Part shown: in pieces, positions 1 to 64,000 of the stretch
How positions within the stretch are numbered: the first letter of the stretch is position 1
Layout of the letters: each line of letters opens with the position of its first letter
NCBI RefSeq assembly: GCF_900215655.1
Contig: NZ_OBEN01000002.1
Location: 62,001-126,000, forward strand
Source of the DNA: Hydrogenobacter hydrogenophilus
GTDB taxonomy: Bacteria; Aquificota; Aquificia; Aquificales; Aquificaceae
Length of the DNA stretch: 64,000 nucleotides
Direction of reading: 5' to 3'
Position numbers and translations under genes: made by a program
The notes under the pieces: model-generated
Seen by the model: only the letters and a program-made list of their open reading frames with translations
What the model was told of the DNA's origin: nothing
The model's database searches: none

Positions 1-221
1 CTGGAAACTACATCAGAAGCAAGTAAGTTTATGTACTTGCTGGGATTAGTGTGCAAGTTTTTATAAAACTCTATAGCAGGTTTTATCTGGTAGTCCATAT
101 AGTCATAGGTGTAATTCAGAAGAAGTTCTCTTACTGTGGCAATAGTAAAAAGAGTTATACTTATCATACTCACTAAGTATGCACCTACGAAAAAAACTAA
201 GAACTTTAACTTAACTGACAT
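1..221 (-). CDS. Sensor histidine kinase, N-terminal part (cut by window edge)
   Basis: The minus strand reads from an ATG at 221 through an uninterrupted frame to base 1. The first residues are MSVKLKFLVFFVGAYLVSMI, a basic start followed by a membrane segment, then a polar stretch typical of the extracytoplasmic sensor region of a kinase. The ATG overlaps the end of the response-regulator gene, the usual regulator-kinase coupling. The kinase core lies outside the window, so the assignment rests on position and the membrane segment. The ligand is unknown. Confidence 0.7.
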   Translation of the reverse strand, partial: MSVKLKFLVFFVGAYLVSMISITLFTIATVRELLLNYTYDYMDYQIKPAIEFYKNLHTNPSKYINLLASDVVS

Positions 222-885
222 CTTGTGGTTTAAGCATATAACCCATACCTCTGACTGTGTGTATAAGCCTTGGGGGTTTGTCCTCTAACTTCTTCCTTAG
301 GTTTTTTATGTAAACATCCACTACATTAGAATTTTCACCGTAAGTAGATCCCCATACTTTTGCAAAGAGCTTTTCCCTGCTTAGCACTTCTCCTGCATGT
401 TCTGCAAGCACTTTGAGAAGCTTGAACTCTCTGTTGGTAAGCCTTATACTGCGCCCCTTGTAATACACCTCATAAGACTTAGGGTTAATTATAAGCTCGC
501 CTATTTTTATAACTTCTTTTTCTTCCCTTTTACACCTTCTTAGAACAGCGTTTATCCTTGCGAGTAGTTCCTTGAAAGAAAAGGGTTTGGTTATGTAATC
601 ATCAGCCCCCGCAAAGAGTCCTTCTATCTTATCCTCCAGTTGTGATTTTGCTGTGATCATAATTATTGGAACATCTTTTACCTCTCTTATCCTCTTGAGA
701 ACCTTTATGCCGTCAAACTTAGGTAGCATTATGTCAAGAAGGATAAGGTCGTAATCCTCCTCCATTGCAGACCTCATGGCGGAAAAACCATCCTTTACCC
801 AAATCACGCTGTAGCCACTATGACGCAGGCCCTCCTTTATCATCTCTGCCAAGTAAACGTCATCTTCAACGAGAAGCACTCTCAT
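211..885 (-). CDS. OmpR/PhoB-family response regulator
   Basis: This is a 224-residue two-domain regulator. The receiver domain has the acidic pair D8/D9, phospho-acceptor D51 (LLLDIMLP) and conserved K100 (TKPF). The winged-helix DNA-binding domain covers about residues 125-220 and ends in the usual IHTVRGMGYML. It overlaps the kinase start at its 3' end and the PATAN-like gene at its 5' end (866-885), so it is translationally linked to the GTPase module upstream. This is an ordinary full-length OmpR-type regulator. Its regulon cannot be read from the sequence. The pst operon has its own Pho-box-like repeats, but nothing here ties this regulator to them. Confidence 0.93.
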   Translation of the reverse strand: MRVLLVEDDVYLAEMIKEGLRHSGYSVIWVKDGFSAMRSAMEEDYDLILLDIMLPKFDGIKVLKRIREVKDVPIIMITAKSQLEDKIEGLFAGADDYITKPFSFKELLARINAVLRRCKREEKEVIKIGELIINPKSYEVYYKGRSIRLTNREFKLLKVLAEHAGEVLSREKLFAKVWGSTYGENSNVVDVYIKNLRKKLEDKPPRLIHTVRGMGYMLKPQDVS

Positions 886-2278
886 CGGGAAACTTTATAA
901 ATTCTTCCACATCCATAATTTTAAACACATCCCTATAAGGCTGTAAAGCGGACTCCAACGCTTCTTCCAACTTTTTCTGCCCCAAGGTTCTGTAACCTAT
1001 GTCCAGAAGTGTGGAGAGAAAAGATAGGATCGCATCATCCTCTTCCTTAGGATTTTTCCTGTACCTTATTGACCCCTCCTCATAAAGGAATATATCCGAA
1101 GAGGCTATATAACCCATAACGCTTTGAGCTACATCGCTTACATGCTTGAGAAGTATGCCATAAACGAGGTTTATAAGAAAGAGATAAACTATGGTGCTCA
1201 TATTACCCATAGGTTCGTAAAATACCACATCTACCCAGAAAGGTTTTTCAAGCTTTAGTTGTGAAACTACCTTTATATGACCCTGCTCTTCCTGTAATAT
1301 ACCTCTAAGGTTTCCCTCCTCATAAAGTAAGTGAAAATTTCTTTGAGGTGTATAAAGCGTGATAAGACCGCTACTCTTTGATTTGCTAATGCCCATAAAT
1401 ACCTTACCTACCTCAATAAAGTCGCTATGAAGGTTGCTTATACTTCTTTTTTCTGAATGTCTTAGCATGTAAAGGTTCATGGAAACTGCATCCATACTCA
1501 CCACATTTACTTGCACAGAGCTGTTAGGATTTAGGAAAAACTCAAAAACATCGTAATTGATGGGGTAAAGGCTTATAGGCTTGCCTTTCACATAGTAAAG
1601 TTCAAAGTCCTGTGTTTTTAAAAAACCTGTAAACTTACTGAGTCGGAGGTTTTCAAGTATACTGCTAAGATTAATCTTTTTTGCTTCCACATCCTTTATG
1701 ATATACTCTGCGTAAAGCTTTTCTTCTTTTTCCTCACCGATATTGTAAAACTGGTGTATGTCAAGGAATCCTTGCAATAAAAGTTCCTTTACTTTTCGTA
1801 GTGTGTCCAGTATGCTTTCTTCAGAGGAACTTATGATCTCGTACAGGCTCTTTTCGTTATACCTTTCCATACCTTCAAAAGGCTTTTGTGCTTTTAGAAC
1901 CGCAAAAGGTGTTATGACTTTTTCTATTAAACTTCTGAGTTCAGTAGATATGAGCTGGAGCTGTAAGACTAATTCTTCCGCTTGGATGGGCTGTTCAAGA
2001 ACTAAAAAATTTTCATTGAGCTTATCCTCTCTGAAGGTAAAAAAACCTTCGGGATTTTCTAAAACTTCAGACATGTGGTAAAAAAGCAAAGCGATCTTAT
2101 TTCTTACATTACTGCTCGGAATATTTGCGGTAGAAAATGCTTTCACATAACCCTTTTCCACATAAAGGGATATGAAACTTCCATTGGAAAAAAAGTCTAA
2201 TATCCCCTCTTTGTTTATCAGACAGCTGTTTATAATGTCTACTACATCTTGTGCGGTATTTATGTATCCCGAAAGCAT
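866..2278 (-). CDS. Protein with PATAN/DUF4388-like segments, partner of MglA-like GTPase
   Basis: This 470-residue soluble protein has no signal peptide. Three segments follow a DUF4388/PATAN-like pattern (short helix, SGxL strand, then a strand ending in EGxI or KGxP): about residues 23-50, 200-240 and 285-330. Examples are LRLSKFTGFLKTQDFELYYV and SGLITLYT followed by LLYEEGNLRG. A mostly helical C-terminal third follows. The gene starts 1 base after the GTPase gene and overlaps the response regulator. A smaller relative with the same pattern sits beside the second GTPase (47801-48937). PATAN domains are known from bacterial signalling proteins that act with roadblock proteins and GTPases. 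The specific role is inferred only. Confidence 0.6.
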   Translation of the reverse strand: MLSGYINTAQDVVDIINSCLINKEGILDFFSNGSFISLYVEKGYVKAFSTANIPSSNVRNKIALLFYHMSEVLENPEGFFTFREDKLNENFLVLEQPIQAEELVLQLQLISTELRSLIEKVITPFAVLKAQKPFEGMERYNEKSLYEIISSSEESILDTLRKVKELLLQGFLDIHQFYNIGEEKEEKLYAEYIIKDVEAKKINLSSILENLRLSKFTGFLKTQDFELYYVKGKPISLYPINYDVFEFFLNPNSSVQVNVVSMDAVSMNLYMLRHSEKRSISNLHSDFIEVGKVFMGISKSKSSGLITLYTPQRNFHLLYEEGNLRGILQEEQGHIKVVSQLKLEKPFWVDVVFYEPMGNMSTIVYLFLINLVYGILLKHVSDVAQSVMGYIASSDIFLYEEGSIRYRKNPKEEDDAILSFLSTLLDIGYRTLGQKKLEEALESALQPYRDVFKIMDVEEFIKFPDESASR

Positions 2279-2279
2279 C

Positions 2280-2852
2280 TTAACCTACCATTTGTTTTAC
2301 TTTGCGTAGCATATTACTGGTAAGTAAGTTAAAGGTTTCCATCACACCCTCTCCTTTTATGGCACTGGCAGATATGGCAGTTATACCTTCTGGGTTTATC
2401 TTCTTTTCTAAGGTTTCGAAATCAAGGGCGTTGGGTAAGTCCATCTTGTTGTACTGAATAACCATGGGAAAGTTATCGTAGCTTTTTCCTATCTTTTTGA
2501 GGTCCTCTTTGAGTAGCTTTAAAAATTCCAAGTTTTCCTCAAGCCTTTCTCTCTGTGCATCCGCAACAAAAACCACACCGTCCACACCCCTTACAACGGT
2601 AAGTCTTATATCCCTATATATGTCCTGCCCGGGCACTGTATAAAGAGCAAAAGAGACCTCCATATTGCCCACATGCACCTTTTTTGTAGCAAAGTCAAAC
2701 ACTAAGGTTTTTTCTCCGGATGTATTTATCTTCATTAGGCTGAGCCCTTCTCTTTGTGCGAGCTTTTCAAGGTTCGTAGTTTTACCAGATTGAGCAGGAC
2801 CGTAATACACCACTTTGAGCTTTATAAGTTTCTTACTCACATCAAGCAACAT
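2280..2852 (-). CDS. MglA-like small Ras-type GTPase
   Basis: This is a 190-residue GTPase of the MglA group. The P-loop is GPAQSGKTTN (residues 18-27), G3 is TVPGQ instead of the Ras DTAGQ (an MglA hallmark), and G4 is NKMDLP. Its start overlaps the end of the lapAB fusion gene by 11 bases, and the next gene follows after 1 base. MglA proteins set polarity of motility or envelope machines, with MglB (roadblock) as activator. No roadblock gene sits next to this copy; one sits by the second GTPase at 48915-49484. It is cytoplasmic. The pathway is unknown. Confidence 0.85.
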   Translation of the reverse strand: MLLDVSKKLIKLKVVYYGPAQSGKTTNLEKLAQREGLSLMKINTSGEKTLVFDFATKKVHVGNMEVSFALYTVPGQDIYRDIRLTVVRGVDGVVFVADAQRERLEENLEFLKLLKEDLKKIGKSYDNFPMVIQYNKMDLPNALDFETLEKKINPEGITAISASAIKGEGVMETFNLLTSNMLRKVKQMVG

Positions 2853-3996
2853 CTTCTACCCCCCTTAGCATTATATTCCCCCAAGTGAGACATCTCTCAC
2901 ACAGAGGTACATAACTATTATAACTCTCACCACATGAGCATACCCAAGGTTTGTAAAGCTTCTGCAAAAGTTCACCACAGGTTTTGTCTATATCTCTGTG
3001 AGATTCGGAAGAAAAGGCTATCAGTTTCAAAGGTTCAGAAACTTTATCCAGAAGAGGTTTAATTTGAGTAAAGAGGCTCAGCTTTATGTAAATCCTTACA
3101 AGCACCTCTGGATTTATACTCTCTTGTCTTTCCCTGATAAAGTCCATAATCTTAGTTAGCTTTTCTTCATCTTGATGCAAGATGGCAAGCGCCTCGTTCT
3201 GTATACCCCCAGAGAAGACTTTATCTAATTGCTTTTTAGCTTCTTTTAAATCTCCTTTTTCAAGCAGATACTTTATCCAAATAGCCTGAGTATAAAAAGT
3301 TTTGTATGTGTCAAAGGCTTTCTTCACAAACTCTTCCCTGTTTTCCAATAGGATCTCAGAAGCGTATGCAAGCACTTCCGCAAAAACCTTTTTTTGTAAA
3401 TCTTTTTCCCACTTTTCACACAGTTTTAAAACATTTTCCTGATAACTTATGCAAGCAGACATGTCTTTTTCTAAAAAGCTTATGTCTCTTAGACCTTTCA
3501 AAGCTATCAAGTTAGAGGGATCTTTTGAAAGAGCAGAAAGGAAGCTCTCCTTAGCCTTCTGATAATCTTTTGCCTTAAGCAAGTAGTAGCCAAGGAGAGC
3601 ATCTACAAGCCCCCTTTCTCTATTGAACTTTAGTTCTTGGACTCTGTGAATTTCTCCCCTTTCCGCTATGGCTTTGATGGTAATGAGCGCCACTTCTTCT
3701 CTCTTTTTTGAAGCTGATAGTAGTTCTCCTTCAGCTTTTTGAAAGTAGCCACGAGCTAAATGGGATATACCGTTCATCAGGTTTTTCCTAAAGGTGCTCT
3801 GTCTTAGGTCCCTCATCAAAAAGTACAAAGTGGGAAGTATAAAACCTACGGAAAAAGAGAAGAGTATTATTACAAAAAGAGGAACTTGGTAAACCATACC
3901 AAAAAAGTTCAGTTGAACATAGTACGCATGCTGGGCAACAAACACAAGGAACAGAACTATTAAAGCTACCGCAACGAGCACCTTTATAAAATTCAT
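2842..3996 (-). CDS. LapA-LapB fusion (LPS assembly/LpxC control protein)
   Basis: This 384-residue protein combines two proteins that are separate in Escherichia coli. Residues 1-60 form two hydrophobic segments resembling LapA/DUF1049 (QLNFFG then VPLFVIILFSF). Residues about 75-330 are TPR-like helical repeats. The C-terminus carries a rubredoxin-like metal knuckle, C353-x-C355 and C366-x2-C369, preceded by W351 as in LapB/YciM. In enterobacteria LapB controls LpxC turnover with FtsH and sits at the inner membrane. Start 3996 overlaps rsfS by 4 bases. The architecture is read directly; the LPS role is by family. Confidence 0.75.
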   Translation of the reverse strand: MNFIKVLVAVALIVLFLVFVAQHAYYVQLNFFGMVYQVPLFVIILFSFSVGFILPTLYFLMRDLRQSTFRKNLMNGISHLARGYFQKAEGELLSASKKREEVALITIKAIAERGEIHRVQELKFNRERGLVDALLGYYLLKAKDYQKAKESFLSALSKDPSNLIALKGLRDISFLEKDMSACISYQENVLKLCEKWEKDLQKKVFAEVLAYASEILLENREEFVKKAFDTYKTFYTQAIWIKYLLEKGDLKEAKKQLDKVFSGGIQNEALAILHQDEEKLTKIMDFIRERQESINPEVLVRIYIKLSLFTQIKPLLDKVSEPLKLIAFSSESHRDIDKTCGELLQKLYKPWVCSCGESYNSYVPLCERCLTWGNIMLRGVEDVA

Positions 3997-4325
3997 ACCT
4001 CAACCCTCCTTGCGCCTCCATAGAGCCACTCTAAATCGTAATATTCCCTCCATTCTTTCTGAAATATGTGCACTATAGTATCAAGATAGTCTATAAGTAT
4101 CCAATGGGCGTTTTCTAAACCTTCTATATGGTCTGGCTCTATGCCGTGTTTTTTTAGCTCTTGAGTTAGATAGTCCGCAAGGGCTTTTGCATGAACAGAA
4201 GAGTTTGCAGTTGCTATCACAAAGTAATCTGCTATGTTGGTAAATTCTGAAACATCAAGCACTACTATATCTTCACCTTTCTTGTTTTCAAGAAGTTCCT
4301 TTATAAGCTTTAACTTTTCCGTCAT
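3993..4325 (-). CDS. rsfS: Ribosomal silencing factor RsfS
   Basis: This 110-residue protein matches the RsfS/DUF143 family over its whole length: DVSEFTNIADYFVIATA near residues 24-40, the HIEG and WILIDY motifs, and the typical VHIFQ...YYDLEWLYG ending. RsfS binds L14 of the 50S subunit and blocks subunit joining in nutrient-poor cells. It overlaps bamD upstream and lapAB downstream by 4 bases each (ATGA type), so it is translated as part of this operon. Confidence 0.95.
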   Translation of the reverse strand: MTEKLKLIKELLENKKGEDIVVLDVSEFTNIADYFVIATANSSVHAKALADYLTQELKKHGIEPDHIEGLENAHWILIDYLDTIVHIFQKEWREYYDLEWLYGGARRVEV

Positions 4326-5236
4326 CTCTTTACATACTTTTTGAGCTCTCTGTAGTAGCTGTTTTCTCCATAAACGCTCTTGTACTTCTCCATGTTTTTC
4401 AGTCCCTCTTGGTAGCTCTCATCCGCTATACGCCTCCACCTTTCTATTTCTCCCTCAAGGAAAGCAATTCTCTTTTGAATGGCTCTTTTGTCATCTTCAG
4501 TCTTTGCTTCTTTGAGGTGCTTTTTAGCCTCCTCTATCCAGTTTCTGTACTTCTCTTCCTGTCTTTTTGCCTGCAACCTCACCAAAAGTAGGGACTTAAT
4601 ATACCTAAAGGACACCTCTGCATCCGATATCTGGTCTGGATAGTTTATGAGCAGATCCCTGTACCTTAAAGATGCTGAATAGTAGTAGCCAAAGTCCTCG
4701 TAAAACCTACCTATGAGATACTCGTGCGTGGCAAGTTTCTTCTGTGCGTCTTCTATTATGTTTCTAACTCTATCCGCATAAGGACTTTGAGGGAACTTAC
4801 TTAAAAAGTCTTTGGCTTTATCTATGGCTTTGAGGGTGTAGGTTTGATCCCTATAGGGGTCTGGTGCCACCTTCATATAACTGTCCACTAACATAAAGTA
4901 AGCCTTCTGTGTCTCCGGTATATCCGGGTAGTAAAAGAGGAAGTCCTCAAGGTAAACTATTGCGTTTATGTAATCCTTTTTCATGTAATAGCTTTCAGCT
5001 ATAGCATACTTGGCATCCTTTATCTGCTCTGGTGTAAGGTTCTCAAGATACTTGAGAGCTTCTTTTAGTTTTTCTATCGCTTTTGAGTAGTCTCTGTTGG
5101 CATACGCTGTCATGCCTTCTTGGTAATACTCAATAGCATACTTAGCTCTTTTTTCTTCTGTCATTTTAGCACAGCTGAAGATAAGCATAAGCAGTCCTAA
5201 GAATACAAACCTTCTATGCCTTGTAATGTATCTCAT
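4322..5236 (-). CDS. bamD: Outer-membrane assembly lipoprotein BamD (TPR)
   Basis: This is a BamD-like lipoprotein of 304 residues. A signal peptide ends in a lipobox (LMLIFSC), followed by TPR repeats such as YYQEGMTAYANRDYSKAIEKL and SYYMKKDYINAIVYLEDFLFYYP. BamD is the essential periplasmic lipoprotein of the BAM complex that inserts beta-barrels with BamA; a BamA-type protein is encoded at 56767-59358. The start was set at 5236 (MRYITRHRRF) because the ten codons before it break the signal peptide. It overlaps the end of rng. The C-terminal part (about 230-290) is unusually charged and probably a coiled coil. Confidence 0.85.
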   Translation of the reverse strand: MRYITRHRRFVFLGLLMLIFSCAKMTEEKRAKYAIEYYQEGMTAYANRDYSKAIEKLKEALKYLENLTPEQIKDAKYAIAESYYMKKDYINAIVYLEDFLFYYPDIPETQKAYFMLVDSYMKVAPDPYRDQTYTLKAIDKAKDFLSKFPQSPYADRVRNIIEDAQKKLATHEYLIGRFYEDFGYYYSASLRYRDLLINYPDQISDAEVSFRYIKSLLLVRLQAKRQEEKYRNWIEEAKKHLKEAKTEDDKRAIQKRIAFLEGEIERWRRIADESYQEGLKNMEKYKSVYGENSYYRELKKYVKR

Positions 5237-6608
5237 AGTCGTTGTAATCCACATTTGGGTCCTCAACTAAGTTCACATACTTTATTCCGCTCTTTTCTAT
5301 CACACCTTTGACTACGCTCAGGCTCTGAGGATTCACATGCAAGTCAACTACACCATGAAGATCACTTTTTAGGTCTCTCTCAAGTTCAAAGGCTAACAGA
5401 CTTTTACTGCGTACCTTTCCTTTTCCTTTGCATAACGGACAGCTTTCGGTAAGTAAAGAAGAGAGACTCTCCCCACTTTTCCTTCTGGCCATTTCTAAGA
5501 GTCCAAGCTTTGTAAAACCGTAAATTTGGACATTACAAGCTTCTTCTCCAAAAGATTCTTGCAGTGCTTTTATGACCAAGTCTCTATTTTCTTGCTTCTT
5601 CATATCAATAAAGTCTATAACAATTATACCACCTATGTCCCTAAGTATTATCTGCCGAGCTATCTCTTTTGATGCTTCCAAGTTGGTACTTACTGCGTTC
5701 TCTTCGTGAGACTCTCCATAAGGTTCCCCGCTGTTTACATCAATTACCGTCATGGCTTCTGTTTCTTCTATAACCAAATAACCTCCACCCTTTAGCCAAA
5801 CATACTTACTAAGCATCTTTCTGAAAGTTTCGTGTATTCTGTACCTGCTTATATAAGCGCCAACATCTTTAACATACACAGTTTTCTTTACCAAAGAAGG
5901 TTCAAACTCCTCAAGGAAGGATACTATATCATTCCATACATAGGGGCTATCTGCTACTATTTCCTCAAGCTCGTGCCAGTGGTCTTTTATCAACCTTACA
6001 TAAGAAGGATACTCTTCAAGAAGTATGCCCGGTTTTTTCTGAGCGGAAGTTTTTTTTAAGATTTTGAGCCACAGTTTTTTTAAGTTATCTATGTCTTTTA
6101 GGATCTCCTCTTCGCTTGCCTTTGAAGCGTGTTTCCTGAATATAATACCACAGTTAGACCCATGTTGGGAAAACAAGCGCGAAGCTATATACTTTAACCT
6201 TTCTTTTTCTTCCTTTTCCAGTTTTGAAGAGCATTTTACTTCATTTGTGTTAGGTAGGTATATGACATATTTGCCTATTAACTTTATCCTTCTTGTCAGT
6301 TTTGCTCCCTTTTCCCCTACTGGTTCTCTAAGCACTTGTACGATCACTTCTTCTCCTACTCTTAGTAGTTCCGTGTTCTCTCCTTTACATTGGGACCTAA
6401 GAGGTAAATAAGCTTCCTTCTCAAGCCCTATATCAACAAAAGCTCCGTCCATGCCCTTTACTAACTTCTTTACTTTACCTTTAAATATGCTATCCGTTAT
6501 CCTCAAAAGCCCCCGCCTTTCCACCTTTATCTTTTGTATTTCTACCCCTTCTATCAGAAAAGAAAAAAAACCTTCCTGATTAGAAAGCACCAACAAGCTT
6601 TTTGCCAT
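5214..6608 (-). CDS. rng: Ribonuclease E/G (RNase G type)
   Basis: The protein has 464 residues, the size of RNase G or the catalytic half of RNase E. It has an S1-like RNA-binding domain (about 35-110: GKVKKLVKGMDGAFVDIGLEKEAYL), catalytic-site motifs around TVIDVNSGEP and IVIDFIDMK, and the zinc-link CPLC near the C-terminus, where RNase E uses CPRC. It cuts single-stranded RNA and acts in rRNA and mRNA processing. The start is set at 6608 (MAKSLLVLSN). An in-frame upstream extension is hydrophobic, lies in the promoter region and is not like the family. It is the first gene of the minus-strand envelope operon. Confidence 0.93.
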   Translation of the reverse strand: MAKSLLVLSNQEGFFSFLIEGVEIQKIKVERRGLLRITDSIFKGKVKKLVKGMDGAFVDIGLEKEAYLPLRSQCKGENTELLRVGEEVIVQVLREPVGEKGAKLTRRIKLIGKYVIYLPNTNEVKCSSKLEKEEKERLKYIASRLFSQHGSNCGIIFRKHASKASEEEILKDIDNLKKLWLKILKKTSAQKKPGILLEEYPSYVRLIKDHWHELEEIVADSPYVWNDIVSFLEEFEPSLVKKTVYVKDVGAYISRYRIHETFRKMLSKYVWLKGGGYLVIEETEAMTVIDVNSGEPYGESHEENAVSTNLEASKEIARQIILRDIGGIIVIDFIDMKKQENRDLVIKALQESFGEEACNVQIYGFTKLGLLEMARRKSGESLSSLLTESCPLCKGKGKVRSKSLLAFELERDLKSDLHGVVDLHVNPQSLSVVKGVIEKSGIKYVNLVEDPNVDYNDYEIHYKA

Positions 6609-6618
6609 CAAAAATATA

Positions 6619-6647
6619 TTAACACTAAAAAAAATATGAATTATAAT
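6619..6647 (+). promoter_or_regulatory. Sigma70-type promoter of the DUF202 gene
   Basis: A -35 hexamer TTAACA (6619-6624) and a -10 hexamer TATAAT (6642-6647) lie 17 bases apart. The predicted start of transcription falls near 6654, leaving about six bases before the ATG at 6660 and no room for a Shine-Dalgarno site. The same 51-base gap must also hold the divergent rng promoter. Confidence 0.6.
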
Positions 6648-6659
6648 TGTTTTGTAAGT

Positions 6660-7313
6660 ATGCTTATAGCTAAGCACCTTCCATCCGCAAAGGATGCTCG
6701 TATATACATGTCTGTTGAAAGAACTTACTTAGGTTATATAAGGTTTTCCCTCTACACCCTATCTTTTGCGGTTTTTTTAAGGAAGTTGGAGGTGCTTGCA
6801 GATATAACCCAGAAGATACATTTATCCGTATTCTTGGAGCACATAGCTATAGCCTTATCCATAGTGGGTACCTTTCTTATAATTGCAGGTATACTTACCT
6901 TTTACTTGGACATAAAATACATAGAAGGAGGTATAGAAGTGTCCCCAAAAGAAGTTACTGATCCAAGGATTTATATGGCTGCGGAAAGGACTTTTCTTGC
7001 ATGGATAAGGACTTCCATATCTCTCATAGTTTTTGGATTCGTTATAGAGAAGTTTGAGTTCTTCTTAGAACAGTTAGAGAAAGTTTTCAACATACATCTG
7101 AGAGGTGATCACAGAACTCTTGTGGGTGTGGGAGTTTTCATAATAATTGTGGGACTCTTCACACTTATACTTGGTACTATAAACTTTTATAGAACTATAA
7201 GGCAGGTGGACGCAGGTTATTACAGGACACACACATGGCTATATAAGATCTACGGCGCCGTGATATTTTTGGCATGTTTGGTTCTAACCTTTTATGTGCT
7301 CAAGATTATCTAA
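6660..7313 (+). CDS. Tandem DUF202 (YidH-like) membrane protein
   Basis: This 217-residue membrane protein is two DUF202 domains in a row. The signature DARIYMSVERTYLGYIRFSL in the first half recurs as DPRIYMAAERTFLAWIRTS in the second, each followed by two more hydrophobic helices, giving about six membrane segments. Ordinary DUF202 proteins are single domains of roughly 100-120 residues with three helices. The function of the family is not established. The start at 6660 keeps the conserved D-x-R-I-Y-M motif whole; the promoter just upstream suggests a near-leaderless mRNA. Confidence 0.75.
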   Translation: MLIAKHLPSAKDARIYMSVERTYLGYIRFSLYTLSFAVFLRKLEVLADITQKIHLSVFLEHIAIALSIVGTFLIIAGILTFYLDIKYIEGGIEVSPKEVTDPRIYMAAERTFLAWIRTSISLIVFGFVIEKFEFFLEQLEKVFNIHLRGDHRTLVGVGVFIIIVGLFTLILGTINFYRTIRQVDAGYYRTHTWLYKIYGAVIFLACLVLTFYVLKII

Positions 7314-7336
7314 AGTAAGTTAAAATTATTGCTACC

Positions 7337-9043
7337 ATGAGGGCTTACGATGTAGTAATTGTTGGTGCAGGCGGTGCTGGGCTACGAACAGCTATAGAGT
7401 GTGCGAGGGATGAAGATATAAAAATAGCGGTTGTATCAAAAGTTTATCCTACGCGCTCCCATACAGGTGCAGCGCAAGGTGGTGTGAACGCAGCGCTCGG
7501 TAATGTGATAAAAGATGACAGTCCTGAAACGCACGCTTATGATACTATAAAAGGTTCGGATTTTTTAGCGGATCAGGATGCTGTGTTTTTTATGTGTGAG
7601 AACGCTCCAGAGGTTATATACGAGCTTGACAGGTGGGGAGTGCCCTTTTCAAGACTTCCTGATGGGAGGATAGCCCAAAGGCCCTTTGGAGGTGCGTCCT
7701 TTCCTAGGACTGTCTTTTCTGCGGATAGGACAGGCCACGTAATACTGCACACTCTCTTTGAGCAAGCACTTTCTAAAGATAACATAGACTTTTATAACGA
7801 GTTTTTCCTAATAGACATTTTGCACAACGGTCAGAGGGTAAAGGGAGTTAGCATATACGACATAAAGAACGGTGAAGTCATTACCCTCAGGACAAAAGCG
7901 GTAGTTTTAGCAACAGGGGGCTTTGCAAGGATTTACTGGCAGAGAAGCACCAACGCAGTAGGTAATACAGGTGATGGTGTAGCGGTAGCTTTACGCAACG
8001 GTGTGCCTCTTAAAGACATAGAGTTCATTCAGTTTCATCCTACTGGACTTGCCAAAACGGGTATACTGCTTTCCGAAGCCTGTCGCGGTGAAGGTGGGTA
8101 CCTGCTTAACAAATTTGGGGAGCGTTTTATGTCCAGGTACGCACCAGAGAAGATGGAGCTTGCACCAAGGGACATGGTATCAAGAGCCATAGAGTACGAA
8201 ATAAGAGAAGGCAGAGGTGTAGGAGAGGGGACATCCGCATATGTTTATTTAGACCTAAGGCATTTGGGTGAAGAAAAGATAAAAGAAAGGCTACCGCAAG
8301 TGCGTCAGCTCGCCATAGATTTTGAGGGTGTGGATCCCATCACCGACCTTGTTCCCATAAGGCCTACCGCTCATTACTGTATGGGAGGCATTCATGTGGA
8401 AAACTACATAACTTCTTCTACACCTCTTGAAGGGTTATACGCTGTAGGTGAGTGTGCCTGTGTGTCTGTGCACGGAGCTAATAGACTCGGTGGAAATTCC
8501 TTGATAGAGCTCTTAGTTTTTGGCAAGTTCTGTGGTATAGCGGTAAGGGAGTATGCCAAGTATAGCCAGCATCTACCCCTAACAAAAGCGGAAGAAAACG
8601 CTGGAAAGGAGTACATAGAAAAACTCATAAGAAGGGAAGGTTCAGAAAAGCTTGCACAAATAAGAAAAAGGATGGGAGAAATAACGTGGGAGAAAATGGG
8701 CATCTTTAGGGACGAAAAGTCCTTGGCTTCTGCCTATGAGGAGCTATCGGAACTTCTTGAAAGGTGGGAGAAAATACCTGTTGTAGATAAATCAAAGGTG
8801 TTTAACACCAACCTAATAGAGGTCATGGAACTCAGAAACATGATAGAGATAGCGAGGGCAGTAGCCTTCTGTGCACTTCACAGGAGAGAATCAAGAGGAG
8901 GTCATTACAGGGAGGACTATCCAGAAAGAGACGATGAGAACTTTCTTAAACACACTTTAGTAAGGCAGGAGAACGGAAAATTAACCATAGAATACATACC
9001 TGTCAGGATCACCAAGTACCAGCCGGCTGAGAGGAAGTATTGA
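7337..9043 (+). CDS. Succinate dehydrogenase/fumarate reductase flavoprotein subunit
   Basis: This is a 568-residue FAD subunit of complex II type. It has an N-terminal dinucleotide fold (GAGGAGLRTA), the flavin-attachment region SHTGAAQGG, active-site stretches HPTG and GEGGYL, and the conserved RPTAHYCMGGIHV and ECACVSVHGANRLGGNSL. It interconverts succinate and fumarate; in Aquificales fumarate reduction feeds the reductive TCA cycle. No iron-sulfur or membrane subunit is next to it; purK overlaps its end. SdhA and FrdA cannot be told apart here. A TAAAAT box lies 10 bases before the ATG and there is no Shine-Dalgarno site. Confidence 0.93.
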   Translation: MRAYDVVIVGAGGAGLRTAIECARDEDIKIAVVSKVYPTRSHTGAAQGGVNAALGNVIKDDSPETHAYDTIKGSDFLADQDAVFFMCENAPEVIYELDRWGVPFSRLPDGRIAQRPFGGASFPRTVFSADRTGHVILHTLFEQALSKDNIDFYNEFFLIDILHNGQRVKGVSIYDIKNGEVITLRTKAVVLATGGFARIYWQRSTNAVGNTGDGVAVALRNGVPLKDIEFIQFHPTGLAKTGILLSEACRGEGGYLLNKFGERFMSRYAPEKMELAPRDMVSRAIEYEIREGRGVGEGTSAYVYLDLRHLGEEKIKERLPQVRQLAIDFEGVDPITDLVPIRPTAHYCMGGIHVENYITSSTPLEGLYAVGECACVSVHGANRLGGNSLIELLVFGKFCGIAVREYAKYSQHLPLTKAEENAGKEYIEKLIRREGSEKLAQIRKRMGEITWEKMGIFRDEKSLASAYEELSELLERWEKIPVVDKSKVFNTNLIEVMELRNMIEIARAVAFCALHRRESRGGHYREDYPERDDENFLKHTLVRQENGKLTIEYIPVRITKYQPAERKY

Positions 9044-10125
9044 TGAGAGTAGGTATTCTTGGTGGTGGACAGCTGGGTTGGATGACTATTTTAGAAGGCA
9101 GAAAATTAGGTTTTGAGTTTTTCGTTCTTGATAAAGATCCCAAATCACCAGCTTGTAAGGTAGCAGACGCATGCTTTACACCAGAGCAAGTGGAGACTTT
9201 CCTAAAAAGCTGTGATGTGATAACTTACGAATTTGAACATATAGAGCAAGAACTTGTGGAAAAGGTTTCTCACCTTCTTAGTCCTTCTGCAGAAGTTTTA
9301 AGGTTAAAATCCAGCAGACTCCGTGAGAAGTCCTTTTACAGGAAAATGGGGTACCCCACCGCAGAGTTTACCTTTGCTAAGGGAAAAGAGCTTTACAAAA
9401 GGCTTGCAGAGTTTGGCCTTCCTGCAGTAGTTAAAGCGGAAAAGCTTGGCTATGACGGGAAAGGTCAGTACTTAGTAAAGAGTCTTTTGCAGGTAGATGA
9501 GATATTTAAAAACCACCCAAAAGACGAGAACTTTTTAGTGGAAAGGTTTGTAAACTTTCTTTTTGAGTTTTCTCTGATAGGCGTAAGAAGTAAAAGGGGA
9601 GATACAAGGGTCTATCCTATGACTATAAACCATCACGAAAAAGGTATACTGCTATATAACTACACAAGCGGCATGCATGTGAAAGAAGCACATAACATAC
9701 TAACATCTCTTATGGAGGATCTAAACATTGTGGGACTTCTTGCGGTTGAATTTTTCTTCTGCCAAGATGGTAAGGTGCTTATAAACGAGATGGCTCCAAG
9801 ACCTCATAACACAGGACACTACACCTTAGACGGTTGTTATACCTCTCAGTTTGAAAACCTTTTGAGGGCTATCACAGACCTACCCTTGGGTTCTACAAGT
9901 CTCAAGCTACCTTCTGGCATGGTGAACCTTCTGGGAGTATCTTTGGAAGACATAGACCTAAGGAGCTTGCTCTCTGTTGAAGGCTCAAAACTTTATTGGT
10001 ATGGAAAAGAAAAGAGAGAAAGAAGAAAGATGGGACACATCAACATAGTAGCAAACACACAAAAAGAAGTTGAAGAAAAAATAAAATCAATACTGCACCT
10101 TACATATCAAACTCAGGGTGTTTAG
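9043..10125 (+). CDS. purK: N5-carboxyaminoimidazole ribonucleotide synthase (PurK)
   Basis: This 360-residue ATP-grasp enzyme makes N5-CAIR from AIR, bicarbonate and ATP in purine synthesis. Seen: GILGGGQLGWM at the N-terminus, the ATP-grasp loop KAEKLGYDGKGQ, and NEMAPRPHNTGHYT, all PurK-typical. The ATG at 9043 shares its A with the TGA of the preceding flavoprotein gene and has a GAGGAAG site before it; a TTG one codon earlier is less likely. The pairing with complex II is not a pathway link. Confidence 0.95.
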   Translation: MRVGILGGGQLGWMTILEGRKLGFEFFVLDKDPKSPACKVADACFTPEQVETFLKSCDVITYEFEHIEQELVEKVSHLLSPSAEVLRLKSSRLREKSFYRKMGYPTAEFTFAKGKELYKRLAEFGLPAVVKAEKLGYDGKGQYLVKSLLQVDEIFKNHPKDENFLVERFVNFLFEFSLIGVRSKRGDTRVYPMTINHHEKGILLYNYTSGMHVKEAHNILTSLMEDLNIVGLLAVEFFFCQDGKVLINEMAPRPHNTGHYTLDGCYTSQFENLLRAITDLPLGSTSLKLPSGMVNLLGVSLEDIDLRSLLSVEGSKLYWYGKEKRERRKMGHINIVANTQKEVEEKIKSILHLTYQTQGV

Positions 10126-10126
10126 G

Positions 10127-10747
10127 TCATCCTTTAAACCTACTGGCTAGTTCCTCAAGTACCTCGCAGACATCAACATTTTTTATAGTTAACATAAGAA
10201 GCATGTGGTAAAGCATGTCCGAAAGCTCCGCCTTTATGGGCTCTTTCTCTCCGTTCTTCAAAGCTATAAGGCTTTCTACCGCTTCTTCTCCAAACTTTTG
10301 TAGCACTCTATCCTCGCCTTGCGTATAAAGCTTGTAGGTGTAAGAGTTTTCTCTCTTTTCTTCTATCCTGCTTTTTATAACTTCCTGTAGCCTCTGAAGT
10401 GTCTCAAAAGGCAGAACCTTTTTTACCTTCTCACCGTCAATACCTCTAAAAAAACAGTTTCTCTCTCCCGTATGGCAGGCTATGTTTTTTTCCTGCTCCA
10501 CTATATACAAAAGAGCATCTTCATCGCAATCTACCCTTATCTCTACAACCCTTTGGAGTTCGCCTGATGTCTCTCCCTTCTTCCAGATGGATCGCCTTGA
10601 CCTTGAGTAGTAGTGAGCATAACCTGTCTGAAGTGTCTTTTCTAATGCTTCTTGGTTTGCCCAAGCAAACATCCTTATCTCGCCAGTTTTGTAGTCCTGA
10701 ACTATTACTGGGATAAGCCCCTCTTGATTGAACTTAAGGTTCATCAT
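10127..10747 (-). CDS. hisIE: Bifunctional HisIE (phosphoribosyl-AMP cyclohydrolase / phosphoribosyl-ATP pyrophosphatase)
   Basis: Histidine synthesis steps 2 and 3 are fused in one 206-residue protein. The N-terminal HisI part has the metal-binding VDCDEDALLY and ACHTGERNCFFR motifs. The C-terminal HisE part (from about residue 115) has KFGEEAVE and ELSDMLYHMLL. It overlaps the preceding small gene by 4 bases and is the last gene of the minus-strand hslU cluster. It ends two bases from the convergent purK gene. Confidence 0.95.
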   Translation of the reverse strand: MMNLKFNQEGLIPVIVQDYKTGEIRMFAWANQEALEKTLQTGYAHYYSRSRRSIWKKGETSGELQRVVEIRVDCDEDALLYIVEQEKNIACHTGERNCFFRGIDGEKVKKVLPFETLQRLQEVIKSRIEEKRENSYTYKLYTQGEDRVLQKFGEEAVESLIALKNGEKEPIKAELSDMLYHMLLMLTIKNVDVCEVLEELASRFKG

Positions 10748-11220
10748 GACATGGCCTCATAGGATCTTTTCGCCACAAAAAGCTGATACATGATAGTCTT
10801 AGATATGGCGTCAATGGTCTTTAATATCTCTTCGGAGGAAAGAAAATCTACCTCAGAACCAAACCTTTCTATAAAGGAAACTATACTCTTTATCTTTGGA
10901 ACCACGCTCAGGTGTTCTATAAATATGGGAGATGAGGCTTCCAAGTAAGGAAGCATAAAACCAATCCAAGATAAGGCTTCTGCTGTAAGCATAACTGCGT
11001 ACTCTCTTATATAGCTGTCTGATATATCCTGAAAGGAGCTTATCACTTCTGAAACGAGCTCAAGCATTTCCATATGTGCATAAAGCATGTCAATGGTGGT
11101 AGGTACAGAAAGCTCTACCTTTTGATCCTCTACAAAGAGTATCAGACTCGCAAGCTTTTGCTGAGCGGTGATGAGATCCTCAAGCCTCTCTATAAGTATG
11201 CGCAGTGGTATGTCCCTCAT
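10744..11220 (-). CDS. Unknown helical protein between hslU and hisIE
   Basis: I do not recognise this 158-residue protein. It is almost entirely predicted helix, has no signal peptide, no membrane segment and no cysteines, and reads like a small alpha-helical bundle. It overlaps hslU (ATGA, 11217-11220) and hisIE by 4 bases, so it is cotranslated with both. Another small helical protein at 33489-33836 has a similar look, but relationship is not shown. Confidence 0.7.
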
Positions 11221-12566
11221 AGTATGTATCTGGAGAGCTCCACATCTTTTACTAAGCTTTCCAACTTTGCCCTGACAAACTTAGCATCCACTATTATGTG
11301 CTGACCTTCCATGTCAGGTGCGTTGAAAGATATGTCCTCAAGCAGTTTTTCCATAACAGTGTGCAAACGTCTTGCTCCTATGTTTTCTGTCTTATTGTTT
11401 GCCTCTTCTGCTATCCGTGCTATTTCTTCTATGGCATCATCAGTAAACTCCAGCTCAACACCTTCCGTTCTTAAAAGCTCTATATACTGTTTGGTGAGTG
11501 CGTTCTTGGGTTCTCTTAGTATGCGTACAAAGTCTTCCTTTGTAAGGGGACTAAGCTCAACCCTTATGGGAAACCTTCCCTGAAGTTCAGGTATAAGGTC
11601 AGAGGGTTTAGCCATGTGGAAAGCACCTGCCGCTATAAAGAGTATGTGGTCCGTCCTAACAGGTCCGTATTTGGTCTTTACTGTAGTTCCCTCCACTATG
11701 GGCAGAAGGTCTCTTTGAACACCTTCCCTTGAAACGCCAGGACCTACACCGGGAGTTTTGACCGCTATTTTGTCTATCTCGTCTATAAATATTATCCCGA
11801 AGTTTTCCGCCCTGTAGATGGCATCACGGGACACTTCTTCTGGATCTATGAGCTTTTCCGCTTCTTCCTGTTCAAGAAGGGGTAAAGCCTCTTTTACCTT
11901 CAGTTTCCTCCTCCTTCTTGTTGGCATAATGCTACCCAGCATGTTCTTTAATTGCTCTTCTAAGTCCTCAAGTCCCGGAGGTCCAGCTATCCCTATGAAA
12001 GGTGCGGTCTTTTCTTGCACGTCTATCTCTATGATCTTCTCATCAAGCTCACCGCTTCTTAGTTTCTCTCTCATAGCTTCTCTTTTGCTCACATCTTGCG
12101 ATTCTCTTATACCAAAGCTAAGCTGTTGTGGAACAAGATAGTCAAGTATCCTCTCTTCTGCAGACCTTTTAGCTCTTTCCTTTACTTTTTGTATCTTCTC
12201 CTGCTTTACCATTTGGTAAGATACTTCCACAAGCTCTCTCACCATAGACTCCACATCCCTACCCACATAGCCTATCTCTGTGTACTTGGTTGCCTCAACC
12301 TTTATAAAGGGCGCTTTTATTAGCTGTGCTAACCTTCTTGCTATCTCTGTTTTCCCAACACCCGTGGGACCTATCATGAGTATGTTCTTGGGAGCTACCT
12401 CGTCCCTTATGTGTTCGGGAAGCTTTTGCCTTCTCCACCTGTTTCTGAGAGCTATTGCTACCGCTCTTTTGGCTCTCTCCTGACCTACTATGTACTTGTC
12501 AAGCTCCTCCACTATCTTTTTGGGAGTTAGCTCTTCAAGGAGGTCAGAAAGGGATTTCGTCATCAT
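11217..12566 (-). CDS. hslU: HslU, ATPase subunit of the HslUV protease
   Basis: This AAA+ unfoldase (about 449 residues) has Walker [10 protein letters not shown], the HslU-specific [13 protein letters not shown], Walker [12 protein letters not shown], the insertion (I) domain at about 120-240, and the C-terminal sensor region [20 protein letters not shown]. HslU feeds substrates to the HslV peptidase. No hslV is in this window; in many bacteria it is directly upstream. The start was set at the ATG pair 12566/12563, inside the end of the preceding gene; a start at 12578 would lengthen that overlap. Confidence 0.95.
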
Positions 12567-13011
12567 CGTTAAACTCACTTCTTGTAGTTTCTTCTTCAGT
12601 CTCTTTGACTATTTTTTCAAGGAAAAGGTCTATGTTAGCAGGAAATCTTTCAAACTCAAAGCTTACAGGAAACACTCTTCTTATAACGTCAAGGGGTGGT
12701 GCTCCTATACCCACAGAAGGCAGTATGCTTTTAGGAACTTTTCTTGAGGCTTCCGTGTAAGCCATTTTGTAAGCGGTTCTTAGGGCGGTCTCTATGTCCG
12801 TGAATCTTTCTACTTCATCACCAAACTCATACAGCACTATATCATAGGCATTTTTCTTAAACTCCTCCCAGTCTTTTATCTCCGTTATATACTTCCTGCC
12901 TTCCCACTCTTTTGTAATCACCATACTCTCATCTAACAGCTTAAAGGTGATTATGTAGTAGTCAATAAGATGCCTGTCCGCATAAACATCGGCGAAGAAG
13001 AAAAATTCCAT
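12544..13011 (-). CDS. Unknown protein ending in an SSB-like acidic tip
   Basis: This 155-residue protein is of unknown family. The body mixes strands and helices ([20 protein letters not shown] at the start, a proline/glycine-rich stretch SVGIGAPP near residue 108). Its last residues, FNDDDEIPF, closely match the DDDIPF tip with which bacterial SSB recruits repair and replication enzymes. An OB-fold is not evident. The tip is encoded where the next gene, hslU, begins, so the bases serve two frames. The start at 13011 leaves 23 bases to divergent tsaE. Confidence 0.65.
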
Positions 13012-13034
13012 AATGCTTTTATAATATAGCACAC

Positions 13035-13457
13035 ATGAAGATAATTTCCACTTCTGAAGAGCAAACCCTTGAGCTGGGAAGACAGATAGGTAGGTCTCTT
13101 AAAGGTGATGAAGTTATCTGTCTTGTGGGACCGCTCGGTGCTGGGAAAACTACTCTTGTAAAAGGTATAGCGCAGGGTATGGAGATCTTAGAAGGTTATC
13201 AGGTCAGAAGCCCCACCTTTACATTGGTGAATGAGTATCCTACAAAAAGAGGAAAGATTATACATGTAGACTTCTACAGAGTAAAAGACCTTGATATCAC
13301 AGAGTTTATCGGTCAGGGTGTTTTGCTAATAGAGTGGCCTACGGACCTGACTTACTGTGATGTGATCATTAGGATAGAGTTTCTGCCTGAAGGGAGGCTT
13401 ATAATTTTTGAGAATGCTAAAAGTTTACAGCTTACAGATAAGACCTTCTCTTGGTAA
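13035..13457 (+). CDS. tsaE: TsaE, ATPase for tRNA t6A37 modification
   Basis: This 140-residue P-loop protein has Walker A GPLGAGKTTLVKGIA, SPTFTLVNEY, HVDFYRV and IEWP, all standard TsaE motifs. With TsaB and TsaD it makes threonylcarbamoyl-adenosine at tRNA position 37. Its 3' end lies inside the 224-bp segment duplicated at 15148-15371, so its last 28 or so codons exist twice. A TATAAT box at 13020-13025 sits nine bases before the ATG with no Shine-Dalgarno site. Confidence 0.95.
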   Translation: MKIISTSEEQTLELGRQIGRSLKGDEVICLVGPLGAGKTTLVKGIAQGMEILEGYQVRSPTFTLVNEYPTKRGKIIHVDFYRVKDLDITEFIGQGVLLIEWPTDLTYCDVIIRIEFLPEGRLIIFENAKSLQLTDKTFSW

Positions 13458-13592
13458 GGTGGAAGAAAACCTAAAAAGAATCTTAGATCTTCTCTCGGAT
13501 GTGAAAGATAGTTCTTTGGTGGTACTCCCTGAGATGTGGCAGTGTGGGTTTGATTACGAAAACATGACAAAACACGCTCAAGCCACACAAGA
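13369..13592 (+). repeat. 224-bp direct repeat, copy 1 (tsaE end + nitrilase start)
   Basis: This stretch matches 15148-15371 in the same orientation with about five mismatches by eye. It contains the last part of tsaE and the first codons of the overlapping nitrilase gene. After base 13592 the two copies diverge abruptly. The repeats bracket a 1,555-bp block holding an IS remnant, a lipoprotein gene and non-coding DNA. Confidence 0.9.
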
Positions 13593-13632
13593 GGTCTTTG
13601 TGATTAGTCCTATAATTTCTGAGGCTGTTTGA
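13408..13632 (+). pseudogene. Truncated 5' copy of the nitrilase-family gene
   Basis: The first 60 or so residues (to KHAQATQ) are almost identical to the start of the intact nitrilase-superfamily protein at 15187-15936, including the catalytic glutamate in LPEMW. Then the frame runs into unrelated DNA and stops after 74 codons. The lysine and cysteine of the catalytic triad are missing, so it cannot be active. It begins inside tsaE as the intact copy once did. Confidence 0.88.
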
Positions 13633-14076
13633 AAAATAGCAAAAAGCTCCCTACAATTGAAGGATATACCTTTCAGAGCTTTTTACTTTTTGGGAGATGC
13701 TTATTACAGTATGGAGAGTGAATTACTCAAGGAGATAAAGCAAATGGGTATGGTTGCAGTAGTTCCAGTGAGGGAGAGTTTGCGTGTAAAGGTCAGAAGC
13801 CAAGAGAGGTTATGGGCTAAGGAGAAATATGAGATGCACAAGGAGCTGTATAAGAGGGTACGATACAAGATAGAACAGTTGATAGGGAATGTGAAGAACC
13901 TAATGGATGATAGGGACAACACGAGGATATATGATCTTGCGAGCTTATATGTGCTTGCGAGGTTTGCGGTGTATAACTTTTTGGTGCTTTGGAAGCTTTA
14001 CTTATTTTTTGAGCTTTTGAGAGCTGTTTTAAGAAATCAAGCTATGTCAATGTTCTGGGATTTTTCAAACAGCCTC
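13621..14076 (+). mobile_element. Internally deleted IS element with 17-bp terminal inverted repeats
   Basis: GAGGCTGTTTGAAAAAT at 13621-13637 is perfectly repeated in inverted orientation at 14060-14076. The 456 bp between hold only the C-terminal part of a DDE transposase, so the element lost its 5' coding half. No clear target-site duplication is visible. A diverged copy of the right end lies at 33893-33957. Confidence 0.85.
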
Positions 14077-14088
14077 AAAAACTCTTGA
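13657..14088 (+). pseudogene. DDE transposase, C-terminal fragment
   Basis: This frame of 143 codons looks like the second half of an IS4/IS5-type transposase. GDAYYSMESELLKEI would hold the second catalytic Asp and RYKIEQLIGNVKN the Glu. It ends in hydrophobic helices (YVLARFAVYNFLVLWKLY). The first catalytic Asp and the N-terminal domain are absent, and the frame runs past the right terminal repeat, so it is a relic. Exact IS family not determined. Confidence 0.75.
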
Positions 14089-14153
14089 CAAATCCCATTA
14101 TTAACTTTAACTTTTTTGTTGTTAATAATATATTTCTAGGGAGGTGTAGAAAG

Positions 14154-14945
14154 ATGTTTGAGCCTGGCGGTATGAAAAAGGTGCTTGCTTTAGCTCTGTC
14201 TTTGGGCCTGCTTGCAAGTTGTGGTGGTGGCGGTGGAGGTTCTCTCCCAAGTGATTCTGGTTCTTCAGTAGGTTCTGGTGGTTCTGGTGGTAGTGTCGGA
14301 TCAGGTGGAGGTAGTGGTGGCGGTGGAAGTTCTGGTGGTTCTGGTGGTAGTGTCGGATCAGGTGGAGGTAGTGGTGGCGGTGGAAGTTCTGGTGGTTCTG
14401 GTGGTAGTGTCGGATCAGGTGGAGGTAGTGGTGGCGGTGGAAGTTCTGGTGGTTCTGGTGGTAGTGTCGGATCAGGTGGAGGTAGTGGTGGCGGTGGAAG
14501 TTCTGGTGGTTCTGGTGGTAGTGTCGGATCAGGTGGAGGTAGTGGAGGATCAGATGGAGGTATTATTAGCGTAAAAGCATGCGAACCCCTTGGGATACTC
14601 CCTTCACTCCTTTCTCTTGTGTTTAACACTCTGAGCGTTGTAGACAAGCTGACAGGTCAGCTAGTTAGCAGTCTATCAAATGGTCAGTCTGTATTGCTGA
14701 ATATAGACTACTCTACTAATGCGAATTGCGTAAATGTATACGTGGGTAATGTTCTTATAGGTGGGGTGTCTGCGAATGGTCATTATAGTGTGGAGTGTGT
14801 GAATAGGGACGGAAAATTGTATTGTGGAGGTTTGCCATCACCAGTGACGTTAACAAATAATCAGCTTGAGGTTAAGCTTTGTGTGCCTCTTATTCTTCTC
14901 CAAGTGTGTCAGACAAAGAGCATACCTTTAAATCTTTCTATGTAG
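14154..14945 (+). CDS. Gly/Ser-repeat lipoprotein
   Basis: This is a predicted lipoprotein of 263 residues. The signal peptide MKKVLALALSLGLLASC ends in a lipobox, then comes a run of glycines, then 4.8 copies of a 19-residue Gly/Ser unit (GSGGSVGSGGGSGGGGSSG). A C-terminal domain of about 125 residues follows with six cysteines and ACEPLGILPSLLSLVFNTLS. The repeat would be a flexible tether holding the C-terminal domain off the membrane. The start at 14154 follows AGGGAGGTG. It lies in the inserted block between the 224-bp repeats, so it is probably acquired. No family recognised. Confidence 0.75.
   Translation: MFEPGGMKKVLALALSLGLLASCGGGGGGSLPSDSGSSVGSGGSGGSVGSGGGSGGGGSSGGSGGSVGSGGGSGGGGSSGGSGGSVGSGGGSGGGGSSGGSGGSVGSGGGSGGGGSSGGSGGSVGSGGGSGGSDGGIISVKACEPLGILPSLLSLVFNTLSVVDKLTGQLVSSLSNGQSVLLNIDYSTNANCVNVYVGNVLIGGVSANGHYSVECVNRDGKLYCGGLPSPVTLTNNQLEVKLCVPLILLQVCQTKSIPLNLSM
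14274..14546 (+). repeat. 57-bp tandem repeat, about 4.8 copies
   Basis: Units begin at 14274, 14331, 14388, 14445 and 14502 and look identical at the DNA level until the last, partial one. Each codes for 19 Gly/Ser-rich residues of the lipoprotein. Near-perfect identity, including silent positions, points to recent expansion or ongoing homogenisation. Copy number could vary between strains. Confidence 0.92.
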
Positions 14946-15147
14946 CCAGTGGATGCGTTAATGTTGTGGTATAAGGCTTCATGCGGACGTGAATGCAAGC
15001 TCTTGAGAGTTTGCATTTGCGCCGTGTGGAGCAAACCCTCAGATAGCAGGTAGAGAGGTTTTTACAAAACTTGTCTTCTGAGCGGTTTAAGTACCTCAGG
15101 GGTAAGGCACGGGGCTTACTCACTCAGAATCCATACTTTAAGAAGGT
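14946..15147. other. Non-coding stretch with strong hairpins; IS200/IS605 right-end-like
   Basis: I see no gene here. A long hairpin is formed by AATGCAAGCTC-TTGA-GAGTTTGCATT (about 14992-15018) and can be extended by flanking pairs. Near 15100-15120 a second, GTAAG...CTTAC, stem encloses an 8-base loop. A long structured region followed by a short subterminal hairpin, without inverted terminal repeats, resembles the 3' end/guide-RNA region of IS200/IS605 (TnpB) elements. No tnpA or tnpB remains. This is a tentative reading. Confidence 0.3.
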
Positions 15148-15371
15148 TTAGGATAGAGTTTCTGCCTGAAGGGAGGCTTATAATTTTTGAGAATGCTGAG
15201 AGTTTACAGCTTACAGATAAGACCTTCTCTTGGTAAGGTGGAAGAAAACCTAAAAAGAATCTTAGATCTTCTCTTGGATGTGAAAGATGGTTCTTTGGTG
15301 GTACTTCCTGAGATGTGGCAGTGTGGGTTTGATTACGAAAACATGACAAAACACGCTCAAGCCACACAAGA
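15148..15371 (+). repeat. 224-bp direct repeat, copy 2
   Basis: This is the second copy of 13369-13592, about 98 percent identical. It contains a headless tsaE 3' end (reading RIEFLPEGRLIIFEN with stop at the same place) and leads straight into the complete nitrilase gene. Here the repeat carries a functional gene start, while copy 1 carries the functional tsaE end. Confidence 0.9.
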
Positions 15372-15936
15372 TGTATTAATAGAACTCTCAAAACACTCAA
15401 AAGAGAAGAACTTAACCCTAATTGGAACTTACCCCACACAAGAGGGAACCTGCACCTACAATACCGCTATAGTGCTGAGCAACGGGCAGGTGCTGGGCAA
15501 GAGACACAAAATAAAGCTTTTTCCCCTTTACCAAGAGGACAAGTTTTTTTGCGCAGGAGCTAAAAACGCAGTTTTTCAAACACCTTTTGGGAACTTAGGT
15601 ATCCTTATATGCTTTGAGCTTAGATTCACAAGCTTAGTGTTGGAGCTAAAAAGGCAAAGAGTTCAAATAATTACAGTGCCAGCCATGTGGGGAGAAGGTA
15701 GAAAAGAACACTGGAAGATCTTTACAAAGTCAAGAGCGATAGAGCTCCAAGCTTACCTTATAGCTTCTAACGCATGGGGTAAAGTGGGAAAAGAAGATTA
15801 CGCTGGATGCTCTGGTATATATGACCCTTGGGGAAGCGTACTTTCTTATGCAGAAAAAGGTGATGCGGTTCTATCAGCATCCATAGACCTTGTACAAGTA
15901 GAAAAGGTGAGAGAGCTTCTACCAGTGGAGGATTAG
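15187..15936 (+). CDS. Nitrilase-superfamily amidohydrolase (omega-amidase-like)
   Basis: This 249-residue carbon-nitrogen hydrolase has the Glu-Lys-Cys triad: E42 in LPEMW, K108 in KRHKIKLFP and C142 in ICFELRF. Length and motifs resemble omega-amidase/YafV-type enzymes that hydrolyse alpha-keto amides such as 2-oxosuccinamate; the substrate is not certain. A TTG start at 15187 sits 10 bases after GGGAGG; the ATG at 15193 is the alternative. Its 5' end is duplicated at 13408-13632, and the original arrangement was evidently tsaE overlapping this gene. Confidence 0.88.
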   Translation: MRMLRVYSLQIRPSLGKVEENLKRILDLLLDVKDGSLVVLPEMWQCGFDYENMTKHAQATQDVLIELSKHSKEKNLTLIGTYPTQEGTCTYNTAIVLSNGQVLGKRHKIKLFPLYQEDKFFCAGAKNAVFQTPFGNLGILICFELRFTSLVLELKRQRVQIITVPAMWGEGRKEHWKIFTKSRAIELQAYLIASNAWGKVGKEDYAGCSGIYDPWGSVLSYAEKGDAVLSASIDLVQVEKVRELLPVED

Positions 15937-16547
15937 GGGGTAAGCTTTTTTACATGGCAAAGTCTGTTGAGATAACCTATTTGTGCTTTGTTCTTATCTA
16001 TGCGAAGCTCCGTTATACCCGTATTGTCCATGTGTATGTTCCAGAGGTTTTCAAGTCCAAGTCCTACGGATAGACATATTAAGGCATGAAGGGTACCACC
16101 ATGGGCAACTATGAGTATGTTCTCGTAAGGACTTTCTTTTATTTCTTCTAAAAAGCTTTTTACCCTCTTTTCAAGCTCTTCCATACTCTCTTGGGTAGGA
16201 AGGGGGTTTTTAAGTGGGTTAGCAAGCCAGTTTAAAAATAGCTCTCTATTTTCTTCTACTAAACTCCAGAAAGGCTTTCCTTCGTACTCACCAAAGGACA
16301 TCTCCCTTAACCTTTCATCTACTATGGGCTCAAGGTGAAGTATGTCTCCTATGGTGAGTGCTGTTTTGTATGCCCTTCTTTGAGGGGATGTGTATATTAC
16401 TTGTATATTTTTATCTAATAGTTCCTTGGCGGTGAGCCTTGCCTGAACAAAACCCAGAGGAGTAAGGTCGCTGTCAAGCCTACCTTGGAATATGCCCTTT
16501 TCGTTGTATTCGCTTTGTGCGTGTCTGACCAAAAAAAGACGCTTCAT
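15933..16547 (-). CDS. pspB: Histidine-phosphatase superfamily protein, PspB-like (metal-independent phosphoserine phosphatase)
   Basis: This 204-residue protein of the phosphoglycerate-mutase-like fold has the catalytic LVRHAQSEYN (phospho-histidine at about residue 9), RRAYKTAL, and the second catalytic His in VAHGGT. Its sequence, for example NEKGIFQGRLDSDLTPLGF and LWNIHMDN, agrees with what I recall of PspB from Hydrogenobacter thermophilus, a subunit of a metal-independent phosphoserine phosphatase in serine synthesis. No pspA is in the window. The start was set at 16547 (MKRLFLVRHA), not an earlier in-frame ATG. Confidence 0.75.
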   Translation of the reverse strand: MKRLFLVRHAQSEYNEKGIFQGRLDSDLTPLGFVQARLTAKELLDKNIQVIYTSPQRRAYKTALTIGDILHLEPIVDERLREMSFGEYEGKPFWSLVEENRELFLNWLANPLKNPLPTQESMEELEKRVKSFLEEIKESPYENILIVAHGGTLHALICLSVGLGLENLWNIHMDNTGITELRIDKNKAQIGYLNRLCHVKKLTP

Positions 16548-16579
16548 AACCGATAAATGCGTTATCATTATATCACACC

Positions 16580-17461
16580 ATGCTTTTAAAAGAGTGGAGC
16601 CTTTTTATAGACCAAGTAAGACAGTTTTTCAAGCAAAGAGGCTATCTTGAAGTTTATACCAACATATTACAGAAGTATCCTAACATAGATCCATATGTGG
16701 AACCTTTTAAGCTTGAGTGGGAAAGTGCAGGAAACTGTCCAAAGACCTTTTGGCTTAGGACATCACCAGAAAACTCTATGAAGAAACTGCTTAGCAAGTA
16801 TCCTGTAGATATGTTCCAAATAGGCAAGGTTTTCCGGAAAGATCCGTGCGGAAAGCTCCACAGACCTGAATTCACCATGCTTGAGTGGTATAAGATAGGT
16901 AAGGATTACACTTATCTTATAGAGGAAATAGGACAGCTTTTAAAATACCTTGGTTTTTCAGAAGGCTACAAAACTCTAAGACTTGAACATGCCTTTGAGG
17001 AATACGCTGGCGTGATACTTTCTGAAGATGAGGAAGTTTTCAAAAACAATCTAATATCTTACGGTTATCCCTTTGAGGAGGAGGAAGACTGGGAGACACT
17101 CTTTTACAGGATATACATAGAGGTAGAGAGGCATTTAGGTTGGGAAATGCCCACTTTCATAACTCACTTTCCTGCAAGGCTTAGCGCTTATGCCAAGGTA
17201 AAAGATGGTTATGCGGAAAGGTTTGAGCTTTACATAAAAGGCGTAGAAATAGCCAACGGTTGGACAGAAGAGACTTCCAGAAGTGAGATAGAAAGGAGGA
17301 TGAAACGGTATTTGCAGGGAAGGGATATGCTTCTTGACCAAGAGCTCATCTCTGCTTATGATAACTTTCCACCGTGCGCGGGTTGTTCCATAGGTCTTGA
17401 AAGATTGTTTATGGTTTTAAAAGGTATTGATAGCATAGAAGAGCTTGACTTTATGGTTTGA
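16580..17461 (+). CDS. epmA: EpmA-like (GenX/PoxA) class II lysyl-tRNA synthetase paralogue
   Basis: This 293-residue protein is the catalytic core of a class II LysRS without the anticodon-binding domain. Motif 2 is [20 protein letters not shown] and motif 3 is [11 protein letters not shown]. EpmA attaches beta-lysine to a lysine of elongation factor P; the partner aminomutase EpmB is not in the window. Its end overlaps the convergent mtnA gene by 11 bases. Only 32 bases separate its start from divergent pspB, and no Shine-Dalgarno site is seen. Confidence 0.88.
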
Positions 17462-18404
17462 TGTACTTTATACCTTCTTCGGTTATTATGGCGGTAATGT
17501 TTTCTGCAGGTGTTATGTCAAAAGCTAGGTGAAGAGCTCTGCTTTCTTTGGGTGCCAAAGTGCAATTTTTGAAAGATTTTACTTCTTCTTCAGACCTTTC
17601 CTCTATGGGTATGTCCTCTCCGCTCTCTATGTTGGGATCAAAGGTGGAGGTGGGTGCTACCACATAGAAAGGCACTCCATGAGCTTTTGCCAGCACCGAA
17701 AGGGTGTAAGTGCCTATTTTGTTTGCCACATCTCCCCTTTTGGTTATTCTGTCTGCACCTACCAAAACTGCGTCTATGAGACCTTTTTTCATAAGAAAGC
17801 CTGCAGTCATGTCTGTTATTACCGTGTGAGGTATACCTTCTTTGAGAAGTTCCCATGCGGTGAGCCTTGATCCCTGAAGGTAAGGTCTGGTTTCATTTAC
17901 AAATACATGCACTTTTTTACCTGAGTAATGAGCAGACCTTATAACTCCCAAAGCGGTTCCCCAGCCTGCTGTTGCCAAGGCCCCTGTGTTGCAGTGGGTG
18001 AGCACATTAGCTCCGTCTGGTATTAGGTCTTTGCCCAGCTCTCCCATCCTTCTGTTAGCGTTGTAGTCTTCTTGCTCTATACTCATGGCTTCTTTTTCGG
18101 GGTCTTTCCCTTCCTTAAGAGCCTTCATCATCCTTTCCAAAGCCCAAAAGAGGTTATAAGCAGTAGGCCTCGTATTTCTAAGAACTTGGTAAACCTTTTG
18201 TGGGTCCTCTTTTTTAATTCCCAATATAAAACCGTAGCTTGCCACACATCCTATGGCAGGTGCACCTCTTACAGCCATACTCTTTATAGCATCAGCTACC
18301 TGTAGATGATCCGTAAGCTTGAGCCATACTTCCCTTTCTGGAAGCTCCCTCTGGTCAAGCAAAAGCAAGTGATCCCCTTTCCAATAAAAGGCTTTTACTT
18401 CCAT
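17451..18404 (-). CDS. mtnA: Methylthioribose-1-phosphate isomerase
   Basis: This 317-residue eIF2B-related aldose-ketose isomerase belongs to the methionine salvage pathway. Seen: [17 protein letters not shown], the catalytic cysteine in [17 protein letters not shown], and the catalytic aspartate in [21 protein letters not shown]. Some archaeal relatives act on ribose-1,5-bisphosphate, but these motifs fit MtnA. Its start overlaps the end of the glycosyltransferase gene by 10 bases. Confidence 0.93.
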
Positions 18405-19171
18405 AGCTCATCTCCGTATCTCTCTTTTAGCTCAAGCTCAAGCAAAAATATGTATTTTAAAAAAACGTAAAGGAAGGTAGAAAAGGCAACAGAAAGCCCA
18501 CGCAAACCATCAAGAAAACCAAGTTTGAGAAAGTAAACCTTGAAGGCTGACCAGAAAGGATTAAACAAAAGATTGTAGATTCTAAACTTCCTTCCTTCCT
18601 TTTTCATGCTTTCTGCCATCATTCTGGCATAGTCCAAGGACTTAGCGTAATGGTGGTAGAGGCTCTTAAAAGAGTAGTGGTTAAGATACCCTTTTAGTTT
18701 TCCCACCCTGCCAGAAAACACCACCTTTTCGTGAAGCTTCCCCTCAAAGCGCACCTTACCTTTTTTGAAAAGCCTTATTCTCCATTCTGGTTGCCAAGTG
18801 TGTGATAAGAACCTTCCCATGTAGTAGGTTCTCCTGTTGACCATATAAACTTCAAACTCACCAGAATTTATGGCTGTTTTTATGGACTGCCTGAGCTCTT
18901 TTGTTAGCTCTTCGTCCGCATCAAGAACAAACACCCATTCCCCTTCACACAAGCCAATACCGTAATTGAGCTGACTTGAGTAGTCCTCCCATTCTTTAAA
19001 AAACACCTTAGCACCTAAATGCTTGGCAATAGCTACCGTGTTATCTTTGGAACCTGAATCCAAAACTATCACTTCATCAGCCAAGTCTTTAACACTTTTT
19101 ATAGCTCTTCCTATGTTTTTCTCCTCATCCTTTGCGCGAATTAAAACAGAAAGCTTTGGATAGTTAGCCAT
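18395..19171 (-). CDS. Family 2 glycosyltransferase (WaaE/KdtX-like)
   Basis: This GT-A fold transferase has 258 residues: [21 protein letters not shown] at the N-terminus, the metal-binding DADEEL (DxD-like), and a C-terminal half rich in aromatic and basic residues with [14 protein letters not shown] and a hydrophobic end. This pattern resembles the WaaE/KdtX glycosyltransferases that decorate the LPS core. The acceptor cannot be read from sequence. It is cytoplasmic at the inner membrane face. It overlaps mtnA downstream. Confidence 0.8.
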
Positions 19172-19192
19172 CGCTAATATATTTTATAACTT

Positions 19193-21037
19193 ATGATGGT
19201 GGACGAATTTGATGTAGTAGTTATAGGTGGTGGACATGCGGGTATAGAGGCGGCTTTGGCTTCTGCACGTATGGGTGCAAAAACTGTTATGTTTGTTTTA
19301 AACGCAGACAGTATAGGTCAGATGTCTTGCAATCCTGCTATAGGAGGCATAGCTAAGGGCATAGTGGTGAGGGAGATAGATACCTTAGGTGGTGAGATGG
19401 CAAAAGCTATAGATGCTACAGGGATACAGTTCAAAATGCTAAACACACGAAAGGGCAAAGCGGTTTGGTCTCCAAGGGCGCAGGCGGATAAAAAGCTCTA
19501 CAGAGAGTACATGAAGAAAGTTTGTGAAAATCAAGAAAACCTTTACATAAAGCAAGATGAAGTAGTAGATATACTCGTAAAGGACAACAAGGTTGTTGGT
19601 GTGAAAACAAGGTTAGGATTGGAATACAAAGCTAAGGCTGTGGTGGTCACTACGGGCACTTTCCTGAACGGAACCATATACATAGGTGATAAAGTTTTCC
19701 GTGGAGGAAGGGCTTGGGAACCCCCCTCTGAGGGACTCTCCGAGTTCTACAAAAGAAACGGCTTTACACTTCTTAGATTTAAGACTGGTACTCCCGCAAG
19801 GCTTGACAAAAGAACCATAGACTTTTCCGCTCTTGAGGTAGCACCAGGAGACGATCCACCTCCCAAGTTTTCCTTTTGGACAGACCCTGTGGGCACTTAT
19901 TGGTTTTCCAAAGGAAAACCCCAAGTAAATTGCTGGATAACCTATACTACTCCCAAAACTCACGAGATAATACGCAAGAACCTACACAGAACAGCCCTTT
20001 ACGGTGGCTTAATAAAAGGTATAGGACCACGTTACTGTCCATCTATAGAGGACAAAGTGGTAAAGTTTCCTGACAAAGAGAGACATCAGATATTCTTAGA
20101 ACCCGAAGGCTGGGACACTATAGAGATCTATCCCAACGGTCTTTCCACATCTCTACCAGAAGAGATCCAATGGGAGCTCTACAGAAGCATACCGGGGCTT
20201 GAAAAGGTGGAGCTTATCCGTCCTGCCTATGCTATAGAGTACGATGTGGTACCCCCAACAGAGCTTTACCCTACATTGGAAACTAAGAAGATAAGAGGGC
20301 TTTTTCATGCGGGTAACTTCAACGGCACCACTGGTTATGAAGAGGCTGCAGGACAAGGCATCCTTGCAGGTATAAACGCTGCACTCAGAGCCTTTGGAAA
20401 AGAACCCATCTACTTACGCAGGGACGAGAGCTACATAGGGATAATGGTTGACGACCTCACCACAAAGGGTGTATTAGAACCTTACAGGCTCTTCACCTCA
20501 AGGTCTGAGTATAGGCTATATCTTAGACAGGACAACGCAATTTTGAGGCTTGCGCATATAGGATATAACCTTGGACTTTTAAGTGAGGAGCAGTACAAGT
20601 TAGTCAAAGAGCTAAAGAAGGAGATAGAAAGCTGGATGGAATTTTACAAGAGCGTTAAAGTAGCGGTGGCTATAGGTTCTGATGTTAGAAGCTACACTCC
20701 CTCTCAATTACTCACTTCAGAACGCAGTATAGAAGACATTAAAGAACTGGGTTTTGAAATTCCTGAGCATCCTTACGTAAAAGAGGAGGTGGAGATAGAG
20801 CTAAAGTACGAACCTTACATAGAGAGAGAAAGGAAGCTTAACGAAAAGCTTAAGAAACTTGAAGATGTGAGGATTCCTGAGGACATAGACTACGATAAGA
20901 TACCCAGTTTAACAAACGAAGCAAAGGAAAAGCTCAAGCGCTTTAGACCCATTACAGTGGGTCAGGCTTCACGCATAGACGGTATTACTCCTGCTACAAT
21001 AACTGCACTTCTTGCTTACTTAGGAAAATTAGACTAA
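19193..21037 (+). CDS. mnmG: MnmG (GidA), tRNA wobble uridine modification enzyme
   Basis: This 614-residue FAD enzyme, with MnmE, installs the aminomethyl group at U34 of certain tRNAs. Seen: FAD-binding GGGHAGIEAA, QMSCNPAIGGIAKG, the TGTFLNG and GHIxxG-like YIGDKVFRGGR motifs, FKTGTPARL, and NGTTGYEEAAGQG. The C-terminal helical domain ends with QASRIDGITPATITALL. Two adjacent ATG codons (19193, 19196) are possible starts. Confidence 0.97.
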   Translation: MMVDEFDVVVIGGGHAGIEAALASARMGAKTVMFVLNADSIGQMSCNPAIGGIAKGIVVREIDTLGGEMAKAIDATGIQFKMLNTRKGKAVWSPRAQADKKLYREYMKKVCENQENLYIKQDEVVDILVKDNKVVGVKTRLGLEYKAKAVVVTTGTFLNGTIYIGDKVFRGGRAWEPPSEGLSEFYKRNGFTLLRFKTGTPARLDKRTIDFSALEVAPGDDPPPKFSFWTDPVGTYWFSKGKPQVNCWITYTTPKTHEIIRKNLHRTALYGGLIKGIGPRYCPSIEDKVVKFPDKERHQIFLEPEGWDTIEIYPNGLSTSLPEEIQWELYRSIPGLEKVELIRPAYAIEYDVVPPTELYPTLETKKIRGLFHAGNFNGTTGYEEAAGQGILAGINAALRAFGKEPIYLRRDESYIGIMVDDLTTKGVLEPYRLFTSRSEYRLYLRQDNAILRLAHIGYNLGLLSEEQYKLVKELKKEIESWMEFYKSVKVAVAIGSDVRSYTPSQLLTSERSIEDIKELGFEIPEHPYVKEEVEIELKYEPYIERERKLNEKLKKLEDVRIPEDIDYDKIPSLTNEAKEKLKRFRPITVGQASRIDGITPATITALLAYLGKLD

Positions 21038-21087
21038 GATGAGCCATATCAGTGTGAAAAAACGTTTTACATAATAGAATAAAAACC

Positions 21088-21378
21088 ATGGCTAAGGTTA
21101 AGATAAACAAAAAGATCTTTGATATTCCTGTAGGTGTCCGGTTTGGTGAGCTTCACCATGAGATAGAAAAAGCAGGAGTAGAGTTTGGTTGCACGGACGG
21201 TCAATGTGGGGTTTGCGTATGCACAGTAAAAAAGGGCTTGGAATACCTGGCAGAGCCGTCAGAAGCCGAAGAGGAAACCCTCTGGAGAATAGGTGAGTAT
21301 GAGGAAAACAGAAGACTAACCTGTCAGCTTGTTATAGAAAAAGAACCTCCGGATATCATAGAAATAGAAACGGATTAA
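21088..21378 (+). CDS. Plant-type [2Fe-2S] ferredoxin
   Basis: This 96-residue ferredoxin has cluster ligands in the order CTDGQCGVC (C-x4-C-x2-C) and LTC about 35 residues later, the pattern of plant/mitochondrial-type [2Fe-2S] proteins. It has no signal peptide. The electron partner is unknown; it stands alone between mnmG and a tRNA gene facing the other way. Confidence 0.9.
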   Translation: MAKVKINKKIFDIPVGVRFGELHHEIEKAGVEFGCTDGQCGVCVCTVKKGLEYLAEPSEAEEETLWRIGEYEENRRLTCQLVIEKEPPDIIEIETD

Positions 21379-21379
21379 A

Positions 21380-21469
21380 CGGAGAGGGCGGGATTCGAAC
21401 CCGCGGTACGGGGATTACCCGTACACAGCATTTCCAGTGCTGCGCCTTAGACCACTCGGCCACCTCTCC
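21380..21469 (-). tRNA. tRNA-Ser (anticodon GGA)
   Basis: The minus strand folds as a class II tRNA. The acceptor stem is GGAGAGG/CCTCTCC, the D-arm begins GGCCGAGTGG, the anticodon loop is CTGGAAA with anticodon GGA, a long variable arm follows (TACGGG...CCCGTA), and the T-loop is GGTTCGAATCC. The length of 90 and the long variable arm fit serine. The 3' CCA is not encoded. Confidence 0.97.
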
Positions 21470-21507
21470 TAAGGGTAGTATTTAATTATAAAAACCAGTA
21501 GGAATTT

Positions 21508-21535
21508 TTGCAAAAAGTTAAAAACAGCTTATAAT
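21508..21535 (+). promoter_or_regulatory. Sigma70-type promoter of the DEAD-box helicase gene
   Basis: TTGCAA (21508-21513) and TATAAT (21530-21535) lie 16 bases apart. They are followed by a strong AGGAGG (21542-21547) five bases before the ATG at 21553. This is one of the few genes here with both a clear promoter and a clear ribosome-binding site. Confidence 0.65.
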
Positions 21536-21552
21536 TAAGTGAGGAGGTATTT

Positions 21553-22650
21553 ATGGAGTTTAACTTTCAACAACTTAGCGAACCCTTAAGAAAAGCTATT
21601 GCAGAACTGGGTTTTGAAGAACCCACACCCATTCAAAAGGAAGCCATCCCTTTAGCTTTAAAAGGATACGACCTTATGGGACAGGCAGCTACAGGAACAG
21701 GTAAAACAGCTGCTTTTGGCATACCAATAATAGAAAAGATAAACAAAGGTGATGGACTAAAGGCTCTTGTTTTAACGCCAACGCGCGAGCTTGCACTTCA
21801 GGTGAAAGAGCAGTTATACGCTCTTTCCAAGTACAAAGGACTCAAAATCGCTGTATTTTACGGTGGCACGCCTGTAAGAAGAGATGTAGACTTTCTCGGC
21901 AAGACCATACCCAACATAGTGGTAGGTACCCCCGGTAGGATAAAGGACCTTATAAACAGAGGATTGTTAAACCTGAGTGGCATCTCCTTTCTTGTCCTTG
22001 ATGAGGCAGACCTTATGTTAGATATGGGTTTTGCGGAAGATATTGAGTATATAATCGCTCAAACGCCTACTAACAGACAGACATTTCTCTTTTCTGCCAC
22101 CATACCCAAGCAGATAGAAGTTTTAGCCAAAAGGCATCTAAAAGAAGACTATAAAGTAGTAAAGGTCATATCTGACCAGTTAAAACCCAAGATAGAAGAG
22201 AGACTCATAAAGCTCAGCTCACCAAGGCAAAAAATATCCGAACTTGAAAAGCTTCTTAGAGAACATCTGCTTGAGAAAGTCATCATCTTTGTAAAAACTA
22301 AAAAGGATGCAAGGGAAATATCTCAGGAACTCAAAAACAGGGGTTTTAATGTGGTGTCCTTACATGGTGATATGACGCAAAAACAGAGGGAGAATGCTCT
22401 TAGGCTTTTCAGAGAAGGTAAGGTGAAAACGGTGGTTGCTACGGATGTAGCTTCAAGGGGTCTTGATATAAAGGGTGTGAGCTTGGTAATAAACTATCAC
22501 ATACCAGAGGACCCAGAAGTTTATATACACAGAATAGGTAGGACGGGAAGGATAGGAAGCTACGGAAAAGCTTATAGCTTGATAACTCCAGAAGACAGTA
22601 GAGCCCTCTGGAGGATCAAAAAAGTAAAGGAGAGATATACAGGAGTTTAG
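21553..22650 (+). CDS. DEAD-box ATP-dependent RNA helicase
   Basis: This 365-residue minimal helicase core has no C-terminal extension. Motifs in order: Q motif TPIQKEAIPLAL, Walker A ATGTGKTAA, PTRELA, TPGRI, DEAD (VLDEADLML), SAT, and the second-domain ATDVASRGLDI and HRIGRTGR. It unwinds short RNA duplexes, as in ribosome assembly or mRNA turnover, possibly with the RNase G encoded at 5214-6608 (inference). Its end overlaps the convergent P-type ATPase gene by 4 bases. Confidence 0.95.
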   Translation: MEFNFQQLSEPLRKAIAELGFEEPTPIQKEAIPLALKGYDLMGQAATGTGKTAAFGIPIIEKINKGDGLKALVLTPTRELALQVKEQLYALSKYKGLKIAVFYGGTPVRRDVDFLGKTIPNIVVGTPGRIKDLINRGLLNLSGISFLVLDEADLMLDMGFAEDIEYIIAQTPTNRQTFLFSATIPKQIEVLAKRHLKEDYKVVKVISDQLKPKIEERLIKLSSPRQKISELEKLLREHLLEKVIIFVKTKKDAREISQELKNRGFNVVSLHGDMTQKQRENALRLFREGKVKTVVATDVASRGLDIKGVSLVINYHIPEDPEVYIHRIGRTGRIGSYGKAYSLITPEDSRALWRIKKVKERYTGV

Positions 22651-25079
22651 AAGTTATACCTTTTGTAAAAGAACTTCTTCAGAACTTCTACCGATAAAAG
22701 GTAAGTAAAGGTGATTATAAAAACAAAGGCGTAGAGTCTATTATCCAAAGGTTTTAGTTCCAGTATATTACCTAAAGGGGTGAAGGGTAGAAAAAAGCCA
22801 AGCCATACAACAAGCACTACAGTGAGTATAAGCGAAGGTGATGGTTTAGTCTTCGTGAAAGCTTTTTTGGTGCGTAAGACGAGTAATACGAGGACTTGAG
22901 TAAGAAGCCCCTCTAAGAACCATGTGGAACGAAACATTTCTGGACGGACTTTGAATATGTACAGCAAGAAGATGAAGGTTATGTAATCAAAGATGGAACT
23001 TAGAATACCAAAAAAGAACATAAACCTCTTTATAAAGCTCATGTCCCACCTTTTTGGACTTTTTATCTCGTCTTCATCTACTGTGTCTGTTGGTATAGAC
23101 ATAACCGCACCATCCGTTAGAAGATTTGCAGTCAATACCTGTTTGGGTAGCATAGGTAAGAAGGGCACTAAGAAAGAAGCACCAGCCATGGAAAACACAT
23201 TTCCAAAGTTGGAACTTGTTTGCATAAATAGATACTTCATAGTGTTCAGAAAGGTTTTTCTACCCTCTAATACTGCATCTATGACTGTTTCTAAATCTGC
23301 TTTTAGAAGAACTATGTCTGCACTTTCCTTTGCTACATCTACAGCGTTCTCTACAGATATGGCTACATCCGCACTTCTCATGGCAGCAACATCGTTTATT
23401 CCATCTCCCATATACCCTACCACATAGCCTGCTTTTCTGAGAGCTCTGACCACCGCATCCTTTTGCAGAGGTGATAGTTCCGCAAAAACAAAAGTGTCCT
23501 TTACTCTGCTTATGAGAGCTTCTTCAGAAAGTTTTCTGAAATCCTCACCGCTTATGACGCCACCTTGTAAACCTATCTGTTGCGCCACATATTCCGCAAC
23601 GAGTTTGTTATCTCCTGTGATGATCTTCAACTCCACACCTAAATCTAAAAGCTTCTTTAAAACATTTTTGGCATCTTCCTTAATAGGGTCGTGCATGACT
23701 GCAAAGCCAAGAAATATTTCGTCCTTTTCATCTTCATAACTGACGGATTCCTTTTCCACAACTTTGTAGGCTATAGCTATCAATCTAAAACCGCGCTGGC
23801 TATAATCTGTATAAACTTTCTCTACATTTTCTAAAACCTCATGCAAGTCATGTATCTTTCCTCCTATTTGTGCATAACTGCACACTTCCAGCACATGAGA
23901 GTATGCGCCCTTAGTTATCAAAAGGTTTTCTTCTCCTCTTCTTACGAGTACTGAAAGTCTCTTCCTGTTAAAGTCATAGGGTAGCTCGTCAAGTTTTTTA
24001 AATTCAGATATGTCTTCTGATCTCATCCACTCCTTTATAGCTTCGTCTACAGGGTTTTTATAACCCGTCTGAAGATAAGAGTTTACATAGGAAAATAGAG
24101 CTACTTTCTTGTCATCTTCGTCAAGTATGTTCTTAAAAGCGTATACCTTCATCTTCCCTTCTGTGAGCGTTCCCGTTTTATCACAGCAAAGAACTGTCAT
24201 GCTTCCGAAGTTTTCAATGGATGCTAATCTTTTTACTATAGCACCTTTGCGAGCCATATGCCTCGCACCGTAAGAAAGTCCAACGCTTACTACCGCTGGA
24301 AGAAGTACCGGTGTTATACCTATTCCTAAGGACAGTGCAAAGAGCAGAGAGTTTATGATCCCCCTGTTGTAATACGCATTTACCGCAAATACCAAAAGTG
24401 TGAGAAGAGTTGCCACCTCAAATAGGGTATAGCCAAACCTCCTAAGACCGTGTTCAAAGTCTGTTTCACCTTTGCCTAACTTTAGTCTCTGTAATATCTT
24501 TCCGTATTCAGTATCCTTACCAGTCTTTATAACTTTCATAACACCAAAACCGCTGACCACATGTGTGCCCATGTAGAGGTAATCACCCACTTTCTTTTCT
24601 ACTGGGTAAGCCTCCCCTGTCATTAGAGCTTCGTTTATAAATAGGTCTTTTTCTTTGAGCACTGTGCCCTCAGCAGGAACCATATCTCCAGCCCTTAGCA
24701 CTACTATGTCTTCAGGAACTATATACTCTATAGGAATCTCCTTTTCTTCACCATCTCTTATCACTGTTGCGGAGACCCTTACCATAGAGAGTAGTTTTTC
24801 TACTGTTCTGTAAGCTCCCCTTTCCTGCCAGAAGTCTAAAAGACTACCCAACAGAACTATACTTGCTATGACAAAAGTGTCCGTTTTTTCTCCTAAGAAA
24901 ATGGATAATAAAGCCACTGACAAAAGCAAAAGAGTGTAAGGGTTTTTAAACTGATTTATAAGAATTTCCCAATCACTTAGCCTTTTTCCTTTTTCAACTT
25001 TGTTATAACCGTACTTTTTTAGTCTCTCTTGAGCTTCTTTTGAGGATATACCTAAAACTTCAGAAGAACCGCTCCCCAT
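22647..25079 (-). CDS. P-type ATPase, MgtA-related, with altered M4 motif
   Basis: This 810-residue cation pump has an N-terminal cytoplasmic domain, actuator motif [11 protein letters not shown] (TGE), M4 [11 protein letters not shown], phosphorylation site [11 protein letters not shown], and hinge [15 protein letters not shown]. Overall it resembles the Mg-type (P3B) ATPases such as that at 27306-29987. In that one M4 reads PEMLP; here it reads PVLLP, losing the acidic residue, and M6 has NLLTDG instead of NLTYDL. The transported ion may therefore differ. It starts inside the end of fabH (28-base overlap). Confidence 0.85.
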
Positions 25080-25975
25080 GTGAGCCCTCCTCCCATAGCG
25101 GTAAGAAGGATTAGGTCTCCCCTTCTTAATTTTCCTTCTGTGTAAGCTTCGTACATGGCTATAGGTATGGATGCAGCACTTGTGTTTCCGTACTTATGTA
25201 TGTTGGAATAAACCCTCTCTTTCTGTATACCCAACTTTTCTGCAAGTGCTTCCATTATCCTTATGTTTGCTTGATGGGGTATTATCATGCTAACTTCCTC
25301 AATGCTCACACCTGCTTCTTGTATAACCTGTCTGCAAACCTCTTCCATACTTCTAACCGCAAGCTTGAAAAGTTCTTTCCCTTTCATGCTTATGTATCCA
25401 CACTTAGGGGCATACAGTATCTCCCAGAAGTTGCCGTCCGATCTCATCTTTGAAGATAGTATTTGGCCATCTCCTTGAGAGAGAACCACCGCACCCGCAC
25501 CGTCTCCAAAGAGCACGCAGGTACTTCTATCCTCCCAATTTACTATCTCAGACAGCTTTTCCGCTCCAACCAAGAGTATGTTTTTTGCTCTGCCAGACCT
25601 TATGTAAGCGTCCGCTAAGTCAAGTCCGTATAGGAAACCACTGCAGGCTGCTGATATATCAAAGGCATAGGCATTTGAGGCTTCTAATTTTGCTTGCAAA
25701 AGGCACGCGGTAGAAGGAAATCTCAGTTCTGGTGTGAGTGTAGCAAAGATGATAATATCTATGTCTTCAGGCTTTATGCCAGCAGAATTTATAGCCTCTA
25801 AACTGGCTATGTAAGCCATGTGAGTTATACTTTCCCGATCCGCTATGCGTCTCTCTTTTATTCCCGTTCTTGTAGTGATCCACTCATCAGATGTATCAAC
25901 CATTTTTTCTAAATCAAAGTTGGTAAGTACTTTGGAAGGCAGATATCTTCCTATACCTGCTATGGTAGTTCCCAT
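25052..25975 (-). CDS. fabH: 3-oxoacyl-ACP synthase III (FabH)
   Basis: This condensing enzyme (307 residues) starts fatty-acid synthesis from an acyl-CoA and malonyl-ACP. The catalytic triad is visible: Cys in [10 protein letters not shown], His in PHQANIRI, Asn in YGNTSAAS. The gene follows plsX directly, the classic rpmF-plsX-fabH lipid cluster, and is transcribed with it. Confidence 0.97.
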
Positions 25976-26991
25976 TAGATCTTTACCTCTTTGGGGCTTA
26001 GGTTTCTTAGTTCTTCTGTTAGTCTTTCGTTAAAATGCTGGAGGTAGAACTCGCTGGCTACTCTTATGGCATTCTTTATAGCTTTTGCATTTGCTCTTCC
26101 GTGAGTTATTATAACGGGCTTTTTTGCACCCAATAGAGGTATACCTCCGTACTCTGCAAAATCCGCCTTCTTTTTAAAGTTATTGAGGGCAGGTTTCATA
26201 AGCAAGGCTCCTATTTTGGCAAGCAAGCTCTTTTGAACCTCTTCCTTGATCATCTGCAAAACTGCCATACCAAGACTTTCACTAGCTTTTAGTATCACAT
26301 TTCCCACAAAACCGTCGCACACTATCACATCAAAGGTCCCAGCGTATATATCCCTCCCCTCTGCATTTCCTAAAAAGTTCAGCTTGCTTTTTTTGAGAAG
26401 TATGTAAGATTCCCTCACAAGCTCGTTGCCTTTACCTTCCTCCTCACCTATGCTGAGAATGCCTACTCTTGGATTCTGTATGCCAAGGATCTCCTTAGCG
26501 TAAGTATGTCCTATTATGGCAAACTGCAAAAGGTGCTTAGGTTTGCAATCCACATTTGCGCCTACATCAATAAGAACCGTCCTACCCTTTGGATTAGGCA
26601 GAGCTACACCTATGGCTGGTCTTTCTATACCTTCAAGAGCACCCACCAAAAACTTACCTACGGTAAGTACCGCTCCAGTGTTTCCTGCAGAAACCAACCC
26701 ATCCGCCAGATTTTCTCTGAGCAATAGCCCAGCAACATATAGAGATGATTTCTTCTTTTTGAGCACATTTGAAGGAGGCTCACCCATACCTACTACATCT
26801 TCCGCATGGACTATTTGAAGTCTGTCTTTATCGTAATTCTTTCCCAATATGTTTTCTATTCTCTCTTGCTGGCCTACGAGGTAGAGGATTAGATCAAATT
26901 CTTTGGAAGCCAACAAACATCCTTTAACTATCTCTTCGGGGGCGTAGTCTCCCCCCATACAGTCAACTGCTATTCTTGGCTTATCCATCAA
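25975..26991 (-). CDS. plsX: Phosphate acyltransferase PlsX
   Basis: The protein has 338 residues. It converts acyl-ACP to acyl-phosphate, the first step of phosphatidic acid synthesis with PlsY. Seen: [44 protein letters not shown], and [18 protein letters not shown]. It overlaps rpmF by 4 bases and abuts fabH. It is a peripheral membrane enzyme. Confidence 0.97.
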
Positions 26992-27173
26992 CTGATTTTA
27001 ATAACTTCCCTACCTTTGTAGTGCCCACAGTATGGACATACCCTGTGGGGAAGTATAAGCTCTCCGCAGTTAGGGCACGAAGAAAGGGACAAAGGCTTTA
27101 CCTTTGAAAAAAAGTTCTGTGCTCTTCTCTGATCTCTTCTCCATCTGGATGTTTTCCTTTTAGGAACAGCCAT
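26988..27173 (-). CDS. rpmF: 50S ribosomal protein L32
   Basis: This 61-residue protein is basic, with the L32 start MAVPKRKTSRWRRDQRRAQ and a zinc knuckle CPNC...CPYC (about 33-36 and 46-49). It is the first gene of the rpmF-plsX-fabH-ATPase operon, with a strong ribosome-binding site nine bases before the ATG. Confidence 0.97.
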   Translation of the reverse strand: MAVPKRKTSRWRRDQRRAQNFFSKVKPLSLSSCPNCGELILPHRVCPYCGHYKGREVIKIS

Positions 27174-27182
27174 AATTCATTG

Positions 27183-27216
27183 CCTCCTGAGCTAAGAGTT
27201 TATTGATTATATTATA
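27183..27216 (-). promoter_or_regulatory. -10 box(es) and ribosome-binding site of rpmF
   Basis: On the minus strand two overlapping TATAAT boxes lie at 27206-27216, followed by AGGAGG (27183-27188) nine bases before the rpmF ATG. No convincing -35 hexamer at 16-18 bases is seen. This drives the ribosomal protein/lipid operon. Confidence 0.45.
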
Positions 27217-27305
27217 ACATCAAACCCACAACATGAATTTTTTATAAAGCTTATCATATCCTTAGTAGGAAACATCTGGATACGCAAATATAATTAACTT
27301 TCCCG

Positions 27306-29987
27306 ATGAAGAGGAGAAAAAACAGCTACAACTTTGATAGGCTTGTGGAGTTTGCAAAAAAGGATATAAAGGAGCTGTTTTATTCCTTGGATAGCTCAGA
27401 AGAGGGGTTATCTACACATGAGGCAAAGAGAAGACTTGAGATATTTGGCAGTAATGAGATAGTTCATGAAAAGCCAGCCCCATGGTACATAGAGTTATTA
27501 AAAGCCTTTATAAATCCCTTCATCGGGATTCTCGTGTTTCTTGCAATGGTATCCTATATGACGGATGTTCTCTTTGCACCTCCAGACGAAAGGGACTGGA
27601 GCACCATAATCATCATAAGCGTGATGGTAATAGTGAGCGGTGTTTTGCGCTTCTTGCAGGAGTATAAGTCTAATCTTGAAGCCCAAAAGCTCAAAGCCAT
27701 GGTTCACACTACTGTATTGGTCAAAAGAAGGGACGAGGGTATAGTGGAAATAAACATAGAGGAGGTTGTTCCTGGTGATATAGTTTATCTGTCTGCGGGA
27801 GACTTGGTACCTGCTGACCTAAGGATTCTACGTTCAAAAGATCTATTTGTAAATCAGGCGGTTCTTACTGGAGAGTCCGAGCCCGTTGAGAAGTACCCAA
27901 ACCTTATCAAAGAGCTTCTAGAAAAACCAACCCCTTTGGACCTTGAAAATATTTGCTTTATGGGAACAAGCGTGGCGAGCGGTTCTGGTATAGGCGTAGT
28001 ACTGGCTACCGGTGAAAGCACTTATTTAGGTTCTATAGCTAAAAGCCTTGTAGGTCGTAGATCCCAAACGAGCTTTGAGAAAGGTGTTAACGAAGTTAGT
28101 AAACTTCTCATCAAGTTTATAGCGGTTATATTCCCGTTAGTTTTTGTTATAAACGGACTCACAAAAGGAAGCTGGTTTGATGCTCTTTTGTTTGCTCTTG
28201 CGGTAGCGGTAGGAATCACACCAGAAATGCTACCCATGATAGTGACTACTAACCTTGCAAAAGGTGCAGTGGCGATGGCAAGGCGCAAAACCATAGTGAA
28301 GAGGCTTGACTCTATACAAAATCTTGGCTCTATGGATGTGCTATGTACAGACAAAACGGGTACCCTTACACTTAACAAGGTGATCCTTGTAAAGTACATG
28401 GACATACACGGAGAAGAGGAAGAGAGGGTGCTTAGACATGCTTTTTTAAACAGCTATTACCAAACGGGTCTGAAGAACCTCCTTGATGTAGCCATTTTAG
28501 AGTACGGCAGAGAAAAAGGCATGGAAGGAAGCGTATTAGAGAAGGTCTACAAGAAAGTAGATGAGATACCCTTTGATTTTGTTAGGAGAAGGATGTCCGT
28601 GGTTTTAGAAAGTACTGTTGCAGGAGGTAAAAAGAGACAGCTCATCACAAAAGGTGCGGTAGAAGAGGTTCTTTCTGTGTGTAGTTTGGTGGAGTACAAA
28701 GGCCGTGTGATCCCTCTTACTGACAAAATAAAAGCTGAAGTGCTCCAGATGGTAGAAAAGTTATACGAAGATGGCATGAGAGTGCTTGCAGTAGCTCAAA
28801 AAAACCATGTACCCCCGGAAGGTATTTTTGGAGTTAAGGACGAGAGTAATATGGTGCTTATGGGTTTTTTGGCTTTTCTTGACCCACCCAAAGAAACCGC
28901 TCCCCAAGCTGTACAGGCACTAAAAGCCTGTGGTGTAGATATAAAGATACTAACAGGGGACAATCACATAGTGGCTAAAAAGATATGCAAAGAAGTAGGA
29001 ATAGATGTAAAGCATGTACTTTTGGGAGATCAAATAGAAAGAATGAGTGATGAAGAACTCATGGGTGTGATAGAAGAAACAACCATATTTGCCAAGCTAA
29101 CTCCTGCACAGAAAGCGAGGATAATAAAAGTTCTAAAAAGTAAGGGACACATAGTAGGCTTTCTGGGAGACGGTATAAACGATACACCTGCTATGAGAGA
29201 AGCTGATGTAGCCATATCCGTAGATAATGCTGTTGATATAGCAAAGGAATCTGCAGATGTAATTCTTTTGGAAAAAAACCTTATGGTACTTAAAAACGGT
29301 GTTGTAGAAGGAAGAAAGACTTTTGCCAACATAGCCAAGTATATATCCATAACCGCAAGTTCTAACTTCGGAAATGTCTTTTCTGTACTTGTTGCCAGCG
29401 TCTTTCTACCTTTCTTACCCATGGCTCCACTCCAACTTCTTTTTCTAAACCTTACTTATGATCTTTCTATGACATCTATACCCTTTGATAGAGTAGATAA
29501 AGAGTACATAGAAGGACCCAAAAGGTGGTCTGCAAAAAGAATTAGAAACTTTATGCTGTGGTTTGGACCTGCCAGCTCCCTTTTTGATATTTTTACTTTC
29601 GCTATGCTGTTTTTTGTCGTATGTCCGGCAGTATTAGGCACTTATAACCATCTGTCTACCGGATTAAAAAATCAGTTTGTATCTCTTTTTCAAACTGGGT
29701 GGTTTGTTGAAAGCCTTTGGACGCAAACTATGGTAGTTTACATGCTAAGGACAAAAAAACTTCCTCTAATAGGAAGTTTTCCCGGACTATTAGTTGTTCT
29801 TTTCACTGCCATAGCTTTGTTTATAGGTAGCCTCTTGCCTTTTACAGTGTTTGGTGAGAAACTTGGTATGAGACCTCTTCCAAGTCTTTATTTCTGGTAT
29901 GTTCTTTTACCTGCCATAATGGGATACCTCACACTGGCTCAATTTTTAAAAGGCAGGTTCATCAAAAGGTACGGTGATCTTTTTTAA
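27306..29987 (+). CDS. mgtA: Mg2+-importing P-type ATPase (MgtA type)
   Basis: This 893-residue P3B pump has actuator TGES, M4 GITPEMLPMIVTTNLAKGAV, phosphorylation site CTDKTGTLTLNK, hinge GDGINDTPAMREADVAIS, and M6 NLTYDLSMTSIPFDRVDKE; these match MgtA/MgtB closely. It imports Mg2+ down its gradient coupled to ATP. It is a diverged paralogue of the ATPase at 22647-25079, with the rpmF-plsX-fabH genes between them. It convergently overlaps the CsgG-like gene by 4 bases. Confidence 0.93.
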   Translation: MKRRKNSYNFDRLVEFAKKDIKELFYSLDSSEEGLSTHEAKRRLEIFGSNEIVHEKPAPWYIELLKAFINPFIGILVFLAMVSYMTDVLFAPPDERDWSTIIIISVMVIVSGVLRFLQEYKSNLEAQKLKAMVHTTVLVKRRDEGIVEINIEEVVPGDIVYLSAGDLVPADLRILRSKDLFVNQAVLTGESEPVEKYPNLIKELLEKPTPLDLENICFMGTSVASGSGIGVVLATGESTYLGSIAKSLVGRRSQTSFEKGVNEVSKLLIKFIAVIFPLVFVINGLTKGSWFDALLFALAVAVGITPEMLPMIVTTNLAKGAVAMARRKTIVKRLDSIQNLGSMDVLCTDKTGTLTLNKVILVKYMDIHGEEEERVLRHAFLNSYYQTGLKNLLDVAILEYGREKGMEGSVLEKVYKKVDEIPFDFVRRRMSVVLESTVAGGKKRQLITKGAVEEVLSVCSLVEYKGRVIPLTDKIKAEVLQMVEKLYEDGMRVLAVAQKNHVPPEGIFGVKDESNMVLMGFLAFLDPPKETAPQAVQALKACGVDIKILTGDNHIVAKKICKEVGIDVKHVLLGDQIERMSDEELMGVIEETTIFAKLTPAQKARIIKVLKSKGHIVGFLGDGINDTPAMREADVAISVDNAVDIAKESADVILLEKNLMVLKNGVVEGRKTFANIAKYISITASSNFGNVFSVLVASVFLPFLPMAPLQLLFLNLTYDLSMTSIPFDRVDKEYIEGPKRWSAKRIRNFMLWFGPASSLFDIFTFAMLFFVVCPAVLGTYNHLSTGLKNQFVSLFQTGWFVESLWTQTMVVYMLRTKKLPLIGSFPGLLVVLFTAIALFIGSLLPFTVFGEKLGMRPLPSLYFWYVLLPAIMGYLTLAQFLKGRFIKRYGDLF

Positions 29988-30769
29988 CTACCGGGTTGTA
30001 CTTCTTGTTTTTCCTCTTTCTTTGGTGGTGCAGGCCTTTGCACTATCTTGTCGGGCACTAACTTCTCAGCTAAGGAGTTAGCTATTTGGACCACCACATC
30101 TCTTGCTACCATGTCCAAAGATAAGTTTTTGCTGACGCTCCAACCACCACCTGCAGCACCGCTTCCTCCCCATCCTGCACCAAAAAGTCCCCAGGAGGAC
30201 TTTTCTGAGCTTGCATCAAAAGATTGAGAAAAAGCTACTTCAAGAGTTTCTGGTTTCATCACATTCACATCAACGCCAAGCTTGGCAATGTCTTTCTTTA
30301 CATTTATAGCTCCAAGAATGGGTATAAGTCCACCTCCAAGCGCTCCACCGCTTCTTTCAAGCTCAAGAGCTGTGATAGAACCCAAAATGGTGTAATCCAC
30401 CTTAGGAGGCTTTACTTCTTGTCCTGTAGCAGCAAGAAGTTTCTTCATCTTTTCATACTGTTCTAAGTCCACTATCTTAAAACAGTTTGTTGCTTTTAGT
30501 GCATTTGTCAACATGGTGGAAAGTCCTTTGCCAAACCCCTTTACTCCACCGCTACCTGAAAGCACCTCATAAATGTAAGCGAGTTTTGGATTTCCAGCAT
30601 AGGAATCTTGGCAGGAGTTAGCCTTACAGTCAAACTCCATCACCATTATAGAATAAACTGGAGCAGAACACTTAACCACAGGTATCTGTCTTTCCGTAGT
30701 CTTTGTGTTGCTCTCTTCTGCAAAAGTTAGAGACGCTAAAAGCGATACACCCAAGATAGTCCTTCTCAT
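29984..30769 (-). CDS. CsgG/HfaB-like exported protein
   Basis: This 261-residue protein has a signal peptide (MRRTILGVSLLASLTFA). The middle resembles the CsgG family: STMLTNALKATNCFKIVDLEQYEKMKKLL, then DYTILGSITALELERSGGALGGG, a glycine-rich pore-lip-like stretch, and VVVQIANSLAEKLV. No lipobox cysteine follows the signal, unlike classical CsgG. CsgG forms outer-membrane secretion channels for curli, but no other curli genes are present. Three cysteines before residue 60 could form disulfides. The assignment is to the superfamily only. Confidence 0.6.
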   Translation of the reverse strand: MRRTILGVSLLASLTFAEESNTKTTERQIPVVKCSAPVYSIMVMEFDCKANSCQDSYAGNPKLAYIYEVLSGSGGVKGFGKGLSTMLTNALKATNCFKIVDLEQYEKMKKLLAATGQEVKPPKVDYTILGSITALELERSGGALGGGLIPILGAINVKKDIAKLGVDVNVMKPETLEVAFSQSFDASSEKSSWGLFGAGWGGSGAAGGGWSVSKNLSLDMVARDVVVQIANSLAEKLVPDKIVQRPAPPKKEEKQEVQPGS

Positions 30770-30829
30770 CTTCCTCCTCCTGATGCGTTATTATAATACT
30801 ATAACACCTCTCAATGGGGATATCTGACA

Positions 30830-32338
30830 ATGGGTTTACTTAAACTTGCTCTTTGCGTGCTTTTTTTATTCTGGTTGGTGGCGTGTGGAGGAGGTCAAAA
30901 GAGTGTGGACATAGTCCTGAAACTAAACACCTCCATTGCGCCCTATTACACAAAGGTATCAATTAGAGTTTCGGGTGAAGAGTTTGAACCCATAGTGCAG
31001 ACTAAGGAAGGTATCTTTTATCCGGGAGATAAGGTATCTTTTTCTGTGAGCGTTCCTGAAGGTAGTGAAAGACTTATAGAATCTGCCATATACGATCCTG
31101 AGGGTAATCCTGTTTATTACGCAAATAAAACAGTAGACCTGCAAAAAGATACCACCTTAATAATGGACATGAAACCTTCTCAACAGAGTGTTTCCTCTTA
31201 TGAAGTTTTTGCTGATAAATGGAAGCCAGCAAAAGATGTGGACTTCTACCTTCTGAGTGAAGACCTTTATAGCTTAAACGCAAACTTTTCAACCTCTCAA
31301 AGTGAGTCCGCTTACATGGTAGGTTCTTATGTTGCTTACTATGATGGTAAAGGCTGGAGACTTAGGTATCTTCAAGAACCTTCTAATACGGAGCTCTTAA
31401 TTTACAGAAAGTACAACTTACCATTTAGTCTTCCTGAGGGCATAAGCAGTATGGAGGTTTACGGCTCTTATGAAGGTGTGTTAAGCGCAAAAGATACCTT
31501 TTTGAGTGTATCTTCTGAAAAGATGCTCTCAGACGGTACGCTCATCTTCACAGGTTATGCTGATGGACTTTTTTATTCTGTAGCCAAAAACTCTGTGAAC
31601 TTCCAAAGGGCTTGTCAGGAGGAGGGTGAGTGTAAAGTTTTGGATGTACACTTTACAGGAGAAAAACCTGACGCTTATAGGCTCTTTGGGGAATACGCTG
31701 GCATAAGGTTTCCCGTATCGTACCGAGAGCTTTTTGTATACAAACCTTACTTGACTTATTACCTTCAGGTGCTTGGTACTGTAAAAGAACCGTGTGTTAT
31801 GCGATACAGTACCTTCATCAAGTTGCAGAACTTTACTGGAAGCGCTCTTTTGGAAATGAAACTTAAAAGTATAAACTTTGAAGGTTTAAGTCCTTCTGCA
31901 AAGCTCCGTATTTACTCAACGGATGGAAACTTCACAATGGAAGGCTCCTGCGAAAGCTCAGCGAGAGGAGTTATCCAAATACCCTACGAAGGAGAGCTGT
32001 ATGTAGAAGCAGGATACCCAAACGGTAAAAGAATAGGCGTACGTTTGGCTCCTGGGGATAACAAGGTGTCCTTTCCACAAGCTAACCTTGAGGTATCCAA
32101 ATACGAGCTTACGGATAAATACATCCTTTTAAAGTTTAAGAAAGACAGTGATCTATTATGGTGTTCTCTCAATCTTTCTCAAGAAGGTACGGAACTTACC
32201 GTTGACAGGATTCCTCCGTGGAGAAGCTACATAAAGCTCATAAGGATGTTTGATAAGCTCCCAAACTACACTCTCAGATGCTATTCCAAAGACGGGACCT
32301 ATTATGTAGAAGTAAGCTCCCAAAAGGTTTTATATTAA
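30830..32338 (+). CDS. Predicted lipoprotein of unknown function
   Basis: I do not recognise this 502-residue exported protein. The signal peptide LKLALCVLFLFWLVAC ends in a lipobox cysteine followed by GGG. The rest is rich in beta-strand patterns and aromatic residues (for example VSIRVSGEEFEPIVQ), suggesting several sandwich domains, with a few scattered cysteines that may pair. It is divergent from the CsgG-like gene (60-base gap with TATAAT-like boxes both ways) and 5 bases before moaD. Confidence 0.75.
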   Translation: MGLLKLALCVLFLFWLVACGGGQKSVDIVLKLNTSIAPYYTKVSIRVSGEEFEPIVQTKEGIFYPGDKVSFSVSVPEGSERLIESAIYDPEGNPVYYANKTVDLQKDTTLIMDMKPSQQSVSSYEVFADKWKPAKDVDFYLLSEDLYSLNANFSTSQSESAYMVGSYVAYYDGKGWRLRYLQEPSNTELLIYRKYNLPFSLPEGISSMEVYGSYEGVLSAKDTFLSVSSEKMLSDGTLIFTGYADGLFYSVAKNSVNFQRACQEEGECKVLDVHFTGEKPDAYRLFGEYAGIRFPVSYRELFVYKPYLTYYLQVLGTVKEPCVMRYSTFIKLQNFTGSALLEMKLKSINFEGLSPSAKLRIYSTDGNFTMEGSCESSARGVIQIPYEGELYVEAGYPNGKRIGVRLAPGDNKVSFPQANLEVSKYELTDKYILLKFKKDSDLLWCSLNLSQEGTELTVDRIPPWRSYIKLIRMFDKLPNYTLRCYSKDGTYYVEVSSQKVLY

Positions 32339-32343
32339 ATAAA

Positions 32344-32577
32344 ATGAAACTCCTTTACTTTTCCATACTGAGAGAGAGATTGAAAAAGGATCAGGAAGAG
32401 ATAGATTTTAGCGGTAGTGTGAGAGAACTTAGGCTTGAACTTGTTCGCAGATATCCAGATCTCAAGGACCTTTTGGAGAGAATAAAATTTGCAGTTAACG
32501 AAGAGTATGTGAGTGATGACTACCAGCTCAAGGGCAACGAAAGGGTGGCTCTTATACCTCCTGTTAGCGGTGGATAA
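32344..32577 (+). CDS. moaD: Molybdopterin synthase sulfur-carrier subunit MoaD
   Basis: This 77-residue ubiquitin-like protein starts MKLLYFSILRERL and ends in PPVSGG, the GG tail that is thiocarboxylated to deliver sulfur to molybdopterin. The start is set at 32344; upstream in-frame codons belong to the preceding gene. The mogA gene for the next step is at 46355-46888. No moaE is nearby. The last codons overlap the GTG start of the heptosyltransferase gene. Confidence 0.9.
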   Translation: MKLLYFSILRERLKKDQEEIDFSGSVRELRLELVRRYPDLKDLLERIKFAVNEEYVSDDYQLKGNERVALIPPVSGG

Positions 32578-33496
32578 GAAAGCTCTTATTGTAAGATTAT
32601 CCTCCTTAGGCGACGTGGTGCTCTCTTCGTGTGTTGTAGAACCTCTCAAAGACATGGGTTATCATCCTCATCTTCTTACTTTTGAACCTTATGGAGATAT
32701 ATTTGAAGATGACAAAAGACTAAGCGTAATACAGGTAAAAAAAGAAGAACTCTTTCAAGAGGATACCCTTAAAAAATTGAAAGGTTTTGATTTATATGTG
32801 GACCTTCAGAAAAATCTAAAGACCATTGTCCTTAGGCTTTTTATAAGAGGCTCTTGGAAGAGCTACAACAAGCAGAGCATAAGGAGAAGGTTAGCGGTAT
32901 ATGTTAAAGCCCTCAGAAAACCTTACCACGTAGTAGACGCTTATCTGGAGGCTATCGGTCAGAAGGGATTTAGACCTAACATAGAAGTCTCAGAGGAAAG
33001 ACTAAGAGCGTGGAAGGAAAAGCTTGGAGATAACTTTGTGTGTATAGCACCTGGTGCCAGGTACAAGAAGAAAAGGTATCCCTATTTTAAACAGGTGGTG
33101 GACCTTCTAAAGAAAGAAGGTATTAAGGTGGTTTTGGTAGGAGATGGACAAGACAGGCTTTTGACAGAAGGGTTTGATGGCGTAAATCTGTGTGGTGAAC
33201 TTTCTCTTGTTGATACTCTTGCAGTTATCAAGCTGGCTCGTGCCTTTGTAGGTAATGATTCTGGGCTTTTACACATGGCAAGGGCGGTAGGCACAAAAGC
33301 GGTTCAGATATACGGAGGTACACACCCCACCTTGGGCTTTTCTTTGTATCCAGATGAGGGGATAGTTCTCCTAAAAAACTTAAAGTGTCAACCTTGTGAT
33401 CCTCACGGAAAAGGCCATTGCAAACTAAAAACTTATGAGTGTTTGCAAATAGAGCCTCAGACAGTAGCATCTGCTCTGCTTACACTAATTAGGTGA
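32570..33496 (+). CDS. Heptosyltransferase (GT9), LPS core
   Basis: This 308-residue GT-B enzyme of family 9 has KKALIVRLSSLGDVVLSSCVV at the start (the typical RLxSLGDV), a central CIAPGARYKKKRYPY, and the nucleotide-sugar site FVGNDSGLLHMARAVGTKAVQIYG. It adds heptose (or a related sugar) to the lipid A-Kdo core. The GTG start at 32570 overlaps the GG codons of moaD. C-terminal CxxC...C (KCQPCDPHGKGHC) is common in this family. Confidence 0.88.
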   Translation: MDKKALIVRLSSLGDVVLSSCVVEPLKDMGYHPHLLTFEPYGDIFEDDKRLSVIQVKKEELFQEDTLKKLKGFDLYVDLQKNLKTIVLRLFIRGSWKSYNKQSIRRRLAVYVKALRKPYHVVDAYLEAIGQKGFRPNIEVSEERLRAWKEKLGDNFVCIAPGARYKKKRYPYFKQVVDLLKKEGIKVVLVGDGQDRLLTEGFDGVNLCGELSLVDTLAVIKLARAFVGNDSGLLHMARAVGTKAVQIYGGTHPTLGFSLYPDEGIVLLKNLKCQPCDPHGKGHCKLKTYECLQIEPQTVASALLTLIR

Positions 33497-33836
33497 GCCT
33501 TTCAAGAAGATTGTTAGCTCCGTTGAGCTTTTGGTATGCAGAAGATATGACATAGTAAAGCTGTTCTCCCTCTGCTACTGTAAGGTCATACAGAGTCGCC
33601 TTCATATCTTTTAGCACATTGTAAAGGGTCGTGTAGAGAGATGCGTCTAACTTTTTTTCGGGATTAGGGATCTCTCTGTAGATGCTGAGTATGTAATCGC
33701 ACATACCTTTTATGCTCCTGGCGATGTTGAGCACCTCCTCATCAAAGCTGTACATCTGCAAGACCTCTTGGTACAGATCTTCTATTTCTTTGGCAACGCT
33801 TTTAAACAGTAAGTCCTCAAGGTATGCTATATCCAT
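33489..33836 (-). CDS. Small helical protein of unknown function
   Basis: This 115-residue acidic helical protein has no signal or membrane segment (MDIAYLEDLLFKSVAKEIEDL...). It may be a small four-helix bundle with YDLTVAEGEQLYYVISSAYQKL at the end. It converges on the heptosyltransferase gene with an 8-base overlap. A TATAAT box sits about 20 bases upstream inside a short inverted repeat CTCAA...TTGAG. The function is unknown. Confidence 0.65.
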   Translation of the reverse strand: MDIAYLEDLLFKSVAKEIEDLYQEVLQMYSFDEEVLNIARSIKGMCDYILSIYREIPNPEKKLDASLYTTLYNVLKDMKATLYDLTVAEGEQLYYVISSAYQKLNGANNLLERLT

Positions 33837-33892
33837 GGCTCAAACCTCAATTATAATTTGAGTCAGATGGAAAAAATTTTCAAGTTATGAGA

Positions 33893-33957
33893 GAGGGTGT
33901 TTGAAAAAGCCCAGAGCATTGACAGAACTTGGTTTCTTAAAACAGCCTTCAAAAGCC
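33893..33957 (-). mobile_element. Relic of the IS end seen at 13621-14076
   Basis: Starting GAGGGTGTTTGAAAAAG, these 65 bases match the reverse complement of the right end of the IS element at 14076-14012 with about eight differences, including the transposase C-terminal coding part. No other element end is found nearby. The remnant fills the space upstream of the SAM hydrolase gene. Confidence 0.75.
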
Positions 33958-34071
33958 TAACAAGCTATAATAATATAGGTGTGATTACCCTTAGCTGTCT
34001 TTTGAAGGTAGCAAGCATGGTTAGCTCCTTTTCAGAGTGGAGGGACTACCGAAGTCTTGGAGGACAAAGCT

Positions 34072-34851
34072 TTGGGAATTATTAAACACTCTGTGAGACC
34101 CATAGTGGGACTTCTTACAGACTTTGGCACAAAGGACGGTTTTGTTGGTGCTATGAAAGGAGTCATGTTGTCTATTAACCCAGAGCTTCAACTTGTGGAC
34201 ATAAGCCACCAAGTAGAACCCTTCAATGTGCTTGAGGGAGCGCTTTTGTTGAAAGCTCACTATAGGTACTTTCCAGAAAACACCATCTTTGTATGTGTGG
34301 TAGACCCGGGGGTAGGTTCTCAGAGAGAGCCTTTAGCACTAAGGTGCGGTAAGTACTTTTTTGTAGGTCCTCACAACGGCATCTTTGACCTTGCTTTGAA
34401 AGATATAAAAGAGAATATCTTTGCTTACAAGATAGAGAGGTTCACCCTGCCAAGAATTAACGAAACCTTTCACGGAAGGGATGTCTTTGCACCTGTAGCG
34501 GGACACATTAGCAAAGGTACACCTTTGGAAAATGTAGGTAAAAGGATAGAGTACAAGTTTTTGTTAGATTGGGAAGAGCCAAAACTTTTGGGAAATAAAG
34601 TAGTTGGGAAGATTATCTACTTTGACAAGTTTGGCAACTGTATTACCAATATCCCGTGCGGAAACTACATATACGGAGAGTTCAGAGGAAGAAAATTGGA
34701 TGTTGTTTCTTACTTCCTTCAAAAGAAAGAAAAGGAACCGGCCTTTGTGTGCGGAAGCTTTGGCTACATGGAACTATTTATACCTATGGGCAATGCACAA
34801 GCTCTCTTAGAAGTCAAAAGGGGAGAAGAGGTGATTCTTTACACATCTTAA
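34072..34851 (+). CDS. SAM hydrolase (adenosine-forming), DUF62 family
   Basis: This 259-residue protein of the SAM hydroxide adenosyltransferase/fluorinase-like family has LLTDFGTKDGFVGAMKGV, VVDPGVGS, VGPHNGIF and NETFHGRDVFAPVAGH. These enzymes split SAM to adenosine and methionine using water. A GGAGG at 34058-34062 puts the start at TTG 34072; there is no ATG before the conserved GLLTDFG. An IS relic lies just upstream. Confidence 0.88.
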   Translation: MGIIKHSVRPIVGLLTDFGTKDGFVGAMKGVMLSINPELQLVDISHQVEPFNVLEGALLLKAHYRYFPENTIFVCVVDPGVGSQREPLALRCGKYFFVGPHNGIFDLALKDIKENIFAYKIERFTLPRINETFHGRDVFAPVAGHISKGTPLENVGKRIEYKFLLDWEEPKLLGNKVVGKIIYFDKFGNCITNIPCGNYIYGEFRGRKLDVVSYFLQKKEKEPAFVCGSFGYMELFIPMGNAQALLEVKRGEEVILYTS

Positions 34852-34882
34852 CCAATTCTTAACACTTCTTAGGCAGTATATT
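34848..34882 (+). promoter_or_regulatory. Pho-box-like direct repeats and -10 of the pst operon
   Basis: TTAACC (34848), TTAACA (34859) and TTAGGC (34869) recur at 11- and 10-base steps, one helical turn apart, and TATATT (34877-34882) follows as a -10. Direct repeats replacing the -35 are the layout of PhoB/PhoP-activated promoters, here directly before the phosphate transporter genes. There is no good -35 hexamer at the normal place. Confidence 0.5.
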
Positions 34883-34901
34883 AGAGCAAGGAGGTAGAAA
34901 C

Positions 34902-35141
34902 ATGAAGAGAATCCTTATAATCGCCGTGCTATGCACACCTTTTTTGAGTTTTGCGGGCACAAATCATCCTGCACTGGATACTTTGTTAGAACTTTTAACG
35001 GAAAAGAACATCATAACACCGGAAGAAGCCATGAAGCTTTCTGAGCAGTTTCGCAAAGATATGGACGAAAGAAACAAAGAGATAGAGAGTATGATACAAA
35101 AAGCTGTGGAGAAAAATCTAAGTAAGGAGGTAAAACCATGA
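34902..35141 (+). CDS. Small exported protein in the pst operon
   Basis: This 79-residue protein has a signal peptide (MKRILIIAVLCTPFLSFA), then ALDTLLELLTEKNIITPEEAMKL and a charged helix. The mature start resembles the periplasmic coiled-coil head of phosphate-selective porins (OprP/OprO type), but the protein ends before any barrel. It overlaps pstS by 4 bases and has a good AGGAGG site. It could be a free-standing helix that trimerises near the transporter, or a shortened porin. The role is not known. Confidence 0.75.
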   Translation: MKRILIIAVLCTPFLSFAGTNHPALDTLLELLTEKNIITPEEAMKLSEQFRKDMDERNKEIESMIQKAVEKNLSKEVKP

Positions 35142-36133
35142 AAAAGACTACTTTAGCCCTTCTGACTTTTGGTACCATAACAATAGCCATGGAAATCACG
35201 GGAGCTGGAGCTACTTTCCCTCAACCCATCTACACAAGATGGGCTGCAGAGTTTTACAAAGCTACAGGCAACAAAGTAAACTATCAAGGTATAGGTTCTG
35301 GTGGTGGTATAAGGCAGATCATAAACAGAACTGTGGATTTTGGAGCCTCTGATGCACCACTGGAGCCAGAAGAACTAAACAAGCACGGTCTTCTGCAGTT
35401 TCCAACAGTTATAGGTGCTGTAGTGATAACCTATAACGTTCCTGAACTCGGAAAGACAGTACTGAACTTAGATGCCAAAGCTGTATGTGATGTATACATG
35501 GGTAAGATAAAAAAGTGGAATGACCCATACCTAAAACAGCTTAATCCTAATGTGAATCTACCAGACAGGTCCATAGTGGTGGTTCACAGGTCCGATGGCT
35601 CTGGTACTACTTGGATATTTACCAACTGGCTTTCCAAGACTTGTCCCGAGTGGAAAGAAAAAATAGGCTATGGTACTTCTGTCAAGTGGCCTACAGGAGT
35701 AGGCGGTAAAGGTAACCCCGGTGTTACAAATTATGTCAAAAGATCTCAAGGTGGTATAGGCTATGTGGAGTACATTTATGCAAAAGAAAACAACTTGCCT
35801 ATGGCAAGGATCAAAAACAGGGAAGGTGTGTTTGTAGAGCCCAGCATCAAAACGGTTCAATCAGCAGCATCATACGCTAAGTGGGACAAATCCAAACACT
35901 TTTACCAAGTGCTCACAGACCAACCCGGAAAAAATACCTATCCTATAGCGGGTGCCACCTTCATACTCCTTGCAAAGGATCAACCAGAAAGGTCTAAAAA
36001 AGCTACAACTTTCTTCAAGTGGGCTTATCAAAACGGAGACAAATATGCAGAGGAGCTACACTACATACCCATGCCCTCAAATGTGAAGAACATGATATTT
36101 GAATACTGGAAGGAACACGGTGTTGCTCCCTGA
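35138..36133 (+). CDS. pstS: Phosphate-binding protein PstS
   Basis: This 331-residue periplasmic binding protein has a signal peptide and then ITGAGATFPQPIYTRW, typical of PstS; GSGGGIRQI, DFGASDAPL, and the phosphate site VVHRSDGSGTTWIFTNWL. It captures phosphate for the PstCAB permease encoded next. It is translationally coupled to the small gene upstream and 12 bases from pstC. Confidence 0.97.
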   Translation: MKKTTLALLTFGTITIAMEITGAGATFPQPIYTRWAAEFYKATGNKVNYQGIGSGGGIRQIINRTVDFGASDAPLEPEELNKHGLLQFPTVIGAVVITYNVPELGKTVLNLDAKAVCDVYMGKIKKWNDPYLKQLNPNVNLPDRSIVVVHRSDGSGTTWIFTNWLSKTCPEWKEKIGYGTSVKWPTGVGGKGNPGVTNYVKRSQGGIGYVEYIYAKENNLPMARIKNREGVFVEPSIKTVQSAASYAKWDKSKHFYQVLTDQPGKNTYPIAGATFILLAKDQPERSKKATTFFKWAYQNGDKYAEELHYIPMPSNVKNMIFEYWKEHGVAP

Positions 36134-36145
36134 TGATGTTATAAT

Positions 36146-37123
36146 ATGCAGATAGTGAGCTCCGTAAAGGACAGAGCCAACAGTATCAAGATACGCGCTG
36201 GCAGGGTAGACAAGTTTGTAAAGATTTCCCTTGGCATATGGGCCCTCTTTGTGGGCCTTTTATTTCCTCTTATCGTAATCTTTATACTTTTTAAAGAGTC
36301 CAAATTAGCCATAGACACCTTTGGACTACTAAGATTCCTACTTAATCCCAATTGGGATCCTGTAGCTGGTGACTTTGGTGGACTTACCATGGTGGTAGGC
36401 ACCCTGACAAGCACCTTTCTGGCTATGCTCATAGCCGCTCCCGTTTCTTTAGGTATAGCCATATTTATAACAGAGCTTTCACCTAAGTGGCTAAAACCTA
36501 TTATATCCACCGCAGTAGAGCTCTTAGCTGCAATACCCAGCATCATATACGGTATGTGGGGTTTCTTGGTACTTGCTCCAGTAATGGGTGATAAAGTAGA
36601 ACCTTGGCTACAGGATAAACTGAGCCATTTACCTATAATAGGTCAGTTATTTTCTGGCATACCCACTGGGGTAGACGTGTTAACAACGAGTTTGGTGCTA
36701 TCCATCATGATCATACCCTTCATGGCTTCTGTAGTAAGGGATAGCTTTAATATGGTTCCTTCCATTATGAAGGAGTCTGCGTATGGCCTTGGTGCAACCC
36801 AGTGGGAGGTTATAAGACACGTGGTCATACCTTACACGGCAAGTGGCATAGCAGGCGGCCTCATCTTAGCTACTGGTAGAGCCTTAGGTGAGACCATGGC
36901 AGTGACCTTTGTTGCTGGAAACAACCCTCAGATACCCAAGTCCTTGTTTGATTCTTTTACCACCATAACTGTAGCTCTTGCCAACCAATTTACCGAAGCG
37001 GACACAGGACTGTATTTATCCTCTCTGTACTTGCTGGCATTTATTCTCTTTTTGATCTCTTTCATTCTTCTTGCTGTTGCTAAGTATATGATATTACGCT
37101 TAGAAAAGAGGTGGAAGACATGA
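36146..37123 (+). CDS. pstC: Phosphate ABC permease PstC
   Basis: This 325-residue inner-membrane protein has six or so helices. The permease signature EAA loop is ESAYGLGATQWEVIRHVVIPYTASGIAGG, and AAIPSIIYGMWGF and GRALGETMAV are PstC-typical. It pairs with PstA to form the phosphate channel. Its TGA overlaps the pstA ATG. Confidence 0.96.
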   Translation: MQIVSSVKDRANSIKIRAGRVDKFVKISLGIWALFVGLLFPLIVIFILFKESKLAIDTFGLLRFLLNPNWDPVAGDFGGLTMVVGTLTSTFLAMLIAAPVSLGIAIFITELSPKWLKPIISTAVELLAAIPSIIYGMWGFLVLAPVMGDKVEPWLQDKLSHLPIIGQLFSGIPTGVDVLTTSLVLSIMIIPFMASVVRDSFNMVPSIMKESAYGLGATQWEVIRHVVIPYTASGIAGGLILATGRALGETMAVTFVAGNNPQIPKSLFDSFTTITVALANQFTEADTGLYLSSLYLLAFILFLISFILLAVAKYMILRLEKRWKT

Positions 37124-38007
37124 AGACCTACAGAAAATTTTTAAACTTCTTCATGCTCAGTCTCTCTACCTTTATGGCGGTGTACGGTATATTCTGGCTT
37201 TTTTGGATACTATACTCCTTGTTTGTTAACGGCTTTAAGTACCTAAAACCAGAGCTTATATACTTAGATCCTACACCCACAGGCGTAGAGGGAGGTGGTC
37301 TAAGACATGCGTTCGTAGGACACCTTATACTTACATCTCTTGGTACGCTTATAGGTGTTCCCATAGGTATAGCTGCAGGCATATTTTTTTCTGAGTATGC
37401 GAGACACAGCAGGCTATTTGTAATCTTCAGACAGATAACGGACATAATGGTAAGCACACCTTCTATAGTGATAGGTGCGGTGGTTTATGCCCTTTTGGTA
37501 AAGCCTCTTGGACACTTCAATGGTCTTGCCGGTGCAGTTGCTCTTGCATTGCTTATGATACCAGTCATAGCTATAACCACAGATGAGATGTTAAAGCTGG
37601 TACCTCAGCAGATGAGAGAGGCAGCATACGCCTTAGGTGCCTATCAGTGGCAGGTTATAAAGAGCGTCATTCTCAGAGCGGCTAAGGTAGGCATACTTAC
37701 AGGCGTGCTACTAGGAGTAGCCAGGATATCAGGAGAGACCGCTCCCCTTCTATTTACTTCTTTTAACAACGCTTACATGAACCTGAACCTTATGAAACCT
37801 ATGGCTTCCCTTACCGTTACCATGTTTGATTATGTTATGGGACCCTACCAATACTGGCACGAGCAAGCGTGGGCAGCAGCTTTTGTACTCACCATGGGTG
37901 TGCTTCTGCTTTCAATAACAGCTAAACTTGTGTTACACGGAAATCTACTAAGACCCTTAACATACATAGTTCGTTCTTTCACAAGGAGTAAAGACAAGGA
38001 GGAGTAA
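37120..38007 (+). CDS. pstA: Phosphate ABC permease PstA
   Basis: This 295-residue permease has STPSIVIGAVVYALLV, the EAA loop EAAYALGAYQWQVIKSVILRAAKVG, and ARISGETAPLLFT. The ATG at 37120 overlaps the pstC stop (ATGA); a GTG nine bases earlier is less likely. It is the PstC partner in the phosphate importer. Confidence 0.96.
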   Translation: MKTYRKFLNFFMLSLSTFMAVYGIFWLFWILYSLFVNGFKYLKPELIYLDPTPTGVEGGGLRHAFVGHLILTSLGTLIGVPIGIAAGIFFSEYARHSRLFVIFRQITDIMVSTPSIVIGAVVYALLVKPLGHFNGLAGAVALALLMIPVIAITTDEMLKLVPQQMREAAYALGAYQWQVIKSVILRAAKVGILTGVLLGVARISGETAPLLFTSFNNAYMNLNLMKPMASLTVTMFDYVMGPYQYWHEQAWAAAFVLTMGVLLLSITAKLVLHGNLLRPLTYIVRSFTRSKDKEE

Positions 38008-38011
38008 GTAG

Positions 38012-38785
38012 ATGCCCGAAGTTATGACCCTTTTGAAAGAGAGGATGAAGGTAGTAAATCTGAGCTTTTATTACGGAAAAAACCAGGCTCTAAAAAACAT
38101 AAACATACCCATATACGACAAAAAAATAACCGCACTAATAGGTCCGTCTGGGTGTGGGAAGACCACTTTGTTGAGGTGTTTTAATAGAATGCATGATTTG
38201 TATCCGGGAAATAGGTACGAGGGAGATATACTTCTTGATAATAAGAGCATATTTGACAGAGATGTGGATCTTATAGACCTAAGGAGTAGAGTAGGTATGG
38301 TGTTTCAAAAGCCTACCCCCTTCCCCATGTCCATATTTGATAATGTAGCTTTTGGACTGAGACTAAAAGGTATAAAAGGAAGCGAGCTAAAGGACAGAGT
38401 AGAGCAGGCCTTGAAGGATTCAGCTCTTTGGGATGAAGTAAAAGACAGGTTAAAGGAAAGTGCCTTTTCCCTATCGGGAGGACAACAGCAAAGACTGTGC
38501 ATAGCAAGAGCTATAGCGGTTGAGCCTGAGGTTCTTCTCTTTGACGAGCCTACCTCAGCACTTGACCCCATATCCACCGCAAAGATAGAGGAACTCATAG
38601 TAGAACTCAAAAAGAGGATAACCATAGTCATAGTCACTCACAACATGCAACAGGCTGCAAGAATATCCGATTACACGGGCTTTATGTATCTTGGTGAGCT
38701 TATAGAGTTTAACTACACGGAGAAGATATTCACAAAGCCAGATAAAAAGCTCACAGAGGATTACATAACTGGCAGATTTGGATAA
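38012..38785 (+). CDS. pstB: Phosphate ABC ATPase PstB
   Basis: This 257-residue ABC ATPase has Walker [28 protein letters not shown] (PstB hallmark), signature [13 protein letters not shown], Walker [13 protein letters not shown] and the H-loop VTHNMQQA. It powers PstCA. No phoU follows; the next gene is tRNA-Ser. Confidence 0.97.
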
Positions 38786-38801
38786 GCTATAATTAATATC
38801 A

Positions 38802-38889
38802 GGCGAGGTGCCGGAGTGGACGAACGGGGCGGTCTCGAAAATCGCTGTGGGTTCAAAGCCCACCGGGGGTTCGAATCCCTCCCTCGCCG
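38802..38889 (+). tRNA. tRNA-Ser (anticodon CGA)
   Basis: This class II tRNA of 88 bases has acceptor GGCGAGG/CCTCGCC, anticodon loop CTCGAAA with CGA, a long variable arm (CTGTGGG...CCCACCG) and T-loop GGTTCGAATCC. It reads UCG. CCA is not encoded. A second serine tRNA (GGA) is at 21380-21469. Confidence 0.97.
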
Positions 38890-38901
38890 TAAGGGAAGAA
38901 G

Positions 38902-39474
38902 ATGAGTTATTTGGTAAGAGAAATAAAACCTCACTTTGAAAGAAGCATACAGCCAGTATTGACTGTGCTTACAAGAGCGCATATAAATCCCAACACAATA
39001 ACTCTTCTGGGTTTAGTCCTTGTCATAGTAGGCTCTGTCCTTCTTTACAGGCACATGTACTTTTGGAGTTTTGCATTCCTCGCTTTAGGTGGCCTTGCAG
39101 ATGCCATAGATGGCTCCCTTGCGCGAAAAAACGGAACTAAAAGCGATTTTGGTGCCTTTTTAGACTCCCTTGTAGACCGATTTTCTGACGCTTCACCTTT
39201 CATAGCCATTAGCCTCTCAGCAGAGGAAGATTACTTATCTTTCTTGTCCCTACTTGCTTTGGTATTCTCTTTTGGGGTAAGTTACGCAAAAGCAAGAGCT
39301 GAAGGTCTTGGATATACTCTAAATGTGGGAACTTTTGAAAGAACAGAAAGATGGCTAACATTACTTGTAGGGATAGCTCTTAACATGATAGAAATATCTA
39401 TCCTTGTTATACTTTTTGGTTCTCTTATAACGGTACTTCAGAGAGTTTTTGCCTTCAAAAGACAGTTAAAATAG
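38902..39474 (+). CDS. CDP-alcohol phosphatidyltransferase
   Basis: This 190-residue integral membrane enzyme of the CDP-alcohol phosphotransferase family has motif DAIDGSLARKNGTKSDFGAFLDSLVDRFSD (D-G-x2-A-R...G-x3-D-x3-D). It transfers a phosphatidyl group from CDP-diacylglycerol, as PgsA or a phosphatidylinositol-phosphate synthase does; the acceptor alcohol is not readable. It lies 12 bases after tRNA-Ser and may be cotranscribed with rpe. Confidence 0.9.
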   Translation: MSYLVREIKPHFERSIQPVLTVLTRAHINPNTITLLGLVLVIVGSVLLYRHMYFWSFAFLALGGLADAIDGSLARKNGTKSDFGAFLDSLVDRFSDASPFIAISLSAEEDYLSFLSLLALVFSFGVSYAKARAEGLGYTLNVGTFERTERWLTLLVGIALNMIEISILVILFGSLITVLQRVFAFKRQLK

Positions 39475-39478
39475 TAGT

Positions 39479-40147
39479 ATGAAACTCCTTGCACCTTCTG
39501 TGCTTTCTGCAGACTTTTGGAAATTGGGTGAGCAAATAGAGGCGGTAGTAAGAGGTGGTGCGGACCTTATACACCTTGATGTGATGGATGGGCATTTTGT
39601 TCCCAACATAACCTTTGGTCCTGTCCTCGTAGAAAGCATAAGAAGACACTGTAAACTACCCTTAGATGTACATCTCATGATAGAAAATGCGGATAGATAC
39701 ATACCTGAGTTTGTAAGGGCAGGAGCCAATTGGGTAAGTGTGCACATAGAGAACAACCCACACATCCACAGGACATTACAACTGATAAAAGACCTGGGTG
39801 CCAAAGCAGGTGTGGTAATAAACCCGGGAACTTCTCTGTATGCTATAGAGGAGGCCCTTCATTATGCAGATTTTGTCTTGCTTATGTCTGTGAATCCAGG
39901 TTTTGGTGGACAGAAGTTTATAGAGAGATCCATAGACAGGCTTAAAAAACTCAGGCAGATGGTCAACAGCATAAATCCCAATATCCTTATAGAGATTGAC
40001 GGCGGTATAAAGGAAGAGAACATAAAGCAGGTAGCACTTGCTGGAGCGGATGTGTTTGTAATAGGCTCGGGTATATTCTCCTATGAGAATATAGAAGAGC
40101 AGACAAGAAGGATAAAGGAAAAACTCATCTCCTTAGAGGCAGTGTAA
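39479..40147 (+). CDS. rpe: Ribulose-phosphate 3-epimerase
   Basis: This 222-residue TIM barrel has LAPSVLSADF, HLDVMDGHFVPNITFGP, LDVHLMIEN, VLLMSVNPGFGGQKFI and EIDGGI, all Rpe signatures with metal-binding His/Asp. It interconverts ribulose-5-phosphate and xylulose-5-phosphate. TAAAAT sits six bases before the ATG and no Shine-Dalgarno site is visible. It overlaps convergent lptD by 23 bases. Confidence 0.97.
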   Translation: MKLLAPSVLSADFWKLGEQIEAVVRGGADLIHLDVMDGHFVPNITFGPVLVESIRRHCKLPLDVHLMIENADRYIPEFVRAGANWVSVHIENNPHIHRTLQLIKDLGAKAGVVINPGTSLYAIEEALHYADFVLLMSVNPGFGGQKFIERSIDRLKKLRQMVNSINPNILIEIDGGIKEENIKQVALAGADVFVIGSGIFSYENIEEQTRRIKEKLISLEAV

Positions 40148-42110
40148 GTTTTTGCAGATCAAACACATTGAAGGTCAAAAATACCTCCTTTATGTACTTC
40201 TTCCTGTTGCCATCGTAGTTATCTTTTAAAAGCAAGCCAAAACTCCAACACGCACCCGCGTAATCTAACCTTATCTGCCTCAAAAGATCCTTGTTGCTCC
40301 TGTTATCGTGTATTAGCCCAAAGGTCATGGTTATGTTTTTGTAAGAAGAATTTGCGGAAATAAGGAGTTGGTCATTGAGTCTGTTTCCCGAAATATCTTT
40401 TGACTGCACATAACCTAAGGTAATATTAGATGGTTTTAAATAAATGTTAAGATAAGTAGTGTTATTTAAGATCTGAGTATGATTTGGATCGTAAAGAACG
40501 TCGCTGTTTAAATTCACAAAAGGGAAAGGGAATAACGAAATTATGCTTCTTACGGGAACAAATTTTTTATTTATCTGTTGTCCACCAAAAGAAAAGCTCT
40601 CCAAGAAGCTATATCCTCCTTCTAAGTACCAGCTCAAAACCTGTCTTCCTTTGTAAAAGGTGTAGTTTCTGAAGGTAAGCCTGAGGGTATTCTCTTTATC
40701 TATGCTGTCAAGGTTGTCAAATCTTGGATTGTTATAACCCTTTGGTCTGTAGCTGTAGGAAAGTTCCAAAACATTTTTAAGGTCTAAGTCTTTCCACTTT
40801 TTATCAAAGAAAAAAGGTAAGCGCTCGCTCAGGTGAACAGTGGAAAAGCTTTTGTCTGTGTTGGATAAGTTAGATGAAAAATAAAAACCTTCTTCAAAAG
40901 TCAAAGTAGAGTATATAACTCTGCCAAATACATTCAGTGGAAGAGCTATTTGAGGAAATAACAACACTCTGTGGGCTCTTGGTCCTACTTCTCTATAAAA
41001 GTTAGTGTAATTGAAGGTTGCATTAAAGTAAAGTTTTCCAAAAAGCTGTCTGTCTTTGTAATACAAACCTATCTCTGGCAATCTTTGAAGTGTTTGCTTG
41101 TTGTTTGGCGAAGTAGTGTCGTAAAATCTCTCCGCATTGAAGTTAAATAAAATGCTATCAGTATCCTTAGTGTAAGAAATGTAAGATGTTAAGTAAGGAA
41201 TAGTCTTGTCTTTGGTGTGTAAATAAACATCCTGAAGAAAGTAAGGGTCAGATGCTGTATCAAGCCCGGCTTTTAAATTACCAAGATCTAAGTCAAACTT
41301 TATCCTGTATCTGTTTTCCCTAAAAGTGCTAAGGTCTCTTCCTTCCCACCACCTGCCGGGAGGAGTAGGCTCTTTGTATAGGCTTACATCTGCGTACACA
41401 TCTTTCTTTTTTGATATAGCCTGCCTGTATTCCAGAGAAAGCCCCGATGCTTGCTTATCTCTGATGTCAAGGGTAAGAGTGGCGTCTTTGTCTTGTGATA
41501 TAGCCCAGTATATGGGTTGCTGGTATATAAAAGTGTTGTATGTATTGGAGCCTATAACAGGAGGTAAGAGTCCCGAGCGCCTATCACCTACAGGAAATAC
41601 AGAAAAAGGTAAGTAAGCAATAGGGAGCTTAAAAAGCCTCAGTGAGTTATTGTAAGAAAACACATACTTTTCAGTCACTTTGGCATGGGAGAAACATAGT
41701 GTCATCTCCTTTCTGCTTGGTGGGCATGTGGTTATGTCTCCTTTCTCAACATAATAAACTTCTTTATCTTTATCTACTCGCTGTGCAGTAATGTAAAACT
41801 TTTCAAACCGTCCGTTAGTATCCAAAAAATATCCCGTGTCCTCTCTAAGGTTCAAAAAAGCAATCCTGCCCCACGCCTCAATCCTACCATCAAAGGACTT
41901 AACGTAAACATTTCCTTCAGCATAAACCTCCTTAGTTTCCGGATTATACCTAACATAATCTGCCTCTAAGTAGTATTTTTCGTAATAAGCCTGTACACGA
42001 CCTTTCGCTATGAGCGTTTTGTCAGGCAACCTTTCAAGGTAGTCAGAAAATATCTCTGCAGAAAAGGCAAAGGATGTGCATAATGCGAGAATAATCCCCG
42101 TCCTTAACAC
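40125..42110 (-). CDS. lptD: LPS-assembly outer-membrane protein LptD
   Basis: The protein has 661 residues and a signal peptide (TGIILALCTSFAFS). An N-terminal OstA/LptA-like beta-jellyroll follows (AKGRVQAYYEKYYLEADYVRYN then EVYAEGNVYVKS), then a long barrel with many aromatic strand ends. LptD with LptE places LPS in the outer leaflet. It is shorter than the enterobacterial protein (about 780) but similar in plan. The strands near the C-terminus (YAGACWSFGLLLKDNY) match the family. Confidence 0.92.
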   Translation of the reverse strand: MLRTGIILALCTSFAFSAEIFSDYLERLPDKTLIAKGRVQAYYEKYYLEADYVRYNPETKEVYAEGNVYVKSFDGRIEAWGRIAFLNLREDTGYFLDTNGRFEKFYITAQRVDKDKEVYYVEKGDITTCPPSRKEMTLCFSHAKVTEKYVFSYNNSLRLFKLPIAYLPFSVFPVGDRRSGLLPPVIGSNTYNTFIYQQPIYWAISQDKDATLTLDIRDKQASGLSLEYRQAISKKKDVYADVSLYKEPTPPGRWWEGRDLSTFRENRYRIKFDLDLGNLKAGLDTASDPYFLQDVYLHTKDKTIPYLTSYISYTKDTDSILFNFNAERFYDTTSPNNKQTLQRLPEIGLYYKDRQLFGKLYFNATFNYTNFYREVGPRAHRVLLFPQIALPLNVFGRVIYSTLTFEEGFYFSSNLSNTDKSFSTVHLSERLPFFFDKKWKDLDLKNVLELSYSYRPKGYNNPRFDNLDSIDKENTLRLTFRNYTFYKGRQVLSWYLEGGYSFLESFSFGGQQINKKFVPVRSIISLFPFPFVNLNSDVLYDPNHTQILNNTTYLNIYLKPSNITLGYVQSKDISGNRLNDQLLISANSSYKNITMTFGLIHDNRSNKDLLRQIRLDYAGACWSFGLLLKDNYDGNRKKYIKEVFLTFNVFDLQKLTLPLRR

Positions 42111-42148
42111 TTGAATATTATACGCTACGGTCTAAATTTAAAAAACGA

Positions 42149-42182
42149 TTGATATTCTTATTGTATTATGGTAGAATATCAA
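42149..42182 (+). promoter_or_regulatory. Promoter embedded in a perfect inverted repeat upstream of arsR
   Basis: TTGATATTC (42149-42157) and its exact inverse GAATATCAA (42174-42182) flank 16 bases. The -35 TTGATA (42149-42154) lies within the left arm and the -10 TAGAAT (42172-42177) overlaps the right arm, 17 bases apart. A repressor bound here would block RNA polymerase, fitting autoregulation by the adjacent ArsR protein. Confidence 0.7.
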
Positions 42183-42199
42183 CATATGAGGTGAAAAAA

Positions 42200-42487
42200 A
42201 TGGTAGAGGTGCTTTCTGAAGATAAGTTAGAAGCTTGGGCAGAATTTTTGAAAGCTCTGGCGCATCCTATAAGGCTCAGGATCATCTCAGTACTTATTGA
42301 AGGCAGACAGTGTGTAAAAAACCTGAGTGAGCTTTTGAACACTTCACAACCTAATGTATCTCAACACCTTAGTGTCTTGAGAAGTAAAGGTATAGTAGGT
42401 TGTAAGAGAGATGGTTCCATAGTGTGCTACTATATCAAAGATGAAAGAGTGTTAGAGATCTACAAAATTCTCAGTAAGGAGGTTTAG
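42200..42487 (+). CDS. ArsR-family winged-helix repressor
   Basis: This 95-residue dimeric repressor has [17 protein letters not shown], the recognition helix [19 protein letters not shown] and a beta-wing [12 protein letters not shown]. It has three cysteines (C38, C68, C76), which could sense metal or thiol state; there is no ELCVCDL motif of classical ArsR. The start at 42200 follows GAGGTG. It is the first gene of an operon with thioredoxin and thioredoxin reductase, so a redox or persulfide role is likely (inference). Confidence 0.9.
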
Positions 42488-42488
42488 A

Positions 42489-42809
42489 ATGGGTGTGATA
42501 GTACTTAATGAGAGCAACTGGCATACTGAAGTGATAAACTCTGACAAGCCAGTTGTAGTGGACTTTTGGGCACCTTGGTGTGGTCCTTGTAGGATCATAG
42601 CACCCATTATAGAAGAACTTGCTATGGAACTGGGCGACAAAGTTAAGTTTGGTAAGCTAAACACAGATGAAAACCCAAACATAGCCATGCAGTACGGTAT
42701 AAGAGCTATACCTACCATAATGCTTTTCTATAAGGGTGAGGTGGCGGACACAAGAATAGGGGTCCAGCCTAAGGAAGCTCTCAAGCAGATGATACTTAGT
42801 CACATCTGA
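42489..42809 (+). CDS. trxA: Thioredoxin
   Basis: This 106-residue protein has the WCGPC active site ([16 protein letters not shown]), [22 protein letters not shown] with the cis-proline, and F/Y-KGE. It is a general disulfide reductant, reduced by the next gene's product. It starts one base after arsR and overlaps trxB by one base. Confidence 0.97.
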
Positions 42810-43750
42810 TGGTGGAGATCTCCGAAGACATCCTTTACGACTGCATCATCGTAGGTGGTGGTCCTGCGGGTCTTACCGCAGGTCTTTACTGTGCGAGGGC
42901 AAAACTAAATACCCTTCTGCTTGAAAAGGGGACCATAGGCGGACAGATAGCCATAACAGACCTTGTAGAAAACTATCCGGGATTTCCAGAAGGTATAAGC
43001 GGTAAAGAGCTATCTTTGAGGTTCAAAGCTCAAGCAGAAAGATTTGGGCTAAAAGTGGTCAAAGCGGAAGCGGTAAAGTTAGAGAAGGAAGGTAAGGAGA
43101 TATTTATTCATCTGAGAAATGATCAGTTAATTAGAGCAAAAACCGTTATTATAGCATCAGGCTCTAATCCAAGAAGGCTTGGGGTTCCGGGAGAAAGCGA
43201 ATTTTTAAACAGAGGAGTGTCTTACTGTGCCACCTGTGATGGAGCTCTCTTTGAAGGCTCTCCTATAGCGGTTATTGGTGGTGGTGATTCTGCAACACAA
43301 GAAGCTCTTTTTCTCACAAGGTTTGGTAGCGTAGTTTATCTCATACACAGAAGGGATACATTAAGAGCGCAAAAACACCTGCAGGAAAAAGTCTTTTCCA
43401 ATCCTAAGATAAGGTTTATTCCTGATACTGTGGTGGAGGAAATAAAAGGAAACCATGCTGTTGAAAAACTTATACTCAAGAACACAAAAACGGGTCAAAT
43501 GTCTGAGTTAGCGGTGGAAGGTGTGTTCATATTCATAGGTTTGGAACCCAACACAGGCTTTTTGAAAGGTTTCGTTGAGCTTGACGAGAATGGGTATGTG
43601 ATAACTGATGAGAGGATGAGAACTAATGTAGAGGGAGTGTTTGCGGCAGGAGATTGTAGAAAGGGCTCAACGGGTCAGGTAGCTGTTGCGGTAGGTGAGG
43701 GATGTATTGCAGCTATAGAAGCGGAAAAGTATATAGAGCATAACTTTTAA
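42809..43750 (+). CDS. trxB: Thioredoxin reductase
   Basis: This 313-residue low-molecular-weight reductase has FAD site GGGPAGLTAGLY, redox pair CATC (YCATCDGALF), NAD(P) site GGGDSATQEA and C-terminal GVFAAGDCR. The NAD(P) region has HRRD, close to the HRRxxxR that favours NADPH. It works with the TrxA made from the same operon. Confidence 0.96.
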   Translation: MVEISEDILYDCIIVGGGPAGLTAGLYCARAKLNTLLLEKGTIGGQIAITDLVENYPGFPEGISGKELSLRFKAQAERFGLKVVKAEAVKLEKEGKEIFIHLRNDQLIRAKTVIIASGSNPRRLGVPGESEFLNRGVSYCATCDGALFEGSPIAVIGGGDSATQEALFLTRFGSVVYLIHRRDTLRAQKHLQEKVFSNPKIRFIPDTVVEEIKGNHAVEKLILKNTKTGQMSELAVEGVFIFIGLEPNTGFLKGFVELDENGYVITDERMRTNVEGVFAAGDCRKGSTGQVAVAVGEGCIAAIEAEKYIEHNF

Positions 43751-43753
43751 CTT

Positions 43754-44164
43754 ATGGAAAAACCTAAGACACCCTTTCTTGCAGTAGATGGCATAGTAAG
43801 GCTTTGGGAAGGAAATTTTTTCAAAGGTATAGTGCTCATAGAGAGGTTATATCCACCTTACGGATTTGCCCTGCCAGGTGGGTTTGTGGAGATAGGGGAA
43901 ACTGTAGAACAAGCTATACTCAGGGAGGTAAAAGAAGAGACTAGTCTGGATGCAAACATAAAAAGATTATTTGGAGTTTATTCTCACCCCGAACGAGATC
44001 CCAGATTTCATGTAGTGTCGTTGGTCTTCCTTCTTGATGCGTGGGGCAAACCCCATGCGAGCAGTGATGCCAAGAAGGTTTATGTCGTAAAACTTGAGGA
44101 TATACCCTTTGAAAAATTAGTTTTTGACCACAAGCAGATACTTTTGGACTTCATTAGGAGTTAG
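43754..44164 (+). CDS. Nudix hydrolase
   Basis: This 136-residue protein has the Nudix box GFVEIGETVEQAILREVKEETSLD (G-x5-E-x7-REUxEE). The compact size and YPPYGFALPGG fit ADP-ribose pyrophosphatase or NADH-pyrophosphatase-like members; the substrate is undetermined. It lies 3 bases after trxB in the redox operon. Confidence 0.88.
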   Translation: MEKPKTPFLAVDGIVRLWEGNFFKGIVLIERLYPPYGFALPGGFVEIGETVEQAILREVKEETSLDANIKRLFGVYSHPERDPRFHVVSLVFLLDAWGKPHASSDAKKVYVVKLEDIPFEKLVFDHKQILLDFIRS

Positions 44165-44200
44165 GTAGTAATTTAAAAAATAAAGGAGGAAAATAAAGTC

Positions 44201-44698
44201 ATGAAAAGCTTTATACTATCCCTTCTTAGCTTTTTAGGCATAGCATCTACAGGGAAACCTATAAAAGAAGGTCAGCCTGCTTACAAATTTGCTCTTTACT
44301 CGGATGCAGGAAAGATAGAAAGATTAGAAAATTATATTGGTAAATGGGTGGTGCTCTACTTTTACCCTAAGGCAGACACTCCCGGATGCACTACGCAGGC
44401 AAAGGAATACACAAAACTTATGCCAGCTTTTGAGAAAGCTAACACCAAAGTTTTTGGTATAAGTACAGATAGTTTAGAAGCCATAAGGAAGTTTAAAGAA
44501 AAGTACCAACTGAGAGTCACCTTTCTTTCAGATCCTAAGGGACAAGTGGCAAGGGCATACGGTATTACGGTTATAGCAGGTTTCTGTTCCAGAGACACAA
44601 TAATAGTAAACCCGCAAGGTATTGTAGAGAAAATCTACAGGGGAGTAGACCCTGCCTCTGACCCTCATCAGGTGCTTCAATATATAACATCCAGATAA
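44201..44698 (+). CDS. Peroxiredoxin (BCP/PrxQ type) with hydrophobic N-terminus
   Basis: This thiol peroxidase has 165 residues. The peroxidatic cysteine is in DTPGCTTQAKEY and a second cysteine in AGFCSRDTIIV. The first 18 residues (MKSFILSLLSFLGIAS) are hydrophobic, so it may be exported or membrane-held; most BCPs are cytoplasmic. It follows the thioredoxin genes, which could supply electrons if it stays inside. AAAGGAGG precedes the start. Confidence 0.9.
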   Translation: MKSFILSLLSFLGIASTGKPIKEGQPAYKFALYSDAGKIERLENYIGKWVVLYFYPKADTPGCTTQAKEYTKLMPAFEKANTKVFGISTDSLEAIRKFKEKYQLRVTFLSDPKGQVARAYGITVIAGFCSRDTIIVNPQGIVEKIYRGVDPASDPHQVLQYITSR

Positions 44699-44715
44699 GC
44701 TAAAATGATAACATA

Positions 44716-45291
44716 ATGAAAGAGATTCTACTCGAGAGTACCTTCGTGAGCATTGACATAGAAACCACGGGCTTTGATGAGGAAAGTGCGGATATAATAG
44801 AGATAGCCTGTGTGAGGGTAGAGGGTGGTGTGATTACAGAAAGGTTCAGTTCTTTAGTAAATCCCGGCTATCTGCTACCAGAAAGGATAGTTAAACTCAC
44901 GGGTATCACAAACGCTATGATAGTGGGAAAGCCAAGTATTTACGAGGTACTGCCGAGATTTCTCAAGTTTGTAGGAAATAGTATCATAGTAGGCCACAAC
45001 ATAGAAAAAGACATAGCTTTTATAGATAAAGCTTACAGAACCCTTTACGGAAAAAGATTCAAACATCCCCACATATGTACTTTGAACCTTGCGAGGAATA
45101 TACTTCCCCATATAAAAAAATACTCTCTCAAAGACCTTGCTGATTACTTCAACATAAAGTACAGAAGACTACACAGAGCCCTTGATGATGCGGAAACGAC
45201 TGCGTATCTTTTTATAGAGCTTTTAAACCTCCTTTGGAATCAGTTGAAAGTAGGCGACTACTTAGAAATAAAGAAAATATCTAAAGCCTGA
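44716..45291 (+). CDS. DnaQ-like 3'-5' exonuclease
   Basis: This 191-residue DEDDh exonuclease has ExoI FVSIDIETTGF, ExoII VGHNIEKDIAFI and ExoIII HRALDDAETTAYLF. It resembles the exonuclease domains of DNA polymerase III epsilon, so it may be the proofreading subunit or a repair nuclease. A TAAAAT box sits nine bases before the ATG. It overlaps convergent dnaJ by 11 bases. Confidence 0.88.
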   Translation: MKEILLESTFVSIDIETTGFDEESADIIEIACVRVEGGVITERFSSLVNPGYLLPERIVKLTGITNAMIVGKPSIYEVLPRFLKFVGNSIIVGHNIEKDIAFIDKAYRTLYGKRFKHPHICTLNLARNILPHIKKYSLKDLADYFNIKYRRLHRALDDAETTAYLFIELLNLLWNQLKVGDYLEIKKISKA

Positions 45292-46339
45292 GTATACCTA
45301 ATATCTTATTTATCATTCCACCTGTGTAGTCTATTCCTTCTTCTCTCATCTCTTTAGCAAGCTTTTCAAGAATGGACCTCATGTTTGCGTTTACATTTTT
45401 TGGAACCTCTATTCTGAAGGTGATCACAAGGTCTCCTCCGGGAAAACCCAAACCTTTAAATCTCTTTGTGGAACCACACTCGGTGCCGGGTTGCACAAAC
45501 ACCTCGTGGTAAGTACCGTCAAGAGCTTTTATCTTAGTGATCCCTCCCAAAACAGCTAAAGGGAAAGAAATAAAAACCTCTGTGTGAAGGTCCTTACCTA
45601 TCTTTTTAAAAACGGGGTGAGGTTTTAGGCTTACCCTAAGATATAAGTCTCCTGCTTCCCCTCCTCTCTCCCCCATGTGTCCTTTGCCCGGAACTTTTAG
45701 TATCTCGCCGTCATCTGTACCCTGAGGAACCTTTACCTTAATAACACTATGCTTGGCTACTCTTCCCCTTCCTCCGCAGGAAGGACACGGATTTTTTACT
45801 ATGAATCCTCTGCCTTTACATACAGAACAAGGTCTAGGGAAGTTGAATATACCGCTTATTCTCCTACCGGTACCTTCACAGGCATGACACACTACTTTTT
45901 CCATTTGCCCCATGTAGCCTTTGCCTTCGCAGGAAGGACAGTCCATCCACCTTTCGTACTCTATCTCTTTTTCACACCCAAAGGCTGCCTCTTCAAGGGA
46001 GAGCTCAAGTTTTAGCCTTATATCTGCACCTTTTTTGGGTTTTGGTGCTCTTCTCATACCCTGCCATATGCTCTCTAAAAATTCCTGTATATACTCCATA
46101 AAGTCCTTGTACTTTTTCTCATCACCTGTTGTTAGGATGCTATCGTACTGCTTTCTCCTTTCTTGGTCAGAAAGCACATGATAGGCTTCGTTTATCTCTT
46201 TGAACTTTTCCTCAGCATCTTCTTCAGAACTAACATCTGGATGGTACTGTCTGGCAAGCCTTCTGTAAGCTCTCTTTATTTCATCAATTGTAGCGTCTCT
46301 ACTTACTCCCAATATCTGATAGTAATCCTTTATGCGCAT
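45281..46339 (-). CDS. dnaJ: Chaperone DnaJ (Hsp40)
   Basis: This 352-residue type I DnaJ has a J domain with the HPD motif (RRLARQYHPDVSSEEDAEEKF). Four CxxCxGxG zinc repeats (CPSCEGKG, CHACEGTG, CSVCKGRG, CPSCGGRG) lie at about 130-205, followed by C-terminal peptide-binding domains. The usual Gly/Phe-rich linker is replaced by a charged one (KKYKDFMEYIQEFLESIWQ), as in some Aquificales/CbpA-like proteins. It stimulates DnaK ATPase. Confidence 0.95.
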   Translation of the reverse strand: MRIKDYYQILGVSRDATIDEIKRAYRRLARQYHPDVSSEEDAEEKFKEINEAYHVLSDQERRKQYDSILTTGDEKKYKDFMEYIQEFLESIWQGMRRAPKPKKGADIRLKLELSLEEAAFGCEKEIEYERWMDCPSCEGKGYMGQMEKVVCHACEGTGRRISGIFNFPRPCSVCKGRGFIVKNPCPSCGGRGRVAKHSVIKVKVPQGTDDGEILKVPGKGHMGERGGEAGDLYLRVSLKPHPVFKKIGKDLHTEVFISFPLAVLGGITKIKALDGTYHEVFVQPGTECGSTKRFKGLGFPGGDLVITFRIEVPKNVNANMRSILEKLAKEMREEGIDYTGGMINKILGILRL

Positions 46340-46354
46340 TCTTTTTAATTTATT

Positions 46355-46888
46355 TCACTTTGGAGGTCTGAAGGCTTTGATCTTTTTTTCGTCTGTAGTT
46401 ATGTAAGGTCCACCTATGAGGTCTATACAGTAAGGCACTGCGGGAAAAACCGCATCTAAACAAACCTTAATGGACTGTGGCTTTCCCGGTAGGTTTATTA
46501 TTAGAGTTTTACCTCTTATCCCTGCTAATTGTCTTGAGAGTATAGCTGTAGGCACTTGTGCCAAAGACACGCTTCTCATAAGCTCTCCAAAGCCGGGTAA
46601 GATCTTTTCACAAACTGCCTGCGTTGCCTCAGGGGTGACATCCCTAGGTGCTGGACCAGTACCTCCAGTAGTGAGTATAAGACAACAGTTCTCCACATCA
46701 GACATGTGTATAAGAGCACCTTCTATAATATCCCTTTCATCAGGAACGATCCTGTAGATCACCTCAAAGGGTGAGGTTAAAACTTCGTTAAGGTAATCTA
46801 TGATGTACTTACCGCTTATATCTTCATACTCGCCTCTACTTGCTCTGTCTGATATGGTAAGCACTCCTATCTTAGCTTTCTCCTGCAT
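46355..46888 (-). CDS. mogA: Molybdopterin adenylyltransferase MogA
   Basis: This 177-residue MoaB/Mog fold protein has IGVLTISDRASRGEYEDISG, the TTGGTG loop (LILTTGGTGPAPRDVTPEAT) and LINLPGKPQS. It adenylylates molybdopterin before Mo insertion. The sulfur carrier gene moaD is at 32344-32577. It lies 16 bases upstream of dnaJ and 20 bases downstream of the haem sensor gene. Confidence 0.93.
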   Translation of the reverse strand: MQEKAKIGVLTISDRASRGEYEDISGKYIIDYLNEVLTSPFEVIYRIVPDERDIIEGALIHMSDVENCCLILTTGGTGPAPRDVTPEATQAVCEKILPGFGELMRSVSLAQVPTAILSRQLAGIRGKTLIINLPGKPQSIKVCLDAVFPAVPYCIDLIGGPYITTDEKKIKAFRPPK

Positions 46889-46907
46889 GGAAAAGATTAT
46901 ACAAAAA

Positions 46908-47804
46908 TCACTTGAGAAGATCCATCACCTTCTTTATACTTACCCTCATTCTCTCAAAAGCTTCCGCAAGCTTTCCTATCTCGTCATCTGACTTGATGTC
47001 AACAGGCTCATCTACATTACCCTTAGCTATTTCTTCCGCCTTTCTTTCTAACTTTTCCACAGGCTTAAAGACTAGTCTGTCAAGGGAAAAGAGTATAAAG
47101 AGAGTCAGAGCTAAAAAGAGACCAAAAATGAATAGCCCTCTGTACAGACCCGTTAACTGAGCTTTTAATATGGTTGATTCAAAAGGCACAAATACCATGA
47201 CAGCGCCCTGAACCTTTCCCACTTCCCAGTTAAGATCGTGCTGAGGTTTGTATAAAGTCTGAATTACTTTTGGCATGTTCTGCACCTGACCGTGGCACCT
47301 CAAACAGCTTGCATCTGGCACCACTGCGGATGCATAAACAAAGTACCTCTCCCCTTTGTAGTTTGTTATATCAGAGTACTCTTTATTCCCAGTGTTTCTC
47401 ATAAAGACTATAATTTTGGCTTCAAGCTCATTGGGTTCGTCCTTAGGGTTTAGAGGATTAAAAGCTACCTGTCTTAGTGCAAAGTTAGGCATCTCTTCGC
47501 TCACTTTTTTGAAGATAGATGCAGTGAAAAAGCTCGAAGATTGGGCTTCAAGTATAAAGTCCTCTTTGGAACAACCGCTTGCCAAAATTTCGTCAATTTT
47601 AGGTCTTAGTATGCTTCTTACATACTCTCTTGATGCTTTGGTAAAGGTCATGGCAGTTTTTATTTTCTCCTTTGTGGTATCTTTGGCTTGATCCACGGAG
47701 TTTTGGTAAGAGTAAAAACCCACCGCTAAACCTGAGGCTATGCCTATAACTAAGATGGGAAGACCTACTTTCCACCTTATACTTTTTGGCAAAGGCAGTT
47801 TCAT
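46908..47804 (-). CDS. Membrane c-haem sensor (DUF3365/Tll0287-like) with HAMP, no output domain
   Basis: This 298-residue protein has a first membrane helix at about 14-34 and an extracytoplasmic domain (35-220) with haem motif CLRCH at 167-171 preceded by a DUF3365-like YFVYASAVVPDAS. A second helix spans 222-243, then a HAMP domain (RLVFKPVEKLERKAEEIAKGNVDEPV...). The protein stops after HAMP; no kinase, cyclase or methyl-accepting part follows. It overlaps the PATAN-like gene by 4 bases, so the GTPase cluster is its probable partner (inference). Confidence 0.8.
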   Translation of the reverse strand: MKLPLPKSIRWKVGLPILVIGIASGLAVGFYSYQNSVDQAKDTTKEKIKTAMTFTKASREYVRSILRPKIDEILASGCSKEDFILEAQSSSFFTASIFKKVSEEMPNFALRQVAFNPLNPKDEPNELEAKIIVFMRNTGNKEYSDITNYKGERYFVYASAVVPDASCLRCHGQVQNMPKVIQTLYKPQHDLNWEVGKVQGAVMVFVPFESTILKAQLTGLYRGLFIFGLFLALTLFILFSLDRLVFKPVEKLERKAEEIAKGNVDEPVDIKSDDEIGKLAEAFERMRVSIKKVMDLLK

Positions 47805-48937
47805 TCCACAACCCTCCTTACTTTTTCTAAAAACCTATTTGCGTGCATACTATCTGGAATCTCTCTATACAGCACATCTATAAGTTTTTTGAGATCTTCC
47901 TTCTTCATGCTCCTTTCCGTATAACCTCTGTCCTTCAGTATTTTATTCCAAAGTAGTGGCCCTATGGGTCCTATCTCCTCAATAAAGTGCGTCTTTACAG
48001 CATTTACCTTTTCCTCTTCAAGGTATTCTTGTTCTGTACCTTCGTAAAACTCCACCTGTATGGGTGAAGGGGACTCCTTTACATCAAGACTGTAAAGGGA
48101 AAAGTTATTTTTAGTACCGGGAGCTATACCATGGCTTGTTGTGTCTATCTGGTCCATGTTATGCAAAAGCTTTAAGAGAGAAGCACCACGATAAAAGAAT
48201 TCATATAACCTTTCACCACTATAGAGGAATAGATCAAGAAGTGCACTTAATTTTCTGTTACTTATTTCTTTCCTGAAAAGAGTAAGCTCTTCTTCACTGG
48301 CAACGGTTCCTTCTCTTTCCTTCTTGAGCGTGCTCATGGAGGATATGATCAGAGGAAGCTCAGGTTCTGTTACATAAACTGCCACATAGCTATCGTCCCT
48401 TTGTATCTCTACTTTCTGAAGGTTGCTTGAGGTATAAAGGTTATGGTGGTAAGAGCATATAGGAAGACCTTTTTGGAACATAAGCATAAAGGTGAACCTT
48501 TCCCTGTTGCACATGATGAGATATCCGTCTATATGAGACCTCTTTATCTGTTCCATGAGTTTGTATATGTCAATGTGCGAAAGCTTAACACACGCAAGGA
48601 ACTCCTGACCATAACCTGCAAAGTTGTAAGGGCTTGGTGGTGCGTTATACTGGTGTTTGAATATGAGCAGATTAACCACAGGCACCTGATAGAAGGATAC
48701 GCTACCTTCTGTGTTTTTGGGTTCGTAGTTTTGTGCTGTTATCTCCCTTCTTGTCCCATCTCTATCTATACTTACACCCCATAAAAAATCTCCTTCTGTA
48801 TAAAGTAAGTAATCGTCCGAGTTCCAATAAGATATCTTGAAATACCCGGATAGTTTTTTGTGCGCTACTTCCTGCATTAAGTTTTTCAGGTCTACAGTCT
48901 CTAAGCTAAGGTCCTTATAAAGAGCTATCTTTTGCAT
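47801..48937 (-). CDS. Protein with PATAN/DUF4388-like segments, second GTPase cluster
   Basis: This soluble protein of 378 residues has three repeats of the same pattern as the 866-2278 protein: about 10-60 (HKKLSGYFKISYW then LLYTEGDFLWG), 120-165 (SHIDGYLIMCN then MFQKGLPICS) and 220-255 (RKLSALLDLFLYSG then FYRGASLL). The C-terminal helical tail (PIGPLLWNKILKDRGY) is distinct. It overlaps the GTPase gene by 23 bases and the haem sensor by 4. It is probably the effector or adaptor of this GTPase, by gene order. Confidence 0.6.
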   Translation of the reverse strand: MQKIALYKDLSLETVDLKNLMQEVAHKKLSGYFKISYWNSDDYLLYTEGDFLWGVSIDRDGTRREITAQNYEPKNTEGSVSFYQVPVVNLLIFKHQYNAPPSPYNFAGYGQEFLACVKLSHIDIYKLMEQIKRSHIDGYLIMCNRERFTFMLMFQKGLPICSYHHNLYTSSNLQKVEIQRDDSYVAVYVTEPELPLIISSMSTLKKEREGTVASEEELTLFRKEISNRKLSALLDLFLYSGERLYEFFYRGASLLKLLHNMDQIDTTSHGIAPGTKNNFSLYSLDVKESPSPIQVEFYEGTEQEYLEEEKVNAVKTHFIEEIGPIGPLLWNKILKDRGYTERSMKKEDLKKLIDVLYREIPDSMHANRFLEKVRRVVE

Positions 48938-49484
48938 ACTTGAACACCAATATGTTCTTAATGGCTTTTACAAAAGTCTCTAATACACCTCTACCTTCTA
49001 TGGCTACCGCTTCTACAAAGTCCGCATCCCAAGGGTTATACATCATCTGCATCTCTTCTATTGGCATGGCATCTGGAAGGTCTCTTTTGTTGTACTGAAC
49101 TACCACTGGAAACCTCATGAGGTCTTCTCCTTGCTCTTTCAACACCGCTGCTGTTTCCCTCATCACCAGAAAATTGACCTGTTTTCTTTCTATACTGCTG
49201 TCTACTACAAAAACCAGTCCGTCAACACCTTTCATAATGACCTTTCTGAGTGGGTGAAGTCTAAACTGTCCGGGTGTGGTCAAGATCTTCACATCTACAT
49301 TTACTCCATCTATGTCTATACTGCTTACAAACATCTCTACAAAAAGTGTTCTCTGCTCGTCCGTTTCCATACTCACAAAATCCCCCTTAGCTATGCCCTT
49401 ATCTTTAAGAATTTCGTATAGCTTTTTCACATTGGTGCTTTTACCTGCTAAGCTTGAACCAAAATAAACAAGCTTTAGCTTCAT
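48915..49484 (-). CDS. MglA-like small GTPase, second copy
   Basis: This 189-residue protein has P-loop GSSLAGKSTN, G3 TTPGQ (MglA type, no aspartate) and G4 NKRDLPDA. It is clearly related to the GTPase at 2280-2852 in length and motifs. It overlaps the roadblock gene by 4 bases and the PATAN-like gene by 23, so the four genes 49966 to 46908 form one translational chain. It is predicted to be cytoplasmic and switched by the roadblock protein. Confidence 0.85.
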   Translation of the reverse strand: MKLKLVYFGSSLAGKSTNVKKLYEILKDKGIAKGDFVSMETDEQRTLFVEMFVSSIDIDGVNVDVKILTTPGQFRLHPLRKVIMKGVDGLVFVVDSSIERKQVNFLVMRETAAVLKEQGEDLMRFPVVVQYNKRDLPDAMPIEEMQMMYNPWDADFVEAVAIEGRGVLETFVKAIKNILVFKYAKDSSL

Positions 49485-49966
49485 GCCCCTATGATCCTGT
49501 TTAATTTTTCCTCAAGAGTTTTCACATCCACCTTTATCTTTTTGGCAGGTAAGAGTTTTATATTAGAAAAAATTTCCTCAAGCTCTTGAGATGCTTCTCT
49601 CAAAAATAGTCTAACGCTTCCTAATGCAACCCCTTTATCCACTAATATGCCTATGAGGAATCTGGGTTTTATAGCTTTTATTATCACATCAACCTTTCTA
49701 CCTTCAAACTGTAGAAGGTCAAGTTCCTCTATAGAGAGCATTTTGGACATCTCTGAAGCAGCTCCAAATATACCGCTCATGAGGCTTGCTATAAATTCCG
49801 ACCTATCTTCCGCAGTTTCTTTACCCTTTATGTCTACAATTCTGCCTGCATCATCGCTTAGAACTACTATGTGAGCGGATGTTTTGGAAATAAGATTTTC
49901 AAGAATTCTACTGATCTTATTTTTTATACTGTCTTCTATCTCGTACTCTATAAGATCAAGTTCCAT
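49481..49966 (-). CDS. Roadblock/LC7 (MglB-like) protein
   Basis: The protein has 161 residues. The central roadblock fold (HIVVLSDDAGRIVDIKG...EFIASLMSGIFGAASEMSKML...LLQFEGRKVDVIIKAIKPRFLIGILVDKG) matches MglB, the GTPase-activating partner of MglA. A C-terminal helical tail (VDVKTLEEKLNRIIGA) is typical of MglB. It is the first gene of the haem-sensor GTPase cluster; glyA ends 32 bases upstream of its start codon. Confidence 0.85.
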   Translation of the reverse strand: MELDLIEYEIEDSIKNKISRILENLISKTSAHIVVLSDDAGRIVDIKGKETAEDRSEFIASLMSGIFGAASEMSKMLSIEELDLLQFEGRKVDVIIKAIKPRFLIGILVDKGVALGSVRLFLREASQELEEIFSNIKLLPAKKIKVDVKTLEEKLNRIIGA

Positions 49967-49998
49967 AGCTTCCCCCTTTCCATTAAAAGTTTATATCT

Positions 49999-51270
49999 TT
50001 ACGCTTGTTTTAGTGTAGATATTTTTTCTCTAAGTTCTGGGTAGAGAGGGAACTCCTCGCACATCTCTATAACTTCTTGCCTTACCTGATTGATTACCTT
50101 TTCATCTGTTATGTTCTTTATGACTTTGGATATAAGCTTGGCTATTCTTCTCATTTCATCTTCTCTCATACCTCTGGTAGTCATTGCTGGAGTACCTATT
50201 CTTATACCGCTAGTCTTTACTGGAGGTAATGGATCAAAGGGAACTGCGTTTTTATTAACAGTTATGTTAGCTCTACCAAGCGCCTCTTCTACTTCTTTAC
50301 CCGTAAGGCCTGTATTTCTTAGATCCAAAAGTACTATGTGGCTATCTGTTCCTCCAGAGACCACCTTGAAACCTTCTTTCATAAACTCTTCAGCCATAGC
50401 TCTGGCATTGGCTATAACCTGCTTTGCATACTCTTTAAAGTCTTCACTCATAGCTTCTTTGAAGGCTACAGCCTTGGCTGCTATAACATGCATGAGAGGT
50501 CCACCCTGAATTCCCGGGAATACTGACTTATCTATGTCTTTTGCGAACTCCTTTTTACAGAGAATAAACCCGCTTCTTGGTCCGCGCAAAGTCTTGTGAG
50601 TGGTAGAGGTTATAAAGTGAGCAAAGGGTACCGGATTGGGATACACACCGCCCGCTACTAAGCCTGCATAATGTGCCATATCCACCATAAAGTAAGCACC
50701 TACGCTATCCGCTATTTCTCTCATCTTCTCCCAGTCTATAACTCTGGGGTATGCGGATGCACCACCTATGATGAGCTTGGGTTTGTGCTCTTTTGCTATT
50801 TTGTACATGCTATCGTAATCTATGGTTTCCGTTTCTGGATGCACACCGTAGTAGACTGCGTTGTATATTTTCCCTGAAAAGTTGACCTTAGCGCCGTGAG
50901 TAAGGTGTCCACCGTGTGCTAGATCCATGCCCATTATGGTATCCCCTGGCTTTAACACTGCCATGTAAACCGCCATGTTTGCCTGACTGCCCGAGTGAGG
51001 TTGTACATTGGCATGCTCTGCACCAAAAAGTGCCTTTGCTCTTTCTATAGCTAAGTCTTCCACTATGTCCACGAACTCACAACCACCGTAATACCTTTTG
51101 TGGGGAAGGCCCTCTGCATACTTATTGGTCATTACAGAACCTTGCGCTTCCATAACCGCAAGAGAAGTAAAGTTTTCTGAAGCGATAAGCTCAAAATGGT
51201 AGAACTGTCTTTCGTATTCTTTTACTATAGCCGAATAAACTTCTGGGTCTGTATTAAACAGATGTCTCAT
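49999..51270 (-). CDS. glyA: Serine hydroxymethyltransferase
   Basis: This 423-residue PLP enzyme interconverts serine and glycine with tetrahydrofolate. Seen: [22 protein letters not shown], and the PLP lysine in [20 protein letters not shown] stands right before the ATG at 51270. The frame stays open for 34 more codons upstream, but those belong to a dead sensor-kinase start and not to GlyA. It likely uses its own promoter or read-through from the pseudogenes. Confidence 0.97.
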
Positions 51271-51372
51271 TTTTCCTCCGTAAAAAATATTATATAAAAA
51301 GTAAACAAGAAGGAAGGCGCTGAAAAAAAGTAGAAGGAAAACCAAGTAAACTCGCAAAAATAGACTTTTCAT
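51271..51372 (-). pseudogene. Sensor histidine kinase remnant (N-terminal membrane segment only)
   Basis: On the minus strand an ATG at 51372, overlapping the stop of the regulator pseudogene as ATGA, opens 34 codons: [20 protein letters not shown] and a second hydrophobic half. This is a typical kinase start. It then runs in frame straight into the glyA ribosome-binding site and coding region; the rest of the kinase has been deleted. Without care it would be annotated as a membrane anchor of GlyA. Confidence 0.7.
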
Positions 51373-51705
51373 ATCTTAAGTATGTATCCCAATCCCTTCA
51401 CTGTTTTTATATATCTACCGTGGGGATCTATCTTTTTTCTCAGCCTACTTATCAGTACTTCTATTATTCCCATCCGTATAACTTCTGGGCTATGTAAGTT
51501 TTAGACATTACTTTGTTGGAATTCAAAGCAAGGAGCATGAGAAGTTTCAGCTCCATGACTACTTCATAAGAATTAGATTTTTCCTTTACATACTCTTGGG
51601 CTATAAGTCCGTTAGAAACCCAGTCAACAAAAAACCTTCCTCTTCTAATCCTTTTTTGAGAAGTCTTCCTAAGGCTTTATCATCTTCTACTAATAAAAGC
51701 CTCAT
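51369..51705 (-). pseudogene. OmpR-family response regulator, decayed
   Basis: The minus-strand start reads MRLLLVEDDKALGRLLKKGLEEEG, a receiver start. After a frameshift comes VDWVSNGLIAQEYVKE, then directly MELKLLMLLALNSNKVMSKTYIAQKLYG (winged helix), and after a second frameshift ISRLRKKIDPHGRYIKTVKG and YILKI, the usual C-terminus. The phosphorylated half of the receiver is deleted, and two frame breaks and a stop are present. At 337 bp it is half of normal length. Confidence 0.85.
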
Positions 51706-51789
51706 AATGTTTTAATTTTAAGCCTTGAATTTCGCAAAGAAAAATGTTATAATTATTAATAAGCTACCTGACAGGTCTTTTTTGTGGCC

Positions 51790-52920
51790 ATGAGGGTAGC
51801 ACAGGTAGGTCCCCTCATTTACCAAATACCTCCGGAAAAGTACGGGGGCACCGAACTTGTAGTTTATAACATTATAAAAGGTCTCAAAGAAGAGGGTATA
51901 GACTGCACACTTTTTGCCTCGGAAGGTTCAAAAGTAGAGGGTCAAGTTATACCCATATGCCCTCCCCTTGGCTGGAAAGATGAACAGAAAATAGCTTACT
52001 ACGAATATTTGGAAGCTTGCCATGTGCTTTCAAGACAAGAAGAATTTGACATCATACACATCCACTTTTACCCACACAACCCCCAATGGTTTTTTTCACT
52101 CCCTCTTTTCAAAAAGCCAGTGATCTTTACTATACACTCTCTATTAGAAGGCTTTTCCAAACTTTATAGAAAGTTTCCTCATTTGGCACATGCACCAATG
52201 ATATCTATATCCAACAACCAAAGAGAGCCTTTACCTTTTGCTAATTACATAGCAACAGTTTATAACGGTATAGATGTAAAGCTATTTCCCTTCCAAGATA
52301 AAAAGGAAGACTTTTTGGTGTTCGTAGGAAGAGCTACTTACGAAAAAGGTGTTGCAGAAGCCATACAGATAGCTAAAATTCTCGGAAAAAAGCTTTATTT
52401 GATAGTAAAAGTAGATACACCGCAAGAAGAAGAGTATTTCTCAAAATACATAAAACCCCACATAGATGGCAGAAACATAGTTTTTCTCGGAGAGTTAAGT
52501 TTTGAAGAAAAGGTAGAATACTTGAGTAAGGCATCTGCCTTTATATTCCCTATGCAGTGGAGGGAACCCTTTGGCTTAGTTATGATAGAAGCTATGGCTT
52601 GTGGAACACCTGTCTTCGTTGCGGACAGAGGCTCCGCAAAAGAAGTGGTTCTTCATGGGAAAACGGGTGTTTTGATAAAAGCAAGGAAAAAACCACGCTT
52701 TATGGACGAAGAACTTATACGCTCTTTCGTAAAAGCATACAAAAAGTATGCAGACAAAATAGATCCCAAAGATTGTAGAAGGCATGTTGAAGAAAACTTC
52801 ACTTATCAAAAAATGGTAAAAGACTATCTACAGGCATATCAAAAAGTCATTGAAAATTGGGAAACAATAAGGCAAAAGATACTCCATAATAGTCCATCTG
52901 TAATACTTAACAAACTTTAG
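51790..52920 (+). CDS. Family 4 glycosyltransferase
   Basis: This GT-B enzyme has 376 residues: MRVAQVGPLIYQIPPEKYGGTELVV at the start, NGIDVKLFPF, FVGRATYEKGVAEAIQIAK, and the E-x7-E motif EPFGLVMIEAMACGTPVFVADRGSAKEVV. It is likely a sugar transferase for surface polysaccharide or glycolipid. The start was set at ATG 51790; a GTG two codons earlier is possible. It is followed by the membrane GT2 gene after 33 bases. Confidence 0.9.
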   Translation: MRVAQVGPLIYQIPPEKYGGTELVVYNIIKGLKEEGIDCTLFASEGSKVEGQVIPICPPLGWKDEQKIAYYEYLEACHVLSRQEEFDIIHIHFYPHNPQWFFSLPLFKKPVIFTIHSLLEGFSKLYRKFPHLAHAPMISISNNQREPLPFANYIATVYNGIDVKLFPFQDKKEDFLVFVGRATYEKGVAEAIQIAKILGKKLYLIVKVDTPQEEEYFSKYIKPHIDGRNIVFLGELSFEEKVEYLSKASAFIFPMQWREPFGLVMIEAMACGTPVFVADRGSAKEVVLHGKTGVLIKARKKPRFMDEELIRSFVKAYKKYADKIDPKDCRRHVEENFTYQKMVKDYLQAYQKVIENWETIRQKILHNSPSVILNKL

Positions 52921-52953
52921 TATCCACTTTAAAAAACTTGTAGAGGTAAAGAC

Positions 52954-54288
52954 ATGGACTGGATATTTTTTATACTTGGCTTAATGCCTTATCTCTTGGA
53001 AATGTACTTTTTGAGGTATGCACTTATGTATAAAAAACCAGAACCAAAAAAACTTATTGATGAGCCTTTTGTGAGCATACATGTACCCATACATAAAGAG
53101 CCACCAGATGTAGTAATAAGCACCCTTGAAAGCTTAAAGAAACAAGAGTATAAAAACTACGAGGTGCTCGTTCTTGTCAATAACACACCCGAGAACGCCC
53201 TTAGAAAGCCTATAAAGGATTACTGTGAAAAAGAAGGCAGGATTTTTAAGTATCACTATATAGAGACCGCAGGCTACAAAGGAGGAACACTTAACAAAGC
53301 CATGAGCTTATCCCATCCCAAAACAGAAATAATAGGAGTGGTTGATAGTGATTATCGTGTATGTTCAGATTTTATAAGAAAAGGTGTCTCTTATTTCAAT
53401 GACGAGATAGCCATTGTGCAGTTTCCTCAAGATTACAGAGACTTTCCAAAGACACTCTTTTACAAAGCCATGTATCTTTCTTATAGATACTTCTTTGCGG
53501 TGATAATGAGGATGTGTCATGTGTTAAGCGCAGTTGCTTTTATGGGAACCGTGGGTTTTATAAGGAAAAAATCCATAAAAGAAACAGGTGAATGGAGCGA
53601 ACAGATAATAACAGAAGATAGTGAGATGGGTCTTAGGATGAATTTAAAAGGATTTAAAGGTGTATATGTGGATGAGAGTGTGGGAAAAGGTTTGATGCCT
53701 TTCACATGGTTTTCTTGTAGAAAACAAAGATTCAGGTGGGCTTATGGGAATGCTCAAACTCTACTAAAGCACTTTACCGCTTTGATTTTTACAAAGAAGC
53801 TAAATTTTAAACAAAAAGTAGCCTTCTTCATACAGAACACCGTTTGGCATACACCCCTTATCTATTCTTTGATTTTTACCTATGCAGGTGGATTGCTTAG
53901 TTTTTTAGGCGCAGGTTTGTTAACGGGTTTTTTAGTTTCAAGGCTTTATAGCTTCATGTGGATTTTCAGAAAGATAGATGGACTAACCTTTTCTGAATCT
54001 GTCTTAGCTTTAGTATTTTACTTCTCACTGTTTTTTCCGATGAGTTATGCACCTATAAGAGTTTTAGTGCCCATTGATATCTCCTTTTATAGGACTCCAA
54101 AATCCAGAGAAAGAGAAAAAGCACTTTATATTGGTGAAATTTTATTATTTTTTCTAACATTTGCTGAACTCTTAATATGTATAATTGAAAAAAGATGGAT
54201 AGGTGTTTATGTTTGTCTTTTATCCATCTTACTCTTTTTATGTTTTCTCTGGGTTTATAAGCAGTCTAAGGTTTCTACCCTCCCATGA
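52954..54288 (+). CDS. Membrane family 2 glycosyltransferase (cellulose-synthase-like)
   Basis: This 444-residue processive-type transferase has one N-terminal membrane helix, a GT-A domain with VSIHVPIHKEPPDVV, VVDSDY (DxD), TEDSEMGLRM (catalytic base) and KQRFRWAYG (QxxRW-type product motif), then four or more C-terminal helices. Its neighbours are ordinary housekeeping genes and the GT4 gene, so it may extend or export a polysaccharide. The polymer is unknown. Confidence 0.88.
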   Translation: MDWIFFILGLMPYLLEMYFLRYALMYKKPEPKKLIDEPFVSIHVPIHKEPPDVVISTLESLKKQEYKNYEVLVLVNNTPENALRKPIKDYCEKEGRIFKYHYIETAGYKGGTLNKAMSLSHPKTEIIGVVDSDYRVCSDFIRKGVSYFNDEIAIVQFPQDYRDFPKTLFYKAMYLSYRYFFAVIMRMCHVLSAVAFMGTVGFIRKKSIKETGEWSEQIITEDSEMGLRMNLKGFKGVYVDESVGKGLMPFTWFSCRKQRFRWAYGNAQTLLKHFTALIFTKKLNFKQKVAFFIQNTVWHTPLIYSLIFTYAGGLLSFLGAGLLTGFLVSRLYSFMWIFRKIDGLTFSESVLALVFYFSLFFPMSYAPIRVLVPIDISFYRTPKSREREKALYIGEILLFFLTFAELLICIIEKRWIGVYVCLLSILLFLCFLWVYKQSKVSTLP

Positions 54289-54829
54289 TCTCCTTTTCTT
54301 TTGCTTCTGTCAACTGATTTATCTGTTCTATGTACTTATCAGTAAGTTTTTGAAGTTTTTCTAAACCTCTCTTTATTTCGTCCTCTGATATACCTTCAAG
54401 CTCTTCTATAGTCTCTTTTGCATCTTTGCGAATGTTCCTTACCGCTACCCTTGCCTCTTCAGCCATTTTGTGCAAAAGTTTTACTAGTTCTTTTCTCCTT
54501 TCCTGAGTAAGAGGTGGTAGGGTTATTCTCAGCGTATTTCCCTGCCTTTGTGGGTTTAGGTTGAGTTCTTCCATTATGGCTTTTTCTATACTGGATACCG
54601 CGTTGGCATCCCAAACCTGCACAACTATTTGGTTAGCTTCTGGCACAGATATATTACCTAACTGTTTGAGAGGAACCTTGGAACCGTAATACTCTACCTT
54701 TAGCTCTTCCACAAGTGATGTACTTGCCCTTCCTGTTCTTAGTCCTGCTATCTCGTTTTTGAAGTGTTCCACGCTCTTTTTCATGTCCTTTTCCATCTGT
54801 TTGAGTATATCTTCTATCTCCTGTAGCAT
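54275..54829 (-). CDS. frr: Ribosome recycling factor
   Basis: This 184-residue two-domain protein has FKNEIAGLRTGRASTSLVEELKVEYYGSKVPLKQLGNISVPE, NDGNxIRLxxP-like GNTLRITLPPLTQERRKELVK, and the helical tail IKRGLEKLQKLTDKYIEQ. With EF-G it splits the terminated ribosome. It overlaps the convergent glycosyltransferase by 14 bases. Confidence 0.97.
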   Translation of the reverse strand: MLQEIEDILKQMEKDMKKSVEHFKNEIAGLRTGRASTSLVEELKVEYYGSKVPLKQLGNISVPEANQIVVQVWDANAVSSIEKAIMEELNLNPQRQGNTLRITLPPLTQERRKELVKLLHKMAEEARVAVRNIRKDAKETIEELEGISEDEIKRGLEKLQKLTDKYIEQINQLTEAKEKEIMGG

Positions 54830-54920
54830 GACTTTACCCCCAAAGACTTCATTTTCGGAACCTTGGGCATTTTTGTTATTATACCACTTTTAAAAAATCC
54901 AGCGTTCTTTGGTTCTGTTG

Positions 54921-54956
54921 ATTTTTCATGAAAAATTCATGCTTTGGGTATATAAT
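54921..54956 (+). promoter_or_regulatory. 16-bp palindrome and -10 box of the OmpA-like gene
   Basis: ATTTTTCATGAAAAAT (54921-54936) is a perfect 16-base palindrome, and TATAAT (54951-54956) follows 14 bases later; AAAGGAGG precedes the ATG at 54988. The palindrome sits where a -35 would be, so it may be an operator; no good -35 hexamer is seen. It could instead be the 3' hairpin of the frr leader on the other strand. Confidence 0.4.
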
Positions 54957-54987
54957 AAACTTCAGCAATAATAAAGGAGGTAGTAAA

Positions 54988-55641
54988 ATGAGGAAGTCTA
55001 TACTTCTTTCCTTAGCACTCTTAGGCAGTGTAGCCTTTGCGGAAGAGAGTCCAGAGAAGAGTCTTGATCCGTGTGGTAGCCCCAAGGAAGTTTACAGTAA
55101 GTATCTTTTAGACAAGTGTTATAAGGGGTACTTTAATGCTATAATGGAATCAAAGAGGAAGTCAGAAGAGGCTTTAAACAAAGCTAACGAAGCTTTGAAT
55201 AAGGTAAACGACCTTGAGGGGAGGGTTAACAAGCTTGAAGGTATAGCGGATGATCACGAAAAGAGAATAAGAGCATTGGAGGGTAGAAAAGTAGAAGGAG
55301 TCAAAGGTGAATGGCAACTCGAGGAGGTAGGAGCGGTCTACTTTGATTTTGATAAGTTCAACATAAAAAAGTCTCAGGAAAAAAGGCTTGATGAAATAGT
55401 GGACAAGATAAAGTCTGATGCCAGAGAGGTGCTCGTAGTGGGTTTTGCAGATACAAGAGGTTCAAGTAAGTACAACTTTGATCTTTCTACACACAGAGCG
55501 CAGATGGTAGCATCTTATCTTGCAAAGAAAGGTGTTGACATAGGAAGGATAAGAATCGCATCTTACGGTAAGGAAGTTGCCAAGATGATAAGCCCCAAGT
55601 ACGCAGAGCAAAGAGTAGTTAGAATCTACTTCATTAAGTGA
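54988..55641 (+). CDS. OmpA/Pal-family outer-membrane protein
   Basis: The protein has 217 residues. A signal peptide (MRKSILLSLALLGSVAFAEE) is followed by a long coiled coil (about 60-115: NEALNKVNDLEGRVNKLEG) and a C-terminal OmpA domain (VYFDFDKFNIKKSQEKRLDEI, DTRGSSKYNFDLSTHRAQMVASYL). The last domain binds peptidoglycan, so the protein anchors the outer membrane to the wall. No lipobox cysteine follows the signal, unlike Pal. It converges on the aminotransferase gene with a 16-base overlap. Confidence 0.88.
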   Translation: MRKSILLSLALLGSVAFAEESPEKSLDPCGSPKEVYSKYLLDKCYKGYFNAIMESKRKSEEALNKANEALNKVNDLEGRVNKLEGIADDHEKRIRALEGRKVEGVKGEWQLEEVGAVYFDFDKFNIKKSQEKRLDEIVDKIKSDAREVLVVGFADTRGSSKYNFDLSTHRAQMVASYLAKKGVDIGRIRIASYGKEVAKMISPKYAEQRVVRIYFIK

Positions 55642-56744
55642 TCTTTTATTCTCCTTATGCCCTCCCTGAGGGCATTTTCTTCCTTTGTATAAGATATCCT
55701 TACGAATTTTGTGGTGTTATTCTTACCAAAATCAATACCGGGAGTGAGAGCCACCTTAGCCTCCTTTAGAAGTTCTTTACAGAACATAAAGGAGTTTTCG
55801 GTGTATTTACTCACATCTGCCCATATATAGAAAGCTCCCTGAGGTTTTACCGGTATTCGGAAGACATCTTTTAATCCTTCGTAAAGGATGTCCCTTCTTT
55901 TTCTAAAGGTTTCTCTTACGCTCTTTAAGTAAGTGTAATCAAAGGCTCCAAGAGCGGAGTACTGGCTTAATGCAGGGGCAGATATAAACACATTTTGTAT
56001 GACTCTTTCTGCTTTCTGTAGCATATCTTCTGGTAAGATCATCCAACCCAATCTAAAACCGGGCATGCAAAACCATTTAGAGAAACCATTTATAACTATA
56101 GCTCTGTCCCAAAATTCAAGAGCGGTGTGCTCCTCCTGCTGGTAAGAAAGTCCGTGATAAACCTCGTCTGATATAAAGTAGATACCTCTTTCTTGGCAGT
56201 ATCCTACGAGCGTAGAGAGTTCTTCTTTGGTGTATAAGGTTCCAGTGGGGTTATTAGGTGATGATATGTGAAGAGCCTTTATATCTTCATAATCTTTAAG
56301 GGCATCTACACTCAGTGTAAACCTACTTTTTTCGTCAACGGGTACAAAAACAGGTGTTATATCAAGAAGATAAGCAAAGTTTTTGTAGCACGGGTAAGAT
56401 GGGTCTGGTAGGATGATCCTGTCCCCTGCGCTCATAATGATAGCATAAGCAACTAAAAAGGCCCCGGAACTTCCTGGGGTAATTACCACACGGTTAGGGG
56501 ATACATTTAGCTTATACTTTGTGTAGTAATGCTCTGCTATTTTTTCCCTTAGTTCCCATATACCCAAGCTGGGTGTGTAGAAGTACTTCCTTTCCCTAAT
56601 GGCTCTCTCAAGGTGGTCAAAAACTGCCGGTGGTGGGTCAAGGTCTGGTTCTCCTATCTCCATATGCACCACATCATCCATACTTATGGCTTCTTTGAAT
56701 ATGTCCATTACCACAAAGGGGCTTATTTTATCCGCTCTTTGCAT
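55626..56744 (-). CDS. Class I/II aminotransferase (PLP-dependent)
   Basis: This 372-residue fold-type I aminotransferase has EIGEPDLDPPP, NNPTGTLYT, the PLP-binding INGFSKWFCMPGFRLGWM (lysine in SKW) and a C-terminal FVRISY arginine. It resembles aspartate/alanine aminotransferases of AspC-type group Ig; the substrate is not determinable. It starts 22 bases from the divergent bamA-type gene. Confidence 0.9.
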   Translation of the reverse strand: MQRADKISPFVVMDIFKEAISMDDVVHMEIGEPDLDPPPAVFDHLERAIRERKYFYTPSLGIWELREKIAEHYYTKYKLNVSPNRVVITPGSSGAFLVAYAIIMSAGDRIILPDPSYPCYKNFAYLLDITPVFVPVDEKSRFTLSVDALKDYEDIKALHISSPNNPTGTLYTKEELSTLVGYCQERGIYFISDEVYHGLSYQQEEHTALEFWDRAIVINGFSKWFCMPGFRLGWMILPEDMLQKAERVIQNVFISAPALSQYSALGAFDYTYLKSVRETFRKRRDILYEGLKDVFRIPVKPQGAFYIWADVSKYTENSFMFCKELLKEAKVALTPGIDFGKNNTTKFVRISYTKEENALREGIRRIKDHLMK

Positions 56745-56766
56745 ACTTAGAAGGTAAAATTATACT

Positions 56767-59358
56767 ATGCTTTTTTTTCTTATAGTTTTATTCCCCATCA
56801 TGGCTCTATCAAAAGTTTTTATTATCTCCAACTATCCCCTTCCCAAAAACAACATAGAAAAGGTCATAAATGAAGATAACTATCTGGACATAGTAGAAGT
56901 GATCAAACATATAGAAGGTATAAAAGATGTTTCTATTAAGAAAGAAGGAGAGGACACTTACATATACATAGAAAGATACCCTATCCTCAAAAAGGTCATC
57001 ATAAAAGGTAATTTATCCCTCTGGAAGGATACCATAATGAGCAGGTTAGGGCTTTACAAAGGTATGCCTGTTAAAGATATCAGCAAAGAGAGCATACAGG
57101 AAAGACTCAAAAAGCTTTACAGAGATGAGGGCTTTCTTGATGTAAAGGTAGCTGTAACTTTTGAGACTTCTCAAGACGGATATATTTACCTTTACATAAG
57201 TATAGAAGAAGGGGACATTTACTTCACCGGAGGTGGAATTTACGAAGGTGCAACCTTTAAGAGTGATAAGCTCAGCAGAGCTATTCAAATAGTTAAGGGG
57301 CGTGTAGCTAAAGAGAGCCAGTTTGAAGAAAAAGTATTTGCTCTGCAAGATTTTTACATGGATGAGGGATACTTGGACAGTTTTGTGTACTTCAAGGGTA
57401 TAAGGAAAGAAAGAACCAAAGGGCCCTTTTTTAGCGTACTCTTTCCTGTAGATGATAGCATAGAGAAAAAGCCTACTAGGATAGTGGGATCTCTTTTAGA
57501 AGGCTTTTCTAACCTTTTTAGACATCCGGTAGGGACGTTCAAAGCTATTTCCGGCAGGGGGCACATAGCCTATCCCATCTTTAACATCATTGAAGGAAAT
57601 AGGTACAGCATAAACTTTGAAGGAGCAGTTTTTTTTAGTCATGAACAGCTCCTTAACATTTCTGGACTGAAAGAAAAAGGTGTGGATATTTTTTCCCTTG
57701 AAGAAGCAAAAGAAAATATAGAGTCTGCATACAGAAAGAAGGGTTTTTTTGATGTAAATGTATCTTACAAAGCTATGGGAAATAGTGTGTTCTTTTATAT
57801 CAAAGAAGGTCAAAGATACACAGCCTTTTTAGAGGATACGGAATTTCCTTACGACGAAGATAAAATAAGCTCCATCTTAGAAGAAAGGTTAAATAGACTC
57901 AAAGAGGAAGGATACACACTTGCAGAAGGCTCTTTTAGTCTAAATTTGGACAAAGAAAAAAAGGAAGCTTATGTGAAGCTTGTTATAAACAAAGGTAAAA
58001 GGCAGATCCTGAGAAAGATCCTTTATCAAGGCGATGATAAAAAACTCGCAAAAATTTTCAGACAGTATAATGACATACTGCCAGCCATATACGACACCCA
58101 CATTATAGAAAAACTGAACCTTGATATAAAGAAATACTTACAGGAAATGGGCTACATGGAGGGGGACTTTGATACTAATGTATCCATTGACGAATCTGTG
58201 GACAGTGTTTATTACACCTACACCTACACAGTAAGTAAAGGACCAAGGTACAGGTTGGGGCAGGACATATATTACGGCTATTTACACACAAGTCCTAAGG
58301 AGCTTGCTTACATGACCGTAAAAGATGAGTTTTACTCTGAAAAAGACACAGATAGAACAATCAACAACTTCATATCCAGCGACTTATTCAGTGGTGTAAA
58401 AATAGACACTTTTCTTGACAGAGGGGCAAAAAAGGTCCATAGACTCATACAGTTAGCGGAAGATAAAAGGGGTATCTACGACATATCTTTGGGTTATAAC
58501 ACACAAGAGAAGGTGGTTTTAGACACCTTCTTAGGATGGAAAAATCTGTTGGGAATAGGTTTAAACACAAATTTTCGCTACAGAAGAACTGGTAAAAGAG
58601 AACTCTACAGCTTGGATATATCTGACAACTTTTTATTTACAAGAAAGCTTTGGTTAAGAACTTCCCTTTTTAACAATTATGAAGAACACCTTAACTACAC
58701 CCTTACATCAAAGGGTATAAGCTCAAGCGTTGGATACAGGATAACGGATAATACATCTGTAGGTATCACACTATCAAGGACTACAAATTCCGCTTTGGGT
58801 GAAGTGGTAGACTTGTACAAGTACGGAGTATTTTTACTAAGAGAGTACAAGGACAACCTATTCTCACCAAAAAGGGTACACTACGACAGTATAACTCTAA
58901 GTAGGGCGGTAGGTGATAGAGAGTATACAAAGTTTGAGCTTTCAACCTTTTATCTGATACCACTAAGAAGAGGTATAAACCTTAGCTTTAAAGTTGCAGG
59001 AGGATATGTGGGAAAATCAGCACCCGTTTTTGATAGGTTCTTTCTGGGAGGATTAAGAGATCTTAGGGGCTACAGTTTTGAAAGTGTTGGACAACCCAGT
59101 GGTGGAAGGTACTATACCTTTGGAAGGTTAGAGCTTGAATTTCCTATAAAGAGTCCTCTTGTGGTTATAGCTTTTGCAGATGTGGGAAATGTGGGAGACA
59201 AACTTTCCCATGCTATAAGAAACCCCAAGAAAGATGTTGGCGCGTCTGTGGGTATAAAGACACCTGTAGGACCCATCAGGTTTGATGTAGCCTTTCCTCT
59301 TGAAAGAGACATACCCAAAAGGCTTAGACTGTATCTATCTGTGGGATATTATTACTGA
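56767..59358 (+). CDS. bamA: Outer-membrane protein assembly factor (BamA/Omp85 family)
   Basis: This 863-residue Omp85 protein has a signal peptide and then about five POTRA repeats (for example KKVIIKGNLSLWKDTIMSRLGLYKGMPV, and later EGNRYSINFEGAVFFSHEQLL). A C-terminal barrel from about residue 565 has RDLRGY, the L6 motif of the family, and the end LRLYLSVGYYY. It inserts beta-barrels; its lipoprotein partner BamD is at 4322-5236. A second Omp85 elsewhere cannot be excluded. It overlaps galU by 35 bases at the 3' ends. Confidence 0.92.
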   Translation: MLFFLIVLFPIMALSKVFIISNYPLPKNNIEKVINEDNYLDIVEVIKHIEGIKDVSIKKEGEDTYIYIERYPILKKVIIKGNLSLWKDTIMSRLGLYKGMPVKDISKESIQERLKKLYRDEGFLDVKVAVTFETSQDGYIYLYISIEEGDIYFTGGGIYEGATFKSDKLSRAIQIVKGRVAKESQFEEKVFALQDFYMDEGYLDSFVYFKGIRKERTKGPFFSVLFPVDDSIEKKPTRIVGSLLEGFSNLFRHPVGTFKAISGRGHIAYPIFNIIEGNRYSINFEGAVFFSHEQLLNISGLKEKGVDIFSLEEAKENIESAYRKKGFFDVNVSYKAMGNSVFFYIKEGQRYTAFLEDTEFPYDEDKISSILEERLNRLKEEGYTLAEGSFSLNLDKEKKEAYVKLVINKGKRQILRKILYQGDDKKLAKIFRQYNDILPAIYDTHIIEKLNLDIKKYLQEMGYMEGDFDTNVSIDESVDSVYYTYTYTVSKGPRYRLGQDIYYGYLHTSPKELAYMTVKDEFYSEKDTDRTINNFISSDLFSGVKIDTFLDRGAKKVHRLIQLAEDKRGIYDISLGYNTQEKVVLDTFLGWKNLLGIGLNTNFRYRRTGKRELYSLDISDNFLFTRKLWLRTSLFNNYEEHLNYTLTSKGISSSVGYRITDNTSVGITLSRTTNSALGEVVDLYKYGVFLLREYKDNLFSPKRVHYDSITLSRAVGDREYTKFELSTFYLIPLRRGINLSFKVAGGYVGKSAPVFDRFFLGGLRDLRGYSFESVGQPSGGRYYTFGRLELEFPIKSPLVVIAFADVGNVGDKLSHAIRNPKKDVGASVGIKTPVGPIRFDVAFPLERDIPKRLRLYLSVGYYY

Positions 59359-60214
59359 TAAGCTGTCTTAGGTAAGCTATTAGCTCGTCTCTTAGGTCTT
59401 CCCTTTGGAGTGCAAAATCAAGAACAGTTTGTATGTATCCAATAGGTGTTCCTGTATCGTAAACCCGCGCATCTATCTTTATGGCATAAACAGCTTCGTC
59501 CTCAAGAAGTAGCCTTATGGCGTCTGTTAGTTGTATCTCACCACCTTTTCCAGGGGGCGTGATCTTGAGCTTTTCAAATATTCTTGGAGTGAACAAGTAT
59601 CTGCCTACTATGGCAAGGTTTGAAGGTGCTTCCTGTTGTTTTGGCTTTTCCACAAGGTCATCTATAATGTATATATCCTTTTCTATGTGCCTCCCGTTTA
59701 CTATACCGTACTTGGAGATGTCCTTTGTATCTACTTCAAAAACAGCTATTACGCTCTTACCAAAGCGATTGTATACTTCTATCATCTTCTCCAATACATT
59801 CCTTTCGTCCTTAACTATAATGTCTCCCAAAGCGACTACGAAAGGTTCATAACCTACTACCGGTTCCGCGACTAAAACCGCATGACCCAAACCCAACTGT
59901 TCCTTCTGTCTTATGTATATAGGGTTTATTAACCTGCTTATTTCCATTATACTCTTTAAAAGTTCAGTTTTTCCACACTGTTCCAAATGCTTTTCCAAAT
60001 CCGTGTTTATGTCAAAGTGGTGTTCTATTGGTCTTTTGTGTCTTCCTGTTACAAAGATTACATTCTCAATGTTTGCAGACAGGCACTCTTCAACAATAAA
60101 CTGTATCACTGGCTTGTCTATTATGGGAAACATCTCCTTGGGCATCGCTTTGGTAGCCGGTAAGAATCTCGTTCCCCATCCTGCTACTGGAAGAACTGCT
60201 TTTCTCACTTGCAT
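59324..60214 (-). CDS. galU: UTP-glucose-1-phosphate uridylyltransferase
   Basis: This 296-residue nucleotidyltransferase has VRKAVLPVAGWGTRFLPATKAMPKEM, FVTGRHKRPIEHHFD, EVDTKDISKYGIV, GGEIQLTDAIR. It makes UDP-glucose for surface glycans. The start was set at 60214 (MQVRKAV); upstream in-frame codons are not conserved in type. It converges on bamA and is divergent from the KaiC-like gene. Confidence 0.95.
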   Translation of the reverse strand: MQVRKAVLPVAGWGTRFLPATKAMPKEMFPIIDKPVIQFIVEECLSANIENVIFVTGRHKRPIEHHFDINTDLEKHLEQCGKTELLKSIMEISRLINPIYIRQKEQLGLGHAVLVAEPVVGYEPFVVALGDIIVKDERNVLEKMIEVYNRFGKSVIAVFEVDTKDISKYGIVNGRHIEKDIYIIDDLVEKPKQQEAPSNLAIVGRYLFTPRIFEKLKITPPGKGGEIQLTDAIRLLLEDEAVYAIKIDARVYDTGTPIGYIQTVLDFALQREDLRDELIAYLRQLISNNIPQIDTV

Positions 60215-60276
60215 TTTACTATACCCCCTAAAATTAATATAATACATACTTCAAATTGAGCATATAATAAAGAGTT

Positions 60277-61161
60277 ATGGAGGAAAAATTTAAAGAATCA
60301 GAAGAGGTAAGAAAACCAGAGGTAGTAGAAGAGAGCATATGGGTAGCGGGAGAGGCGGTAAAGAAAGCTCCAAAAATGTACGGTGTACCTACAGGCGTAG
60401 AAGGACTTGATGAACTTTTCTTTACCGCAGAAGTTCAGGGAGGTAAAGTAATAAAAAAACCCTTAGGTGGCATACCGGCGTATTCAGTTACGAACATAAC
60501 GGGCGTTTCTGACACGGGTAAAACTCTTATAGCGGAACAGTACACTATAACTCAAGCAAAAAGAAACGAACCTGTGGCTTTTATAACTGTTGAGGCACCT
60601 GCGCCCTTTGTGAGTGTTGGGTTGCGTGAAAGGGCAAAGGCCATGGGTGTGGATTTTGAAAGTGTGCAGGATAGAATAATTCTTATAGATGCGGCAAGCC
60701 ACGCAAAGTTAAGAGAAAACATCCCAGACTTACTTGCTACCTTAGCGTATGCCATAAAAACATATAAGGTAAGACATGTAGTGATAGACTCGGTTACGGG
60801 TTTGTATGAAGCAAAAGAGATGATGGCAAGGGTGATAGTAAGACAACTTTTTAACTTCATGAAAAAGTGGTATCAGACAGCTATATTTATATCACAAAAG
60901 AGGAGTGGACACGAGGAACTGACTGCGGAGGCGGCTGGTGGTTATGCGGTAAGCCACATAGTGGACTGTTCTATGGTGCTTTCTAAGGAACTGATCCTTA
61001 CTCAGGCACAGTCAAAGATATACAAAAAACCTGTAGGAGAAATAGTCAGGCTTTTCCGGATAGATGGTTGTAGGCTTTGCGGACACGATACGAGCACACA
61101 CTTTATGGAGATAACAGAGCTGGGTCTTGTGAAAATAGGTCCTGTCCTTTCTGCGGGATGA
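60277..61161 (+). CDS. KaiC-like RecA-superfamily ATPase with C-terminal Cys/His knuckle
   Basis: This 294-residue single-domain KaiC/RadA-related ATPase has an acidic N-terminal extension of about 35 residues, then GVPTGVEGLDELFF, Walker A GVSDTGKTL and Walker B RHVVIDSVTGL, with FISQK near the end of the core. The C-terminus carries CRLCGHDTSTH (C-x2-C-x-H-x4-H), a possible zinc site. Its last base is shared with the start of the PP2C phosphatase gene. TATAAT sits eight bases before the ATG. The target is unknown. Confidence 0.85.
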   Translation: MEEKFKESEEVRKPEVVEESIWVAGEAVKKAPKMYGVPTGVEGLDELFFTAEVQGGKVIKKPLGGIPAYSVTNITGVSDTGKTLIAEQYTITQAKRNEPVAFITVEAPAPFVSVGLRERAKAMGVDFESVQDRIILIDAASHAKLRENIPDLLATLAYAIKTYKVRHVVIDSVTGLYEAKEMMARVIVRQLFNFMKKWYQTAIFISQKRSGHEELTAEAAGGYAVSHIVDCSMVLSKELILTQAQSKIYKKPVGEIVRLFRIDGCRLCGHDTSTHFMEITELGLVKIGPVLSAG

Positions 61162-61892
61162 TGTATCGCGTAAAAGCTTGTGGGATAACCCATAGAGGAA
61201 ATATAAGAGAAAAAAATGAGGATGCTTTGCTTATAAACGACAAACTCATTCAGGAAGAAATGATGAGCTTCCCCTTATGCGTAGAGGAAGAAAAGGATTA
61301 CTTTCTGTTTGCGGTTGCAGATGGATTGGGGGGGCACGCGTGCGGTGAAAGGGCAAGCCTCATGGTTCTCAAGACTCTTATGGAGGAAAAACCCAACTCT
61401 GCAGAAAGTATTAACATGGCTTTGCATAAAGCAAGAGATAACCTTGAAGCCTTTGCAAAACAAAATCCTGATTATTACGGTCTTGGTTCTGCGTTGGCCG
61501 GTCTTGTCCTTACTCAGAAGGATACCATAGTGTTCAATGTGGGAGACTGCAGAGTTTACGGCATAAAGGACAATAAGGTGGAAAAGCTTACTCAAGATCA
61601 CACGGAAGTAGAAAGATTAGTCAAGCTTGGCTATATTACGGAGAATCAAGCCAAACAACATCCCCACAGGCATATGCTTACTTCTGCACTTATCGGTTCT
61701 TCTTCCTTTAGGGAGTTTGAGGTTTTTATAAAGAGCATAAAAAATTACAAAAGTTTTCTCATATGCTCTGATGGACTTTGGGAGCTTGTGGAAGATTACG
61801 AACTGGCATTACCGCCTTCTGAGCTAATGAGTGTGGCCCTTTCAAGAACCGCCACGGACAACATAACTCTAATAAGGGTTGATATTCTATGA
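61161..61892 (+). CDS. PP2C-type serine/threonine protein phosphatase
   Basis: This 243-residue protein has all PP2C metal motifs: RGNIREKNEDALL, VADGLGGHACGERA, FNVGDCRVYGI and TDNITLIRVDI. It removes phosphate from Ser/Thr of proteins. The start at 61161 (or 61158) overlaps the TGA of the KaiC-like gene, so the two are cotranslated; no Ser/Thr kinase is in the window. It overlaps the M48 gene by 4 bases. Confidence 0.93.
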   Translation: MYRVKACGITHRGNIREKNEDALLINDKLIQEEMMSFPLCVEEEKDYFLFAVADGLGGHACGERASLMVLKTLMEEKPNSAESINMALHKARDNLEAFAKQNPDYYGLGSALAGLVLTQKDTIVFNVGDCRVYGIKDNKVEKLTQDHTEVERLVKLGYITENQAKQHPHRHMLTSALIGSSSFREFEVFIKSIKNYKSFLICSDGLWELVEDYELALPPSELMSVALSRTATDNITLIRVDIL

Positions 61893-63139
61893 AAAGGCTT
61901 TTATTAATACCGCTTCTTTTTGTTATGAGCTGTGCAAAGGCTATTGATTTTGGCTCGCTTATTCTTCCGGAAGAGGAAGAGCTGCGCATAGGAAAAAGCT
62001 ACATCCCTTATGCCATAGAAGAGAGCGACGGTCTATATCCGGACAAAAGAGTACAAGAATATGTCAAAAGCGTTGGCATGAGCATAGCCAAACACACGCC
62101 CAGAAGGCTGCCCTATGAGTTTTTTGTGGTGAATTCGGACACAGTTAACGCCTTTGCTCTTCCGGGAGGACCTGTATTTATCACGAGGGGACTTTTGCTC
62201 AAGCTAAATAACGAGAGTGAGCTTGCAGGAGTGTTGGGACACGAGCTTGGACACATAAACGCGAGGCATCATGCAAAGTTTTTAGAAAAGATGTACGCTA
62301 TAAACCTGCTCTATAACATAAGTTCTGTTCTTTTGGCTGATAAGCCTTACGCTCAGGCACTTTTGCAGTTTGGTCAAGTGGGAGGTCAGCTTTTGGCTCT
62401 TAAGTTTAGCAGAGATCAGGAAAGACAAGCAGATGAACTTGGGGTTGTGTATGTGCTAAAAGCTGGGTATGACCCAAGAGGACTGTTGGGTGTTTTTGAA
62501 ACTTTCAAGAATATGGAAAGGACAAATGTTCCCGAATGGCTCCAAACACATCCCCTTCCTCAAAGTAGAATAGAGGATGTCCAAAGAGAGATAGAAAACA
62601 TAAAGCCCTCAGGAAGCCTCATATACGATACAGACGAGTTTCAAAACATTAAAAAGCTTTTGAAACAAACAGAGAATTCTTACAGAGAGTTTTACGCAGG
62701 CAAAAAAGCTTATCAGCAGAAGAATTACTCCATCGCCCTTTCTCACTTCATGAGAGCAGTAGAACTTTACCATGATAACTACGAAGCGCGCCTTTACATA
62801 GCTTATATACTTGCAAAGGAAGGCAATATATCACAAGCACTTAGACAAGTTCAGACTGCTTACTCTATAGTGCCTGAAGTTTTCTCTACAAACTATGTTT
62901 ATGGTTTTGTGCTTTTCAAGATGGGAAGATACTCAGAATCCGTACAAAGACTTGAGAGGGCCAAAAAGTTTATACCTGATCATGCAGACACTTACTATTA
63001 CCTTGGTAGGGATTACGAAGCCTTAGGAGACATTTCAAAAGCAGTATACCACTACAAGACTGCTTTGGAGCTGTCCCAAGGTAAAGCAGAATGGTCAAAA
63101 GATGCTCAAGAAAGGCTCAGAAGATTACAAAACATGTGA
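61889..63139 (+). CDS. M48 metalloprotease with TPR, lipoprotein (BepA-like)
   Basis: This lipoprotein of 416 residues has signal and lipobox LLFVMSCAKA, zinc-protease motif HELGHINARHH, DRQADELG-like RDQERQADELGV (third ligand E), and C-terminal TPR repeats (about 275-410). Size and plan match BepA/YfgC, which with BAM and LptD controls outer-membrane protein quality. Those partners are in the window (bamA, bamD, lptD). Followed by the palindrome and ODP gene. Confidence 0.9.
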   Translation: MKRLLLIPLLFVMSCAKAIDFGSLILPEEEELRIGKSYIPYAIEESDGLYPDKRVQEYVKSVGMSIAKHTPRRLPYEFFVVNSDTVNAFALPGGPVFITRGLLLKLNNESELAGVLGHELGHINARHHAKFLEKMYAINLLYNISSVLLADKPYAQALLQFGQVGGQLLALKFSRDQERQADELGVVYVLKAGYDPRGLLGVFETFKNMERTNVPEWLQTHPLPQSRIEDVQREIENIKPSGSLIYDTDEFQNIKKLLKQTENSYREFYAGKKAYQQKNYSIALSHFMRAVELYHDNYEARLYIAYILAKEGNISQALRQVQTAYSIVPEVFSTNYVYGFVLFKMGRYSESVQRLERAKKFIPDHADTYYYLGRDYEALGDISKAVYHYKTALELSQGKAEWSKDAQERLRRLQNM

Positions 63140-63152
63140 TAGAATTTTAAGA

Positions 63153-63164
63153 TGATCTAGATCA
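63153..63164. promoter_or_regulatory. 12-bp palindrome TGATCTAGATCA before the diiron-protein gene
   Basis: This is a perfect palindrome whose halves TGAT-N4-ATCA match the core of FNR-type sites (TTGAT-N4-ATCAA). It lies between a possible -10 (TAGAAT, 63140-63145) and AGGAGG (63166-63171), 13 bases before the ATG. Its position near +1 would suit repression. Confidence 0.4.
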
Positions 63165-63177
63165 CAGGAGGTGCGCA

Positions 63178-63936
63178 ATGACCGCCAAGCTGATCTTTAA
63201 CACTCAGGATCACAAAGTAGCCTTCTACGAAGAACTTACACCAGCAAGTGCGGTGCAGGCAAATCAGTACCTTATAATCCACAAAGGTGAGGGCATGCTA
63301 TTGGATCCCGGAGGACACAAGGTATTCCCTAAGCTCCTCTCGGACATATCCATACTTATACCTACAGGAAACATAAAGTACATACTCCTGTCTCACCAAG
63401 ACCCTGACATAGTGGCTTCTATAAATGGCTGGCTTATGACAACAAAAGCTTATGCGTACATATCCAAGCTTTGGACAAGATTTCTACCTCACTTTGGTCT
63501 TGACTCTCAACTGGAGGAAAGGGTTATTCCTATAGATGACAGTGGTACCAAGCTGAACCTAAACGGCTGTGAACTTCTAATATTGCCAGCTCACTTTCTG
63601 CACTCTCCGGGTAATTTTCAGGTATACGACCCATGTTCAAAGATCCTATTTTCCGGAGACTTAGGGGCTTCTTTGGGACAGGATTACTTTTTTGTGGAGG
63701 ATTTTGAGACGCACATAAAGTATATGGAAGGATTTCACAAAAGGTATATGGCAAGTGGAAAGATCCTAAGGTTCTGGGTGAATATGGTAAGACAGCTTGA
63801 TGTTGAGATGATAGCTCCTCAGCATGGAGCTATATTTAAAGGAAGAGAGATGGTGGGCAGGTTTCTTGAATGGCTTGAAAACCTTGAGGTGGGTGTTGAT
63901 CTTATGACGCAAGATAAGTACAAATTACCCGTGTGA
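63178..63936 (+). CDS. ODP-type diiron oxygen-binding protein (metallo-beta-lactamase fold)
   Basis: This 252-residue metallo-beta-lactamase superfamily protein has metal ligands LLSHQDPDIVAS, HSPGN, FSGDLGAS and APQHGAI. HxDPD instead of HxHxDH, and no flavodoxin domain, place it with the free-standing ODP/diiron group related to flavodiiron O2/NO reductases. It could bind or sense oxygen. A strong AGGAGG precedes it. Its end overlaps the possible GTG start of kdsA. Confidence 0.85.
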   Translation: MTAKLIFNTQDHKVAFYEELTPASAVQANQYLIIHKGEGMLLDPGGHKVFPKLLSDISILIPTGNIKYILLSHQDPDIVASINGWLMTTKAYAYISKLWTRFLPHFGLDSQLEERVIPIDDSGTKLNLNGCELLILPAHFLHSPGNFQVYDPCSKILFSGDLGASLGQDYFFVEDFETHIKYMEGFHKRYMASGKILRFWVNMVRQLDVEMIAPQHGAIFKGREMVGRFLEWLENLEVGVDLMTQDKYKLPV

Positions 63937-63947
63937 GTGAACTTAGC

Positions 63948-64000
63948 ATGATGATCATAGCTGGTCCTTGTGTGATAGAAAGTGAAAAGGTAGTTTTTCA
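63948..64000 (+). CDS. kdsA: 3-deoxy-8-phosphooctulonate synthase KdsA, start (cut by window edge)
   Basis: The frame reads MMIIAGPCVIESEKVVF to the end of the window. IAGPCVIESE is the conserved N-terminus of KdsA, which condenses arabinose-5-phosphate and PEP to Kdo-8-phosphate for the LPS core. GTG at 63933, overlapping the preceding stop, is the other start candidate. Fits the LPS genes elsewhere here. Confidence 0.88.
   Translation, partial: MMIIAGPCVIESEKVVF

Follow-up and report, generated by a model that had tools for sequence, protein, structure and literature searches.

An orphan MglA-family GTPase and its PATAN partner are conserved as a gene pair in the Aquificaceae and adjoin a separable two-component system in one clade

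Gene content of the locus

The window, meaning the whole stretch of DNA analyzed here, comprises 64,000 nucleotides of Hydrogenobacter hydrogenophilus (bases 62001-126000 of contig 2, in a genome of 1.6 Mb that is 99.99% complete). At its left end, a GTPase gene is followed by genes for a PATAN-like protein, a response regulator, and a histidine kinase, all on the minus strand, with spacings of exactly +1, -20, and -11 bases. The open reading frames of the window therefore agree with the original prediction, made earlier from this DNA, in the order of the four genes and in their gaps or overlaps of 1, 20, and 11 bases. That prediction had the run start at the GTPase gene, whereas a LapA+LapB-like gene, rsfS, a bamD-like gene, and an RNase E/G gene precede it. 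The features of the run are as follows.

1..221, minus strand: histidine kinase, first 73 aa; remainder beyond the left end of the window (L008:8902-10221)
211..885, minus strand: response regulator of the OmpR/PhoB type, 224 aa (Response_reg 7.9e-31, Trans_reg_C 1.3e-29)
866..2278, minus strand: PATAN2, a DUF4388/PATAN protein, 470 aa (structure model with pLDDT 86.7; DUF4388 found in orthologues)
2280..2852, minus strand: GTP2, an orphan MglA-family small GTPase, 190 aa (match to MglA structures, 2.4e-53)
2842..3996, minus strand: LapA+LapB-like putative fusion, with hydrophobic N-terminus, TPR repeats, and C-terminal four-cysteine zinc ribbon
3993..4325, minus strand: rsfS, ribosomal silencing factor, in the same gene run
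4322..5266, minus strand: BamD/YfiO-type outer-membrane lipoprotein gene (YfiO 4.3e-35), in the same gene run
5214..6677, minus strand: RNase E/G family gene, at the head of the conserved run (RNase_E_G 3.5e-83)

The LapA+LapB-like gene and the GTP2 gene overlap by 11 bases. The histidine kinase is complete in the genome, where its 439 aa start at window coordinate 221 and extend to about -1098. It is followed, just left of the window (L008:8191-8898), by a TonB-C-terminal-like gene found only in this genome and two close relatives. A promoter and terminator scan of the run was uninformative, with 17 promoter-like sites against 20.8 expected from shuffled sequence.

GTP2 is a Group-1-like MglA and PATAN2 is homologous to a second PATAN protein of the window

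GTP2 has the GxxxxGK[T/S] and NKxD motifs of the MglA family, in the form of the P-loop GPAQSGKT and NKMD. Its switch II reads TVPGQ, and TVPGQ or TIPGQ is found in nearly all orthologues. At the place of MglA Arg53, next to the G2 threonine, GTP2 carries Lys48. As the Group 1 arginine is lacking, we call GTP2 "Group-1-like" rather than a full member of Group 1, and it is best read as an orphan MglA of this kind with a dedicated PATAN partner.

The window also holds a first module with its own GTPase (GTP1) and PATAN protein (PATAN1), and the two modules had been predicted to be paralogous. The GTPases are homologous (BLASTP E 6e-35, 34% identity). In the phylogenetic tree, GTP2 groups with the canonical MglA of Thermus and Myxococcus and not with GTP1 (97/85), which disfavors a recent duplication, though an AU test of the alternative GTP2+GTP1 grouping (p 0.28) does not reject it. 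Plain BLASTP between PATAN1 and PATAN2 gave no signal (E 0.33). Profile comparison with hhalign, where pairwise BLASTP is blind, did recover the predicted relatedness of the PATAN proteins (96.1%, E 3e-9 over 250 columns, against 0.1% for unrelated controls). Homology of both components thus holds; a recent duplication is not favored.

The PATAN2 protein of the window alone scored 19 bits against DUF4388 (PF14332), whose cut-off is 25, whereas all 34 of its orthologues matched the family at E 0.1 or better, the best at 4e-13. The structure model consists of a run of PATAN-like beta-alpha-beta modules and a helical C-terminus, and by our reading of the secondary structure by eye, it may be divided into three repeats. 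The nearest named relatives of the gene, at 89-91% identity, come from Hydrogenobacter metagenome genomes. Searching the PATAN1 and PATAN2 models against solved structures returned only meaningless sliding-clamp matches (TM under 0.2), and a PDB sequence search with the PATAN2 profile returned only chance matches.

GTP2 and PATAN2 are kept together across the Aquificaceae

We compared 49 loci of the Aquificaceae, a family of hydrogen-oxidizing bacteria from hot springs, and searched 64 genomes for presence or absence. The GTP2 and PATAN2 genes were adjacent and on the same strand in all 48 loci with enough contig, spaced by -4 to +10 bases, with a 4-base overlap in 25 loci. Searching the 64 genomes with PATAN2 recovered the same set of genomes as GTP2, barring fragmentary contigs in two (G012 and G019), and the genomes at least 90% complete that miss either gene miss both (G029, G031, G032, G033, G041, and G048). 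No roadblock gene was matched near GTP2 in the window or in any relative searched, as had been predicted for this GTPase, so that the coupled MglB expected of a canonical module is missing here. Collectively, GTP2 and PATAN2 form an inseparable unit of the family that comes without a roadblock gene.

In other genera, the gene that follows the pair is an unrelated housekeeping gene. From reading their sequences, we take these genes to be prolyl-tRNA synthetase, a tRNA methyltransferase-like gene, an ABC transporter, and a phosphoglycerate mutase-like gene. Such company would suit a reading in which the pair and the two-component system are mere passengers of a shared housekeeping operon, functionally unconnected with one another and with the LapA+LapB-like protein. 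We hold this to be unlikely, since it does not account for the way GTP2 and PATAN2 overlap and strictly occur together.

A LapA+LapB-like gene precedes the pair in most loci

The LapA+LapB-like gene lies immediately upstream of GTP2 in 44 of 49 loci, at spacings of -38 to +13, and this three-gene arrangement usually sits within an RNase E/G-BamD-RsfS operon. All five loci where it does not adjoin belong to genus g8, which has the gene elsewhere in the genome. LapA_dom was found in 19 of 22 orthologues, and most members combine TPR and LapA_dom. Four cysteines (C353, C355, C366, and C369) are invariant alongside the TPRs; PF18073 matches 2 of 22, and LapB models match weakly in several. A search with the zinc-ribbon segment returned generic zinc fingers only. 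LapA and LapB (YciM) are regulators of LPS assembly, LapB acting through FtsH on the turnover of LpxC. The protein would share with them a membrane anchor, TPR repeats, and a C-terminal four-cysteine ribbon, which in LapB is of the rubredoxin type. It differs in that the LapA-type and LapB-type parts would here be one polypeptide, a lead given how weak the LapB matches are.

This neighbor raises the possibility that its TPR domain is the target of GTP2, in the way that SgmX is a TPR effector of MglA in Myxococcus (PMC11580455), and that the switch tunes envelope (LPS) assembly. The upstream position in 44 loci and the TPR plus LapA_dom architecture fit this proposal. The g8 loci, however, keep the pair apart from the LapA+LapB-like gene, and the gene persists without GTP2 in g4 and in G041, so that we regard the proposal as plausible in outline and improbable on balance.

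The two-component system is separable from the pair

With HAMP, HisKA, and HATPase_c domains in the kinase and a receiver plus Trans_reg_C in the regulator, the two downstream genes form a system of the OmpR/PhoB type. They adjoin the GTP2-PATAN2 pair in 21 of the 49 loci, all within one clade made up of g1, g6, g8, and g9. There the four-gene order is conserved, with overlaps of -4 to -41 bases, and the g8 genomes keep all four as a block at a distance from the LapA+LapB-like gene. The predicted conservation of the order from GTPase to kinase accordingly holds within this clade and fails outside it. The original prediction had named a separation of the two-component genes from the GTPase genes in relatives as the observation that would count against it, and G050, G009, and g4 provide it: the kinase orthologue is placed elsewhere in the genome in G050 and G009, and g4 has a kinase relative of 35-36% identity and no MglA-family match. 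In most of g2, g3, g10, and g11, genera that have GTP2-PATAN2, no kinase orthologue was detected.

The reverse arrangement was also seen. In two g4 genomes and in G041, the regulator gene lies directly behind the LapA+LapB-like gene, without the pair. In a tree of neighboring genes, g4 comes out next to the g1/g6/g8/g9 clade and G041 falls within g6; at least G041, therefore, has lost the pair and retained the regulator. G048 may record the same loss with the regulator retained, in a genome whose contigs break there. The kinase and regulator are thus a separable two-component system that probably joined the run in one clade.

Roadblock genes elsewhere in the genome

GTP2 had been described as belonging to a second GTPase module. 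Another module does exist, but the genome encodes four MglA-family GTPases, and GTP2 is the only one without a neighboring roadblock gene. The first module has the content predicted for it, namely a GTPase, a PATAN protein, a roadblock, and a haem sensor.

46908..47804, minus strand: Tll0287-type haem protein with HAMP
47801..48937, minus strand: PATAN1
48915..49484, minus strand: GTP1, MglA-family GTPase
49481..49966, minus strand: RBL1, MglB-like roadblock

In the first and third modules, the roadblock gene is immediately upstream of the GTPase gene and a PATAN-type protein is encoded downstream; the fourth module has the order roadblock, DUF4388 protein, GTPase.

The original prediction had suggested that the two modules of the window may share RBL1 as activator, an idea that the wider comparison does not support. 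Several near-complete genomes with GTP2 have no RBL1 orthologue, for example G025 (same genus, 99%), G037, G039, and G051. An MglB-type query gave zero matches in G037, G039, and G051, whose remaining roadblocks are the small one of the fourth module and some weak roadblock-like proteins. Because RBL1 is absent from such genomes, dependence of GTP2 on it is unlikely. GTP2 could conceivably use the fourth-module roadblock.

These absences also bear on the prediction that GTP2-PATAN2 receives a kinase signal by way of the response regulator and borrows the roadblock of the other module. Its appeal lies in the four-gene order of the 21 clade loci, with overlaps that persist in g8 where the LapA+LapB-like gene is elsewhere, and in the precedent of conservons and Myxococcus MglA, where GTPases are tied to two-component systems (PMC4316618). 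We nonetheless find this route highly doubtful: the kinase is placed elsewhere, undetected, or present without a GTPase in the relatives described above, RBL1 is absent from near-complete genomes with GTP2, and the regulator has a DNA-binding output domain. The tight overlaps in the clade and the g8 cluster still make a direct link between kinase and GTPase conceivable.

We also asked what might stand in for a roadblock. Profile comparison for a roadblock hidden in PATAN2 or in the LapA+LapB-like protein gave hhalign values of 0.2% and 0.3%, and this candidate was rejected. PATAN2 itself might be the missing GAP or GEF, replacing the roadblock as regulator of the nucleotide state of GTP2. The strict pairing, the lack of a nearby or hidden roadblock, and the presence of a roadblock gene with the GTPase in each of the other three modules all speak for this. 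PATAN proteins, though, also accompany the three roadblock-bearing GTPases and so need not replace a roadblock, and the fold search returned no solved GTPase regulator; we judge this role for PATAN2 distinctly unlikely.

Arginine-to-lysine exchange at the finger position of GTP2

Lysine occupies the finger position in 12 of 49 GTP2 orthologues (the window copy and 11 of the 48 others), and arginine in the other 37. All but one of the 12 Lys-bearing copies belong to the loci with an adjoining two-component pair, giving 11/21 with that pair against 1/28 without it. Counting only the starred branches of the tree, at least four changes between Arg and Lys are needed, and the best tree calls for six. 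The exchange is recurrent, yet confined largely to one region of the tree and clustered by descent, and a correlation of the Lys finger with the two-component pair was set aside as having too few independent contrasts despite these counts. The arginine is retained throughout in the two remaining Group-1-like GTPases of the genome. The distance from the P-loop lysine to the finger residue is 24 residues in 49/49 GTP2 orthologues, compared with 28 in MglA.

MglB works by shifting MglA Arg53 into the active site (PMC6876712), and a lysine at this position therefore argues against ordinary use of a roadblock by GTP2. Judged from the residue, the window copy probably hydrolyzes GTP slowly and does so without RBL1. 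With the arginine kept in 37 of the 49 orthologues, slow hydrolysis cannot extend to the group as a whole. Taken further, PATAN2 might be a roadblock-independent GAP or GEF, with the exchange marking a finger made needless by PATAN2 or by a phosphorylation input, an idea we rate as quite improbable.

Comparison with known systems

GTP2 shares the TVPGQ/TIPGQ switch II and NKxD with Group 1 MglA (Thermus, Myxococcus, and the orphans SofG and Bdellovibrio MglA), and MglA is its best structure match (2.4e-53). It differs in having Lys in 12 copies at a position where Arg is reported as invariant across Group 1, in a P-loop with mostly Ala where MglA has Gly, in being four residues shorter from P-loop to finger in every one of the 49 orthologues, and in its fixed PATAN partner. 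Orphan MglA proteins are already known, 59 of 449 MglA proteins having no neighboring MglB (PMC4316618), as are PATAN genes near mglA, reported as occasional neighbors of Group 1 and Group 5 mglA genes (PMC4316618; Makarova 2006, Wuichet and Sogaard-Andersen 2014). The Aquificaceae pair departs from those neighborhoods in being strictly kept across the family and in lacking the roadblock usual for such GTPases. Actinobacterial conservons (CvnA-D) resemble this locus in linking a small MglA-family GTPase genetically to a histidine kinase. They combine a kinase, a roadblock, CvnC, and the GTPase, without a response regulator (PMC4316618). The present locus is not a conservon, since it includes a response regulator and lacks a roadblock, and its kinase is dispensable to the pair. 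In the open-access papers searched, we found no description of the fixed family-wide pair, its LapAB-BamD context, its clade-specific two-component neighbor, or the Arg-to-Lys changes.

A proposed two-protein switch

We consider it fairly likely that GTP2 and PATAN2 are a dedicated two-protein switch, and that the separate two-component system acts by transcription rather than as input to the GTPase. GTP2 would cycle between GTP and GDP, and PATAN2 would bind it directly, as effector or regulator. The output would lie at the envelope, in positioning of a type IV pilus motor or in envelope assembly, and the OmpR-type system would work through transcription, perhaps on its own operon. Within the clade, GTP2 appears repeatedly to have swapped the Arg finger used by roadblock GAPs for Lys. 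We place the output at the envelope on two grounds: pilus motors are acted on by PATAN proteins in other organisms, cyanobacterial PATAN regulators having been connected with the motor PilB1 (PMC7690835), and the pair itself lies in the LapAB-BamD run. ATPases of the T2SSE family occur in all 64 genomes of the family; since g4 keeps them without any MglA, a pilus output is only a guess at direction. Against the switch, the adjacency of the two genes may reflect co-expression only.

What is known of bacterial Ras-like GTPases comes largely from MglA and its roadblock GAP. An orphan kept family-wide with one PATAN partner offers a small and presumably thermostable system for the effect of PATAN proteins on MglA-type GTPases, a question left since the association was first noticed. 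The relatives without the pair that retain the neighboring regulator and envelope genes provide a natural experiment.

Additional observations on the other modules

The third module (L009:9543-11771; contig C1, about 210848-213076) encodes a roadblock, a GTPase, and a PATAN fused to a zinc ribbon and HEAT repeats, and a further DUF4388-like protein is encoded nearby (L009:12573-14258). The fourth module (L010:8704-10308; contig C1, about 35703-37307) is tightly packed and runs from a small roadblock through a DUF4388 protein to a Group-5-like GTPase (GTPGQ). No other roadblock is as widespread in the family, and this one occurs even where the others are absent. On contig C15 (L014:1102-1830), tandem small proteins with weak likeness to roadblocks recur across the family, with no GTPase gene seen beside them.

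The first module varies among relatives. In G057 (L081, L082), it is split, with the GTPase and PATAN1 about 298 kb away from the roadblock, a further indication that module parts can separate. Genomes of g3 (L083, L084, L085, L091, and L094) carry a second, longer Tll0287-like haem protein upstream of the first-module roadblock, often beside another PATAN1-like stretch.
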